From NCBI GenBank assembly GCA_015075175.1, contig JABTUV010000021.1, positions 1 to 45,200 on the forward strand: DNA of 45,200 bases. Reading direction: 5' to 3'. Below the pieces are notes generated by a model. It did no database searches. It was not told where the DNA came from and was given only the letters and a program-made list of their open reading frames with translations. The stretch comes from a bacterium. Lineage in GTDB: Bacteria; Hinthialibacterota; Hinthialibacteria; H5-UNCL2. The position numbers were made by a program, and so were the translations under genes. Of the stretch, positions 1 through 45,200 are shown in pieces (positions within the stretch are counted from its first letter, which is position 1; each line of letters starts with the position of its first letter).

Positions 1-6
1 GGGCTG

Positions 7-1341
7 TCAATTGCCCTTTCGCCGTTGAACCAGGCCTCCCGTGGCGGCCAAGACAACCGCCGGTCCGCCCGCGGGTGGCAGGAGGAAGGCGTCCGAGCGG
101 GCCAGGCCCGGAACCCAGACGACCTGATCGCCGAAGACGACGACCGGCCAGCACCGACGCTCCTCCAAGGGGATACGGGCATCGATCATCAGCTTTTTAA
201 GCTTGCGCGTGCTGCCGTCCAGAAGTCGGATGCGGTCGCCCGGGCGCCGGGTTCGGACGCAAAGGCCGGCGATATGTCCACCGGGCGCCAGGTAAGCGGT
301 CCAGGCGTCGGGTGGATGCACATCCACGGCCTCAATCTCGCTCCTGTGAATCTCCCAGCTGCGGGTGGAATGCCTCCAGCCGCGGGCGGTGCACAACCAG
401 TCGCCGGTGGGCGCTTCGGCACGCGAAAGAGACCAAGTCTCGTATCGCCGCGCAAATCGGAAGCCGCCGCCGACGGACAGACTCCATTGCGGCTCGGGGT
501 CCTCCAGTTTGTCGGCCAGGGCGAGCAGCACGCGCCGCTGATCGGGCCAGTTTGCCTGTTGTCGCAAGAGCTGGTAGAGAAAACGCAGCCGCAGCGGGCG
601 CGGCATGGCTGAGAGCTCGCTCACAGTGGGGGGTTCTTGCAGCAGCGGGGCCAGCTTCTCCCGCCAGGCGTCCTCTTCGAGGGCCATGAGGCGCGCAACC
701 TCTACCCAACGCGACAGGAAGTCCGGCCCGCACGCCTCAATGAAAAGCGGGACCAGTACGTGCCGGATGCGGTTGCGCAGGGGCGCCAGATCGCGGTTGC
801 TGGTGTCCTCACGAAAGGGCACGCCGTGGTCGCGGCAATACTCTTTGAAGTCGGCCAGGCAGTAGAGCATGGGACGCAGGACAGAGACGCCGTCGATTTC
901 AGTGCACGGACGCATTCCCACCAGTCCTGCCGGACCGCAGCCGCGCAGAAGGTGCAGGAGCATGGTCTCGACCAGATCGCGTCCATGGTGCGCCAACACA
1001 ACGCAGCTGCCCGGGTCGCGCCCGGCCAGCTGCTGAAAGAACGCGAGTCGCTGGCGCCGCCCCCAGGCTTCCACGCCGGTGGAAGGCGGCGAGGCGAGTC
1101 GCTTGACTTCCAGCGGCAAGCTGTGCTGCGCGCAGTAGTCGCGCACGAGCGCCTCGTCGGCGTCGGACTCGATGCCGCGCAGACCGTGGTTGACGTGCGC
1201 GACGACAACCTTCCAGTCATGCTGGCTTTGTCCCTGGCGCAGGAGGTCGAGCATGGCCATCGAGTCCCCCCCGCCGGAGACTCCGAGGAGGAGGGTTTGG
1301 CGAGGGGGGAGGAGCTGAATATTGATAATTCCGCGCATCAT
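7..1341 (-). CDS. tilS: tRNA(Ile)-lysidine synthetase TilS
   Basis: Cytoplasmic enzyme that ATP-dependently attaches lysine to C34 of tRNA-Ile(CAU), changing decoding from AUG to AUA. The PP-loop ATP-binding motif SGGGDS lies about 21 residues from the chosen start, followed by the conserved VAHVNHGLRG and LAHHGRDLVETMLL stretches, and the C-terminal TilS domain (CVRTRRPGDRIRLL, RKLKKLMID) is complete, so the roughly 444-residue protein is full length. An upstream in-frame start at 1398 exists, but the codons between 1398 and 1341 read through a dispersed AATCGTAATCG repeat, so I chose the ATG at 1341. It is the last gene of a minus-strand cluster after lptB. Identification is firm; the start is less so, as no strong ribosome binding site is visible. 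Confidence 0.95.
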   Translation of the reverse strand: MMRGIINIQLLPPRQTLLLGVSGGGDSMAMLDLLRQGQSQHDWKVVVAHVNHGLRGIESDADEALVRDYCAQHSLPLEVKRLASPPSTGVEAWGRRQRLAFFQQLAGRDPGSCVVLAHHGRDLVETMLLHLLRGCGPAGLVGMRPCTEIDGVSVLRPMLYCLADFKEYCRDHGVPFREDTSNRDLAPLRNRIRHVLVPLFIEACGPDFLSRWVEVARLMALEEDAWREKLAPLLQEPPTVSELSAMPRPLRLRFLYQLLRQQANWPDQRRVLLALADKLEDPEPQWSLSVGGGFRFARRYETWSLSRAEAPTGDWLCTARGWRHSTRSWEIHRSEIEAVDVHPPDAWTAYLAPGGHIAGLCVRTRRPGDRIRLLDGSTRKLKKLMIDARIPLEERRCWPVVVFGDQVVWVPGLARSDAFLLPPAGGPAVVLAATGGLVQRRKGN

Positions 1342-1344
1342 CCG

Positions 1345-1419
1345 AATCCCAATCGTAATCGTAATCGAAAATCGATTCCGATGCACGAGCACGAGCAAGA
1401 TTGCGAGTTACGATTGAAA

Positions 1420-1430
<11 letters not shown>
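1345..1430. repeat. GATTACG-type dispersed repeat
   Basis: Short imperfect reiterations of AATCGTAATCG and CACGAGCACGAGC fill the gap between lptB and tilS. The same sequence type recurs near 43761-43796 and 43931-43989. The lptB stop codon (1420-1422) falls inside it. Function unknown; it appears to be a dispersed intergenic repeat. Confidence 0.6.
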
Positions 1431-2172
<742 letters not shown>

Positions 2173-2235
2173 CGACTCCAACTTTCTGTAAGATGGGTGG
2201 TACCCGCCAACACGGCGCCGGTGGAGGGCCCCCCC

Positions 2236-3236
2236 CTACCGTTGGCGCCGGGCGGAGCGGTGCTCGGCCAACGTTCTGGAAAAGTAATGCGTACCATCGC
2301 CCTTGGCAATGAAATAGAGCGCATCGGTTGCGGCAGGGGAGAGCGCGGCGGCAAGGGCGCGGCGGCCCGGGTTGCAGATGGGGCCGGGCGGCAAGCCCGC
2401 GCGCCGGTACGTGTTATACGGCGAATCCACCCCGAGATCGGAGAAGAGGAGGGGGCCGCCGCGCCGTCCCAGCGCATACAGGACCGTCGCGCACGACTCC
2501 AGCCGCATACCGCGCGAGAGTCGATTGTAGAACACCGCCGCGACCAGGGGGAATTCCGAGGGATCGCGCGCCTCGCGCTCGATGAGGGACGCCAGCGTCA
2601 CCATCTCGTGGCGCGAAAGCCCCGCCGGTGGGTTGGCGTCGGTCGCCAGGCCGATTTCTCGCGCGGCCGACTCGAACCGCTCCAACATGCGCAGGACGAT
2701 GCGCGTGGCGTCACTGACGCCCAATCCGGCCACGTCGTAGGTGTCGGGGAAAAGATAACCCTCCAGGCTGCCGGCGGCGACGTGATGCCGCGCCAGAAGC
2801 TCGGGGGAAGTCAGCAGGCGCTCCAGGCTGGCGGGGGCGATGCCGCAGGCGGCGTAAAGTTGATGCATGATCTCGCGCGTGCCGCTGCCCTCGGGGACGG
2901 TCAGTCGCTCCATCTCGCGCCGTCTGCTCTCCTGCAGCTGCCGGGCCAGTTCCAGCGGATTCCAGTCGCGGGAAAGTACGAAGCGTCCCGCCCGCAGGTC
3001 GGCGTCGACGCCCTGCCATCGCGCCGCCAGTTCGAAGTGCTCGGGCCGTTCCACCAGCCCCAGGCCGGCCAGCTCGCGGCCGATGCGGCGCGCGCTCCAG
3101 CCGATTGCACCTCAAGCACTTCCCGCCGCCGTCCGCCGCGGATACGAAAGCACATCGTAACGTACCGCGACCAGCGCCGCCAGGTTGAGCAGCGTGATCA
3201 GGACGACGATCGGCGTGATCTTGAAAGGTGCCGCAT
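2236..3236 (-). CDS. mltG: Endolytic murein transglycosylase MltG (N-terminus frame-disrupted)
   Basis: Inner-membrane lytic transglycosylase that cleaves nascent glycan strands and helps set their length. The open part from 3054 to 2236 carries the YceG/MltG core: LEGYLFPDTYDV, the catalytic-region LASLIEREARD with its glutamate, VFYNRL and SPYNTYRRAGLPPGPICNPG. Upstream, an ATG at 3236 leads after one apparent indel into a transmembrane helix (ITPIVVLITLLNLAALVAV), then the LysM-like region EVLEVQ in a second frame, and WSARRIGREL back in the first frame; an in-frame stop sits at 3112-3114. At least two or three indels are needed to join these. Protein conservation across the breaks suggests sequence error rather than decay. 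The gene starts 6 nt after the upstream lipoprotein gene ends, so the two are probably cotranscribed. Confidence 0.85.
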
Positions 3237-3241
3237 GGCGT

Positions 3242-4000
3242 CTAGTTCCCGCCCGAAAACACGATGTTTCCAAAACGGTCGGGCTGGTGGAAGCTGCCGC
3301 GGACCGGGATCCAGGCCTGGTACTCGCCTTGTCCATGCGAGAGGTCGCAGCGGAAGAAGTTCCCGCTCCAGGCGCTGCCCGCTTTCGGCGGCCGGCCGCC
3401 TGTCTCCTCAAAGGCGCTCCAGGGAATGGCGATCTCGCAGTCCCAGCCCTCGTCCCGGTCGCTTCGATCCTCCAGCGTGCCGTGCACTACGACGGCGGTT
3501 CTCATCCCGACCGCCTCGTAACGCGCGAAGATGGGAATCTCCTCGCGCGTGGGGGGAAAGCGGGTGATCCAGGCGTCGAAAGTTACGTTTCTCGGGCTGA
3601 CTTCGATTTCGACGTAATCCAAGCCGTCGTTGTCGGCGTCGATGAAAGCTTCCACCACTTCTTCCTCCCAGAGTTTGCCGTCGTGCTCGGAGAGCGTGCC
3701 CCAGACGTCGGGATCGGCGCAGGTGAAGAAGAGATACATGGCTTCACGCCCCCACGCGATGCGGACATCTGTGTTGGATTGCCCGCGCCGCTCCAGGGCG
3801 TTGAGGAGAATCGGCGTGCATTGCTTCCAGACGCTTTCCTCCATGCGGCCGTCGATGCGTATGGGCTCCCTGGTCCAGCAGGCTTCATGTCGCGCCGGAG
3901 GTTGCGCGGAGGGTCGCGGTGCAACATACTCCGTCCGTGTTCCGCAGCCGCAGACGGCCGCGGCAAGCGCCGCGCATGTCATGGCCTGTCGTGCATTCAT
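3242..4000 (-). CDS. CBM9-like (DOMON-fold) sugar-binding lipoprotein
   Basis: A 252-residue lipoprotein: the first 19 residues form a short signal peptide ending in the lipobox AVCG|C, so the mature protein is anchored by lipid. The rest resembles the carbohydrate-binding module 9 fold as found in periplasmic proteins: WTREPIRIDGRMEESVWKQC near the start, then DVRIAWGREAMYLFFTCADPD, FIDADNDGLDYVEIEVSP and CEIAIPWSAF. Such domains bind sugars or, in some relatives, haem; which applies here cannot be told. A good Shine-Dalgarno (AGGTGG) precedes the ATG. It heads the mltG-lptB-tilS cluster. Confidence 0.75.
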   Translation of the reverse strand: MNARQAMTCAALAAAVCGCGTRTEYVAPRPSAQPPARHEACWTREPIRIDGRMEESVWKQCTPILLNALERRGQSNTDVRIAWGREAMYLFFTCADPDVWGTLSEHDGKLWEEEVVEAFIDADNDGLDYVEIEVSPRNVTFDAWITRFPPTREEIPIFARYEAVGMRTAVVVHGTLEDRSDRDEGWDCEIAIPWSAFEETGGRPPKAGSAWSGNFFRCDLSHGQGEYQAWIPVRGSFHQPDRFGNIVFSGGN

Positions 4001-4063
4001 GGTCCACCTGCTTCCCTGTGAGTCGACAATACTTGTTTGCTACCGTGGTGTAAACATTCGGTC

Positions 4064-4092
4064 TTGACGGCCAGGAACGCGGGGGCTATAGT
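4064..4092 (+). promoter_or_regulatory. Sigma70-type promoter for the Ni/Co transporter
   Basis: TTGACG at 4064-4069 and TATAGT at 4087-4092 are separated by exactly 17 bases, close to the consensus housekeeping promoter. It sits about 75 bases upstream of the GTG start at 4169. No NikR-type or cobalamin riboswitch signal was recognised nearby. Confidence 0.65.
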
Positions 4093-4168
4093 AACACGAC
4101 CCGTGGTGATGCGTGCTACTAAATATTTGCGAGTAGTGCGCGGTGTGACTACGAGGAGGACTCAAAGC

Positions 4169-5764
4169 GTGGACATCCGCTCGATTCGTGCCGGTTTCAA
4201 CGTTCTGCTGCTGGCCACACTGCTGACCCCGGCAGTGTGGTCCCATCCGCTGGGCAACTTCAGCGTCAACCAGTACTCGTTCTTTCACTTCGAGCGCGAC
4301 AGGATCGTGCTTAATTACTACATTGACTTCGCCGAGATTCCCACCTTCACGGAACTGACCTACCTGGATCCCAACGGCGACCAGGTGATTACCGACGCGG
4401 AGCGGCTGCACTACCTGGACACTCGGCAGAAGGAGCTCTTGGAAAAGCTCTTCATGGACATCAGCGACGTGCCGGTGCGATTCGTGCTCACGCGTCGCAG
4501 TCTGGTCGTGCCCGACCCGACGTCGCCTACGCTGATCGTCTCCGCCAGCCTGGAGGTGGATCTCTCCAGCGTGCGCGTCGGTCCCACCAACCAGGCGCAC
4601 TATATCGATCAGAACTTCCCCGACAAGACCGGCTGGAAGCAGATCGCGGTCACGACCGGCCCGGGAGTGGTCATCACCAAGGACAGCATCCGGGAGCGGC
4701 TGTCGCACATCAATCTCTTCAACGTGCCCGCCATCGAGTACATGACCGACCGCGAGGTTTACTGGGAGTTCACGCTCGACTCGCCCCCGCTGTACAACGA
4801 GGGTTGGGTCGCGCCGGCGACGCCGGTCGTGACCATGCTGGCGGGGGAGACTATCTATCAGCCTACCAGCTTGGATCCGACCACGGGCGAGCCGGTTGCC
4901 GCGACCGTCCTGCAATCGCGGCCCGCGCGGCCCGAGATGGGGCGGCCTTCCGCCTCCAGCGACAAGCTGATCGAGTTGATGAAAAACCCGCATCGCGGCG
5001 GCTGGTTCTTTGCCATCGCGCTGGGGTTGTCTTTCATCTTCGGCGCCTGGCACGCCTTGGAACCCGGCCATGGCAAGACCGTCGTCGCCGCCTACCTCAT
5101 CGGCGAGCGCGGTACCATCAGGGACGCCGCCATGCTGGGCGTGATCGTCACGATCACGCATACCGGCAGCGTCTTTCTCATGTGGGCGGGGATTTATTTC
5201 CTGCGGGAGATTTTTTCCGAGGCGATCGTCTTCAAATGGATCGAGATTCTTTCGGGATTCATCATCCTGATCCTGGGCATATGGCTGATCTTCTATCGCT
5301 GGTACAACCCCCTGGGCCGACCGGCGCACGTCCATGGGCACGGCCATGAGCACGGGCCCCGGCATTCCCACGGCGGCCTCACGCATACGCACGGCCCGGG
5401 CGGGCATACGCACGAGATTCCCGCCGGCGTCTCCTATCGTCAGCTCTTGGTCCTGGGCATCACCGGCGGGATCATCCCCTGTCCGGGCGCCATCGTGGTA
5501 CTTCTGATCGCCATGAGCCAGGGGCTGTTTCTCTTCGGCTTCTCGCTGATTCTCTCCTTCAGCGTGGGGCTGGCGCTGGTTCTGATGACCATCGGTATCC
5601 TGATGGTGACGGCCAAGTCGTTTCTGGACAAGCATCACGTGGGCGAGGGGTTTTTTTCGCAGCGCATCCTGCCGGTGTTCTCGGCCGTGCTGATTACCAT
5701 CCTGGGGGTGTTCCTGACGCTCTCGCCGCTCCTGCGCTACGGCTACGTGCAGATCAACCTGTGA
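4169..5764 (+). CDS. NicO/RcnA-type nickel-cobalt transporter with exported N-terminal domain
   Basis: A membrane transporter of about 531 residues. A signal peptide precedes HPLGNFSVNQYS, the typical start of the soluble exported domain (about 250 residues, in part EF-hand-like: DPNGDQVITDAERL). The C-terminal half is the NicO fold: ALEPGHGKTVVAAYL with a metal-binding HxxxxGHxK-like motif, ITHTGSVFL, a cytoplasmic histidine-rich loop at about residues 385-420 (many HGH and THTH units) and GGIIPCPGAIVVLL. The family moves Ni2+ or Co2+; direction is not decidable from sequence. I chose GTG at 4169 because GAGGAGG lies 9 bases upstream; an ATG at 4109 is the alternative. No urease, hydrogenase or cobalamin gene is nearby. 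Confidence 0.85.
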   Translation: MDIRSIRAGFNVLLLATLLTPAVWSHPLGNFSVNQYSFFHFERDRIVLNYYIDFAEIPTFTELTYLDPNGDQVITDAERLHYLDTRQKELLEKLFMDISDVPVRFVLTRRSLVVPDPTSPTLIVSASLEVDLSSVRVGPTNQAHYIDQNFPDKTGWKQIAVTTGPGVVITKDSIRERLSHINLFNVPAIEYMTDREVYWEFTLDSPPLYNEGWVAPATPVVTMLAGETIYQPTSLDPTTGEPVAATVLQSRPARPEMGRPSASSDKLIELMKNPHRGGWFFAIALGLSFIFGAWHALEPGHGKTVVAAYLIGERGTIRDAAMLGVIVTITHTGSVFLMWAGIYFLREIFSEAIVFKWIEILSGFIILILGIWLIFYRWYNPLGRPAHVHGHGHEHGPRHSHGGLTHTHGPGGHTHEIPAGVSYRQLLVLGITGGIIPCPGAIVVLLIAMSQGLFLFGFSLILSFSVGLALVLMTIGILMVTAKSFLDKHHVGEGFFSQRILPVFSAVLITILGVFLTLSPLLRYGYVQINL

Positions 5765-5772
5765 TTGAAATT

Positions 5773-5847
5773 GGGACAGTCGCCGATTTCGCGCGCGAAT
5801 CTTCCGCATGATGCGAAAATGTCACAAGCGAAATCGGCGCCTGTCCC
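5773..5847. repeat. Inverted repeat between convergent genes
   Basis: Arms at 5773-5792 and 5828-5847 pair in 19 of 20 positions (GGGACAGTCGCCGATTTCGC and its near reverse complement) around a 35-base loop. It fills the gap between the convergent transporter and bpsA genes and contributes to the TAG stop of bpsA. It may act as a bidirectional terminator, although no T-run is present. Confidence 0.7.
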
Positions 5848-7003
5848 TACTTGCCCACGCGCAGGAAGACTCTCCCGCCGCACTCCGGGCAGCCGGCGCT
5901 CTTCAGGTCGCGCACGGTAGTGAACTCGCCGTCCCGCCCGACGCGCACCTCGTGCCGGCAGCCCTTGCAGCGATAGCGTGTGGCGGGCCGATGCTCGCCC
6001 GTGTAGATGGCGTGCTTCCACTTGCCCTGGTGCAAGGGGGAGGCGGCGGGCGTGACCTGCAAGTGATAGAGCGTGCTCACATTGGCGTGCATGGCCGCGC
6101 CGTGGTAGCGGTTGAAGCCGGGAAAGACGCGCAGGATGGACAACCCCAGCTCCAGCATGGCGTACTGGAGTTCCCAGTTCTGGATGGGGGGCCGCTGCGG
6201 ATAGGAGAGCAGCACGTCGCGCGTCTGGCTGCGATCCAGCCCGTGAAGGCCGCGCGACAGGAACAGCGACAGTCCCTCCAGCGTGTAGGGAGGATCGGTG
6301 ATGAAAACGTCGGCGCGGCGATGCAAGGCGTCGGGCAGCGGCTCGCGCGCGTCATAAAGCTGGGTCTCAAGGGACAGGCCGCGCCGCTCCGCGTCCTCGC
6401 GCAAGAGGGAGAGGTAGCGCTCGTCGATCTCCAGTACCTGAATGGACGTGAGCGAGGTCTGCGTGGGGGCGACTTTGCCCGCCAGCGCCGCCGCCGCCAG
6501 CGAGGTGAAGTCGTCGTCGCCCAAAACGAGCAGGCGTTTGCCCAGTAGAAGTCCCTGCGAGAGAAGGTAGGCGGCGCGGCGCAGGGCGGTCTCCAGCGTG
6601 CCGTGCGACTGGTCCAGCGCCGGATCCACGCTGGGACGGCGCTGGAAGGCGGGCGCCAGGTCGTCGATCAACTCTTTCCAGACTTCCGGCAGCGCGATGC
6701 CCGTGCCGTCGCATGAGGCGCAGCGGGGGTCCAAGGCGGCGCCGGAGAGGCCGAGGGTGGCGGCCAGTTCTCGCCCGCCAGAGAGTCGCATGCCCGCCTC
6801 GCGCACGAGCAGGCCCTCTTTCCAGCTCGCGTCGCACCGCCGCGACCACGGGCAGGAAGGAGGTGCGCTGCGCCAGCCTGCGGGTCGTGCATTTTCGACT
6901 TGCGAGAGGGTGGAAAACAGCGCCGCACGCCGGCGGCGCCTTCCTCTAACTGGGCATGTTGCGCGACGCGCGAGAGAACGGCTTCCGCCTGGGATGGAGT
7001 CAT
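5847..7003 (-). CDS. bpsA: Branched-chain polyamine synthase BpsA-like (frame-disrupted N-terminus)
   Basis: Aminopropyltransferase of the N4-bis(aminopropyl)spermidine synthase family, which makes branched polyamines from decarboxylated SAM and spermidine. The open part (6806-5847, 319 residues) has the SAM-binding LLVLGDDDFTSLAAA, the acidic VLEIDERYL, the DPPYT active-site motif and GKWKHAIYTGEHRPATRYRCKG. The last 40 residues add two CxxC pairs (CKGC and CPEC), a possible zinc site. Upstream, the winged-helix N-terminus continues in two other frames: MTPSQAEAVLSRVAQHAQLE from the ATG at 7003, then VVAAVRRELERG, then VREAGMRL. Two indels therefore break a gene of about 385 codons. The family is best known from thermophiles. 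Confidence 0.85.
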
Positions 7004-7114
7004 TTTGATGTGGAGTGCGGCGGCTTGCTGCCGGGCGCAGTACCCCGCGATGCGACCTTTGGCCTACTCGGGGCGAGGCGCTGCGCGATTACGGCCGCGC
7101 AGCACGCTGCGCAA

Positions 7115-7375
7115 CTACGGTCTGGCGTAAACGGAAACGCGGCGGGCGCGCCCGCCGTAGGACTCGAACTTGACCTGCCCGTCGATCTTGTCGAACAGGG
7201 TATTGTCGCCGCCCATGCCCACGTTCCGGCCCGGCCACACCTGCGTGCCCCGCTGACGCACCAGGATGCTGCCCGCGGTGACCACTTGTCCGCCGAAGGC
7301 CTTCACGCCCAGGCGCTGCGCATGGCTGTCGCGGCCGTTCTTCTGCTTGCCGCCTCCGCCCTTGACTTTCGACAT
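7115..7375 (-). CDS. rpmA: 50S ribosomal protein L27 (bL27)
   Basis: An 86-residue basic protein of the large ribosomal subunit whose N-terminus reaches the peptidyl-transferase centre. [30 protein letters not shown] and [13 protein letters not shown] match bL27 throughout. The usual upstream partner rplU (L21) is not adjacent: the next gene upstream is a methyltransferase nearly 200 bases away beyond a large hairpin. Confidence 0.96.
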
Positions 7376-7467
7376 GACGCACTTTCCTCTCTTGGGCGAT
7401 GCCCGCCCGTCTCTAAAGCGTCGGGTAATCTACCCATAATCCCAGTTGCGTCAAGCGTTTTTTGCGC

Positions 7468-7565
7468 GGAATGGGACCTATGGGACGCATGGGACCTATG
7501 GGTCGTGCGCACGCCATCTGCGCTATGGGTCTCATGGGTCCCATACGTCCCATAGGTCCCATTCC
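7468..7565. repeat. Large palindrome built of GGGACCTATGGGAC units
   Basis: Arms of 37 bases at 7468-7504 and 7529-7565 pair in about 33 positions; the outer 20 (GGAATGGGACCTATGGGACG) are perfect. The same GGACCTATGGGAC core recurs at 13029-13045, 32998-33043 and 36926-36955. It lies between the methyltransferase gene and rpmA on the minus strand. Confidence 0.8.
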
Positions 7566-7567
7566 CT

Positions 7568-8737
7568 TCACGCGACCAGGCAGTGCACCCGGCGGGCCAC
7601 GCGTTGGTCCGGCCGCTGGTAGAGCGCAGCGCGCGGCAGGCACGGCGCCGGCGAGAATCCCGCCAGGTAAATCTCCCGCGCCAGGGTCAGCTCGACCGCT
7701 GCCTGGGACGTGATCCAGACCGGCGCGGTCAGGACCAGTCGCCGCCCCGGTTCCAGCACGGTCCGCGCCTGGCCTAGGAAAGCCGCATACAGGGGGCGCA
7801 GGCGTTCCACTTCCTCTTTGGCTCGATCCGCAGAGAATCGCTTGGAGAGCGGCGGTCCCAGGTAGGGTTCGGTGGCGATGGCGCGAACCGACAGCGGGGC
7901 CAGAATCTGAGTGAGGGTGAGAGCGTCGGCGACGCGCACTTTCCAGCGGGTAGCCAGCTCGGGCCGCGCCTGCGAGAGCCAGGTGAGGTTGGCGCGCGCG
8001 TCGGCAATGGCCTGCTCGTCCACATCGCCGCCCCACGCCGTCCAGCCGTGGACTACCGCCTCCGCCAGGAGTCCTCCGGCGCCGCAGAAGGGATCGACGA
8101 CCATTCCCCCGCCTTCCGGGTCGGCCAGGTTGAGCATCATGAGCGCCAGTTTGGGCGGCAGCATCCCGCGCCGCATGTCGCGCTCCGGCCGGCCGTAATC
8201 GCGCTGGGAGAATCCGCGATAGTCCTGGAGGGCGCGCGTCTGGTACACGTCGATGCGTTGCCCGCGTTCACTCAAAAGGAACTCTCCACCGCGCGACAGC
8301 ATACGGGATTCCCCCACGGTCGCGCTGGGCAGGCGCGGCGCCCGGCCTTCCGGCAGGAGAAAGCGGCATCCGTGGCCCGACTCTTTCAGGTGCTCTTTGA
8401 CGCTCACTGCCAGCTCGGACAAAGGCATTACCGAGCGTTCGTCCACGACGCCCAGTCCCAGCACGCGCCGCTCCGAGCTACCTTCGACCTGCCCCAGCTG
8501 CTCGGCAAGGAGGGCGGGCAGTTCGGCCATCGGCGCGCCGGAGACGATCTCCTGACACAACCGGATGCTTCCGCCCACGCGCGGCCAGAGAGCTTCCAAA
8601 GTAGTCCGTTCAGCGCCGGAGAGCCGCCCGCCGTCGCCTCGCGCCTCCAGCGTCGCTTCCGGCGCGTGGTGCGCCAGGAGACTCCGCCACTCCGCCGCGG
8701 AGAGCTCTGGACAATGGCCGTATTCCGATCCAGAATA
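7568..8737 (-). CDS. TRM11-type SAM-dependent RNA methyltransferase
   Basis: Cytoplasmic methyltransferase of the TRM11/TrmG10 (UPF0020) class, members of which make N2-methylguanosine in tRNA. The clean part (8599-7568) has the SAM motif VVDPFCGAGGLLAEA, the acidic GGDVDEQAI, and ATEPYLGPPL in place of the usual DPPYG catalytic loop, a variant I associate with bacterial TRM11-like proteins. The frame stays open to 8737, adding CPELSAAEWRSLLAHHAPEA, which fits the family N-terminus; the first strand (LNLIFWIG) appears in another frame, so an indel near 8730 and an unresolved start are likely. The stop is 3 bases from the large palindrome downstream. The exact RNA target is unknown. Confidence 0.75.
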   Translation of the reverse strand, partial: YSGSEYGHCPELSAAEWRSLLAHHAPEATLEARGDGGRLSGAERTTLEALWPRVGGSIRLCQEIVSGAPMAELPALLAEQLGQVEGSSERRVLGLGVVDERSVMPLSELAVSVKEHLKESGHGCRFLLPEGRAPRLPSATVGESRMLSRGGEFLLSERGQRIDVYQTRALQDYRGFSQRDYGRPERDMRRGMLPPKLALMMLNLADPEGGGMVVDPFCGAGGLLAEAVVHGWTAWGGDVDEQAIADARANLTWLSQARPELATRWKVRVADALTLTQILAPLSVRAIATEPYLGPPLSKRFSADRAKEEVERLRPLYAAFLGQARTVLEPGRRLVLTAPVWITSQAAVELTLAREIYLAGFSPAPCLPRAALYQRPDQRVARRVHCLVA

Positions 8738-8850
8738 TCAGGTTCAAGGTATTCAGGTACCCGGCTTGTTCAGGTGTCAGTGACCTGTTGCGGTGCGACG
8801 CTCTATAAATGTACCTTGGCGTCGTCCCCTGTCCAAGGAAAGCCGCTTGG

Positions 8851-8938
8851 TAATTTCGACCAGCACCAGCTGTCATTTCGACCGACAGCAAGCTGTCATT
8901 TCGACCGACAGCAAGTGTCATTCGACCGAGAGAAATCT
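8851..8938. repeat. TGTCATTTCGACCG repeat cluster, left of nuclease gene
   Basis: Four copies in the same orientation, starting near 8851, 8871, 8894 and 8916, with a period of about 22-23 bases. The last runs into GAGAAATCTTC and then directly into the nuclease reading frame. Same family as 9232-9489, 40578-40705, 43800-43924 and 45071-45161. Confidence 0.85.
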
Positions 8939-8940
8939 TC

Positions 8941-9256
8941 TCTCGCGACCACCGCTACTACGTTTACCTCTTGACTAACTGGAACAACAAAGTCATGTAC
9001 GTGGGCATGACCAACGACCTGAGAGGCGCGTTCTCGAGCACAAACAGAAACTGATCGAGGGCTCACGAAGAAATACAACGTGGATAAGTTGGTGTACTAC
9101 GAGGAAAGCAGCGACGTATGGGTGGCTTTGGAGCGCGAGAAGGAGATCAAAAGGTGGCGGCGGGAGAAGAAGAATGCGCTGGTCGTTGCCGTTAATCCGG
9201 AGTGGAAGGACTTGAGCCTCGAATGGGGGAAAGATTTCTCCCTTCGGTCGAAATGA
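8941..9256 (+). CDS. GIY-YIG family nuclease, two single-base deletions
   Basis: Reading in pieces gives YYVYLLTNWNNKVMYVGMTN, then ERRVLEHKQKLIEG, then KKYNVDKLVYYEESSDVW, EREKEIKRWRREKKNALV and NPEWKDLSLEW: a full small GIY-YIG domain of about 95 residues (YVY and YVG strands, Arg of ERRVLEHK, Glu region). Two single-base deletions explain the breaks: one G missing near 9030 and one T near 9066. No start codon is visible before RYYVY, because the sequence upstream is a repeat copy. The 3' end reads through the repeat as GKDFSLRSK and stops at a TGA inside it (9254-9256). Relatives are small stand-alone nucleases of unclear function. Whether the gene is active or merely mis-sequenced cannot be settled here. 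Confidence 0.8.
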
Positions 9257-9489
9257 CAGGTTGGGGAGGCGGTGGAGACCGAGATTTCTCCCTTCGGTCG
9301 AAATGACAGGTTGGGGAGGGGGGAGGAGAGCCGAAGATTTCTCCTTCGGTCGAAATGACAGGTAAGTTTCCTCCCAGCCAACGAAGGGGCGGCTGTCATT
9401 TCGACCGACAGCAAGCTGTCATTTCGACCGGCGGCAAGTTGTCATTTCGACCGGCAGCAAGCTGTCATTTCGACCGAAGGGAGAAATCC
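9232..9489. repeat. TGTCATTTCGACCG repeat cluster, right of nuclease gene
   Basis: Three inverted copies (AGATTTCTCCCTTCGGTCGA followed by AATGACA) at 9232, 9282 and 9335 are followed by four forward copies at 9394, 9417, 9440 and 9463, the last continuing into AGGGAGAAATCC. The inverted copies are separated by short GGTTGGGGAGG-type spacers. The cluster directly abuts the nuclease gene and spans to the next methyltransferase. Confidence 0.88.
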
Positions 9490-9564
9490 TGTTCTTCGAG
9501 CGCGGCGCTACCTTTATACCCTGGGCAAGCCCTTGCATCCCCGCCCGCATGCCTATGTTCGGAC

Positions 9565-10314
9565 ATGAGCCAGCCTCCGCCCCAATCCAGTTTCACCGCG
9601 GCTTACGTGCTGGTGGACCGCGCGCGGCACAGCGAGGAAAGCAACCAGGCCGAGGCGGCCGGCCTCTTCCGGCTCGTGCCCATGCGTCCCGGCGAGCGGC
9701 TCCTGGACGCCTGCTGCGGCTACGGCCGGCACCTCCTGCACTTCGCCCGGTTGGGCCTGCAAGTGACCGGCGTCGAGCGCAGCCGCAGCCTATTCAAGGA
9801 GGCCCTGGCGACCCTGGAAGCCGCCGCCTCCAGGGTCCAATTGGAGTGCCTTCCCCTCCAGGAAATGACCTACCGCCGTCAATTCCACCACGCGGTCCTG
9901 CTCAATAACAGTTTCGGCTTCGGGGCGACGGCCGAGGAGGACGTGCGCGTGCTGCGCGTCCTGCGCGAGGCGCTCACGGCGCGGGGCCATCTCGTGCTCG
10001 ATCTGTCCAACCCCAACCACGGCGAACCCTGGAAGGACACCCGCCGCGTGCTCAAGCTGCCCGACATGTTCGTCGAGGAGGAACGAAAGTACCTTCCCTT
10101 GTACGACATGTGGGTTGTGAAACAGGCCGTGTACCGGGGTTCGTGGAAGGGCGAGTGGCAGATGGTCGTCCGGCGCTACGACCATGCCGCCTTGACGAAT
10201 CTGGTTCGGGCTTGTGGTTTCGAGTTGGAACACACGTGGTCCAACTTCGAGGGAGCGTTGTTCACCGGCAGCGAGGAACGCATGATCCTATCGTGCCGCG
10301 CCGTGCCGGAGTGA
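9565..10314 (+). CDS. Class I SAM-dependent methyltransferase
   Basis: A 249-residue soluble methyltransferase. Motif I is LLDACCGYGRHLLHFA, followed by VTGVERSRSLFKEA; then comes LLNNSFGFGATAEEDVRVLR and LVLDLSNPNH. The later HTWSNFEGALFTGSEERMILSC fits the small-molecule methyltransferase group that includes cyclopropane-like and ubiquinone-type enzymes; the substrate is not recognisable. The ATG at 9565 is chosen because everything upstream in frame is repeat sequence. No partner gene suggests a pathway. Confidence 0.8.
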   Translation: MSQPPPQSSFTAAYVLVDRARHSEESNQAEAAGLFRLVPMRPGERLLDACCGYGRHLLHFARLGLQVTGVERSRSLFKEALATLEAAASRVQLECLPLQEMTYRRQFHHAVLLNNSFGFGATAEEDVRVLRVLREALTARGHLVLDLSNPNHGEPWKDTRRVLKLPDMFVEEERKYLPLYDMWVVKQAVYRGSWKGEWQMVVRRYDHAALTNLVRACGFELEHTWSNFEGALFTGSEERMILSCRAVPE

Positions 10315-10330
10315 GGCCATATATCATATA

Positions 10331-11500
10331 CTACAATATATTGATATTTAAGTATTTGTAAACTCCAACTTGAAGCGAATTAGCAAGCCTTGAAACATCG
10401 ATCTTGATGTCTTTGTACCAAGAGTAGGGGCTGATTCGACATGCGGCAAAGGTTGGAGCTCCGTGCATGGTCAGCCAATCGGAGCCGGGCAAGGCTTCGC
10501 CTGCGGGTGTCTCCAATATCTGGGTACATGATTCGGCCAAAACCTGTGCCAGGTATTGAGAAGAAGGCCAGCGTGAATAGGCCCGACTGGAACCGGGAAT
10601 CCGCGCCAGCGGACAAGCCTTCCGGTCGAAGGAGACGGTGATGGTCGCGTCCGGCGCGAAAGCGTAAGCCCGTCGTACCCGGTCGGCGACCGAGACCGCT
10701 TCGCCGGCAGGTCGCGTGCAGCGCACGACGATGCCTTGCCGAACCAGGCGCGCCGTCAACTCGCCGACGACGGCGCAGGTTGCCGCCGAGTAGCCGTCCG
10801 GCTCCGGTTCGTCGGGATAACCGCCGTCCGGATCGAGGAGGATTCGAGGGTGTTCGTGCGGCAGGGTCGCCGCGTCCCAATCGGAATCGTGCCATGGGGC
10901 GCAGGAGCCTTCTCCTCCGGCCCAGCGAAAGAGCGCACGGGCGTAGGCTTCCGCCTCGGCTTGAATGCGTTCCGGCTGCGCCAGCCGCGCGGCTTCGTCA
11001 GGATTGGAGATATGCGACGCCTCGCCGATGATCGCGCACAGAGGATTCTCGCGCAGCACGTGATACGCATAAGCGGGGAGGACGAGGCGGCCCAGTCCCA
11101 GTACCGCGTCCAGCTCGTTGACGACCAGGTGAGCCAACCGCTCCGCGTCGGTTCCTTCTCGGCCGACCTGATAGTAGGCTTCCGAGCGGTTCAAGTCCCG
11201 GTCTCCCCACGCCGTGGCGTTGTGGTGGAGGGAGAGGAAAACGTCGGCGCCGAAATGCCTGGCGATTTCGACGCGCCGCGGCAGGGCGACCTCCTCGTCG
11301 CCCTCGCGCGTGAGGCACACCTCCCAACCGCCGTCGCGCAACCTGCCGGCGACGGCGAGCGCCACGGCCAGATTAACCTCTTTCTCAGATACTCCTGAGG
11401 CTCCCGAAATCCCTCCCAAGTCCGCTCCGCCGTGACCCGGGTCGAGGGCGACCCGGACCGAACTCTTTCCCGGTACTTTGGGGTTGTCTTTTACAGGCAC
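10331..11500 (-). CDS. N-acetylmuramoyl-L-alanine amidase with degenerate second amidase domain
   Basis: Zinc amidase (Amidase_3) that cuts the bond between MurNAc and the stem peptide. The first domain, residues 15-190, has all ligands: LDPGHGG, EKEVN, LSLHHNA and the catalytic glutamate in IIGEASHISNPDEA. Residues 220-375 look like a second copy: RILLDPDGGYP aligns with the first LDPGHGG but lacks the histidine, and TVSFDRKA replaces LSLHHNA, so it should be inactive. No signal peptide or membrane segment is visible, which is odd for an enzyme of the cell wall; GTG at 11500 is the start. It is divergent from the glycosidase gene at 11575. The C-terminal tail becomes AT-rich. Confidence 0.85.
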   Translation of the reverse strand: MPVKDNPKVPGKSSVRVALDPGHGGADLGGISGASGVSEKEVNLAVALAVAGRLRDGGWEVCLTREGDEEVALPRRVEIARHFGADVFLSLHHNATAWGDRDLNRSEAYYQVGREGTDAERLAHLVVNELDAVLGLGRLVLPAYAYHVLRENPLCAIIGEASHISNPDEAARLAQPERIQAEAEAYARALFRWAGGEGSCAPWHDSDWDAATLPHEHPRILLDPDGGYPDEPEPDGYSAATCAVVGELTARLVRQGIVVRCTRPAGEAVSVADRVRRAYAFAPDATITVSFDRKACPLARIPGSSRAYSRWPSSQYLAQVLAESCTQILETPAGEALPGSDWLTMHGAPTFAACRISPYSWYKDIKIDVSRLANSLQVGVYKYLNINIL

Positions 11501-11574
11501 GTGGTGTACTCTCTAACTGTTTCGTATCGCGTTGGTTATCCCTTATCGTTTAAGACCAGGTATAGGAGGCGCCC

Positions 11575-12995
11575 ATGCCCCTGAACCGCTCTACGACTCT
11601 CTTTTGTCTGATCGCCATGAGCCTCTCGCTATCGGTCGCTGCCGAAAAGGGGGAAATCCGCGCCCTCTGGGCCGACAGTTGGAACGAGGGCTTTCTTACA
11701 CCGGACCAGACCGACGCTTTTCTCAAAGACGCCTGGGCCGGTGGATACAATACCGTGATCGTGGAGGTACGCAAGACCGCCGACGCTTATTATCGCTCCA
11801 CGCTGGAACCGCGCGCGACCAACCTGGCCGGTGACTACGATGCGTTGGACGATATTTTGACCAAGGCCAAACGTCCGCCCAGGGGAAAGCCGGCGTTGAA
11901 CGTGCAGGCGTGGATCGTGGTGAACCGTATCTGGGTCGGTGCACAAAAGCCGCCCAAGCTGGACCCCGTGCACCTGGTCAATGCGCATCCTGATTGGCTG
12001 ATGAAAAACGACAAGGGTGAAGTCTGCAACACGGCGGGCGAAAACCACATGTACCAGGATCCGGCCCATCCGGGCGTGGTCGAGCATACCGCGGCGGTCG
12101 TGCGGGAACTGGTGTCCAAGTATCCCGTCGACGCAGTGCACCTGGACTATATTCGCTATCCGGGGCGGGATTGGGGCTACTCGGAGGCGGCTTTGGCACG
12201 CTTCGCGCGGGCGACCGGAAAAACCGGCAAGCCGGCGCCGGGCGAGTCGGCCTGGAAGGACTGGAGGCGGGAGCAAAACGACCTTCTCGTACGGCGGATC
12301 GCCGCGGAAGCGCGGTCGGCGCGGCCGGGAGTAGTCCTCTCCGCCGCCGTGGTCACCTGGGGCGGGACTCACGGTGGGCGGTTTGAGGAGACCGACGCCT
12401 ATGCCGGCGCGCTGCAAAACTGGCCGCGCTGGTGCAACGAGGGTTGGATGGATGAAGTACCTGATGAATTACAAGCGGCAGGAACGACCGGCCCACGCGC
12501 AAGACTCACCTGGATTGGATCGAGTTGGGGCGGCGTCTGGCCGGCGGTGCACGCGTGATCTCCGGCCAGGCGGCGTATCTCAACCCGTTGGACGGTTCGC
12601 TGGCGCAGATGCGCGCCGTCCGGCAGCGCCAGGTGGGATTGGCGACCTATTGTTACAAGAACCTCTCATCCGACAAGACGACACGGGCGACGGTCCTTGG
12701 GCGCTTTGCGCGTTGGGCGGCGGAAGGCCCAAGAGAACGGCCGGCAGGCCCGGCGGCGGTGCGGACCATGCTCGCCGGGCGCGTCGTGGATGCCGCAGGT
12801 AAGGGCATGGACGGCGCCGCGGTGGCAGCCCAGGTCGCCGGCATGGTACGCCAGGCGTCGACCGACGCCACGGGCTACTATGCCTTTTTCGGCCTGCCCG
12901 CGGGCGAGGTCGTGGTTCGCGCCGGTGCGGGACCATCCCAGGCGACGACTCTGCCGCCGGGCGGGAGCGCGCGCCTGGACCTGGCCATGCCGTAG
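11575..12995 (+). CDS. GH10-like (DUF187) glycoside hydrolase, two indels
   Basis: Exported glycosidase-like protein: signal peptide (LFCLIAMSLSLSVAAEKG), then IRALWADSWNEGF, YNTVIVEVRKTADAYY, VQAWIVVNRIWV, VDAVHLDYIRYPGRDWGYS and LSAAVVTWGG, the TIM-barrel pattern of the glycosyl-hydrolase-like 10 family. The first frame is lost after NEGWMDEV (about 12460); MNYKRQERPAHAQD follows in a second frame and DWIELGRRLAGG in a third, which then stays open to 12995. Two single-base indels restore one protein of about 470 residues. The C-terminal 70 residues (LAGRVVDAAGKGM to FFGLPAGEVVVRAGAG) form a carboxypeptidase-regulatory-like beta domain. AGGAGG lies 7 bases before the ATG. The TAG stop is supplied by a palindromic repeat. 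Confidence 0.85.
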
Positions 12996-13013
12996 GGTGG
13001 GTTCCACCCACCA
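12990..13013. repeat. GTAGGGTGGG palindrome at a gene end
   Basis: The GGGTGGGTTCCACCC hairpin begins with the TAG stop of the glycosidase. The same 24 bases recur, inverted, at 40006-40029, where they supply the stop of the RRM protein gene. Related elements are at 14861-14896, 25929-25991 and 44010-44033. Confidence 0.8.
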
Positions 13014-13090
13014 ACGCGGGGCTGGCCAATAGGACCTACAGGACGAGGGAAGCAACCAAGTCAAAGGGCCGTTTACGCGGGTGGACGTGC

Positions 13091-13119
13091 TTGCATCAAC
13101 CGGCGGGAACGTCTAAGGT
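13091..13119 (+). promoter_or_regulatory. Possible promoter of the PEGA lipoprotein cluster
   Basis: TTGCAT at 13091-13096 and TAAGGT at 13114-13119 with a 17-base spacer, about 35 bases before the ATG. The match is moderate only. Confidence 0.35.
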
Positions 13120-13153
13120 GGGAAAAACCGACACTGCGATCCAGGAACGGAAA

Positions 13154-13513
13154 ATGAACCCAGCCCGCCGCGCCGTCCTTGCCATCCTCCTTGCATGTTT
13201 CGCTCTGACGACAACGGGATGCGTGCAGCGCAGCCTCTTAGTGAAGTCCAATCCGCCGGGGGCGCGGGTCTTTCTGGACGGCCGCGAGAAGGGCGTTACG
13301 CCGGTCGAGTTCGACTTCAAGTGGTACGGCGGGCACAAGCTGTCGCTGGAGAAGGAAGGCTACGCCACGCACACGGAAACCCTCCACCTCTCCGCGCCGG
13401 TGCATCATCAATTTCCCATCGACCTTGTGACCGCCAGCCTGCCAGTGAAAAGTCGCGATAGGCACACGGTGGAAGTGAACCTGGAGCCGGAAGCGAGGGC
13501 CGAGGCCCGGTGA
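13154..13513 (+). CDS. PEGA-domain lipoprotein
   Basis: A 119-residue lipoprotein. The signal peptide ends at LTTTG|C and is followed by a PEGA domain: LLVKSNPPGARVFLDGREKG, TPVEFDFKWYGGHKLSLEKEGY. PEGA domains are small beta folds often found on cell-surface proteins. The ATG at 13154 is preceded by CCAGGAACGG. The TGA stop (13511-13513) is followed at once by the next GTG start, and the next two genes overlap, so this is the first gene of a three-gene cluster. Confidence 0.8.
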   Translation: MNPARRAVLAILLACFALTTTGCVQRSLLVKSNPPGARVFLDGREKGVTPVEFDFKWYGGHKLSLEKEGYATHTETLHLSAPVHHQFPIDLVTASLPVKSRDRHTVEVNLEPEARAEAR

Positions 13514-13514
13514 A

Positions 13515-13850
13515 GTGATCCCTCGCAAGAAAAGACCCAGGCAGGAGATCAACTGGCCGCTGCGCCTTTTCATGGCGGTGGCGCTCCTGGCGGCGCTGGG
13601 CGTGACCGGCTATCTCTACGGCCTGCGGCCCTACCGGGCGCGGCAACTGGAGCAGTTGGAGGCGCAGAAGGCGGAATTGGCGCGCAAGTTCGAGGCCGAG
13701 ATCGAAGCGCTGCGGACCGAACAGGAAGAGGAGATCGCCAACCTGGAGATCCAGTTGAAGGTACTGGAATTGGAGCGCAGCCAGTACGCGGAGAAGCTGC
13801 GGCAGATGTCGGGGGCGGGCCGGCCGCCCGCGCCGCCGGAGGGGCCATGA
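13515..13850 (+). CDS. Single-pass membrane protein with coiled coil
   Basis: 111 residues: a basic cytoplasmic N-terminus, one membrane helix (residues about 17-37, LRLFMAVALLAALGVTGYLY), then a charged helix from about residue 42 to 95 with regular leucine and glutamate spacing (QLEQLEAQKAELARKFEAEI) that should form a coiled coil, and a proline-rich tail. The start is GTG at 13515, one base after the previous stop; its own TGA overlaps the ATG of the next gene (ATGA). No family recognised. A role beside the PEGA lipoprotein and the kinase is unknown. Confidence 0.7.
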   Translation: MIPRKKRPRQEINWPLRLFMAVALLAALGVTGYLYGLRPYRARQLEQLEAQKAELARKFEAEIEALRTEQEEEIANLEIQLKVLELERSQYAEKLRQMSGAGRPPAPPEGP

Positions 13851-14832
13851 GCGCCTACGTGATCGGCATCGACGGCGGCAGCACGGGCACGCGCGGCGCC
13901 CTGGCCGACCTGTCGGGCCGCGTACAGTGCTTCGCCTACGGGGAACCCTGCAACCATTACGAGGTGGGCATCGACCGCGCCCAGGCGGTCGTGCGAGAGC
14001 TCGTGCAAGAGCTTTTGGACGGCCTGCCGGCGGGCGCGGGTGAAGTCGCGGCCCTCTGCATGGGACTGTCCGGCGGGCCGCGCGGAAGACAAGAAACTCT
14101 TTGCGCCCCTGCTCCGGAGCCTTCCCGGCGGGCAGAAAGGATTGATCGTCAACGACGCCGTGATCGCCTTGGCCGGCGGCACGCCTCCGACGTGGGCGTG
14201 CTGGCCATCTCGGGACCGGCTCGATCTCTTCGGCGCGCAAGAGCGGAAAACCGTCCGCGTGGGCGGCTGGGGACGCTGCTCGGCGACGAGGCCGGCGGCT
14301 ACCAGGTGGGGCTGGAGGTCTGCGCGCGGTCATGCGCGCCTACGACGGCCGCGAAATGCCGACGGTTCTCCAGGAACGCGTCCTCAAGCAGTTGGAACTG
14401 GAATCGGTCGTGAACCTGGTGCGCTGGAGCCTCTCCGAGTCGCGCAGCAAGGCGGAGATTGCGCGCCTGGCCGACGTGGTGCTCACTGCGGCGGAAGAGA
14501 GCGACCCGGTCGCTTATCGCATCGTGCAGCGCGCCTCGGATGAAATTGCGCTGGCGGTCCACACGCTGGTGCGACGGCTCGAGCTCGGCGACCGTTTCCC
14601 GGTGGTACTTTCGGGCGGACTCTTCAAAGCGCACCGGTCCTTTTTCGAGCAGGCGGGGCGCAAGATTCGCTTTTATTTCCCGGCGGCGGAGGTGATGGCC
14701 CCGCGCTTGCCCGCCTTTGCCGGCGCCATCCTCTACGCGCTGGCCTCCGCCGGCGTCAACATGGCGCAAAAGAGCGAGGAGATCGTCAAGAATCTCTGCG
14801 ACAGCTGCAGCGAGGAGACGGAGACGAGTTAA
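13847..14832 (+). CDS. BadF/BadG-type ATPase, probable N-acetylglucosamine kinase, multiple indels
   Basis: Sugar kinase-like protein of the ASKHA fold. VIGIDGGSTGTRGALADL (phosphate 1) opens the protein in frame; then EDKKLFAPLLRSL and GLIVNDAVIALAGGT follow in a second frame, SDVGVLAISG returns to the first, GAQERKTVRVGGWG belongs to the second, LLGDEAGGYQVGLE to the first and finally AVMRAYDGREMPTVLQ to the end of a third. The last part is clean (14332-14832) and contains VVLSGGLFKAH (adenosine motif). About five single-base indels lie between 14070 and 14330. With them repaired, the protein is about 325 residues, the normal size for GlcNAc kinases that salvage sugars from cell-wall turnover. 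It overlaps the preceding gene by 4 bases. Confidence 0.8.
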
Positions 14833-14860
14833 GCCCTCTCCCGGTGGGAACGGCAGGTAG

Positions 14861-14896
14861 GGTGTGCACTGCGCACCATGTGCACTGCGCACCATT
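14861..14896. repeat. GTAGGGTGTGCACTGCGCACC element
   Basis: TGTGCACTGCGCACCA occurs twice in tandem (period 19 bases) just upstream of the antitoxin gene. It is a degenerate member of the GTAGGGTG palindrome family found at 25929-25991. Confidence 0.6.
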
Positions 14897-14940
14897 GACG
14901 TCCCTTACGCAAGCGCTTTCAATGATAAGGGGGGAGGAAC

Positions 14941-15177
14941 ATGCCTGACATCACGATCTCGCTTGATGAGGGACTCCTGCGGGCAGGGCGAGAATATGCC
15001 GAACGAAACCACATGGCGCTGGATGAGTTGATCCGCAGGCTTCTGGCCGATAAGGTAGCGAACCGGTCGGCGGAGTGGCTGGAAGAGTGTTTCGAGTTGG
15101 CCGACCGCTTAACGGTGTCGTCCGAGAGAAAGCCCTGGACGCGCGACGAGCTCCATGAGCGGTCGGGTGCGTGTTGA
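14941..15177 (+). CDS. Ribbon-helix-helix type antitoxin-like protein
   Basis: A 78-residue protein starting DITISLDEGLLRAGREYAER, a pattern of one beta strand followed by two helices seen in RHH DNA-binding antitoxins (DUF6364/VapB-like), with a C-terminal segment likely to bind a toxin. GGGGGGAGGAAC directly precedes the ATG. The partner PIN toxin expected downstream is absent or reduced to its first codons (see 15155-15181), so the antitoxin is an orphan in this sequence. Autoregulation would be expected but no operator was identified. Confidence 0.65.
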   Translation: MPDITISLDEGLLRAGREYAERNHMALDELIRRLLADKVANRSAEWLEECFELADRLTVSSERKPWTRDELHERSGAC

Positions 15178-15181
15178 TGCA
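15155..15181 (+). pseudogene. Possible remnant start of a PIN toxin
   Basis: An ATG overlapping the antitoxin 3' end reads MSGRVRVDA, resembling the first strand of VapC PIN toxins, where the aspartate is the first metal ligand. After about nine codons the sequence meets the 3' end of the convergent membrane protein gene, so the rest is missing. The call rests on a very short match. Confidence 0.25.
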
Positions 15182-15182
15182 A

Positions 15183-17378
15183 TTATCCAATTCTCTTGGG
15201 CCGATTTGAACCATTCGACACCGTTTTCGTGCAGCGCACAGCCGTCCCGATCCACGCAATACCCGCCACGAGCGACGTAATCCATCCCGGCGTCCAGCCC
15301 GGCGGCGTGTATCTGAAGACCACGTGATGCGTGCCCGCATCCAAGTGGACCGCGCGCAGGAACTCCCACGCGGCGATTAGCGGCCGGCGTTCGCCGTCAA
15401 CGCTGACGCGCCAGCCCGGCGCCCAGTTGTCGGCAAGGACCAGCACGCCGGCAGCCGCCATATGCGCTTCGATTTCCACGCGGTTGAAGGTATAGCGGCG
15501 GAGCGTCGCCTGGGACTCTTCTGCGGCAACCGTCGCGCTGGTATCTGACGTTGTCGCAACGTACCGGCGCGGTCCAGGCCGCTGTTGCGACAAGTCGAAG
15601 AGTTGACGTCGAATCGCGCTCGAGCTGGTCGCTTCCACCCAATGCGAAATCCACGCGCGGGGAAGGGCAGGGAGTTCGATCATGCCGCGCCGGCTGTAGG
15701 CGTACTTGACGTTGAACAGCGCCAGCCGCGACCATGCCGCGGTGCAATCGGTGAGGTCCGCGCCGTGCCTCATGGGAAAGGTCAGCGTATCCGCCGAGTC
15801 CTCGAACAAGTCGCAGCTCCGCGAGAGTTCCTTCACGAATTCACCGAAGCGACCCGGATAGAGCGGATCGTAGCCGGAGAAGTTGGGATGGCGGGCGGGG
15901 ATGGCGAGGTTGTGCAGGCCGCCGCGCATGGGCGGCGTGAGCACGCGGGGCTGCTCCGGTCCGGCCGGCGTGGCGGCGAAAGCGCGCGCCAGCGAGGCCG
16001 TGGCCGCGTCCGCGTCGCCCAGTCCGTAGAAGGAGCGATTCAGCATCGCCAAGTCGGTGGTCACGAGCACGACCAACAGCGCCCCGCTCCATCTCCACGT
16101 GCGCAAGGCCAGCACCCACAGGGTGCAGCCCAAGAGTAGCAGCATCCACGCCGCGTCGCGGTCGGGATGCAGGGAGAGTTCGGTATTCAGCAGAGCGCCC
16201 GCGCCAAGGATCATTATTCCGCCGCCTGACGTCAGGACGATCCGGGTGCGGCGGCTCGCCTGGGACATGCGGCTCCATCCCAGCGCGGCCAGCAGCGAAA
16301 GGGCGAGAATCGTGAAAGGCAGGAATCGCACCGGCGCGCGGAAGCGGTCCGCCAGCGGTACGACGTGATAATACAGCCTGTAGAGGACGCTGTAGCGGCC
16401 CATGGATAGGAGCAGCGTAAGCAGGGCCACGGCGGCCAAGGGCAGGGCTCGCTTTCGCTCCAGACTGAACAGCGCGACGCCCGCCAGAATGACCACGGCC
16501 ACGCTCGCGTAGGGGTTGCTCCAATCCCACCAGTGGCCGACGTAGGTTCCGTCCGCCTGATTGCCGAACCAATGGGGGGCCAGAAAGCAGATGAGGTGCG
16601 ACGGCGCCAGCGAGAACTCCGTCGCGGCCGACCAGGGCAGCGGCTGCGAGCGTCCCGATTGCAGGAGGTAGGCGAGGGTCGGTCCCAGTTGAACGGCGGA
16701 CAAGAGAAGGCCCCAGAAGATGCCCACGAGGGAGAGGCCGAGGTCGCGCCAGCGTTGCGTTCGACCGCTCGGGTTCACGAGAAGTTGGAAGAGAAGTCCG
16801 AGCGCCAGCGCGTGGGCCAGCGTCTGCGGATAGCCGCACAGGACCATCATGGCGACCACGCCCGCCGTTGCCGCGAGGCGCCTCCATGCCGGCAAGAGCA
16901 AGGTCAGCCACAGCCACGGAACCCAGGCGCAGGCGAAGAGGTTGAGCAGATTGCCGGCGAAGAGGTGGATGGCGTTCCAGCCGCAGTAGGCGTAGGCGAT
17001 GGCGGGAAGGAAGGCGGCGTCGCGGTTTGCCCCCAGCTTGCGCGCCAGGAGATACGCGCCGGCCATCGCCAAGAGCGCGTGCAGCGCCAATGAGAGTCCA
17101 TAGGCCCTTCCCGGCGGAAGCGGAAGCAGCAGGAGGTCGAGGGGGTAGAGAACCGCCGACTGCATGTTGGCCAGGAGCGGCGCGCCGCAGAACGTGTAGG
17201 GATTCCAGAAGGGGAGTTCACCCTCCATGAGGGCGTCGCGCACGGCGGAGTTCCAGGGGATGAACTGGGTCGGTACATCGCCGCGCGCCGGCGCGCGTCC
17301 GAGCCACGCGCCGGGATAGAACGCGGGTGAAAGGACGACGAAGGCGCAGGCGACCGGCCAGGAAAACCGTGAATGCAT
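15183..17378 (-). CDS. YfhO-like polytopic membrane protein
   Basis: About 731 residues with roughly a dozen hydrophobic helices in the first 430 residues and a soluble exported C-terminal region. The N-terminal DVPTQFIPWNSAVRDALM, GELPFWNPYTFCGAPLLAN and YPLDLLLLPLPPGRAYGLSL are typical of the YfhO / GT-C-like family, thought to transfer or modify sugars on envelope polymers using a lipid-linked donor; the exact substrate is not known. The late CLVADNWAPGWRVSVDGE-like segment (VLADNWAPGWRVSVDGE) is the conserved beta domain of this family, followed by one final helix. I chose ATG at 17378 over GTG at 17387. It stands alone between an antitoxin remnant and a repeat cluster. Confidence 0.8.
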   Translation of the reverse strand: MHSRFSWPVACAFVVLSPAFYPGAWLGRAPARGDVPTQFIPWNSAVRDALMEGELPFWNPYTFCGAPLLANMQSAVLYPLDLLLLPLPPGRAYGLSLALHALLAMAGAYLLARKLGANRDAAFLPAIAYAYCGWNAIHLFAGNLLNLFACAWVPWLWLTLLLPAWRRLAATAGVVAMMVLCGYPQTLAHALALGLLFQLLVNPSGRTQRWRDLGLSLVGIFWGLLLSAVQLGPTLAYLLQSGRSQPLPWSAATEFSLAPSHLICFLAPHWFGNQADGTYVGHWWDWSNPYASVAVVILAGVALFSLERKRALPLAAVALLTLLLSMGRYSVLYRLYYHVVPLADRFRAPVRFLPFTILALSLLAALGWSRMSQASRRTRIVLTSGGGIMILGAGALLNTELSLHPDRDAAWMLLLLGCTLWVLALRTWRWSGALLVVLVTTDLAMLNRSFYGLGDADAATASLARAFAATPAGPEQPRVLTPPMRGGLHNLAIPARHPNFSGYDPLYPGRFGEFVKELSRSCDLFEDSADTLTFPMRHGADLTDCTAAWSRLALFNVKYAYSRRGMIELPALPRAWISHWVEATSSSAIRRQLFDLSQQRPGPRRYVATTSDTSATVAAEESQATLRRYTFNRVEIEAHMAAAGVLVLADNWAPGWRVSVDGERRPLIAAWEFLRAVHLDAGTHHVVFRYTPPGWTPGWITSLVAGIAWIGTAVRCTKTVSNGSNRPKRIG

Positions 17379-17428
17379 TGCCGACACGTTCGCTCATTTC
17401 TGTCTCTGTAAGGGATGGTGGAAGATGG

Positions 17429-17600
17429 CGGCCCCTATCCCCCTCACCCGGCGCTACGCGCCGACCTCTCCCTCAGGGAGAGGTGAAGAACGCGCTACGC
17501 GCCGACCTCTCCCCCAGGGAGAGGTGAAGAACGCGCCTTGCGCCGACCTCTCCCTCAAGGGAGAGGTTTGGTCCCCTCTCCCCGGGGGAGAGGGTTAGGG
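17429..17600. repeat. ACCTCTCCCTCAGGGAGAGGT repeat cluster, left of IS
   Basis: Three to four copies of CCTCTCCCTCAGGGAGAGG joined by GAAGAACGCGCTACGCGCCG; each copy is itself a hairpin. The cluster is interrupted by the IS element at 17605 and continues, inverted, at 18946-19110. A further cluster lies at 34877-35025. Confidence 0.85.
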
Positions 17601-17604
17601 TATA

Positions 17605-18941
17605 TGCGCTAACTTAAGTTGGAGAGAAGGCGAAGTGGGGTCGTTGCGCCATCTGTCGTTGGCGGCGGCGCGGGGGATCGCACAAGAAGCGCCCCAGCCG
17701 GGGCATCTTGCGTTGCAGCAGCGGCAACGTGATGGCGCCTTTCACCGTGCTCCGCAGCCAGTCCAACCAGAGGGCCTCCATCCGCCATGGGCTAAGCCGC
17801 TTCTGCGGAAAGGGGGAATCCCCAGGGAAAAAAAGCCAACGCCCCCTCCGTCATCTCCTCCACGATCACTGCCCCCAGTAACTTGCCAAACACATAGGTA
17901 CGGGCGAGATTCTCATCCTTGGCCCGCACATGGTCCAGGTGGTGGAGGCCCTTCAAGCGCTTGAACTCCATCTCGATCTGCCAGCGGAAGCGGTACAACT
18001 CCAGCGCCTGTGTCGCCGACAGCTCCGTCTCCGCCAAGTCCGTGACGACCATCACGTAACCGGCCGCCCGTAAAGATCTCGGGTCCGGGGTACGCCCCTT
18101 GCGCCTGGCCTCCTTCTCGATCTCTTCGCGCTCGCACTCCGCAGCTGGCGCGGACTTCTTAATCACAATCATGCGCATCGGAAAGCGATCCCGACCATCC
18201 TCCACCACCACCGGCCAGTCTCCCACTTCGCCGTCCCCCACGAGGCTCATCAGGGCGATCGTATCCACCTTCTTTCCCCGCGCGCTCTTCAATGGCAGAT
18301 TCTGCCAATGCCCGCGCACCACCACATGCCCCTGTTGGCGAAGAATCGATGCGATTCCCGCGCCATGCGCGTAGCCGCGATCTCCCAGAACAATCTCTCC
18401 TGCCTGCACCCGATGGCGCTTAAAGGTCTCTCCCCCGGACGCGTCGGTCAGTTCCAGCGCGGAGAGCCGCTGCCCAGCCAGGTCAAAACTGGCGTGCAGG
18501 CGCAGGTCCGTGCCTTTACTGCCCGGGCGTTGAATCGTGGTCGCGTCCAGGATGCGCACCTGGCAGCCCGGTACTTGGCGTGTCACGCCCCGCTTTTGCA
18601 GCATCTGCAGAACCAAATGGCCCAACCACTCCGACGCATGCCGCAAGCGTTTGAGGATCGCCACGTCCGACAGTTCCCCAAGCCCGGCCACGGTGCTCCA
18701 CGCCGCCAACTGGCGCAGTGACATGTCGCATAGGCTGTACCCCAGGCAGAGGCGCAACAGGTCCTCCGCGCTGGAAATCCGGCGCCTGCGCACCAATGCT
18801 AACTTTTCTTCGCAACTGGCTTCCAGGTCTCCCGGCAGCAGGCTCAGCACATGCCGCCACTCTTCATTGATTAGATCTGTATTTTCCATGCAGCCAGCCT
18901 ACCACTGCGCCGGCTTGCTGTCAATTCATTAAGTTAGCGCA
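17605..18941 (-). mobile_element. IS4-family insertion sequence
   Basis: A 1337-base element bounded by perfect 13-base terminal inverted repeats, TGCGCTAACTTAA at 17605-17617 and TTAAGTTAGCGCA at 18929-18941. It carries one transposase gene on the minus strand whose repaired stop codon lies within the left terminal repeat. It has landed in the middle of a repeat cluster of hairpins. I looked for a target-site duplication and found none that is convincing. Confidence 0.88.
17614..18889 (-). CDS. IS4-family DDE transposase, one frameshift near the C-terminus
   Basis: Transposase with a DDE catalytic triad: RILDATTIQ (first Asp), VLGDRGYAHG (second Asp) and the IS4 signature YRFRWQIEMEFKRLKGL (Y-R-E-K, with the Glu). 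The open frame from 18889 ends early at 17792 after FFPWGFPLSAEAA; one indel near 17805 restores WRMEALWLDWLRSTVKGAIT and RKMPRLGRFLCDPPRRRQRQ, the usual C-terminal tail, to a TAA at 17614-17616. The repaired protein is about 425 residues. If the shift is real the element may be inactive; if it is an assembly error the element looks intact. Confidence 0.9.
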
Positions 18942-18945
18942 AATG

Positions 18946-19110
18946 CCCTTGAGGGAGAGGTCGGCGCGGAGCGCCGGGTGAGGGGGAAGGTCACTGCCGG
19001 CGCGCCGCACCGATGCAGCGCACTCTCCCCACGCTCCCCCTCACCCTAACCCTCTCCCCAGGGGAGAGGGGACCGGACCTCTCCCCAAGGGAGAGGGAAC
19101 TTCGCCGCTT
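18946..19110. repeat. ACCTCTCCCTCAGGGAGAGGT repeat cluster, right of IS
   Basis: Continuation of the cluster at 17429-17600, beginning in inverted orientation (GAGGGAGAGGTCGGCGCG, GCGCCGGGTGAGGGGG) and followed by forward copies (CCCTCACCCTAACCCTCTCC, AGGGGAGAGGGG). Confidence 0.8.
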
Positions 19111-19201
19111 GCTGGGCGACGTGCCCGTGGTTCGGGCTTGGAAGCCGGGCTGCGCCATTGTAAGATCACGCGTCGAGTTTCACCTGAGAGGGAGGGACGC
19201 C

Positions 19202-19942
19202 ATGCCACGCGCTCATCGCTTCTGCCGGTCGCTGGGGGTTTATGTTTTGCTTCCACTTATTATCGTTAATATCGCCTTCGCCGTGGAGTCCGCCACGCCT
19301 CCTTTTGAATCCAGCGTCCCCTGCCGGCAGATCACCTCCCCCGATCGTTCCCACTGGTTCGGCTATTACGACAAGGACCAGTTCGACGCCGCCGACCGCT
19401 ACGTGCTCGGCCAGGCGGTCGAGTTCGACGACCGCATGCCCGCCGCCACCGAATCGGTCGAACTCGGCATGGTCGATACGCGCAACGGCGACCGCTGGAT
19501 TCCCCTCGGTCGTACCCTCGCCTGGTGTTGGCAGCAGGGCTGCATGTTGCAGTGGGTGCCCGGTTCGGACCGCGAGGTGATCTGGAACACCCGGAATGAG
19601 CGCGAACAACGCTTCGAAAGCGTCGTTTTGGACACAAAAAGCGGCAAAAAACGCGTGCTTCCGCATCCCGTTTACGCCCTCTCACCCGATGGCCGCTGGG
19701 CCATCTACCCCGACTTCCGCCGCCTGAACGACACCCGCCCCGGCTACGGCTACGCGGGTCTGCCGGACCCGAACGCAAACGTGCTCGAACCCAAGGACGC
19801 AGGCCTGTGGCGCATGGACCTCGCCACCGGCCGCACCGAACTGCTGCTGAGCTTCGCCCGCATCGCCGCCCTCGAGAATCCCCACGAGGACATGCGCGGC
19901 TGCAAGCACTGGTTCAATCACCTGCTCTACAACACCGACAGG
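19202..19942 (+). pseudogene. Exported beta-propeller-like protein, 3'-truncated
   Basis: A signal peptide (FCRSLGVYVLLPLIIVNIAFA) is followed by CRQITSPDRSHWFGYYDKDQ, LGMVDTRNGDRWIPLGRT, WCWQQGCMLQWVPGS, YALSPDGRWAIYPDFRRLND and GYGYAGLPDPN: a TolB/PD40-like propeller family that I recall from planctomycete-type genomes, of unknown function. The homology continues through KHWFNHLLYNTD at about 19940 and then stops; the next blade, which normally follows directly, is absent and the reverse-strand comM fragment begins. The ATG at 19202 has GAGGGAGGGACGCC in front. Roughly the last third of the protein is missing. Confidence 0.7.
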
Positions 19943-19949
19943 GGCCACC

Positions 19950-20479
19950 AATCTCGTCGGCGTGCTTGGCGGATCTGCAGAGGGGCGACTGAACCTGCGA
20001 CAGAAACTGAGCGACCGCGCGTTCGTCGGCGGCGTACACGGGCAGGTCGGCGACCACGGCGGCTTCTTCTGGCGTTCTGAGGGAACCACGAGGCCGGGCG
20101 AAGTCGTGCCTCTTGACCTCGGCGGCCGGGGCAAGGCCCTCGCACCGGGCGCAGCTTTGCCGTCCAGCGACAGCTCGCCCACGAAAACAAAGCGCTTGGC
20201 CTGCTCAGCTGACTTGCCCGGACCTGGCCAGAAGGCTGATGGCGATGGGAATCGAGTGCTGCGCCCTCCTTAGATGTCGGCGGGCGCCAGGTTGACGGTC
20301 AGTTCTTGTTGGGGAAATGAAAGCCGCTGCGTGATGGCGGTGCGAACGCGGTCGCGGCTTCTTGACGCTGGTGTCGGGCAGGCCCACCAGGTCGAATGAA
20401 GCCGCCGCCCAGGTCGACTTCCACCTCCAGGATGTAGGCTTCAACCCTGAACGGCGCTGGAGTGAATGCGACAATACAT
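19950..20479 (-). pseudogene. ComM/YifB Mg-chelatase-like protein, N-terminal fragment with many indels
   Basis: Read across frames: VEAYILEVEVDLGGG, FDLVGLPDTSVK, RTAITQRLSFPQQELTVNLA, PADI, AISLLARSGQVS, AEQAKRFVFVGELSLDG, LRPVRG, FARLVVPS and VVADLPVYAADE. This is the N-terminal (Lon-like) domain of ComM, a DNA helicase used in natural transformation. About eight single-base shifts occur in 530 bases, while residues stay conserved. The AAA+ domain with Walker motifs is missing: the homology ends near 19960-19980, where the opposite-strand propeller gene begins. ATG at 20479 is preceded by GAGGTGGCGAGGGC. Confidence 0.75.
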
Positions 20480-20539
20480 GCCCTCGCCACCTCGCCGCGT
20501 CCCGCGGCCTGCGGGACCGCGATTCGTCCCGGCGCCGGG

Positions 20540-21031
20540 CTAGTACCGGTCGTCGTCCGAGTCGTAGTACTCCTCTTCCTCGTCTTCGTCTTCGTCCAAG
20601 TCCTCTTCGTCTTCCTCCAGGTCCTCGTCGAACTCCTCGTCCTCGAAGTCCTCATCCTCCTCCTCGTCCTCGTCGAACTCCTCTTCGTCCTCTTCCTCCA
20701 GCTCGTCCTCGTCTTCCTTGTCGGCCATGCCGAGGGGCATGAAACTGCCCTCCTCTTCACTGAATTCCAGGAGCGGATCCTGGCTGGTCGCAGGCCGCTC
20801 CTTGATGTACTCCTCGATGACCTCCTGGGCCACTTCCAGGTCGTTGTCGGCCACCATGATCACGCCATAACCCTTGTCCATTTCGCCCTCGTCGTATTCG
20901 TGGATGTAGAAATTGACCCCGGATTCCTCCAGGAGGTCGCTGACAATCGGCTCTTCCTTTTCGTCCCGCAGGGTGTAGAGGGGGTGGACTTTCTCCCCGC
21001 CGAACTTGTCCTCCGCGTGTTTTGCCTTCAT
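20540..21031 (-). CDS. DUF2007-like protein with long acidic tail
   Basis: About 163 residues. The first 80 form a small alpha-beta domain: HPLYTLRDEKEEPIVSDLLE, SGVNFYIHEYDEGEMDKGYG and VIMVADNDLEVAQEVIEEYI, the pattern of the DUF2007 putative signal-transducing family. From about residue 103 the chain is almost entirely Glu and Asp (more than 40 acidic residues), ending YYDSDDDRY. The domain usually sits beside a zinc-ribbon or membrane segment, here replaced by the tail. The ATG at 21031 is chosen because GAGGTG lies 6 bases upstream. Such tails bind basic partners or cations; the partner is unknown. Confidence 0.7.
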   Translation of the reverse strand: MKAKHAEDKFGGEKVHPLYTLRDEKEEPIVSDLLEESGVNFYIHEYDEGEMDKGYGVIMVADNDLEVAQEVIEEYIKERPATSQDPLLEFSEEEGSFMPLGMADKEDEDELEEEDEEEFDEDEEEDEDFEDEEFDEDLEEDEEDLDEDEDEEEEYYDSDDDRY

Positions 21032-21306
21032 GGAATTCACCTCGGAACATGCCGTCCACACAGGCGCGGGCCGCCTGCGACTCTGGGGCGGGGCGGCCCA
21101 TCGGCGCCGCAACTACGCCCGCCAACAGACACCCTTCCGCCGGAAGCGGGGCATATCCTAGCTTGGCAAAAAAGCGGCTGTCAACCCAAAAACTGCGGCG
21201 CGAAAAATCATCCCGGCGGCCCCGGCGGCAGTCGCCGGCGTGGAATTCCCGGACCTGCGTTGCTATAGTGAGCCGGTCATAGCATCCCGACGCGGAGGTT
21301 TCCCCG

Positions 21307-23547
21307 GTGCGGTTGAAGATGCGCACCAAGCTCATCCTGAGTTACTGCCTGGTGGCCAGCATTCCGCTTCTGGGAATCCTCGCGCTGCCGGCTTTCAGCG
21401 AGAAGCTGTTGCGCGACCGGACCTACGCGCAATTAGAGCAGGTCTCCTCGGACTACTACGACTTCGTCGAGTCCAAGCGCGCCATGTGCCAGCGGCTGGC
21501 GGAGGAGATCGTCGCCGACGCCACCTTCCAGCGCCTGCTCAACCATCCCGACCGCGGCCAGGAGATGAACGACTATCTCAGTCCGCTGTTGAAGCCGCGG
21601 GGCGTCGAGGGGTTCATCTACGACGCCACCCGCGAGGAGTACTTTCTTTCCACCCTGCCGGAGTCCCCTGCCGGCGCCTCCAAGTTCCTGAAGAAGGGAT
21701 GGATCGGGAACTCCAATCAATACGTGACCTTCGGCAAGGCCGCGTGGCGCGCGGGGGATCGCTTTCTGGGGGGCGTTTTCATATACTATCCAATGCTGGT
21801 GGAGTGGTCGGTAGCGGTGGGGGACCCGACGCTGAAGGCGGGGCCGGTGCTGCGCATGGAGCCGGCGGCGCTCTTGGCCCTGCGCGGCTACTCGAGCGCG
21901 TGGATGGAGATCACGCTCATGCAGGTGGTGTCGGCGGGCGATGAGGACGCCCGGGCCGAGGCGGTCGCCAGCGACGTGTCCTCCGCCTCGCGCGTGTATG
22001 AACGCTACAAGCCCGCGACCTTCCATCCCGCCCCGCTGTCCGCCACGGAAGTCGCCGCGGGCCGGGTCAAGCATCCCATTCTGGCCCGCTACATCCCGCT
22101 GGTGACGGTGGACGACGAGTTCTTCGCCATCGTGATCGCGGGTATGCCGCTGACCAACCTGCAGGCCATCTACCGCCAGACCACCGTAGCATGCTGCCTT
22201 TTTCCGGCATCGCGACGCTGGTCGCGCTGCTGGCGGAACGTATTTTTCCGGTCGATCTCGCGCCGCATCGGGCTACTGGTGCGGGGCGCGCGGCGCATCT
22301 CGGAAGGCTCGCTGGACGTGACCATTCACGATCCGGGCCAGGACGAGCTGGCGGTCCTGGCGTCGACGTTCAATACCATGGCGCGCCGTCTGGAGAGCAC
22401 CATGGCGGAAATCCGCCATCGCACCTCGCTGATCGAGGAGAAGAACCGCCTCCTGGACCTGACCGTGACCGAGCTGACACACGTGCGCGAGTTCATCGAG
22501 AACGTGCTCAGCCAGGTGGGTTCGGGCGTGCTGACGGTGAACTCGGCGGGCCGCATCACGCAGATCAATCCGGCGTGCCTCTCCATCTTCGCGGCCACGG
22601 AGCCGGTCTCGGAGCTTCTGGGCGAACCCATCGAACGGCTTCTGTCGGCGGGTCCGCTGCGGGAGCGCATTCACGGACTGCTCTTGCATCCCGAGTGCAT
22701 CAGCCATTGGGAGACGACCCAGATGGTCGCCGGGCGGCCGGTTCCGCTGGAAGTCAGCAACTCGCCCCTGGAGATCAAGGAGAAGAAGCAGGGGCTGGTG
22801 GTGACGGTGCGCGACCTGTCGGTCATTCGCGTGCTTGAGGAGAGCGTGCGGAGGTCGGACAAGCTGGCCGCGCTCGGCCATCTTTCCGCCGGCATGGCGC
22901 ACGAAATCCGCAATCCGCTGGGCATCATCAAGGGTTCCGCCGAACTGCTGGAGAAGCGGCTCAGCCGGGACGAGGAGGCGCGCGACCTGGCCCGCTACAT
23001 CATCGACGAGTGCCTGCGGCTGTCGCGCACGCTGCAGGACTTCCTGGACTTCGCCCGTCCCCGCGAGCCGGCCTTGGACGCGGCCTCCATCAACCAGGTA
23101 CTGCAAAAGACGCTGCCCTTGGCCGACCATCACCCCCTGCGCGACAAGATTCGCTTGGAGCTGGACCTTTCGCCTGACCTGCCGGACGTCCTGGCGGACG
23201 CCGCCCAGTGCCAACAGGTGTTTCTCAACCTGCTCTTGAACGCCTTTGAAGCCTCGCCGGACGGTGGGGTGGTGCAGGTGACTTCGCGCCTGGACGCCGA
23301 GCGCGACCAAGTCGTCGTGAGCGTGCAGGACCACGGCGTCGGCATCCCCACCGAAGCGCTGGACAACATCTTCAATCCCTTTTTTACCACCAAGACCAAC
23401 GGAACGGGCCTGGGACTCTCCATCGTACATCGCATCATGGAGAGCCATCATGGAGACATCCGCGTGGAGAGCCGGCCGGGCGCGGGGGCGACCTTCACCC
23501 TGCGCTTTCCGGTCTCGCCCGCAAGGGAGAGAATCGCAAGAACGTGA
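21307..23547 (+). CDS. Membrane sensor histidine kinase, orphan (HAMP-PAS-HisKA-HATPase)
   Basis: Two-component sensor of 746 codons. Order: membrane helix 1 (residues 8-28), periplasmic sensor of about 260 residues (Cache-like), helix 2, HAMP (RSISRRIGLLVRGARRISEG), coiled coil, PAS (about 395-500), HisKA with phospho-acceptor in AHEIRNPLGIIKGSAELLEK, and HATPase (FLNLLLNAFEASPDG, DHGVGIPTEALDNIF, TGLGLSIVHRIMESH). Helix 2 reads as CCLFPASRRWSRCWRN in the main frame, but another frame gives LPFSGIATLVALLAERIF, a proper helix; two compensating indels at about 22190 and 22245, both beside runs of T, are the likely cause. GTG at 21307 follows GGAGG. No response regulator is adjacent. Confidence 0.92.
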   Translation: MRLKMRTKLILSYCLVASIPLLGILALPAFSEKLLRDRTYAQLEQVSSDYYDFVESKRAMCQRLAEEIVADATFQRLLNHPDRGQEMNDYLSPLLKPRGVEGFIYDATREEYFLSTLPESPAGASKFLKKGWIGNSNQYVTFGKAAWRAGDRFLGGVFIYYPMLVEWSVAVGDPTLKAGPVLRMEPAALLALRGYSSAWMEITLMQVVSAGDEDARAEAVASDVSSASRVYERYKPATFHPAPLSATEVAAGRVKHPILARYIPLVTVDDEFFAIVIAGMPLTNLQAIYRQTTVACCLFPASRRWSRCWRNVFFRSISRRIGLLVRGARRISEGSLDVTIHDPGQDELAVLASTFNTMARRLESTMAEIRHRTSLIEEKNRLLDLTVTELTHVREFIENVLSQVGSGVLTVNSAGRITQINPACLSIFAATEPVSELLGEPIERLLSAGPLRERIHGLLLHPECISHWETTQMVAGRPVPLEVSNSPLEIKEKKQGLVVTVRDLSVIRVLEESVRRSDKLAALGHLSAGMAHEIRNPLGIIKGSAELLEKRLSRDEEARDLARYIIDECLRLSRTLQDFLDFARPREPALDAASINQVLQKTLPLADHHPLRDKIRLELDLSPDLPDVLADAAQCQQVFLNLLLNAFEASPDGGVVQVTSRLDAERDQVVVSVQDHGVGIPTEALDNIFNPFFTTKTNGTGLGLSIVHRIMESHHGDIRVESRPGAGATFTLRFPVSPARERIART

Positions 23548-23557
23548 GGTGCACGGC

Positions 23558-24187
23558 GTGAGGCGTTTTTCCATCGTTTTGTTGTCGACGGTGCTGCTGG
23601 CAACGGGCTGCACGGGGCGGCCGCGAGTGCGCGACCGGCGGCTCTCCGCCGTCATGCTGCGGCCGGACATCATATCCCGCCAGCTTTGGGACCAGGGGTT
23701 GCCTTCCGGCCGCTACGTGAACCAGAAGCCGCAACGCCTGGTGATTCTGGACGAGGGCGAGATCGCTCTGCGCATCACCAACCCGCCCAAGTATCTCAAT
23801 TACGTGCGCGAGCACGGCGGTGGGCGCGACGTGCCCTGTCACTACTACATCGACCGGGCGGGCCATATTTACGAGGGTCGCATCCCGGAAGTGCAGGGCG
23901 ACCTGGGCGACGCCGGTACGGTGCGTGACGGCGACGTGCTGGTATCGCTCCTGGACGACACCGAGGCGCGTCCTCCCAGCAAGGAGGCGTTGGCGTCGCT
24001 GGTGCAACTGTGCGCCTGGTTCTGCGCCTACCATGAGCGCCTGCCGGAACAGGACCTCCACACGCTGCGCAGCCTGGGGCAGGGCCGCCGGCCCGGCGTC
24101 CATCTGGAACTGCTCTATCAGGAAGGCGCCATCCTGGCGGCGGTACGCAAGCTCTACCCGCCCGCGCCGCCGGAGCCCGAGTTCTGA
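23558..24187 (+). CDS. Lipoprotein with PGRP/Amidase_2-like fold, zinc ligands apparently lost
   Basis: 209 residues with a lipoprotein signal (LLSTVLLATG|C). Residues 60-190 resemble the Amidase_2/PGRP fold: RLVILDEGEIALRITNPPKY, VREHGGGRDVPCHYYIDRAG, HIYEGRIPEVQGDLGDAGTV, LVSLLDDTEARPPSKEALAS and LCAWFCAYHERLPEQDLHTL. The first zinc histidine expected in the opening strand (IVIHHS in active enzymes) is replaced by LVILDEGE, and the later HRD/TxCPG site reads LRSLGQGRRPGV. It should thus bind rather than cut peptidoglycan or muropeptides. GTG at 23558, 6 bases after AGGTG, lies 10 bases after the kinase gene, implying cotranscription and a possible sensing role. Confidence 0.65.
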   Translation: MRRFSIVLLSTVLLATGCTGRPRVRDRRLSAVMLRPDIISRQLWDQGLPSGRYVNQKPQRLVILDEGEIALRITNPPKYLNYVREHGGGRDVPCHYYIDRAGHIYEGRIPEVQGDLGDAGTVRDGDVLVSLLDDTEARPPSKEALASLVQLCAWFCAYHERLPEQDLHTLRSLGQGRRPGVHLELLYQEGAILAAVRKLYPPAPPEPEF

Positions 24188-24198
24188 TGCGGCACCCC

Positions 24199-24301
24199 CC
24201 GGAGTCCAGATTCCAGCCTGTTCTGAGGACAAACTGAAGTTTGTACTCCAGGGAGTCCAGGTTTCAGGTTGTTCTGAGGACAAACTGAAGTTTGTACTCC
24301 A
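24199..24301. repeat. Two tandem 51-base repeats with ACAAACTGAAGTTTGT hairpins
   Basis: The unit GGAGTCCAG...TTCTGAGGACAAACTGAAGT...TACTCC occurs twice in a row, each with an exact 7-bp hairpin (ACAAACT-GA-AGTTTGT). It separates the convergent lipoprotein and glycosyltransferase genes and may serve as a bidirectional terminator. Confidence 0.8.
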
Positions 24302-24314
24302 AAGCGCGCCGCGA

Positions 24315-26555
24315 CTACTCGCCGTCAGGCAGCGTCAGGCCGTGCACGGACCCGAAGGTGTCCAGCATCATGGGCCGTCCGTCGGGCTGAAACTCCAGAT
24401 CGATGACGTACTCCATGCCCGTGTAGTAGGGACTTTGGACGGGATCGTCCCGCCGGTCGCCGTGCAGGCTGCCGTAGCCGTCCACGACCAGGAGGCGATT
24501 CTCACCGGGGCGGAGTTCGGCGTCGCGGGCGATGTGTTGGGGCAGGTGGAACTCTCGCATGTCGGGGTCCAGCGCGGCGTCGCCGAAGGTTTCGACGCGG
24601 CCTTCGTCATCCACGATCCAGTAGCCGCCGCCGGAGCGGGTAGTAACCAGATGGATGAAGCGCCGCCCCGGCCTGTCGCGCGGCGCGCCGAAGTAGCGCG
24701 CTCCACCTGCGGCGACGACCGCCCCGCCGCTGCCCAGCACGTAAAACCCCGAGCCCTCGCGCAAGAGCTCGAGATCGACGGGCGACTGTCGCGGCGGCAG
24801 CTTGACTGCGCCGGCGGGCGGCTCGGGCGCATTGTAGGCGCTGAGCGTCCCGTCCGCCGCCAGAATCCAGGCGCCGTCGTCGACGCGCTCCATGTCTACC
24901 ACGCGCTTGTGCACGGCGGCCAGGAGCCGGCCCGCGTGTTCCTTCAGGTCGCCGTTGTCGTAAAGAATCCAGGCGATGCCCGGCGGTCCGCACTCGACGT
25001 CAACGGGTTGAATCCACGGATACGAAGGCAGGAGAGGCAGAAGCGCCCAGGGGCCGAGGCAGCGCGCCTCGTTGACGTTGACGGCCCATGCGGGAAACGC
25101 AGCGGCGGCGTCCCGCGGCGCGATGAGAAACCGCGCCCGCGTCGCGTCCGGCACGCGCGCCTCCTCCAGGGTGGTGAACGGCTGCACTTGCGCGCGCGTG
25201 TAGAACTGCAGGCCGTAGGGCGGCAGTCCGTCCAGGAATACGGCCTCGACCGGCGGCTCCAGCGTATTCAGGTGTTGGCCGAGGGTTTTCATGTGCGGAG
25301 AGAGATCCACCACGGGCGGTCGCGGCAGCGCAGGGAGGAGGCTGAGGACGACCAGCGTGGCGGCGAGGCTGGTGCGCAACGGCAGGCGCTTGGGCGCGAA
25401 GAGCAGCGCAAGGAAGAGCGTGGCCAGGAGCGCCGCCCATGCGGAAGGCGCGACCAGCGGCAGATGCTGCAAGGCGCCGGCGCGCGCCAGGGCGCCGAAC
25501 AAAAGCAGCCACAGTCCCGCGTGCGGCAGGAGTTCGACCGGCGGCGAAAGGCTGCGCGCCAAGAGCGCGCCTCCCGCCAGCGCCAGCCACGGCAGGAGAT
25601 AAACCAGAAAGTGCTGCGCCGGGTACTTCAAAGCCAGGAGAAACAACGCGTAGGTCAGCAGCGCCGCCAGCGTCAGTCGCGCGCCGTGCTCCCGGCGTCG
25701 TGAGACGAGATACAGGAGCGCGGGCAGCGCAATCAGAGTGAAAGGGTGGTTGGGATTGCCGGACGCCAGAAGATCAAGCCAATACTGCGGCGCCGGTGGT
25801 TGGCTGGACTCAATGCGCAGGGCCAGGTTGTAATCGAAGACAAGCCAGCTGAAGCGCGGCCAATCGACGATCGCCAGCGCGGCATACCATGGCAGTCCGA
25901 GTACAAAGAAGACCATTCCGGCCGTCCGGTAGGGTGCGCACCGCGCACCACTCACGCGCGTGGGAGGACCGGTGCGCGGTGCGCACCCTACGAGCATTCC
26001 CAGCGGCAGAAGCCCGATCACGTACTTGCTCATGAATCCCGCGGCCAGCGCCGTCCCCATCCACACTCCGCCCCAACGGCGTCCTTCCCAAACGTCCAGT
26101 AAACCCCAGGCAAAGAGCAGTGCGGAAAGGACCGGAAGCGTGTCCGTCATCCCCTGGCGGGCGTTGAGAAGGAAGAACTCCGAGCTAGCCAGGAGGGCCG
26201 CAGCCAGAAGCCCGGCCGCCGCGTTGAAGCAGCGTTTTCCCAGAAGAAAAACAAGGACTACGGACAACCAAGCGAAGAGGGCGGAGGGAGCGCGCGCTCC
26301 CAACTCGTTGACGCCGAAGATTTTGTAAGACATGGCCATGGCCCAGATGCACAGCGGCGGCTTCTCGACATAGGGGCGGCCGTGGTACCACGTAACCAGG
26401 TAATGGCCGTTTTCGTGGGCTTCGCGCGCGATCTCGGCGTAGACCGCTTCATCGTAAGCCGCCAGGCTGCCCTCACCCAAGTGCGGAAAGAACATGGGCC
26501 AAGCGGCAGCGGCGACCAGGACGGCCAGGACGACGGAGCGGAAGGGGAACCTCAT
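24315..26555 (-). CDS. GT39-type glycosyltransferase fused to C-terminal beta-propeller-like domain
   Basis: 746 residues. The first 430 residues carry about ten helices and the GT-C signature: YDEAVYAEIAREAHENGHYL with the catalytic DE pair, WYHGRPYVEKPPL, FLLNARQGMTDTL and KYPAQHFLVYLLPWLAL. These resemble ArnT/PMT enzymes that move sugars from polyprenyl-phosphate donors to envelope acceptors. From about residue 515 a soluble region repeats short beta motifs (AWILYDNGDLKEHAGRLLAA, GAWILAADGTLSAYN, FYVLGSGGAVVAAGGARYFG, GYWIVDDEGRVETFGDAALD, LLVVDGYGSLHGD), at least five blade-like units. Such a propeller is unusual in this family. A perfect 63-base palindrome lies in frame within a loop between helices (25929-25991). 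Confidence 0.82.
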   Translation of the reverse strand: MRFPFRSVVLAVLVAAAAWPMFFPHLGEGSLAAYDEAVYAEIAREAHENGHYLVTWYHGRPYVEKPPLCIWAMAMSYKIFGVNELGARAPSALFAWLSVVLVFLLGKRCFNAAAGLLAAALLASSEFFLLNARQGMTDTLPVLSALLFAWGLLDVWEGRRWGGVWMGTALAAGFMSKYVIGLLPLGMLVGCAPRTGPPTRVSGARCAPYRTAGMVFFVLGLPWYAALAIVDWPRFSWLVFDYNLALRIESSQPPAPQYWLDLLASGNPNHPFTLIALPALLYLVSRRREHGARLTLAALLTYALFLLALKYPAQHFLVYLLPWLALAGGALLARSLSPPVELLPHAGLWLLLFGALARAGALQHLPLVAPSAWAALLATLFLALLFAPKRLPLRTSLAATLVVLSLLPALPRPPVVDLSPHMKTLGQHLNTLEPPVEAVFLDGLPPYGLQFYTRAQVQPFTTLEEARVPDATRARFLIAPRDAAAAFPAWAVNVNEARCLGPWALLPLLPSYPWIQPVDVECGPPGIAWILYDNGDLKEHAGRLLAAVHKRVVDMERVDDGAWILAADGTLSAYNAPEPPAGAVKLPPRQSPVDLELLREGSGFYVLGSGGAVVAAGGARYFGAPRDRPGRRFIHLVTTRSGGGYWIVDDEGRVETFGDAALDPDMREFHLPQHIARDAELRPGENRLLVVDGYGSLHGDRRDDPVQSPYYTGMEYVIDLEFQPDGRPMMLDTFGSVHGLTLPDGE
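25929..25991. repeat. 63-bp palindromic element inside a coding sequence, in frame
   Basis: Perfect 21-base arms at 25929-25949 and 25971-25991 flank a 21-base loop. Length 63 is a multiple of three and the element reads as about 21 residues (GCAPRTGPPTRVSGARCAPY) between two membrane helices of the glycosyltransferase. The arms belong to the GTAGGGTGCGCACC family seen between genes elsewhere. Confidence 0.9.
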
Positions 26556-26611
26556 GGGCGCAATCTACGCGAGTCGCGCGGCGGCGTCAAACGCAGGCTG
26601 CACACGTTTTA

Positions 26612-26848
26612 TCCCCCAACCCCCCTTGTTAAGGGGGGAGCCAAGACTGCATCAAGTGGGTCCTCAGCATCCAGGCCGCCCTTCGACACGCGGCTTCGCC
26701 GCTGCTCAGGGCTTTCGGATCTGGTTATTGCTACAACACAGTTGCACTGAGGACCCAACCCGACAGCCCTGAGCGAAGGCCGAAGGCCGAAGTCGAAGGG
26801 CGGGCTTCGATGCAGCCAGCCCGCGGAGACGCACCATCCCCCCCTTGT
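26612..26848. repeat. Gap with two palindrome families
   Basis: CCCCCCTTGTTAAGGGGGG (26620-26638) and CCCCCCTTGTCAAGGGGGG (26838-26857, overlapping the end of the ABC transporter gene) flank a second inverted element: TCAGGGCTTTCGGATCTGG at 26706-26724 and GCCCTGAGCGAAGGCCGAAG at 26766-26785. No gene was found in this gap. Confidence 0.7.
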
Positions 26849-28618
26849 CAAGGGGGGAGCGGCGCCTGGGCGGTCGCCTGGTTGGAGTAAAGGTTGTAGT
26901 AGAGTCCACGGCGCTCGTAGAGCTCCTCGTGGGCGCCTTGTTCGACGATCTCGCCGTCCTTCATCACCACGATACGGTCGGCGTTGCGGATGGTAGACAT
27001 GCGATGGGCGATGATGAGTGGTGCGGCCGGAGGAAGCGGCGGTCAGCGCCTCGCCGTTGAGCCGCTCGCATTCGGAGTCGAGGGCGGAGGTGGGTTCGTC
27101 CAGGAGCAGGATGCGGGGTGCGGCCAGGAGGGCGCGCGCCAGCGCCACGCGCTGGCGTTGGCCGATGGAGAGACTGGCGCCGTGCGGCCCCAGCTCGGTG
27201 TCGTAGCCGCGCGGCAGCCGCCGCGCGAACTCGTCCACGTGGGCCGCCCGCACCGCCTGCGCCAGCTCCTCCTCACTGGCGTCCGGCTTGCCGAACAACA
27301 GGTTCTCGCGCAGCGTCCCCGAAAAGAGAATCGGAATCTGCGGGACGATGCCCAGCTGCCGCCGCAGGCTGTCCCGCCGGTAGCGGCTGATGTCGTAACC
27401 GTCGATGCGCACCACCCCGCTCTCCGGTTCCAGGAAGCGCGGGATAAGGTCCAGCAGCGTGGACTTGCCCGCGCCCGACGGTCCCACGAAGGCGACCGTC
27501 TCGCCGGGACGGATGGACAACGACACGTCCGAGAGCGCGAAGCTCCGGCGCCCGTAGGAGAACCGTACGTTTTCAAACTGGATCGCGCCCACCAGCCGCG
27601 GCAGCTCCGGCAGCCCCACGTCCGCGTCCGCCTCGCTTCTTAACTGCATCACCTCCTCCATGCGGTCCATCACGGCAAAAAGGCGCGAGAAGAAGCCGAA
27701 CGAGCGGATGGCCTCCTGCAGCGGCGCGTAGCCGATGCCGAGCGCGACCACGAACTTGACCAGCTCCTGCACCTGCAGGCGATCGGTAAAGAGCAGCCAC
27801 ATGCTGAAGAACAGGAGTCCGCCTACCGCCACCGCCCCCGCGGCCATGATCATGGGCGGATGCAGCGTGAAAACTTGCTCCATCTCGATCTGGGAGGCGA
27901 GCGTGGCGCGATTGAGTTCGGAGAAGCGCGCCAATACGAGCCCCTCGCGCACGAATGCCTTGATCTCGCGCGCGCCCACGAGGCTCTCCTCCAGGAGCGA
28001 GGTCAGGTCCGCCAGGCGGTTCTGGCTGGCGCGCGCGACCAGATGCATGCGGCGCGAAAACAGCGAGATCAGCCACGCCAGCGGTAGAATCAGAAGCAGC
28101 GTGACCAGCGACAGCATCCAGGAGAACCAGACCATACCGCCCAGCGCCGCCAAGAGCACTGCCACGTTGGGGACGAAGTTGACCAGGACGCGCAGGGAGG
28201 CGATCTGAAAGACGGCCAGATCATGGGAGAGGCGAGAGATCAAGTCGCCGGCGCGCGTCTCCGCCAGCGAGCGGATGGGAAACAGCAGCACCCGCTCGAA
28301 CAGCTGCTGCCGATAGGCGGCGGTGATCTCGTGGCTGATGCGGGTCAGAAGAAAATCGCGCGCGAACGTCGCCGCGGCGACGGCGACGACCAGGATCACG
28401 CCCAGAGCCACGTGCCATCCCAGGCCGGCCAGGTCGGTCTGAGGCAGAATGACGAGCAGGATTTGAAACCAGTGGGGAAGTTGCAGCAGCAACGCCGCCA
28501 CCAGCCCCATCAGCGCCAGGGTAGCGACCAGGGCGGTGCGGTGCGGGCGCAGAAGCCCTCGCAGGGTCCACAGGTGCGGGACCTGCCGCGTTACTGCGTT
28601 ATCCGTTCGCGCATCCAC
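26848..28618 (-). CDS. msbA: MsbA-type ABC exporter (one C-terminal frameshift)
   Basis: Half-size ABC exporter with six helices (residues about 30-310) and an NBD. Walker [15 protein letters not shown]-loop [20 protein letters not shown], signature [16 protein letters not shown] and Walker [14 protein letters not shown] are complete. In the main frame the switch histidine region is lost after SSGRTT; another frame gives [20 protein letters not shown], then [20 protein letters not shown], ending at a TGA at 26848-26850, so an indel lies near 27015. Repaired length is about 590 residues. The start is GTG at 28618, overlapping the 3' end of the LpxB-like gene by 28 bases, implying translational coupling and a role in lipid A or related lipid flipping. 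Confidence 0.88.
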
Positions 28619-29792
28619 GACAGGACCTCATCAACCAACCGCCCGGTCGCTCCCGGCGGACCCATGATGGACGCCAGTTCCGCCTCCATCGGCTCCAGCG
28701 GATGCACCAGCATGGCGCAGACGCGGTCGGCGACCTGACGGCTGGTAATCCTGCCGGAGATTTCCGGCACGACCTCCGCGCGGCGCTTGCGGTTGGGATG
28801 GGCGTGGTAGCGCACGTGGCGATGATAGGCGAGCGCGCAGGCACGCTTCACATAGCGGCCCAGAATCGGCAGGCGTCCCACGTGTCCCAGTACGCCCGGC
28901 ATCGGGTGCACTTCGGCGTAATAGGTGGGGACCAGAACGATCATGGGGATGCCCAGGGCCGTCAGTTCGGCGGTGTTGGTTCCCGGGATGGTCAGGATGA
29001 GGTCGGCGCGGGCCATGACTTCGCCCGGCGGCAGGACCTCGATCACCACGCCGCGGTCCGATATCAACCTGCCGTAGGGCGGAGCCGGTTCCCAGCGGGC
29101 GTTCTCGCCCTCGATCAAGCGACCGGCGGGGTCGGCGGCGCTGGCGGTCAACATTTCCAGCGTGACGTAGTCGGCCTTGCCCAGGAGCCAGCGGACCTCG
29201 GGGCGGGTCGCCGAAACGTGGCCGGCGACCATGGTGAAAAACGGCAGCATGTGCTTGACCATGTAATCGCGGCTGCCGGTGAATATGCCCAGGGTGGGCG
29301 GCTGACGCTGCGCCGGCCGGCGGTCGGGACAGCGCAGGCGCGCCGCGTCCACCATCATGTTGCCAAGGACCTGGTACTTGCCGTTGCTCCCGCCCGGCAG
29401 TGGATCGGAGAGGAAGATGCGCTGGAAGCGAGGAATGGCAGCCGGTGCTCCGCGTAGGCGAGCAGTGGAAAGCCCAGTCGTCGAGCCGAGCAGCACGGCC
29501 AGAGCGGCTCGCCCCTGCTGGCAGGAGAACGCCGGGCAGGTCGGGCGCATCGCCGCCGGCCGCCGGCCGGAGAATGCAGCGCAGCGACTCGCGCGGCGTG
29601 GCGACGCCGGAAATCCTGGAATGGACCGTGCCACGGTCTCCTCGCTGCCGGTCGCAAACACGCACGGCAGCAGCGCCGCGCACAAGCGCACCTCCGGCGC
29701 CCGCGCCGCCAGACCTTGCGCGAACGGATACAGCCAGGAGGAGATCTCCCGGGGCTGTTGACGGTCGCCACGATCTGCACGGCGGAACTCAT
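28591..29792 (-). CDS. LpxB-like lipid-A-disaccharide synthase related protein, several indels
   Basis: GT-B-like protein of about 400 residues after repair. The N-terminus from ATG 29792 reads MSSAVQIVATVNSPG and continues in a second frame with VRLCAALLPCVFATGSEETV; LGFPLLAYAEHRLPF and FQRIFLSDPL lie in alternating frames, after which the sequence is clean: YQVLGNMMVDAARL, PTLGIFTGSRDYMVKHMLPF, VMARADLILTIPGTNTAELT, ALGIPMIVLVPTYY. GTNTAELTALGIP is the nucleotide-sugar donor site typical of LpxB relatives. At least three indels fall between 29450 and 29760. The family differs from canonical LpxB, so whether it makes lipid A disaccharide or another glycolipid is open. It overlaps msbA. Confidence 0.78.
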
Positions 29793-29879
29793 GCGCCGAA
29801 CGTTAGCGGCAAGCGGGTGGAAATGCAATGGAGGGGTGGGGACAGTTTGAAAGCAGGCAAGCGGCGTCAAGCTTGAGTT

Positions 29880-30060
29880 CCCCGCCCCCTTGTTATGGGG
29901 AGCTGGCTGCATTGGTTAGTCCTCGGCATCCAGGCCGCCCGTCGACTTCGCGCTTCGCCCAGGGCTTTCGGTTTCGGTTTTTGCGCCGCTCAGGGCTTCG
30001 GTTCTGGTTGTTGCTAGCGCGACAGCCCCGCGCGCGCGCAGGCCGCCCTCCTCGAAGGTC
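29880..30060. repeat. Dispersed repeats between LpxB-like gene and large exported protein
   Basis: A degenerate CCCCCCTTGTTATGGGG element (29884-29900) is followed by copies of CAGGGCTTTCGGTTTCGG and CAGGGCTTCGGTTCTGG, the family seen at 26706-26785. The 3' end of the next minus-strand gene may read into this region. Confidence 0.6.
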
Positions 30061-30092
30061 AATCCAGGTTGAGCCGCTTGGCGTCGCCGAGG

Positions 30093-30793
30093 TTATCGGG
30101 CAGCTTTCGACCATTCTGGGCGCAGCGGGATGGCCGAAGCGCGTCGACCTACGCATTGAAACTCCTCGTTCCAGACATAGGTTTCGCCCGCAGGTTCCGC
30201 TAAGCGCACCTTCCAGATGCGCTCGTGAAACTCGATCGGATGGGTTGCTCCGAATCGCCGGCGCCATTCGTTGAGGGCGACGGTGTTGCTCCAGGCGCGG
30301 CGCTGCCAGTCGGCCAGCATCTCTTGGTGAGCGACGGCCCGCAGCACCTGCAGGCCACGTGCGCCGGCCAGCAGGCCGGCGCTTTCGCCCAACCAGCCGG
30401 TTGCCGCGCTTGGTCTTCCGCGCGGCGCGCCTGCGAACGCTCGATGGCTCGTTTGAGCACATCCACGTCCAGCGTAGCCAACAACTGCCGGTCCAGCACC
30501 GCGATACAGCGCAAAGTCGCGGAACGGGTCGTCCTCGTCCATGTCGGCGCGCGCCTGCGCCGAAGGTGAGACCTTCACGTAGTCCTGGTCCCTGTATTTC
30601 AACGGCTCCCAGGCGGTCACGCCGGGCGCCGTCTGGTTAACCATGCTGCGCAAAGAAGCGAGAAAGAGCGTGAGCTTGACGGGGTTTTTCGCGTCCAATC
30701 CCAGCGCCAGGGGTATCCGAAGATACGCCCATGGACTCGAAGAGATTCTCCTGGTCGCGCGCCGACTCGATCAGCCTGTTCCAGACGGGCGCA
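30093..30793 (-). CDS. C-terminal continuation of large exported protein, in shifted frames
   Basis: Directly after the stop at 30794 the protein appears to continue in other frames: GDWLSLYLDDAPVWNRLIES, ARDQENLFESMG, then AKNPVKLTLFLASLRSMVNQ, VTAWEPLKYRDQDYVKVSPS, IAVLDRQLLATLDVDVLKRA, EMLADWQRRAWSNTVALNEW and ERIWKVRLAEPAGETYVWNE. Four or more indels are required. The end is uncertain and may extend to about 30030, where LTFEEGGLRAR is readable. I treat this as the same gene as 30794-32809. Confidence 0.55.
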
Positions 30794-32809
30794 TCATCCA
30801 AATAGAGGCTGAGCCAGTCGCCGGAACCAGCCGAAGGCGTCGCTGCCCAGCTCGGGCACGAGCGCCGTGCCCATGTTGCTCCATTGCCGCGCCTGCCGGG
30901 CTTCCGGCGACACCGACAGAACAAAATGAAAGATGGACTCCGGATGCGGATCGCCGGCGCCGGCGGAGAGGGTCGATCCTGCGACGACCTCCAGGAACTC
31001 GCGATACTGGCTGGAGGCGATCAGGGGGCGCACCGACAGGTCGAAGGCGTCGCGGCCGGGCGAGAGCGAGAAGCGCAGGGCGATGGGATCGAAGTAGGCG
31101 CGCCAGTTGCGCTGGTAGTTGTCGCGGAAGCGGCCGTAGGCGCGCGCCTCCTCGTCCGTCACTTTCTCCAACGGCAGCTCGAGGATGGGCGTCATGAAGG
31201 CCAGGTTGCCGTAGATGGAGGAAGAGACGCCGCTGGAGGTCATGGAGAGGTTTCCCGCGCCGGAGACTTTTTCGTCGGGCAGGGGACCTTCTTTCGCCGC
31301 GCCCGTAGCCATTTCCGGCAGGTGCGCGGCCGTCAGTTCGGAGAGCACCGCGGCGGCGCGGGTGCGACGGGAGGCGCCGATGCGCCAGCGCGGTCCACAC
31401 CAGCGCCGGATGGTCGCGTCGGACAAGACGAGGAAGGCCGTCTCGGTAGGATCGCTCTTGGCGTAGCGCCGGCGGAAGTATCTGTACTCGTCCACGGCGG
31501 CCAGGCTCTTCGTACTGCCCACAGCCGTATTAAGAATGCGCTCCAACTGCGCCAGCGAGTTGGTGACAACGACGGCGCCTGTCACCGTGGCGACGTAGGA
31601 GGAGACGGCGCGGTCGGGCGAGACCAAGCCCTTGTACGCCACACCCACGACTTGTCCGTCAACCGGCTTGGCGGCGGGATAAGCGCCGGCAGATGCCGCA
31701 TGGCGCGCCAGGAGCGCCGCGCGCAAGGCGGGCGCGTCTTTGGCCTCAAAGAGCACCGCCACGTCCGAACCCACGCGCAGGTAGGGATCGGAGCCGGTGA
31801 AGGCCACGCTGGCGACCAGTTGCGGGCCCAACAGGCGCGAGAGGGCGTCCGTTGCGAGGCACAACTGCCGCTCGTAGCGGGCGCGCGTGCCGGCGTCCTC
31901 GGCGCGCGATTCCAGAAGGTAGAGCAGCGGCGTGGCGCGCTTGTCGGCCGTGTCCATCAGACTGAGCATGGCCGCGAAGCTGGGGAAGAAGAGCGCGTGC
32001 TGGTCCTCGGGGATGAATTGCGCCAGCGCGTCCGTTTCAGGCGTCGCGCCCGACAGCAGGGCTCGCCAGTCGTAAGCCCGGACGGTGATGCCGGGGATGG
32101 AGTCGAGCGCGACCGTCTCGGCCGTGGCCGGAGTCACCTGCAGTTGGCGGTCCAGTTGCAGGTTTTCACTGACGGCACGGCCGCCGGAGAAAAGCGAGAA
32201 GGTCTCGTCCAGCATGGCGTCACGGGAGCCGGGCATCCAGATCCGGCGCCAGTCCTCCACCGGTTCGGTTGGGACGGTTGCTCCCAGCGCGGCTTCCGCG
32301 ACTCGCAACTCGTGGCGATACCAGGCCGAACCCGGCACGTTGAGCGACAAAAGCCGCCGGTAGTGGTCGCGCTTGGCGATCCAGTACTCGGCTTTGGCCA
32401 ATCCCTGGTCCTTGCGCGCCGGAGGCGTGGTAAACGTGAGGCGCACCATGCCCGAGCCGTCGGACTTGGGAAAGAACAGAAGCCCCGACTGGGGAGCGTC
32501 GCTGGTCGTGCGGATACAGATGCGTCCCGAGGCCAAGTTGTTGATGCGGCCGGCCAGGTCGTACTGGTTTCCACTCGGCGCATGAAAGTAGGCCTCGCCG
32601 GCGTCCGGGCAGACGACGTAGGGAAACATGAAATCCATGGTCAATTCATGACGTGCCGAGAATCCGAGTACAATCGCGTCGGGCGCCGCCGGCAGCGTCC
32701 CCTCGGCGAACTTGAGTTCCGAGAGGGGCACGCTGTGGTAGACCTCGGCGGACGCGCCCGATGACGCCAGAAGAATGGAAACGGAGATCAGGAGACGAAG
32801 TGCGGACAT
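30794..32809 (-). CDS. Large exported protein of unknown function
   Basis: About 671 residues before the frame is lost. The ATG at 32809 has GGGGAG 8 bases upstream and starts a signal peptide (MSALRLLISVSILLASSGAS). No catalytic motif is recognised. Visible features: DMFP-like strand MDFMFPYVVCPDAG, FFPKSDGSGMVRLTF, a segment VASVAFTGSDPYLRVGSDVA, YVATVTGAVVVTNSLAQLER and FFRRRYAKSDPTETAFLVLS, reminiscent of DUF3352-like proteins with alternating strand-helix repeats, though I cannot confirm that. The original protein probably continues to near 30050 in shifted frames, giving about 900 residues. It is alone on its strand between repeat-filled gaps. Confidence 0.7.
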   Translation of the reverse strand: MSALRLLISVSILLASSGASAEVYHSVPLSELKFAEGTLPAAPDAIVLGFSARHELTMDFMFPYVVCPDAGEAYFHAPSGNQYDLAGRINNLASGRICIRTTSDAPQSGLLFFPKSDGSGMVRLTFTTPPARKDQGLAKAEYWIAKRDHYRRLLSLNVPGSAWYRHELRVAEAALGATVPTEPVEDWRRIWMPGSRDAMLDETFSLFSGGRAVSENLQLDRQLQVTPATAETVALDSIPGITVRAYDWRALLSGATPETDALAQFIPEDQHALFFPSFAAMLSLMDTADKRATPLLYLLESRAEDAGTRARYERQLCLATDALSRLLGPQLVASVAFTGSDPYLRVGSDVAVLFEAKDAPALRAALLARHAASAGAYPAAKPVDGQVVGVAYKGLVSPDRAVSSYVATVTGAVVVTNSLAQLERILNTAVGSTKSLAAVDEYRYFRRRYAKSDPTETAFLVLSDATIRRWCGPRWRIGASRRTRAAAVLSELTAAHLPEMATGAAKEGPLPDEKVSGAGNLSMTSSGVSSSIYGNLAFMTPILELPLEKVTDEEARAYGRFRDNYQRNWRAYFDPIALRFSLSPGRDAFDLSVRPLIASSQYREFLEVVAGSTLSAGAGDPHPESIFHFVLSVSPEARQARQWSNMGTALVPELGSDAFGWFRRLAQPLFG

Positions 32810-32824
32810 GGCGTAACTCCCCAA

Positions 32825-33134
32825 TGCAGGATGCTCCCGAAGGCAAAGGCACGGTCTGTCGCCGGGAATGACACGGACATGCTATCAAAAGGGAAGCCCA
32901 CCCGAAAGGGGCCTGTTGTGGAGTGCGGCAGCTTGCTGCCGCGTAGGCGATCGTGATCCGGGTGGCACCTCTTAAAACTCCCAAGGGTGCTGCAATGCAG
33001 GCGTCCGCCCTATACGACCCATAGGACCAACAGGACCTATGGCGGCGGCGCCTTGCAGGCAACCGTCGCTGCCGCTCCATCGGGAAAGCTCGGCACGACA
33101 TGCACCCTTTGGAGTACTAAAGGGTGGTACCCGG
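32825..33134. repeat. Gap of 310 bases with dispersed repeats, no gene seen
   Basis: Contains GGACCTATGG/CATAGGACC elements at 32998-33043 and short direct repeats around ACCCTTTGGAGTACTAAAGGG, itself a hairpin (33103-33123). No open frame with recognisable homology was found. Confidence 0.5.
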
Positions 33135-34433
33135 TCACAGCGCCTGCAAAGCCTCCGCCAGATCGTTGATGATATCGCGCGTGTCCTCCAGGCCCACCGC
33201 CAGCCGGATGCCGCCGGTATCCACGCCCAGCCGCCTCTTGTCCTCTTCCGGCAGCGAGGAGTGGGTCATGCTGAAGGGGTTTTCGATCAGCGTCTTGATC
33301 TGGCCCAGGCTCACCGCCAGTGTGATGGTGTAGGCGTTCTTGGCGACGAAATCGACCAGGCGCGCGGCCTTGCCGAAATCGCCGTCGGAGTCCTTGAGTA
33401 CGAAATAGACCATGTTGCCGGGACAGAATTCTCCGTCGTAGTTGCGCATCTGACGCTCCGCCAGCGCGCGCTGAGGGAAATCGGGAAGCCCCGGATAACT
33501 GACGCGCACGATCTTGGGGTGGGCGCACAGAAACTCGGCGATCTGGCGGGCGCTGCGCTGCTCCGCCTCCATGCGGGTCGGCAGCGTGGAGAGTCCGTAA
33601 ACCATGATCGGCCAGGCCGACTTGGAGGAGAGGACCGCGCCGAAGTCCTTGCGGAAGAGGATGACCTGGTTGGCCAGCGACGCCGGACAGACGACCGCCC
33701 CGCCCATGTCGGTCCCGAAACCCCCGATGTTCTTGGTGAGTGAATGCACTACCACGTCGGCGCCGTGCTCCAATGGGCGCTGGCCGTAGGGCGAGGCGAA
33801 CGTGTTGTCCACCACGATATGGATTCGCTCCTCCGGGCGGCGGCGGGCGTTGGCCTGGCTCACCACGTCGGCGACGGCCCGGATGTCGATCAGGTCCAGC
33901 GTGGGATTGACGGGAGTCTCGAAATAGACGACGCGCGTGGCGGGCGTGATGTGCGCGCGCAGCGCGCTCTGATCATTCACGTCGGCGAAGCGGATGGTGA
34001 CGCCGAAGCGCGTCAACCATCGGGTCAGGAGACTGTAGGTGCAACCGTAAATCATGTGATGGGAGACAATCTCATGGCCGGCGCCCGCCAACGTGCCCAG
34101 CGCGGCTGAAATGGCCGCCATGCCGGAGGCGAAACAGACGGCGCTGTCGCCGCCTTCCGCGTGCGCCAACTGGTCCTCCAGCATCCCGCGCGTCGGCTCG
34201 TCCAGCCGGTCGTAGATGAAAATGGGGGCGCGCGTGGCGGGATCGACCTGATCGCAGGCGTACTCGAAGAATCCCTGGGCGCCGCGATGGCTGGTATCCA
34301 GGCGAAAGGTCGAGGACGACGACAGCGGCGGGATCACGTGGTGGGAATAGTCCCAATGTCGGCTTTCGTAGTCGCCGTGGATCAACTGGGTGCGCATTTT
34401 GCGCTTTTCTCGAACGGGATCGTGATGCAGCAT
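33135..34433 (-). CDS. PLP-dependent trans-sulfuration enzyme (methionine gamma-lyase / cystathionine synthase-like)
   Basis: 432-residue Cys/Met metabolism enzyme of fold-type I. Markers are IPPLSSSSTFRLD, YDRLDEPTRGMLEDQLAHAE, FASGMAAISAALGTLAGAGH, the cofactor aspartate in IVVDNTFASPYGQRPLEHGA and the PLP lysine in VVVHSLTKNIGGFGTDMGG. The C-terminus DTGGIRLAVGLEDTRDIIND is standard. The family covers methionine gamma-lyase, cystathionine gamma-synthase and O-acetylhomoserine sulfhydrylase; the sequence does not let me choose. ATG at 34433 follows GGAGAAAG; upstream in-frame codons are discarded as unlike the family. It stands alone, without other methionine genes or a recognised SAM riboswitch. 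Confidence 0.88.
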   Translation of the reverse strand: MLHHDPVREKRKMRTQLIHGDYESRHWDYSHHVIPPLSSSSTFRLDTSHRGAQGFFEYACDQVDPATRAPIFIYDRLDEPTRGMLEDQLAHAEGGDSAVCFASGMAAISAALGTLAGAGHEIVSHHMIYGCTYSLLTRWLTRFGVTIRFADVNDQSALRAHITPATRVVYFETPVNPTLDLIDIRAVADVVSQANARRRPEERIHIVVDNTFASPYGQRPLEHGADVVVHSLTKNIGGFGTDMGGAVVCPASLANQVILFRKDFGAVLSSKSAWPIMVYGLSTLPTRMEAEQRSARQIAEFLCAHPKIVRVSYPGLPDFPQRALAERQMRNYDGEFCPGNMVYFVLKDSDGDFGKAARLVDFVAKNAYTITLAVSLGQIKTLIENPFSMTHSSLPEEDKRRLGVDTGGIRLAVGLEDTRDIINDLAEALQAL

Positions 34434-34614
34434 GGCCTTTCTCCAAAGTCGCGGATGGGGGATCGTCGCGCCCGAAGACACGGCGTCCGCAGGGGGAAGT
34501 CTAATCCGGCGACGGGGAAATCTCCAGACCTGCCTGAAAGGGCCGGTCGCCGATTCTCCGGGCGATTCCGGCGACGGCCCCTGGACCTCCGCGATGACTC
34601 GGCGCCGGCGTCTT

Positions 34615-34726
34615 GTGCCGTTTCTCAAGAAGTAGTTCCAGGAAAGGAGAAACCGAATCCTCGAGTAGCGGTACTCCGCGCATCGAGAGGACGAGCGGAT
34701 CGCTACGACCCTTCTTGAAACGGCAC
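34615..34726. repeat. Inverted repeat enclosing a GGTACTCCGCG element
   Basis: GTGCCGTTTCTCAAGAAG (34615-34632) and CTTCTTGAAACGGCAC (34711-34726) pair except for two bases. Between them lies GTAGCGGTACTCCGCGCATC, a family that recurs at 39762-39905. The whole gap from 34434 to 35131 appears to contain only such repeats. Confidence 0.7.
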
Positions 34727-34876
34727 TGGGGTGCTCCTCCCCCCTTCATTCGGTCATTGCCGCTGCTGGAACCGGTCGGTTCCGGCTACCGGCGGCGCGG
34801 CTCAGTGCAGATGCATTTTCCGCCGTTCTTGGTCACGATCCGCCTTTGCTGACACGAGATGCCCGGCCAAGACGGT

Positions 34877-35025
34877 TCTGCCCTCCTGGGAGAGGTCGCC
34901 CCGGAGGGGCGGGTGAGGAGGTTGCTACGACCGTTTGCTGTCGATACGTCGTCCCGCTCTCCCCACACTCCCCCTCACCCGGCGCTTCGCGCCGACCTCT
35001 CCCTCAGGGAGAGGTAAAGAACCCC
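34877..35025. repeat. ACCTCTCCCTCAGGGAGAGGT repeat cluster
   Basis: CTGGGAGAGGTCGCCCCGGA and CGGGTGAGG are followed 50 bases later by CCCCTCACCCGGCGCTTCGC and CCGACCTCTCCCTCAGGGAG, a third locus of the family that hosts the IS element. Confidence 0.75.
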
Positions 35026-35131
35026 GCAGGCGTAGATTTCTACGGTTGCACGCCGGGCTCGCGCTTGGTTGATTACGTTGCGGGTTGATGGTAACGTGCC
35101 CGGCAGCGCACGGCAGGCGGATCGAATTGAC

Positions 35132-36277
35132 ATGAATAACCTCGTCGCATACTGGAGGAGCCGCGGTGGATGGGGCGGGGTTTTCTTCGTGTTCGCCGCC
35201 GCCGCGGTAGTTTCCAGCTCCGCGGACAGCCTGCGCATCGGCTCGCCGACGGGCGAGGTGCAACTGGAATGGGCGACCCAGCGGGGGGTGCGCTGGGTCG
35301 AGCTGGAAGGGCTGGCGCGGTCGCTGAATATCGCGTCCCACTGGGATCCGGTTACGCGCCGCCAGGAGTATGTGTACGCCGGCAAGGGTCCGGTGGTCTT
35401 CATCGCGGGATCGCGGCAGGCGCGTCTGGGGGAGAGGCTGTGTCTACTGCCGGTGGAACCGCGGCGGGAGCACGGGCAGTTCTGGGCGCCCTGGGACTGG
35501 GTGGTGGACCAGCTATTGGACTACTGGAGCCTGTCGGCGCTGGAGGCGCCGCCGGCGGTCGAAATCCCCCCGGCCGAGCGGCCGGAGCGGATCAGCGAGC
35601 TGATCGCGGAGGCGCGGTTGGCGCAGGCCAGCGCCGCGCGCGCCGGCCGTCGCGTGATTGTGATCGATCCCGCCCACGGCGGCGAGGAAAGCGGCAGCGT
35701 CTCCCTCTCCAACCTGAAGGAATCCGAAGTCGCCATGGCCTACGCGGTCAGCCTGGCGCGGGCGCTGCGGCGCGCGGACCCGGCGCTGGAAATCGTACTG
35801 ACGCGCCGCGGCCCGCAGGCGCTGCCCGACGAGGATCGCGCCGCCCTGGCCAATCGCGTGGCGGGCGACGTCCTCGTCAGCCTGCATTGCGGCGCGCGCC
35901 GCACCCGCCAGCCGGGCGCGTGGATTTTCCACATGTCCGACGCGGTCGACAGCCGGCAGGCGCTGGACCTGCCGTCGCCGCCTGCCGGGCTGGCCCTTTG
36001 GCGGTTGAGCTACCTGCCGCACCAGGAGCGCAGTCGCGGGCTGGCACAGATGTTCCGGAGCGCCCTGGCCTCGCCGGGCCGGCCCGTCCCCCGCGTCATG
36101 CCCGCGCGCTTGCGCCTCCTCGCCACGGTCAATATGCCGGCGGTGCTGGTGGAACTGGGAAACCTGGGGGACGAAGAAGAGGTTGTGCGCCTCTCCGCGG
36201 AGAGCGAGCGCGAGTCGGTCGCGCAGGCGATGGCCCAGGCCGTGGTGGACTTCCTCTGCGGGGAGCCGGCGCCATGA
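35132..36277 (+). CDS. N-acetylmuramoyl-L-alanine amidase (Amidase_3) with N-terminal domain
   Basis: 381-residue exported zinc amidase. A signal peptide (GVFFVFAAAAVVSSSADS) is followed by a beta domain of about 110 residues (QRGVRWVELEGLARSLNIAS), like the copper-amine-oxidase or AMIN-type wall-targeting domain. The catalytic domain has VIVIDPAHGGEESG (His), LKESEVAMAYAVSLA (Glu), VSLHCGARRTRQPG (His) and MPAVLVELGNLGDEEEVVRL (catalytic Glu). The stop overlaps the next ATG (ATGA), so it is cotranscribed with the GerMN protein. Unlike the amidase at 10331 it is exported and single-domain. Confidence 0.9.
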   Translation: MNNLVAYWRSRGGWGGVFFVFAAAAVVSSSADSLRIGSPTGEVQLEWATQRGVRWVELEGLARSLNIASHWDPVTRRQEYVYAGKGPVVFIAGSRQARLGERLCLLPVEPRREHGQFWAPWDWVVDQLLDYWSLSALEAPPAVEIPPAERPERISELIAEARLAQASAARAGRRVIVIDPAHGGEESGSVSLSNLKESEVAMAYAVSLARALRRADPALEIVLTRRGPQALPDEDRAALANRVAGDVLVSLHCGARRTRQPGAWIFHMSDAVDSRQALDLPSPPAGLALWRLSYLPHQERSRGLAQMFRSALASPGRPVPRVMPARLRLLATVNMPAVLVELGNLGDEEEVVRLSAESERESVAQAMAQAVVDFLCGEPAP

Positions 36278-36918
36278 ACCCTCCCGGCCTCGGGCGCAAC
36301 GGCCCCGCTGAGCCGCTCCTGTGGACGACCGCGGTGCTGCTGCTGGTAGTGCTTCTGGCGGTCGGGGTGCTTTTCATTCTGCGCCTGGCCGCGCCGCAGG
36401 TTCAACCCACCGCGTCGCTCACCGTCGCGTCGCCTGAACCGGCCGGCCCCGTCCGTCGCCCCGGCGAACAGGCGATCACGCTGTACTTTCTCTCGCGCGA
36501 GGAACCCCTGCTGGTGCGCGAGACCCGCTGGATCGCCGAGGAAGAGAACCTGGAAAACCTCATCTCGCTGGCGGTCGCGGCTCTGGCCGCCGGTTCCACC
36601 GACGAGTCCGTGGTTTCGCCCCTGCCCGCGGGAACGCGCCTGCTCTCATGCTTCTATCACGAAGAGAAGCGCATGGCCGTGCTCGATCTCTCCTCCGAGT
36701 GCCTGGACGGCCAGCCCGGCGACACCTTCTCGGAGTGGGCGCTGATTTACGGCCTGGTGAACTCGGTGGCGTCGGTTTCACCCAAAATCGAGGAAGTGCT
36801 GTTATTGTGCGAGGGGGAACCCGTGGAAGACAGTCCGGGAAACTGGGACTGGAGTTACCCCTTCAGGCCGGATATGACCTTTGTGCGCTATCGACCCTCG
36901 GGTTCCAGTCAGTCGTAG
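36274..36918 (+). CDS. GerMN-domain membrane protein
   Basis: 214 residues: a membrane helix at about residues 17-38 (LLWTTAVLLLVVLLAVGVLF), then a GerMN domain: QAITLYFLSREEPLLVRETR, SPLPAGTRLLSCFYHEEKRM, AVLDLSSECLDGQPG and ALIYGLVNSVASVSPKIEEV. GerMN domains accompany spore-wall and cell-wall amidases; here it follows one directly with a 4-base ATGA overlap, so the pair probably acts together at the envelope. No spore genes are in the window, and in Gram-negatives the domain is of unknown function. Confidence 0.85.
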   Translation: MNPPGLGRNGPAEPLLWTTAVLLLVVLLAVGVLFILRLAAPQVQPTASLTVASPEPAGPVRRPGEQAITLYFLSREEPLLVRETRWIAEEENLENLISLAVAALAAGSTDESVVSPLPAGTRLLSCFYHEEKRMAVLDLSSECLDGQPGDTFSEWALIYGLVNSVASVSPKIEEVLLLCEGEPVEDSPGNWDWSYPFRPDMTFVRYRPSGSSQS

Positions 36919-37024
36919 GGAGATGGGACGTGTAAGACCCATAGGACCTATGGGACAGCCTCCGCGGAGGCGGTGAGGCGGCGAGCGAAAGCGTGGGAAT
37001 GGGAGCAGCCGGTCCGTGGACCGG

Positions 37025-37047
37025 CCGTCCGCCGAAACGGCGGACGG
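37025..37047. terminator. GC-rich hairpin downstream of the AURKAIP1-like gene
   Basis: CCGTCCGCCG (37025-37034), AAA loop, CGGCGGACGG (37038-37047): a perfect 10-bp stem just past the 3' end of the minus-strand small gene. No T-run follows, so rho-independent function is uncertain. Confidence 0.45.
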
Positions 37048-37053
37048 ACCGGC

Positions 37054-37149
37054 CTACTTCCCTTTCTTCTTGTGGCGGTTCAGACGGCGCTTTTTCTTGC
37101 GCTTGTGCGTCTTGATCTTCTGCCGCTTGCGTTTCTTGCCGGAAGGCAT
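37054..37149 (-). CDS. AURKAIP1/COX24-domain small basic protein (mS38-like)
   Basis: A 31-residue protein, MPSGKKRKRQKIKTHKRKK followed by KRRLNRHKKKGK, with about 20 Lys, Arg or His residues. It matches the bacterial AURKAIP1/COX24-domain family, the counterpart of mitochondrial ribosomal protein mS38, and is likely to bind rRNA in the small subunit. ATG at 37149 is preceded by GAAAGGA at the right distance and the stop is the TAG at 37054-37056. Too short to be reported as a gene by most finders; no adjacent ribosomal genes. Confidence 0.85.
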   Translation of the reverse strand: MPSGKKRKRQKIKTHKRKKKRRLNRHKKKGK

Positions 37150-37341
37150 CGCGCGTCCTTTCGTCAGAGTTACAATACCAAGAGGAGACCGACCGCAAGG
37201 GTCCAAGAGGAAGGGAACGTATCGAGATTCGTATGTCCTGTCAAGCACAATCTCGCGTCTTGTGCGGGCGGGGCGGAGGGAAAGAGAGCGCGCTGCGGCA
37301 GGGGGCGGAACGCAGAAGAGGCAAGAGCGGGAGGCGGGAAG

Positions 37342-37932
37342 GTGGACCAAAAGGGCGGGATGCCCCGCTATGACGTGCTGGCGCCGGTTGTGGTGACCAT
37401 CGCCGTGGTCGTCTTGGCGGTCTGGCTGGGTACGATGAAGGGCGGTGGGCCGCTGGAGCTGGAGCGGCGGAGCGCGCGCTACTCGACCGAGTGGGCGGCG
37501 TTTGCCGGCGAGCTGGACGCTCGCCTGGCAAGCCTGGAGGAGCGGTGGGACACGGACGGCAAGGCGGACCTGTATCGCGCGGTCCGCGACCTGCGCGAAG
37601 GCTTCCGTTCACTGTTGCGCTCGGCGGCGGGCGAGGTCGCAGGCGCCTCGGTGACGGCGTATTCGCCCGAGGCGGAGCGGCTGGTGGCCGAGCTGGAAAG
37701 CGAATACGCGGACCGCGCAGCCACCCTGGCGGCCGCGCTGCCGCCCGCGGAGCGCGAGGCGCTCCTGTCCGGCGCGCACGCCCTGGAGGAGCAACTCACA
37801 CAAGTCATGCGGCTGGTTCGCAGCGAAGGCGGCGCCGCCGCCCGGCCCGCCTTTGACGACTTTCGAGCCATTTACCGGCAGTGGCGGCAGGCCTCTGCTT
37901 TCAACGCCACGCCTGCCGCGACGACGCCGTGA
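37342..37932 (+). CDS. Single-pass membrane protein of unknown function
   Basis: About 196 residues. One helix (VLAPVVVTIAVVVLAVWLG) near the N-terminus, then a helical, charged exported part (EWAAFAGELDARLASLEERW, LVAELESEYADRAATLAAAL, EREALLSGAHALEEQLTQVM). No family recognised. The GTG at 37342 is favoured since GGGAGG lies 7 bases before it; the ATG at 37360 is the alternative. Twenty-five bases separate it from the next gene, so they may be cotranscribed. Confidence 0.6.
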   Translation: MDQKGGMPRYDVLAPVVVTIAVVVLAVWLGTMKGGGPLELERRSARYSTEWAAFAGELDARLASLEERWDTDGKADLYRAVRDLREGFRSLLRSAAGEVAGASVTAYSPEAERLVAELESEYADRAATLAAALPPAEREALLSGAHALEEQLTQVMRLVRSEGGAAARPAFDDFRAIYRQWRQASAFNATPAATTP

Positions 37933-37957
37933 GTCGCCGCAATTCTTGGAGGTTTTC

Positions 37958-39730
37958 GTGACCGCGTCCTCCGCGCCGTTCGGGTTCCGTTATTTCGCCG
38001 TCCCGCTGCTTTGCTACCTTTGCGCGTGGGTGCATGCCGCGCCGGCGGCGACCTGTCTTGTGACCGTGGAGCGCGCGGCCGGCGCGGACATCCCCCAGGA
38101 TCCTTTGAGTTTCCTTCAGGCCCCACCCCCAGGGCTGATGATGATCAGTCTGCCTGAGGACCCCTGCAAGAGTTTCCTGCGCTTCGATGGCGCGCTGCTC
38201 TACAACCCCCTGCGGCGCGACCTGGAGCTCTTCGATACCCGCGTGCGGGCCGGCCTGGAGGGCGGCGCGCGCGAGGCGACGCCGGCCGGGCGGACGCTCT
38301 GGCATCCGCGCGCGCCCATCGTGCGCACATACAAACGCATGGGCGATCTCGTGCTGGAAGAGGACGCCTGGGCGGCGGCGCCCCGCCATCGCAAGCGTGA
38401 GCAATGGGCCCGCGAGCGCACGGATTTTCTCTCGCTGCGGGTCGTCAATGCCGGGTCATCGGCGGAGGAGGGGCGCGTCGTCCTTACGCTGGATCAGCGC
38501 GGGCCGCTGGAGCTGTCGCCGTCGCGCACCACGGTGTTCGTCCGCGAAGACGATGGGAAACGTTCGCTCTGTTCCTTCTGGCCGCCCTGCGAGGAATTGC
38601 GCGGCTATGATGGCGATCCGCTTCGTCCCCTGGAGGACGTGGTGGCGGTGCGCGACTGGGCCAGGCCGGTCGACTCCTCCGCCGACGGGCGCTTCCGCGA
38701 CGCCATCCTGGGTCCGGCCGGATCGATTTCGTTTCGCTATCCCTGCCGGCCCAATGGCGCTTACGTGGTCGCCTTCGCGTTCATCGAAGGGCATTACGAG
38801 GAGGGCGACGCGCGGCCGCTGGAGATTTGGGTCGAGGGTCAGCGGTTTCGTACGCTGGACCTGGCGCGCGAGTTCGGCCGCAACCAGCCGACCGTCTGCG
38901 TCTACCGCGTGATCGAGAACGGCGACGGCCGGCTGGATCTGTGCGTGCGTTCGCCGGAGAAGGCGCGTGATGGCAACGCCGTGCTCTCGGGACTCTGGAT
39001 TTTTCCGGGGGAGCGCGCGCCCGATCCGCCCGCCATTCTCGCCGGCTACGGCGACGACATGGCTCTGGCGTGGACGGATGCCGGCAAGATCGAGCGCATG
39101 AAACGCGTGGATGTGCTGTTTCCACGCCTGCGCTTCCATCCGGGTCAGGAGTACCGAGTGTTGGTCGGGTTGCATCGCGGCCCCGATTCGCCGCTGGAGA
39201 ACCTGGAGAAGAAGGGCGCGGAGAGGGAGCTGGCGCGCGCCATCGACTGGTGGACGAAACTCGACCTGCCCTACGACCGCGTGCGCGTTCCCGACGGCAC
39301 GGCGCAGGCGCTCTTGGAGGCCTCACTGCGGGCCGCGTATCAAGCGGGGGAGATGAACGACGGGGAAAGCGATGATGGGTTGATGCGCCGCGTGGAGCGG
39401 CTCCTCGTCCAGGAGCGAGGGCGCGAACTGCATCTCATGGAGGCGTTTCCGGCGGCGTGGAGTCAACCGGGGATGAGGACGGTCGTGGAGGAAGTTGGCA
39501 CGTCGTTCGGGGCCGTGAGCGTGGATTTCACCGTAAAGGCCGATGGGCGCACCGCAGTATTACGGGTGAAAACGCCCAAGACCGAGCCGCCCGAGCGGAT
39601 CGTGCTGCATCTGGGAAGTCTAGGCCCCCGCGCGCGTCAAGTGTGGGCGGGCCGGCGCGCCCTCGGCCTGCAACCAATCCCCGTGTCGGCCGGCGCGACG
39701 CTGACCTTCCGCATCGCGCTCACGCCTTAG
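37958..39730 (+). CDS. Exported protein with malectin-like region
   Basis: About 590 residues. GTG at 37958 is preceded by TTGGAGG at 6 bases; a signal peptide (FAVPLLCYLCAWVHAAPAA) follows. Residues 250-370 resemble a malectin-type carbohydrate-binding beta domain: SISFRYPCRPNGAYVVAFAF, ARPLEIWVEGQRFRTLDLAR, VIENGDGRLDLCVRSPEKAR and SGLWIFPGE. The C-terminal 230 residues (ELARAIDWWTKLDLPYDRVR, LLEASLRAAYQAGEMNDG) hint at a helical-toroid glycosidase-like part, but no catalytic residues are clear. Function unknown. Confidence 0.7.
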   Translation: MTASSAPFGFRYFAVPLLCYLCAWVHAAPAATCLVTVERAAGADIPQDPLSFLQAPPPGLMMISLPEDPCKSFLRFDGALLYNPLRRDLELFDTRVRAGLEGGAREATPAGRTLWHPRAPIVRTYKRMGDLVLEEDAWAAAPRHRKREQWARERTDFLSLRVVNAGSSAEEGRVVLTLDQRGPLELSPSRTTVFVREDDGKRSLCSFWPPCEELRGYDGDPLRPLEDVVAVRDWARPVDSSADGRFRDAILGPAGSISFRYPCRPNGAYVVAFAFIEGHYEEGDARPLEIWVEGQRFRTLDLAREFGRNQPTVCVYRVIENGDGRLDLCVRSPEKARDGNAVLSGLWIFPGERAPDPPAILAGYGDDMALAWTDAGKIERMKRVDVLFPRLRFHPGQEYRVLVGLHRGPDSPLENLEKKGAERELARAIDWWTKLDLPYDRVRVPDGTAQALLEASLRAAYQAGEMNDGESDDGLMRRVERLLVQERGRELHLMEAFPAAWSQPGMRTVVEEVGTSFGAVSVDFTVKADGRTAVLRVKTPKTEPPERIVLHLGSLGPRARQVWAGRRALGLQPIPVSAGATLTFRIALTP

Positions 39731-39761
39731 CCCGCCCGCTGAAAGTGGGCTGGGCGCTACG

Positions 39762-39905
39762 CCGCCGATTGTCTCTCGATACGCCGAGTACCGGCTACTC
39801 GGAACACGGCTGAGCTGCGCCGAGGCGGAAATCCGCGTCCTCAGGGACGATCCCAGTGCCCAGCTGGGGCGTATCGAGGGGTAGCGGTACTCCGCGTATC
39901 GAGAG
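39762..39905. repeat. GGTACTCCGCGTATCGAGAG inverted pair
   Basis: TCTCTCGATACGCCGAGTAC (39771-39790) and GTAGCGGTACTCCGCGTATC followed by GAGAG (39881-39905) are inverted relative to each other. Same family as 34660-34690. The gap 39731-40024 holds no gene that I can see. Confidence 0.65.
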
Positions 39906-40005
39906 GCGCGCTTGACAGCACCGACCCGCGTTGAACGACTTTTTCAACGGGCTGTTAGGGGGGGCGGCCCCACCTGCCTCGTCATCCACCGGCATGGGCG
40001 CGGCA

Positions 40006-40029
40006 GTGGTGGGTGGAACCCACCCTACG
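40006..40029. repeat. GTAGGGTGGG palindrome at the end of the RRM gene
   Basis: Exact 24-base inverted copy of 12990-13013; it contributes the TAG stop of the RRM protein gene (40025-40027). Confidence 0.8.
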
Positions 40030-40330
40030 GGAAGGCGTTGCCGCGGCGACCGTCGTCCAGGCGCGCCACGCGTCGCTCGTTCATGGGATGGGCGCGGTTG
40101 ACGCGCAGGTTGCGGTTGCGCAAGGGCTGCGCGTGCAACAGCTGGATGGCGCGGTCGGCTTCTTCCGGCGAGCTCATCTCGACGAATCCAAAGCCGCGCG
40201 AGCGGCCCGTCCCATGGTCGATGACGACCGTCGCGCTTTCCACCGTCCCCGCCTGCGCGAAGTGCTCGCGCAGCTCCGCCTCCGTCGTGTCGTAACTCAG
40301 GTTCCCCACGTAAAGCCGTTTCTCAAGCAC
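40025..40330 (-). CDS. RRM-type RNA-binding protein
   Basis: 101-residue protein with a single RNA-recognition motif: RNP2 RLYVGNLSYD and RNP1 RSRGFGFVEM, plus AELREHFAQAGTVESATVVI between and PEEADRAIQLLHAQPLRNRN after. Single-RRM proteins of this size are common in cyanobacteria and other bacteria and are often cold-inducible RNA chaperones. The start is GTG at 40330, with AGAAGGAGG 7 bases upstream; longer in-frame starts at 40354 and 40513 lack this. It is monocistronic. The short C-terminal tail runs up to a palindrome that provides the stop. Confidence 0.9.
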   Translation of the reverse strand: MLEKRLYVGNLSYDTTEAELREHFAQAGTVESATVVIDHGTGRSRGFGFVEMSSPEEADRAIQLLHAQPLRNRNLRVNRAHPMNERRVARLDDGRRGNAFP

Positions 40331-40577
40331 CGAAAAAACCTCCTTCTGGCGCATTGAAGTTTCAGCCTGTGCTATACGGGCCGCCCGCCGGCGTATCATC
40401 CGCGGGCGCGGGGTGGGTCGCTGGGTAGATGGATGCAGGCAGAAAATCACTGGACCGACCGAGTCGCCCGGTCTCTTCTGGTTGCAGGGAGCATGAAAAC
40501 TTGATGTGATCATTATTAAACCGGGCGGGTCGGCCCGTCAATCGAAAATTGCGGGTCTCCCGGCCCGGGTGGCCCGC

Positions 40578-40705
40578 TGTCATTTCGACCGCAGGCTGTC
40601 ATTTCGACCGCAGGCTGTCATTTCGACCGCAGGGAGAAATCTTGCGTGGCGCGCGGCCGTTCCGCGACAAGCGGGAGAGATTTCTCCCTGCGGTCGAAAT
40701 GACAG
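40578..40705. repeat. TGTCATTTCGACCG repeats with inverted partner
   Basis: Three forward copies (40578, 40597, 40616), the third complete with AGGGAGAAATCT, then after 35 bases an inverted copy (AGATTTCTCCCTGCGGTCGA, to 40705). Same family as around the GIY-YIG gene, with CCGCAGGG instead of CCGAAGGG. Confidence 0.88.
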
Positions 40706-40768
40706 CTTTGCGAGACAGCTTTACGGGACAGCTTCACGGGATGCCTGTGCGGGCGTGAACGGACCTGC

Positions 40769-40799
40769 AAAAAAAACGCGGGCCGCACGGGCCCGCGTT
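40769..40799 (-). terminator. Rho-independent terminator of the decahaem cytochrome gene
   Basis: AACGCGGGCC (40775-40784) and GGCCCGCGTT (40790-40799) form a 10-bp stem with a 5-base loop; on the minus strand it is followed by a run of eight T (the A-run at 40769-40776). It lies 26 bases after the cytochrome stop codon. Confidence 0.85.
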
Positions 40800-40825
40800 T
40801 TGTCAATTCAAACCTTCAGGCGGTC

Positions 40826-42949
40826 CTATTGGGCGTGCACTACGTCGACCGCTTCGCTGCGATACTGGCCGTGGCAGACGCCGCAGGCCTCGACGCCGGA
40901 CGGCGAGCCGGTGTTGGATTGGGCGTGGGCGGCCGCCGCATCCGTGTCGTGGCAGCCCGTACACGCCGCCGTGGTCGGTCCGAGATTGGACACGATGGCG
41001 CCGCTGGGGAGGCCGGTGGCGGTGATGATCTGATTGATCGTGCCCGCCGGCGTGGGGGCGAACTGCGTACCCGGCTTGTGGCATTTCTCGCAGTTGTTGA
41101 GAACCGCCGGGAAATGGACCTCCGAGTAGTCGTGCAGGGCCTGTCCGAAGCCGTACACCTTATAGCCCTTGGTCAGGTGCGAGCCGGCGTGAATCTTGTG
41201 GATCATGGTCTTGAAGTCGATGGTGCTGGGGGGCAGGGTTCCCGCGGGCCGCTGCGAGTAGTCCGTGGCCAGCGGATTGTGGCACATCACGCAGTAAAGA
41301 TACTCGACGCGGTTGGCCCCATGCAGAACCAGTTCTTCGTGACAAGTCATGCACTTGTTGTAATCGATGACCTCGCGGCGCGGGACCGGGGTTCCCCCCT
41401 CCACGTCCACGTAGGCGATGGGGTTGTCCAGCGACTCGCGCACGGAGGAGTGCGCCTTGCCGGCGGACAGCTCGCGGGGATTGGTGCGCGCCTCCAGAGC
41501 GAAGGCGTAGGTGCCCGTGGCGGTCGCGGCGATAGTCGTTCCAAAAGTATAGGCGTAGGTGCCGGTAGTCTCCGTGACGAGACGGGCCGAACCGCGCGCC
41601 ACTTCGGTGACGTAAACCTCATAATCCTTGGTGGGGCCGGCCATGGTAATGGCCATGCGATTCAGAGAGTTGATGTCGATGGGTTGCATGGCGTTGTTAT
41701 AGAGTTTGAAGCGCACGACCGGAGCGGAGCCGGGAACAGCGTTCTGGATCTCCAGAATTTCGCCCTTCAAACCGGCCAATTGCGTCGACTTGGTGGGAAT
41801 GGTGTGGGCTCCCGCCACGCTGGGGCCGAACTCGGGGCCGGTCTCCTGGTGGCAGAAGCGGCAGGCGGCGTCGGTCGCCTGGCCGCCCATGTGCTGGGTC
41901 CAGTCGATGTTGTCGTGGCAGGCGCCGCAGGCCAGCCGAGAGGGGACCTGGCGATGGAAGACGCCCTGCGAACCGTTGTGGCAGACCACGCAGTTGCGGA
42001 TGTCCTGCGGGAAGACGACCTTGGAGTAATCGTTGACGCTGTTGTTGTGGCCGATGATCTGGTAGGGCGTCCCGCTCTGCACACTGGGCAGGTTTGCGCC
42101 GCGATGGATCTTGTGGATCATGTTGGCCATGTCGATGGGATTGCCCGACTCGGGATCAATGGGACCCGGATGATGGCACAAGACGCACAGGCCGTACTCC
42201 CGCCGCCCGCCGCCGTGGAAGGCCAGCATGTCGTGGCAGCTGTTGCAGGTCTGGGTGATGGTAACCTCGCGCGTCACCGACACCACCCCGCCATCAGGAC
42301 GGAAGGTGTAGATGGGGTTGGAGGCGATGCCCAACGCACGCACTTCGATCTGGCCGCCGATCACATGCGTCTCGGCCGGATTGGTGATGTTCAACGCGGT
42401 CTTGAACTTGTAGGTGAACTGCCCGTTGCCGAGAGGCGTGACCGTGCCGCCGGAATCATAAGTCGGCTGGCCCGCGGCGTTCCTGATGTAGTTGTCGTAG
42501 CGCGTCCCGTTATTGGTCAGGCCGTCCGTGGTGATGCGCGCGATGGTCCAGCGCAGCGACAGCCCGGGGGTGGCGGGATCGAACGGCTGTCCGTTGCCGT
42601 CCAGCAGGGAATACGTGATGATCGGCTTGTTGTCCGCGGGGAGGCTCACGTCGACGATGTTGCCATGGACCTGCTCCTGCGGATCCGGCTGCGTGACGAC
42701 CGTGCCTTCCGTGTGCCACTGGGCCATGAGCCGAAGCAGGTCCTTTTCATCCACGATGCCGTCAAAGTTCAGGTCCGCGGATTGAGAAACCACGGCGGCG
42801 TTGGGATTGCCGCCGGCCTTGGCCGCCGCGTTGGCCCAAGCCGTCTTGAAGCCTTCCACGTTACCGGCTTGCACCAACGGCAACACAAGCAAGAGGGCCG
42901 CGATGGCCGCGACCACTGCGACAGGTTTGGCTAGCCTCTTTGGAACCAT
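40826..42949 (-). CDS. OmcA/MtrC-family decahaem c-type cytochrome with dockerin-like repeat
   Basis: 707-residue exported cytochrome. Signal peptide: AAIAALLLVLPLVQAG. Ten CxxCH haem sites: CNSCH, CVLCH, CVVCH, CGACH, CRFCH in the first half and CMTCH, CVMCH, CEKCH, CTGCH, CGVCH in the second, arranged as two pentahaem modules separated by beta domains, the OmcA/MtrC layout. No lipobox is visible, unlike the Shewanella proteins. Residues 59-78 (DLNFDGIVDEKDLLRLMAQW) form a calcium-binding dockerin-type half repeat. GGAGGAG precedes the ATG at 42949. The porin and periplasmic partners (MtrA/MtrB or PioAB) are not in the window. Role: probable extracellular or periplasmic electron transfer. 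Confidence 0.92.
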   Translation of the reverse strand: MVPKRLAKPVAVVAAIAALLLVLPLVQAGNVEGFKTAWANAAAKAGGNPNAAVVSQSADLNFDGIVDEKDLLRLMAQWHTEGTVVTQPDPQEQVHGNIVDVSLPADNKPIITYSLLDGNGQPFDPATPGLSLRWTIARITTDGLTNNGTRYDNYIRNAAGQPTYDSGGTVTPLGNGQFTYKFKTALNITNPAETHVIGGQIEVRALGIASNPIYTFRPDGGVVSVTREVTITQTCNSCHDMLAFHGGGRREYGLCVLCHHPGPIDPESGNPIDMANMIHKIHRGANLPSVQSGTPYQIIGHNNSVNDYSKVVFPQDIRNCVVCHNGSQGVFHRQVPSRLACGACHDNIDWTQHMGGQATDAACRFCHQETGPEFGPSVAGAHTIPTKSTQLAGLKGEILEIQNAVPGSAPVVRFKLYNNAMQPIDINSLNRMAITMAGPTKDYEVYVTEVARGSARLVTETTGTYAYTFGTTIAATATGTYAFALEARTNPRELSAGKAHSSVRESLDNPIAYVDVEGGTPVPRREVIDYNKCMTCHEELVLHGANRVEYLYCVMCHNPLATDYSQRPAGTLPPSTIDFKTMIHKIHAGSHLTKGYKVYGFGQALHDYSEVHFPAVLNNCEKCHKPGTQFAPTPAGTINQIITATGLPSGAIVSNLGPTTAACTGCHDTDAAAAHAQSNTGSPSGVEACGVCHGQYRSEAVDVVHAQ

Positions 42950-43354
42950 GAGAACTCCTCCGTCAGATTGGCGTGCAGACTATGATTGCCTTGAATCGAC
43001 CGAGCCCAAACAGAACCGAAACGGTTCTATTTAGTTAACTTTCTTAAGCGTACATTGCCGGACTCATTCGTGAAAATCAAGACGAAAATCGAGAAAAATT
43101 AATCTGCTGCCAAGAAAAAGCTTACTATTTGCGGAACGTCACAGAGTACTGTCTCTATGTTGCCGAAATGAGACACCTTGTCTCAATCTCGGGGTTGCGA
43201 CAGATTGGCCCGTTGGGCAACGCTTAAGTCAATCCCGATGAACCTGTTATAGTTCGTCCCAGGTGTTTCTGGTCCTATTCGTCTCAGGGGTCGGCTCCGT
43301 TCCACGCCATGGGCAAGCACCACCCTGTCGGCTGTCGGTAGGCGGGATGGTGGG
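42950..43354. other. AT-rich upstream region of the cytochrome gene
   Basis: About 400 bases, markedly richer in A and T than the surroundings between 43020 and 43200. No gene seen. It should contain the cytochrome promoter; a palindrome is noted at 43169-43185. A sigma54-type motif was looked for and no convincing one was found. Confidence 0.5.
43169..43185. promoter_or_regulatory. Palindrome TGAGAC-N5-GTCTCA upstream of the cytochrome gene
   Basis: Perfect 6-base arms with a 5-base spacer, about 220 bases upstream of the cytochrome ATG, with another GTCTC half-site at 43151. Possibly a regulator binding site; the regulator is unknown. Confidence 0.4.
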
Positions 43355-43752
43355 TCAACGGCGAAGCGATACGCCGACGATGAACAGGATCAGGCCCGGA
43401 GGAAGATGATCGTCCCCAACATGCCGGCGCTCTCTCCGCCGGCGCGATCGCCCGTCAGCCAGGGCGTGTACGCCCACGGGAAGGCTCCCAACAACAGCAT
43501 CAGAAGTCCCGACAGGCGTATGACGCCTGCGGGCGAGAGGGTCTTGCCCAATAAGAGTCCGTTCAGCGCGGTCGCCGTTCCGACGACGACCATGGCGGGC
43601 GCGATGAAGGTGAACGCCTCCAGCGGCGAGCGAACATCCGATGCGTCCGCGGAGGAGAAGAGATGGTAGAGAATTCCCGCGCCCGCGGCGGCCAGCGCGG
43701 CGCCGAGGGCGAAGACGATCAACCGGCCGATGGCCGTGGTCCCTTCGCTCAT
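43355..43752 (-). CDS. Small four-helix membrane protein (one frameshift)
   Basis: About 131 residues. MSEGTTAIGRLIVFALGAA starts at ATG 43752; helices: RLIVFALGAALAAAGAGIL, FIAPAMVVVGTATALNGLLL, VIRLSGLLMLLLGAFPWAY and GMLGTIIFL. The main frame ends at 43390 (FLRA), but with one missing C near 43397 the chain continues as PGLILFIVGVSLRR to a TGA at 43355-43357, completing the fourth helix. Function unknown. The longer frame starting at 44214 is repeat sequence and is not accepted. Confidence 0.65.
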
Positions 43753-43760
43753 GCGTCGAC

Positions 43761-43989
43761 GAATTACGATTCGTAATCGTGCTCGTAATCGTACTTCCTT
43801 GTCATTTCGACCGAAGGGAGAAATCTTACCGAAGGGAGAAATCTTACCGAAGGGAGAAATCCTACCGTCTTCGCTGGCGCCGCCGTCAATGCGTGAAAGA
43901 TTTCTCCCTTCGGTCGAAATGACAGCTGCGTGCTCGATCACGAGTACAAGACCGTTATCGATTACGATCACGATTAAGACTACGAGCGA
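43761..43989. repeat. Nested repeats: GATTACG type outside, TGTCATTTCGACCG type inside
   Basis: GAATTACGATTCGTAATCG (43761-) and CGATTACGATCACGATTAAG (43959-) bracket a complex in which TGTCATTTCGACCGAAGGGA (43800) is followed by two extra GAAGGGAGAAATC units and, after 40 bases, by the inverted copy (43898-43924). Confidence 0.8.
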
Positions 43990-44009
43990 GCGGCTATTCC
44001 AGGCGGTTG

Positions 44010-44033
44010 CGATGGTGCGCGGCGCGCATCCTA
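44010..44033. repeat. GTAGGGTG-type element at the end of the SDR gene
   Basis: GGTGCGCGGCGCGCATCCTA, an imperfect copy of the 25971-25991 arm; it contributes the TAG stop of the SDR gene. Confidence 0.6.
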
Positions 44034-44972
44034 CCGGCGGCGGGCCAGTTCGCTGGCGTAATGCCGGCCCAGCGTGTCGCCGTGCCGGCGCGCCCACTCG
44101 GAGAGCTTGGTACTCCCCGCGGGCGGCGAAGTCGTATAGAGCAGGCCGGCCATCAGCCCCTGGATTTCCTCGCGTGTCAGCACCACGTCGCCCACGAACT
44201 TGCCCAGTCCCCATGCAAACATATAGCCCAGCGCCGGCGGAATCGACACGATGGGCCGGGGCTTGCCGATGGCCTCCCCCAGCATCTCGACCAGGCCGCG
44301 ATAGGTGAACGTCTCCGGGCCGACGGCGTCGGTCACCACGTCCTGTCGCTCCCGGCCGTGCTGGATCGCCAGCTGGGCGAAATCGTCGACGTAGATGGGT
44401 TGCAGGCGGTAATCGCCCCTGCCGAACACGCCGAAGACGGGAAAGCGCCGCAGCATCCAGGCGATGTTGTTGATGAGGATGTCCTCGTCGCCGAAGAGGA
44501 CGGTGGGGCGCAGGATGGCATAGGAGAGTCCCGACTCGCGCAGCGCCCGCTCCAGTTGCGCCTTGCCGGAGAAGTACTCCAGCGGGCTGTCCTCGCTGGG
44601 ATTGGTGATGCTGGTGTGGACGATGCGGCGCACGCCCGCGCGCCGCGCGGCCTCGAACAGTTTGAGCGTGTTTTCCACCGCGATGTGGTGCTTGAAGTAG
44701 GTGTAGTTGAAGCGCACCCAGTAGGTGTTATAGAGCACGTCGGCGCCGGAGAGCACGGCGACCAGGTGTTCGGGGCGGTCGAAGCTCCAGGGATGGACCT
44801 CGACGTCGGCGAGGTCGGGCAGGCGCCGCTTTGCCGAAGTGAGTGTGCGCACTGAAACGCCTGCCGAGAGCAGCCGCCGCGCAATGTAGCGTCCCGAGTA
44901 CCCGAAGGCCCCCGTGACCACGTGCACGGGCGGTTCCTCGGGTTTGGGACTGTGATGTTTACGCGCGGACAT
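44031..44972 (-). CDS. NAD(P)-binding SDR-type protein (NmrA/complex I NDUFA9-like)
   Basis: 313 residues with a Rossmann fold of the atypical SDR group: nucleotide-binding VVTGAFGYSGRYIARRLL (TGxxGxxGR), DVLYNTYWVRFNY, GVRRIVHTSITNPSEDSPLE and YFSGKAQLERALRESGLSYA (YxxxK-like, with the K) and ILRPTVLFGDEDILINNIAW. Such proteins act as oxidoreductases or quinone-related assembly factors; the substrate is unknown. The ATG at 44972 is preferred over 44987. The stop is in a GTAGG-type repeat. No neighbours on the strand suggest a pathway. Confidence 0.8.
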   Translation of the reverse strand: MSARKHHSPKPEEPPVHVVTGAFGYSGRYIARRLLSAGVSVRTLTSAKRRLPDLADVEVHPWSFDRPEHLVAVLSGADVLYNTYWVRFNYTYFKHHIAVENTLKLFEAARRAGVRRIVHTSITNPSEDSPLEYFSGKAQLERALRESGLSYAILRPTVLFGDEDILINNIAWMLRRFPVFGVFGRGDYRLQPIYVDDFAQLAIQHGRERQDVVTDAVGPETFTYRGLVEMLGEAIGKPRPIVSIPPALGYMFAWGLGKFVGDVVLTREEIQGLMAGLLYTTSPPAGSTKLSEWARRHGDTLGRHYASELARRR

Positions 44973-45005
44973 CGCCGCACCCCACAAGCGTAACGTAATA
45001 ATAGT

Positions 45006-45034
45006 ATCCTATCGCAAGCGTAACACGCGCGCAA
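45006..45034 (-). promoter_or_regulatory. Possible promoter of the SDR gene
   Basis: On the minus strand TTGCGC (45029-45034) and TAGGAT (45006-45011) are 17 bases apart and about 35 bases upstream of the ATG. Moderate match only. Confidence 0.35.
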
Positions 45035-45070
45035 GGCCGGCGGATACTGCACGACCGCAGAGAAGTGCAC

Positions 45071-45161
45071 TGTCAGCTCGACCGCAGGGAGAAATCCTGC
45101 CGTCCGCCTAAAGGGTCCGGCGAAAAGCGGGGCAGGATTTCTCCCTGCGGTCGAAATGACA
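45071..45161. repeat. Inverted pair of TGTCATTTCGACCG-type repeats
   Basis: TGTCAGCTCGACCGCAGGGA (45071-) and the inverted copy GGATTTCTCCCTGCGGTCGA (45134-45153, to 45161) enclose about 35 bases. A third inverted-pair locus of this family. Confidence 0.85.
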
Positions 45162-45200
45162 GCCGCGCGCAGGCGCGACGCCGGCATTGAAAACGCCGTT

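Follow-up and report, generated by a model that had tools for sequence, protein, structure and literature searches.

GIY-YIG enzymes hydrolyze DNA. Within this superfamily, the Ssn proteins, reportedly described by Chenal et al. in Nat Commun in 2025, are said to be site-specific single-stranded nucleases, and the Neisseria Ssn reportedly acts on the NTS repeat and modulates transformation. To our knowledge, the dRS3/NIME repeats of Neisseria and the RIME1 repeats of Rhizobium have previously been handled as separate families without an enzyme. None of the papers searched joins GIY-YIG with REP, dRS3 or RIME. The CGTC/TGTC REPs surveyed by Di Nocera et al. (2013) in five phyla have an unpaired tag, an AT stem start and a short tail, form outward dimers that are often heterodimers, and "apparently lack a dedicated transposase" (PMC3733652). 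In RAYT-REPIN systems (Nunvar 2010; Bertels and Rainey 2011), a low-copy gene is flanked by repeats that it supposedly serves, and there are hundreds of non-autonomous inverted pairs.

The locus described here resembles RAYT-REPIN in both respects; it differs in the nuclease class, in the tag (GTC here versus GTAG there) and in the lack of HUH/Tyr chemistry. We take the clade to which its nuclease belongs to be the Ssn family, and the gonococcal member of that clade to be Ssn itself; if this identification is right, the kind of enzyme is already known. The likeness to the Ssn family as reported lies in the small GIY-YIG protein, the high-copy cognate repeats around the genes, the wide distribution and the lineage-specific targets, while the gene studied here differs in being frameshifted.

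The window, meaning the whole stretch of DNA that was analyzed, covers 45,200 nucleotides of a contig assigned to Hinthialibacterota. We consider its GIY-YIG locus to be probably a decayed cassette of a nuclease and its cognate repeats, a reading that leaves the spread of the repeats open. The features of the window that bear on this are the following.

8849-8915, plus strand: left tag iterons with a period of 23, comprising a degenerate copy (8849-8862) and exact TGTCATTTCGACCG half-units at 8871-8884 and 8894-8907
8916-8939, plus strand: left-end (LE) full repeat TGTCATTCGACCGAGAGAAATCTT, tag outward, one T below consensus length
8941-9256, plus strand: GIY-YIG nuclease gene of the FTKKY clade (presumably Ssn-type), in three frames, with frameshifts near 9026 and 9063
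9233-9258, minus strand: right-end (RE) full hairpin repeat, which gives the last codons and stop of the gene
9283-9308, minus strand: second full repeat of the RE type
9336-9360, minus strand: third full repeat of the RE type, one C shorter
9394-9489, plus strand: four copies with a period of 23, the last a full hairpin TGTCATTTCGACCGAAGGGAGAAATCC
40578-40704: nuclease-free REPIN with three tag iterons, an outward inverted pair (+ + + ... -)
43800-43924: nuclease-free REPIN (+ ... -), with the 3′ half of the left hairpin present three times
45071-45161: nuclease-free REPIN (+ ... -) of about 90 bp, typical of the genome (86-91 bp)

An earlier note on this DNA, made from the sequence alone, had described the gene as bracketed by four repeat copies on its left and seven on its right. 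All are present: on the left at 8849-8862 (degenerate), 8871, 8894 and 8916 (one base missing), and on the right at 9245, 9295 and 9347 on the minus strand and at 9394, 9417, 9440 and 9463 on the plus strand. The description also held for the ends of the gene, whose reading frame starts out of the full hairpin at 8916-8939 and whose last codons and TGA stop (9254-9256) fall within a repeat, and for the three nuclease-free inverted pairs. With up to two mismatches allowed, the 14-mer TGTCATTTCGACCG has 17 matches in the window, each at a place that the earlier note had given, versus 0.28 expected; 17 matches were reached by 0 of 100 shuffled windows. Across the 4.98-Mb genome it has 591 exact matches and 784 at one mismatch, and the reversed control has zero. 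In 800 kb of this genome, 30 repeat clusters in +- orientation had spans of 84-106 bp, mostly 86-91. The standard unit is two outward-facing hairpins, TGTCATTTCGACCGAAGGGAGAAATCTT followed by a spacer of about 35 nt and then the inverse, and extra half-units (tag plus 5′ stem) with a period of about 22 bp are often added to the pairs.

The repeats in the window have the form TGTC-ATTTC...GAAAT-CTT and are predicted to form a hairpin with an unpaired TGTC, a 5-bp stem and a GAAG loop. As a single strand, the whole pair has a strong predicted fold (z = -11.6); a single unit leaves the TGTC tag free but folds weakly, no better than shuffles. By their unpaired tag, AT stem start, short tail, high copy number and outward-facing dimers, the repeats match the CGTC/TGTC-tagged REPs. 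In contrast to RAYT-REPIN, no Y1 HUH gene is located at the repeats, and the tag is TGTC, not GTAG. Half-unit arrays without the 3′ half, with a period of about 18-23 bp, lie on the outer side of full hairpins; they were located in the window at 8849-8907, 9394-9476 and 40578-40629, in the genome clusters L256-L295, in other phyla and in Planktothrix. The threefold 3′ half of the left hairpin in the 43800-43924 pair, ACCGAAGGGAGAAATCTT, is a mirror image of these tag arrays. Another inverted repeat, built of GGGACCTATGGGA-type units (GGGACCTATGGGACGCATGGGACCTATGGGTC ... CCCATACGTCCCATAGGTCCCAT), is intergenic between two genes at 7470-7566 of the window.

The GIY-YIG domain of the window gene is spread over three frames by the two single-base shifts, and its fragments score 75 and 31 bits against the clade profile in two frames. 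With these two frameshifts, whether real or assembly errors, the window copy as read does not encode an intact catalytic protein. The odd repeat copies beside the gene have one-base losses in short runs, like the frameshifts themselves, and such losses in a repeat-rich stretch make assembly error as possible as real decay. No other stand-alone GIY-YIG gene was found in the genome, which is 84% complete; the second PF01541 match is a 676-aa frame, UvrC-sized. Since the enzyme reads as broken here, either the 784 repeats are left over from a time when it was active or the frameshifts arose in the assembly. The genome also carries two RAYT-type Y1_Tnp genes, at G000:C46:238062-238388 and G000:C5:16537-16746, which are not flanked by TGTC-tagged repeats.

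The clade has the signature GFTKKY...NPEWKDL, and profile A1 splits the GIY-YIG genes of relatives into clade members at 137 bits or more and the rest at 78 bits or less. Proteins of the UPF0213/YhbQ type (PDB 1zg2, 1ywl) share the superfamily and the size but belong to another clade, reaching at most 36 bits with the clade profile in a PDB search, and their genes are not at the repeats. We assembled 80 clade loci from 18 phyla, picked by protein likeness alone, in which Y6, Y17, G19, R27, H31 and N83 are near-invariant residues of catalytic type. Their flanks were scored for the hairpin pattern [C/T]GTCAT-stem-loop-stem'-ATC[TC], and 7-mers near the gene were ranked against those of the far flanks without a prior motif. 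The top upstream 7-mer was TGTCATT (43 of 80 loci, 1.07 expected) and the top downstream 7-mer AATGACA (46 of 80, 1.53 expected). Hairpins numbered 4.68/kb up to 300 bp from the gene and 0.25/kb at distances above 1.5 kb, and nine control tags near the gene gave 0.04-0.4/kb. At least one hairpin lay within 300 bp at 75 of the 80 loci versus 104 of 735 far control windows, and an outward inverted pair enclosed the gene at 55 loci versus none of the control windows. Among the GIY-YIG genes of relatives, 19 of 23 in this clade had the repeat versus 3 of 34 in other clades. A check proposed in the earlier note, whether such nucleases lie nearer to the repeats than other genes do, thus comes out strongly positive for this one clade, and the idea that any GIY-YIG gene might be the partner was ruled out.

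In a plasmid collection, clade members were found in Azospirillum, Sinorhizobium, Rhizobium, Shinella, Novosphingobium, Sphingobium, Aeromonas, Photobacterium, Planktothrix and Neisseria. Most of these genes adjoin CGTC, CCTC or TGTC palindromes; in Rhizobium tumorigenes and a near relative (L51/94) the palindrome was seen downstream only. The Neisseria gonorrhoeae gene (L249), found with the clade consensus at 58% identity, is embedded in dRS3 repeats of the dRS3/NIME arrays, with 16 copies within 1 kb. The Sinorhizobium meliloti gene (L232) is flanked by CCTC-tagged palindromes that resemble RIME1 and probably are RIME1. The phages searched contained no clade member. One complete genome carries two clade nuclease genes about 1 kb apart (G357:C1:598603-599960) and a third elsewhere. 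Several species listed in the 2013 survey for CGTC-tagged REPs carry the clade nuclease, and whereas that survey had no dedicated enzyme for these repeats, here one GIY-YIG clade sits at them (PMC3733652). Because the clade is found inside the same kind of hairpin repeat in at least 18 phyla, it is very probable that these repeats have the enzyme as their dedicated partner, and we hold with high confidence that the two form a cognate pair.

The arrangement of the repeats around the gene is polar. At 31 of the 80 loci, the nearest elements were a left-facing hairpin before the gene and a right-facing hairpin after it, and often no more than 5 bp separate the stop codon from the start of the right hairpin. 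Where a locus has several copies, stem likeness was 83% within a strand and 36% between strands, a difference found in 0 of 2000 shuffles. Plus-strand copies thus share one stem and minus-strand copies another, indicating that the left end of a pair differs from the right and that the polarity is fixed with respect to the gene. Repeats distant from the gene carried the variant that lies at the gene of the same locus in 67% of cases; permuting the loci lowered this share to 17%. When mapped on the nuclease tree, the stem variant required 20 changes and its third base 7, whereas none of 300 shuffles needed fewer than 27 and 12, respectively. Repeat variants therefore co-vary with the nuclease, a positive outcome for another check proposed in the earlier note. 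One group with TTC stems spans Chloroflexota, Zixibacteria, Planctomycetota, Thermodesulfobacteriota, Nitrospirota, Myxococcota and Pseudomonadota. Built from few columns and weakly resolved, the tree supports the matching and several phylum crossings, not a detailed history.

The clade nuclease is carried by 58 of 386 genomes in 1-3 copies each, and most genomes have 1-3 nuclease copies versus tens to hundreds of repeats. It was present in 21 of 41 repeat-rich genomes versus 37 of 345 others (p = 5e-9), where repeat-rich means at least 50 pattern matches, a cut-off set after the counts had been seen and read by eye. The expectation that many-copy genomes always have a nuclease is therefore only partly supported: the enzyme is enriched in them, but 20 of the 41 lack it or have it broken, among them the window genome with its sole, broken copy. 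Three genomes (G075, G076 and G257; loci L296, L297 and following) are complete or near-complete and have 144-299 TGTCAT-pattern matches and no clade nuclease. Strictly read, such genomes are what the earlier note had named as grounds for rejecting its proposal; they are also expected if the repeats outlive the enzyme. In fragmented genomes absence is less certain, since contigs may end at the gene because of the repeats. As an explanation for the nuclease-free, repeat-rich genomes, divergent clade members that had escaped the search were considered, and none with repeats was found in the genomes that were re-searched. In G075, two repeat variants occur, TGTCATCCTGAGC and TGTCATGCTGAGC, which are perhaps left and right ends.

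Comparison of relatives provides cases in which the cassette is present in one genome and missing in another. Azospirillum lipoferum 4B carries, between sufB and sufC of the suf operon, a repeat-nuclease-repeat cassette of about 530 bp, and the same site has neither gene nor repeats in A. ramasamyi, A. oryzae, Azospirillum sp. B510, A. thermophilum and A. brasilense. The ends of this cassette are not base-exact because the intergenic ends have diverged too far; a search of the 50 kb surrounding the filled site gave no further repeat of this kind. In Shinella, search matches with the flanks present and the gene missing point to a second such difference, by match pattern only. Planktothrix PCC7805 has an array of repeat pairs without the gene at the stretch where strain No.66 carries it, and the strains compared also differ in the upstream gene. 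Comparison of the same-genus genomes G012/G013 and G166 for junctions gave only repeat matches or diverged flanks. The spacers of the REPINs were considered as deletion remnants of the nuclease gene and showed no likeness to it by eye in Planktothrix or in the window genome. The presence and absence of the cassette in Azospirillum fit mobility, with the nuclease as the putative mover.

Several other explanations could account for a nuclease gene among repeats. If the repeats simply crowded all intergenic stretches, any small gene would look enclosed, and they are indeed numerous and clustered. This is refuted by the controls and has next to no chance of being right: other GIY-YIG genes of the same size, often in the same genomes, are enclosed in 3 of 34 cases only, the flanking inverted pair is absent from all 735 control windows, and the 7-mers were ranked without a prior motif. 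We likewise disfavor, as highly improbable, the movement of the repeats by a RAYT-type HUH transposase with the nuclease as a passenger. GTAG-tagged REPs are flanked by RAYTs (PMC3733652) and the window genome has its two Y1_Tnp genes, but of 30 Y1_Tnp genes from the same genomes, 7 had a loose match nearby and none a proper TGTCAT...ATC[TC] repeat, and in the 2013 survey the CGTC repeats were without any associated transposase (PMC3733652). With none of these 30 Y1_Tnp genes at proper TGTC-tagged repeats, RAYT was rejected as the mover.

The nuclease gene could also be a homing-type parasite that cuts pre-existing repeats and is copied in during repair, the repeats being landing sites and not products. 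The GIY-YIG fold is common to homing endonucleases, the gene is often exactly inside or between repeat pairs, and the gene-free array of Planktothrix PCC7805 next to the occupied one of No.66 would suit such a history. We regard it as unlikely, since there are few gene copies versus hundreds of targets, the empty Azospirillum sites are without any repeat, and no further repeat was found in the 50-kb surroundings of the filled site. A cognate but non-mobilizing role is easier to entertain, although we incline against it: the nuclease would cut repeats in incoming single-stranded DNA and so control natural transformation or recombination, while the repeats would be spread by recombination or replication slippage and kept by selection. 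Such a role is consistent with the persistence of repeats in genomes without the enzyme and with the gonococcal gene being a clade member within dRS3 arrays, and in the Neisseria work Ssn/NTS reportedly modulates transformation. The tight polar enclosure of the gene in 18 phyla argues against it, as does the joint absence of repeats and gene in Azospirillum; a pure uptake filter needs neither.

In the reading that we prefer, the nuclease has these repeats as its cognate targets, and the targets would be defined by the fixed TGTC tag, an AT-starting stem that tracks the nuclease lineage and the tail ATC[TC]. The hundreds of nuclease-free REPINs, each with a left hairpin, a spacer of about 35 nt and a right hairpin, would be the non-coding members of the family. 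The enzyme may recognize the repeat once this has folded in single-stranded DNA, such as the lagging-strand template or incoming transforming DNA, and may cut it in or close to the tag; when the cut is repaired or replicated, the cassette or the pair would then be copied into new locations. Judged from sequence comparisons, we give somewhat less than an even chance to the spread of the repeats being driven by the nuclease. The suggestion of the earlier note that the nuclease is a RAYT-like agent is accordingly upheld in part, by the enclosure of the clade and by the Azospirillum sites, and weakened by the half of the repeat-rich genomes that are without a nuclease. GIY-YIG enzymes are not known to rejoin strands in the manner of RAYTs, which counts against spread. 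Equally tentative is the broader proposal that the whole CGTC/TGTC REP superfamily, dRS3 and RIME1 included, has its dedicated agents in the clade nucleases, and that the LE/nuclease/RE cassette acts as a mobile element, spreading both itself and the nuclease-free pairs by cutting folded single-stranded repeats.

If the identification with Ssn is right, the observations made here would add to this known kind of enzyme the enclosure of its gene by polar REP pairs in 18 phyla, stem variants that match the nuclease lineage, and a cassette that one species carries and five relatives lack. They would further equate the repeats with CGTC/TGTC REPs, including dRS3 and probably RIME1, and they tie together repeat families of Neisseria, of rhizobia and of many uncultured phyla that bear separate names. 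For the CGTC-type REPs, small repeats widespread in bacteria whose maker the 2013 survey left open, one candidate enzyme clade can now be named. Should the nuclease prove to be their agent, this would be a REP system built on a nuclease chemistry other than that of RAYT.
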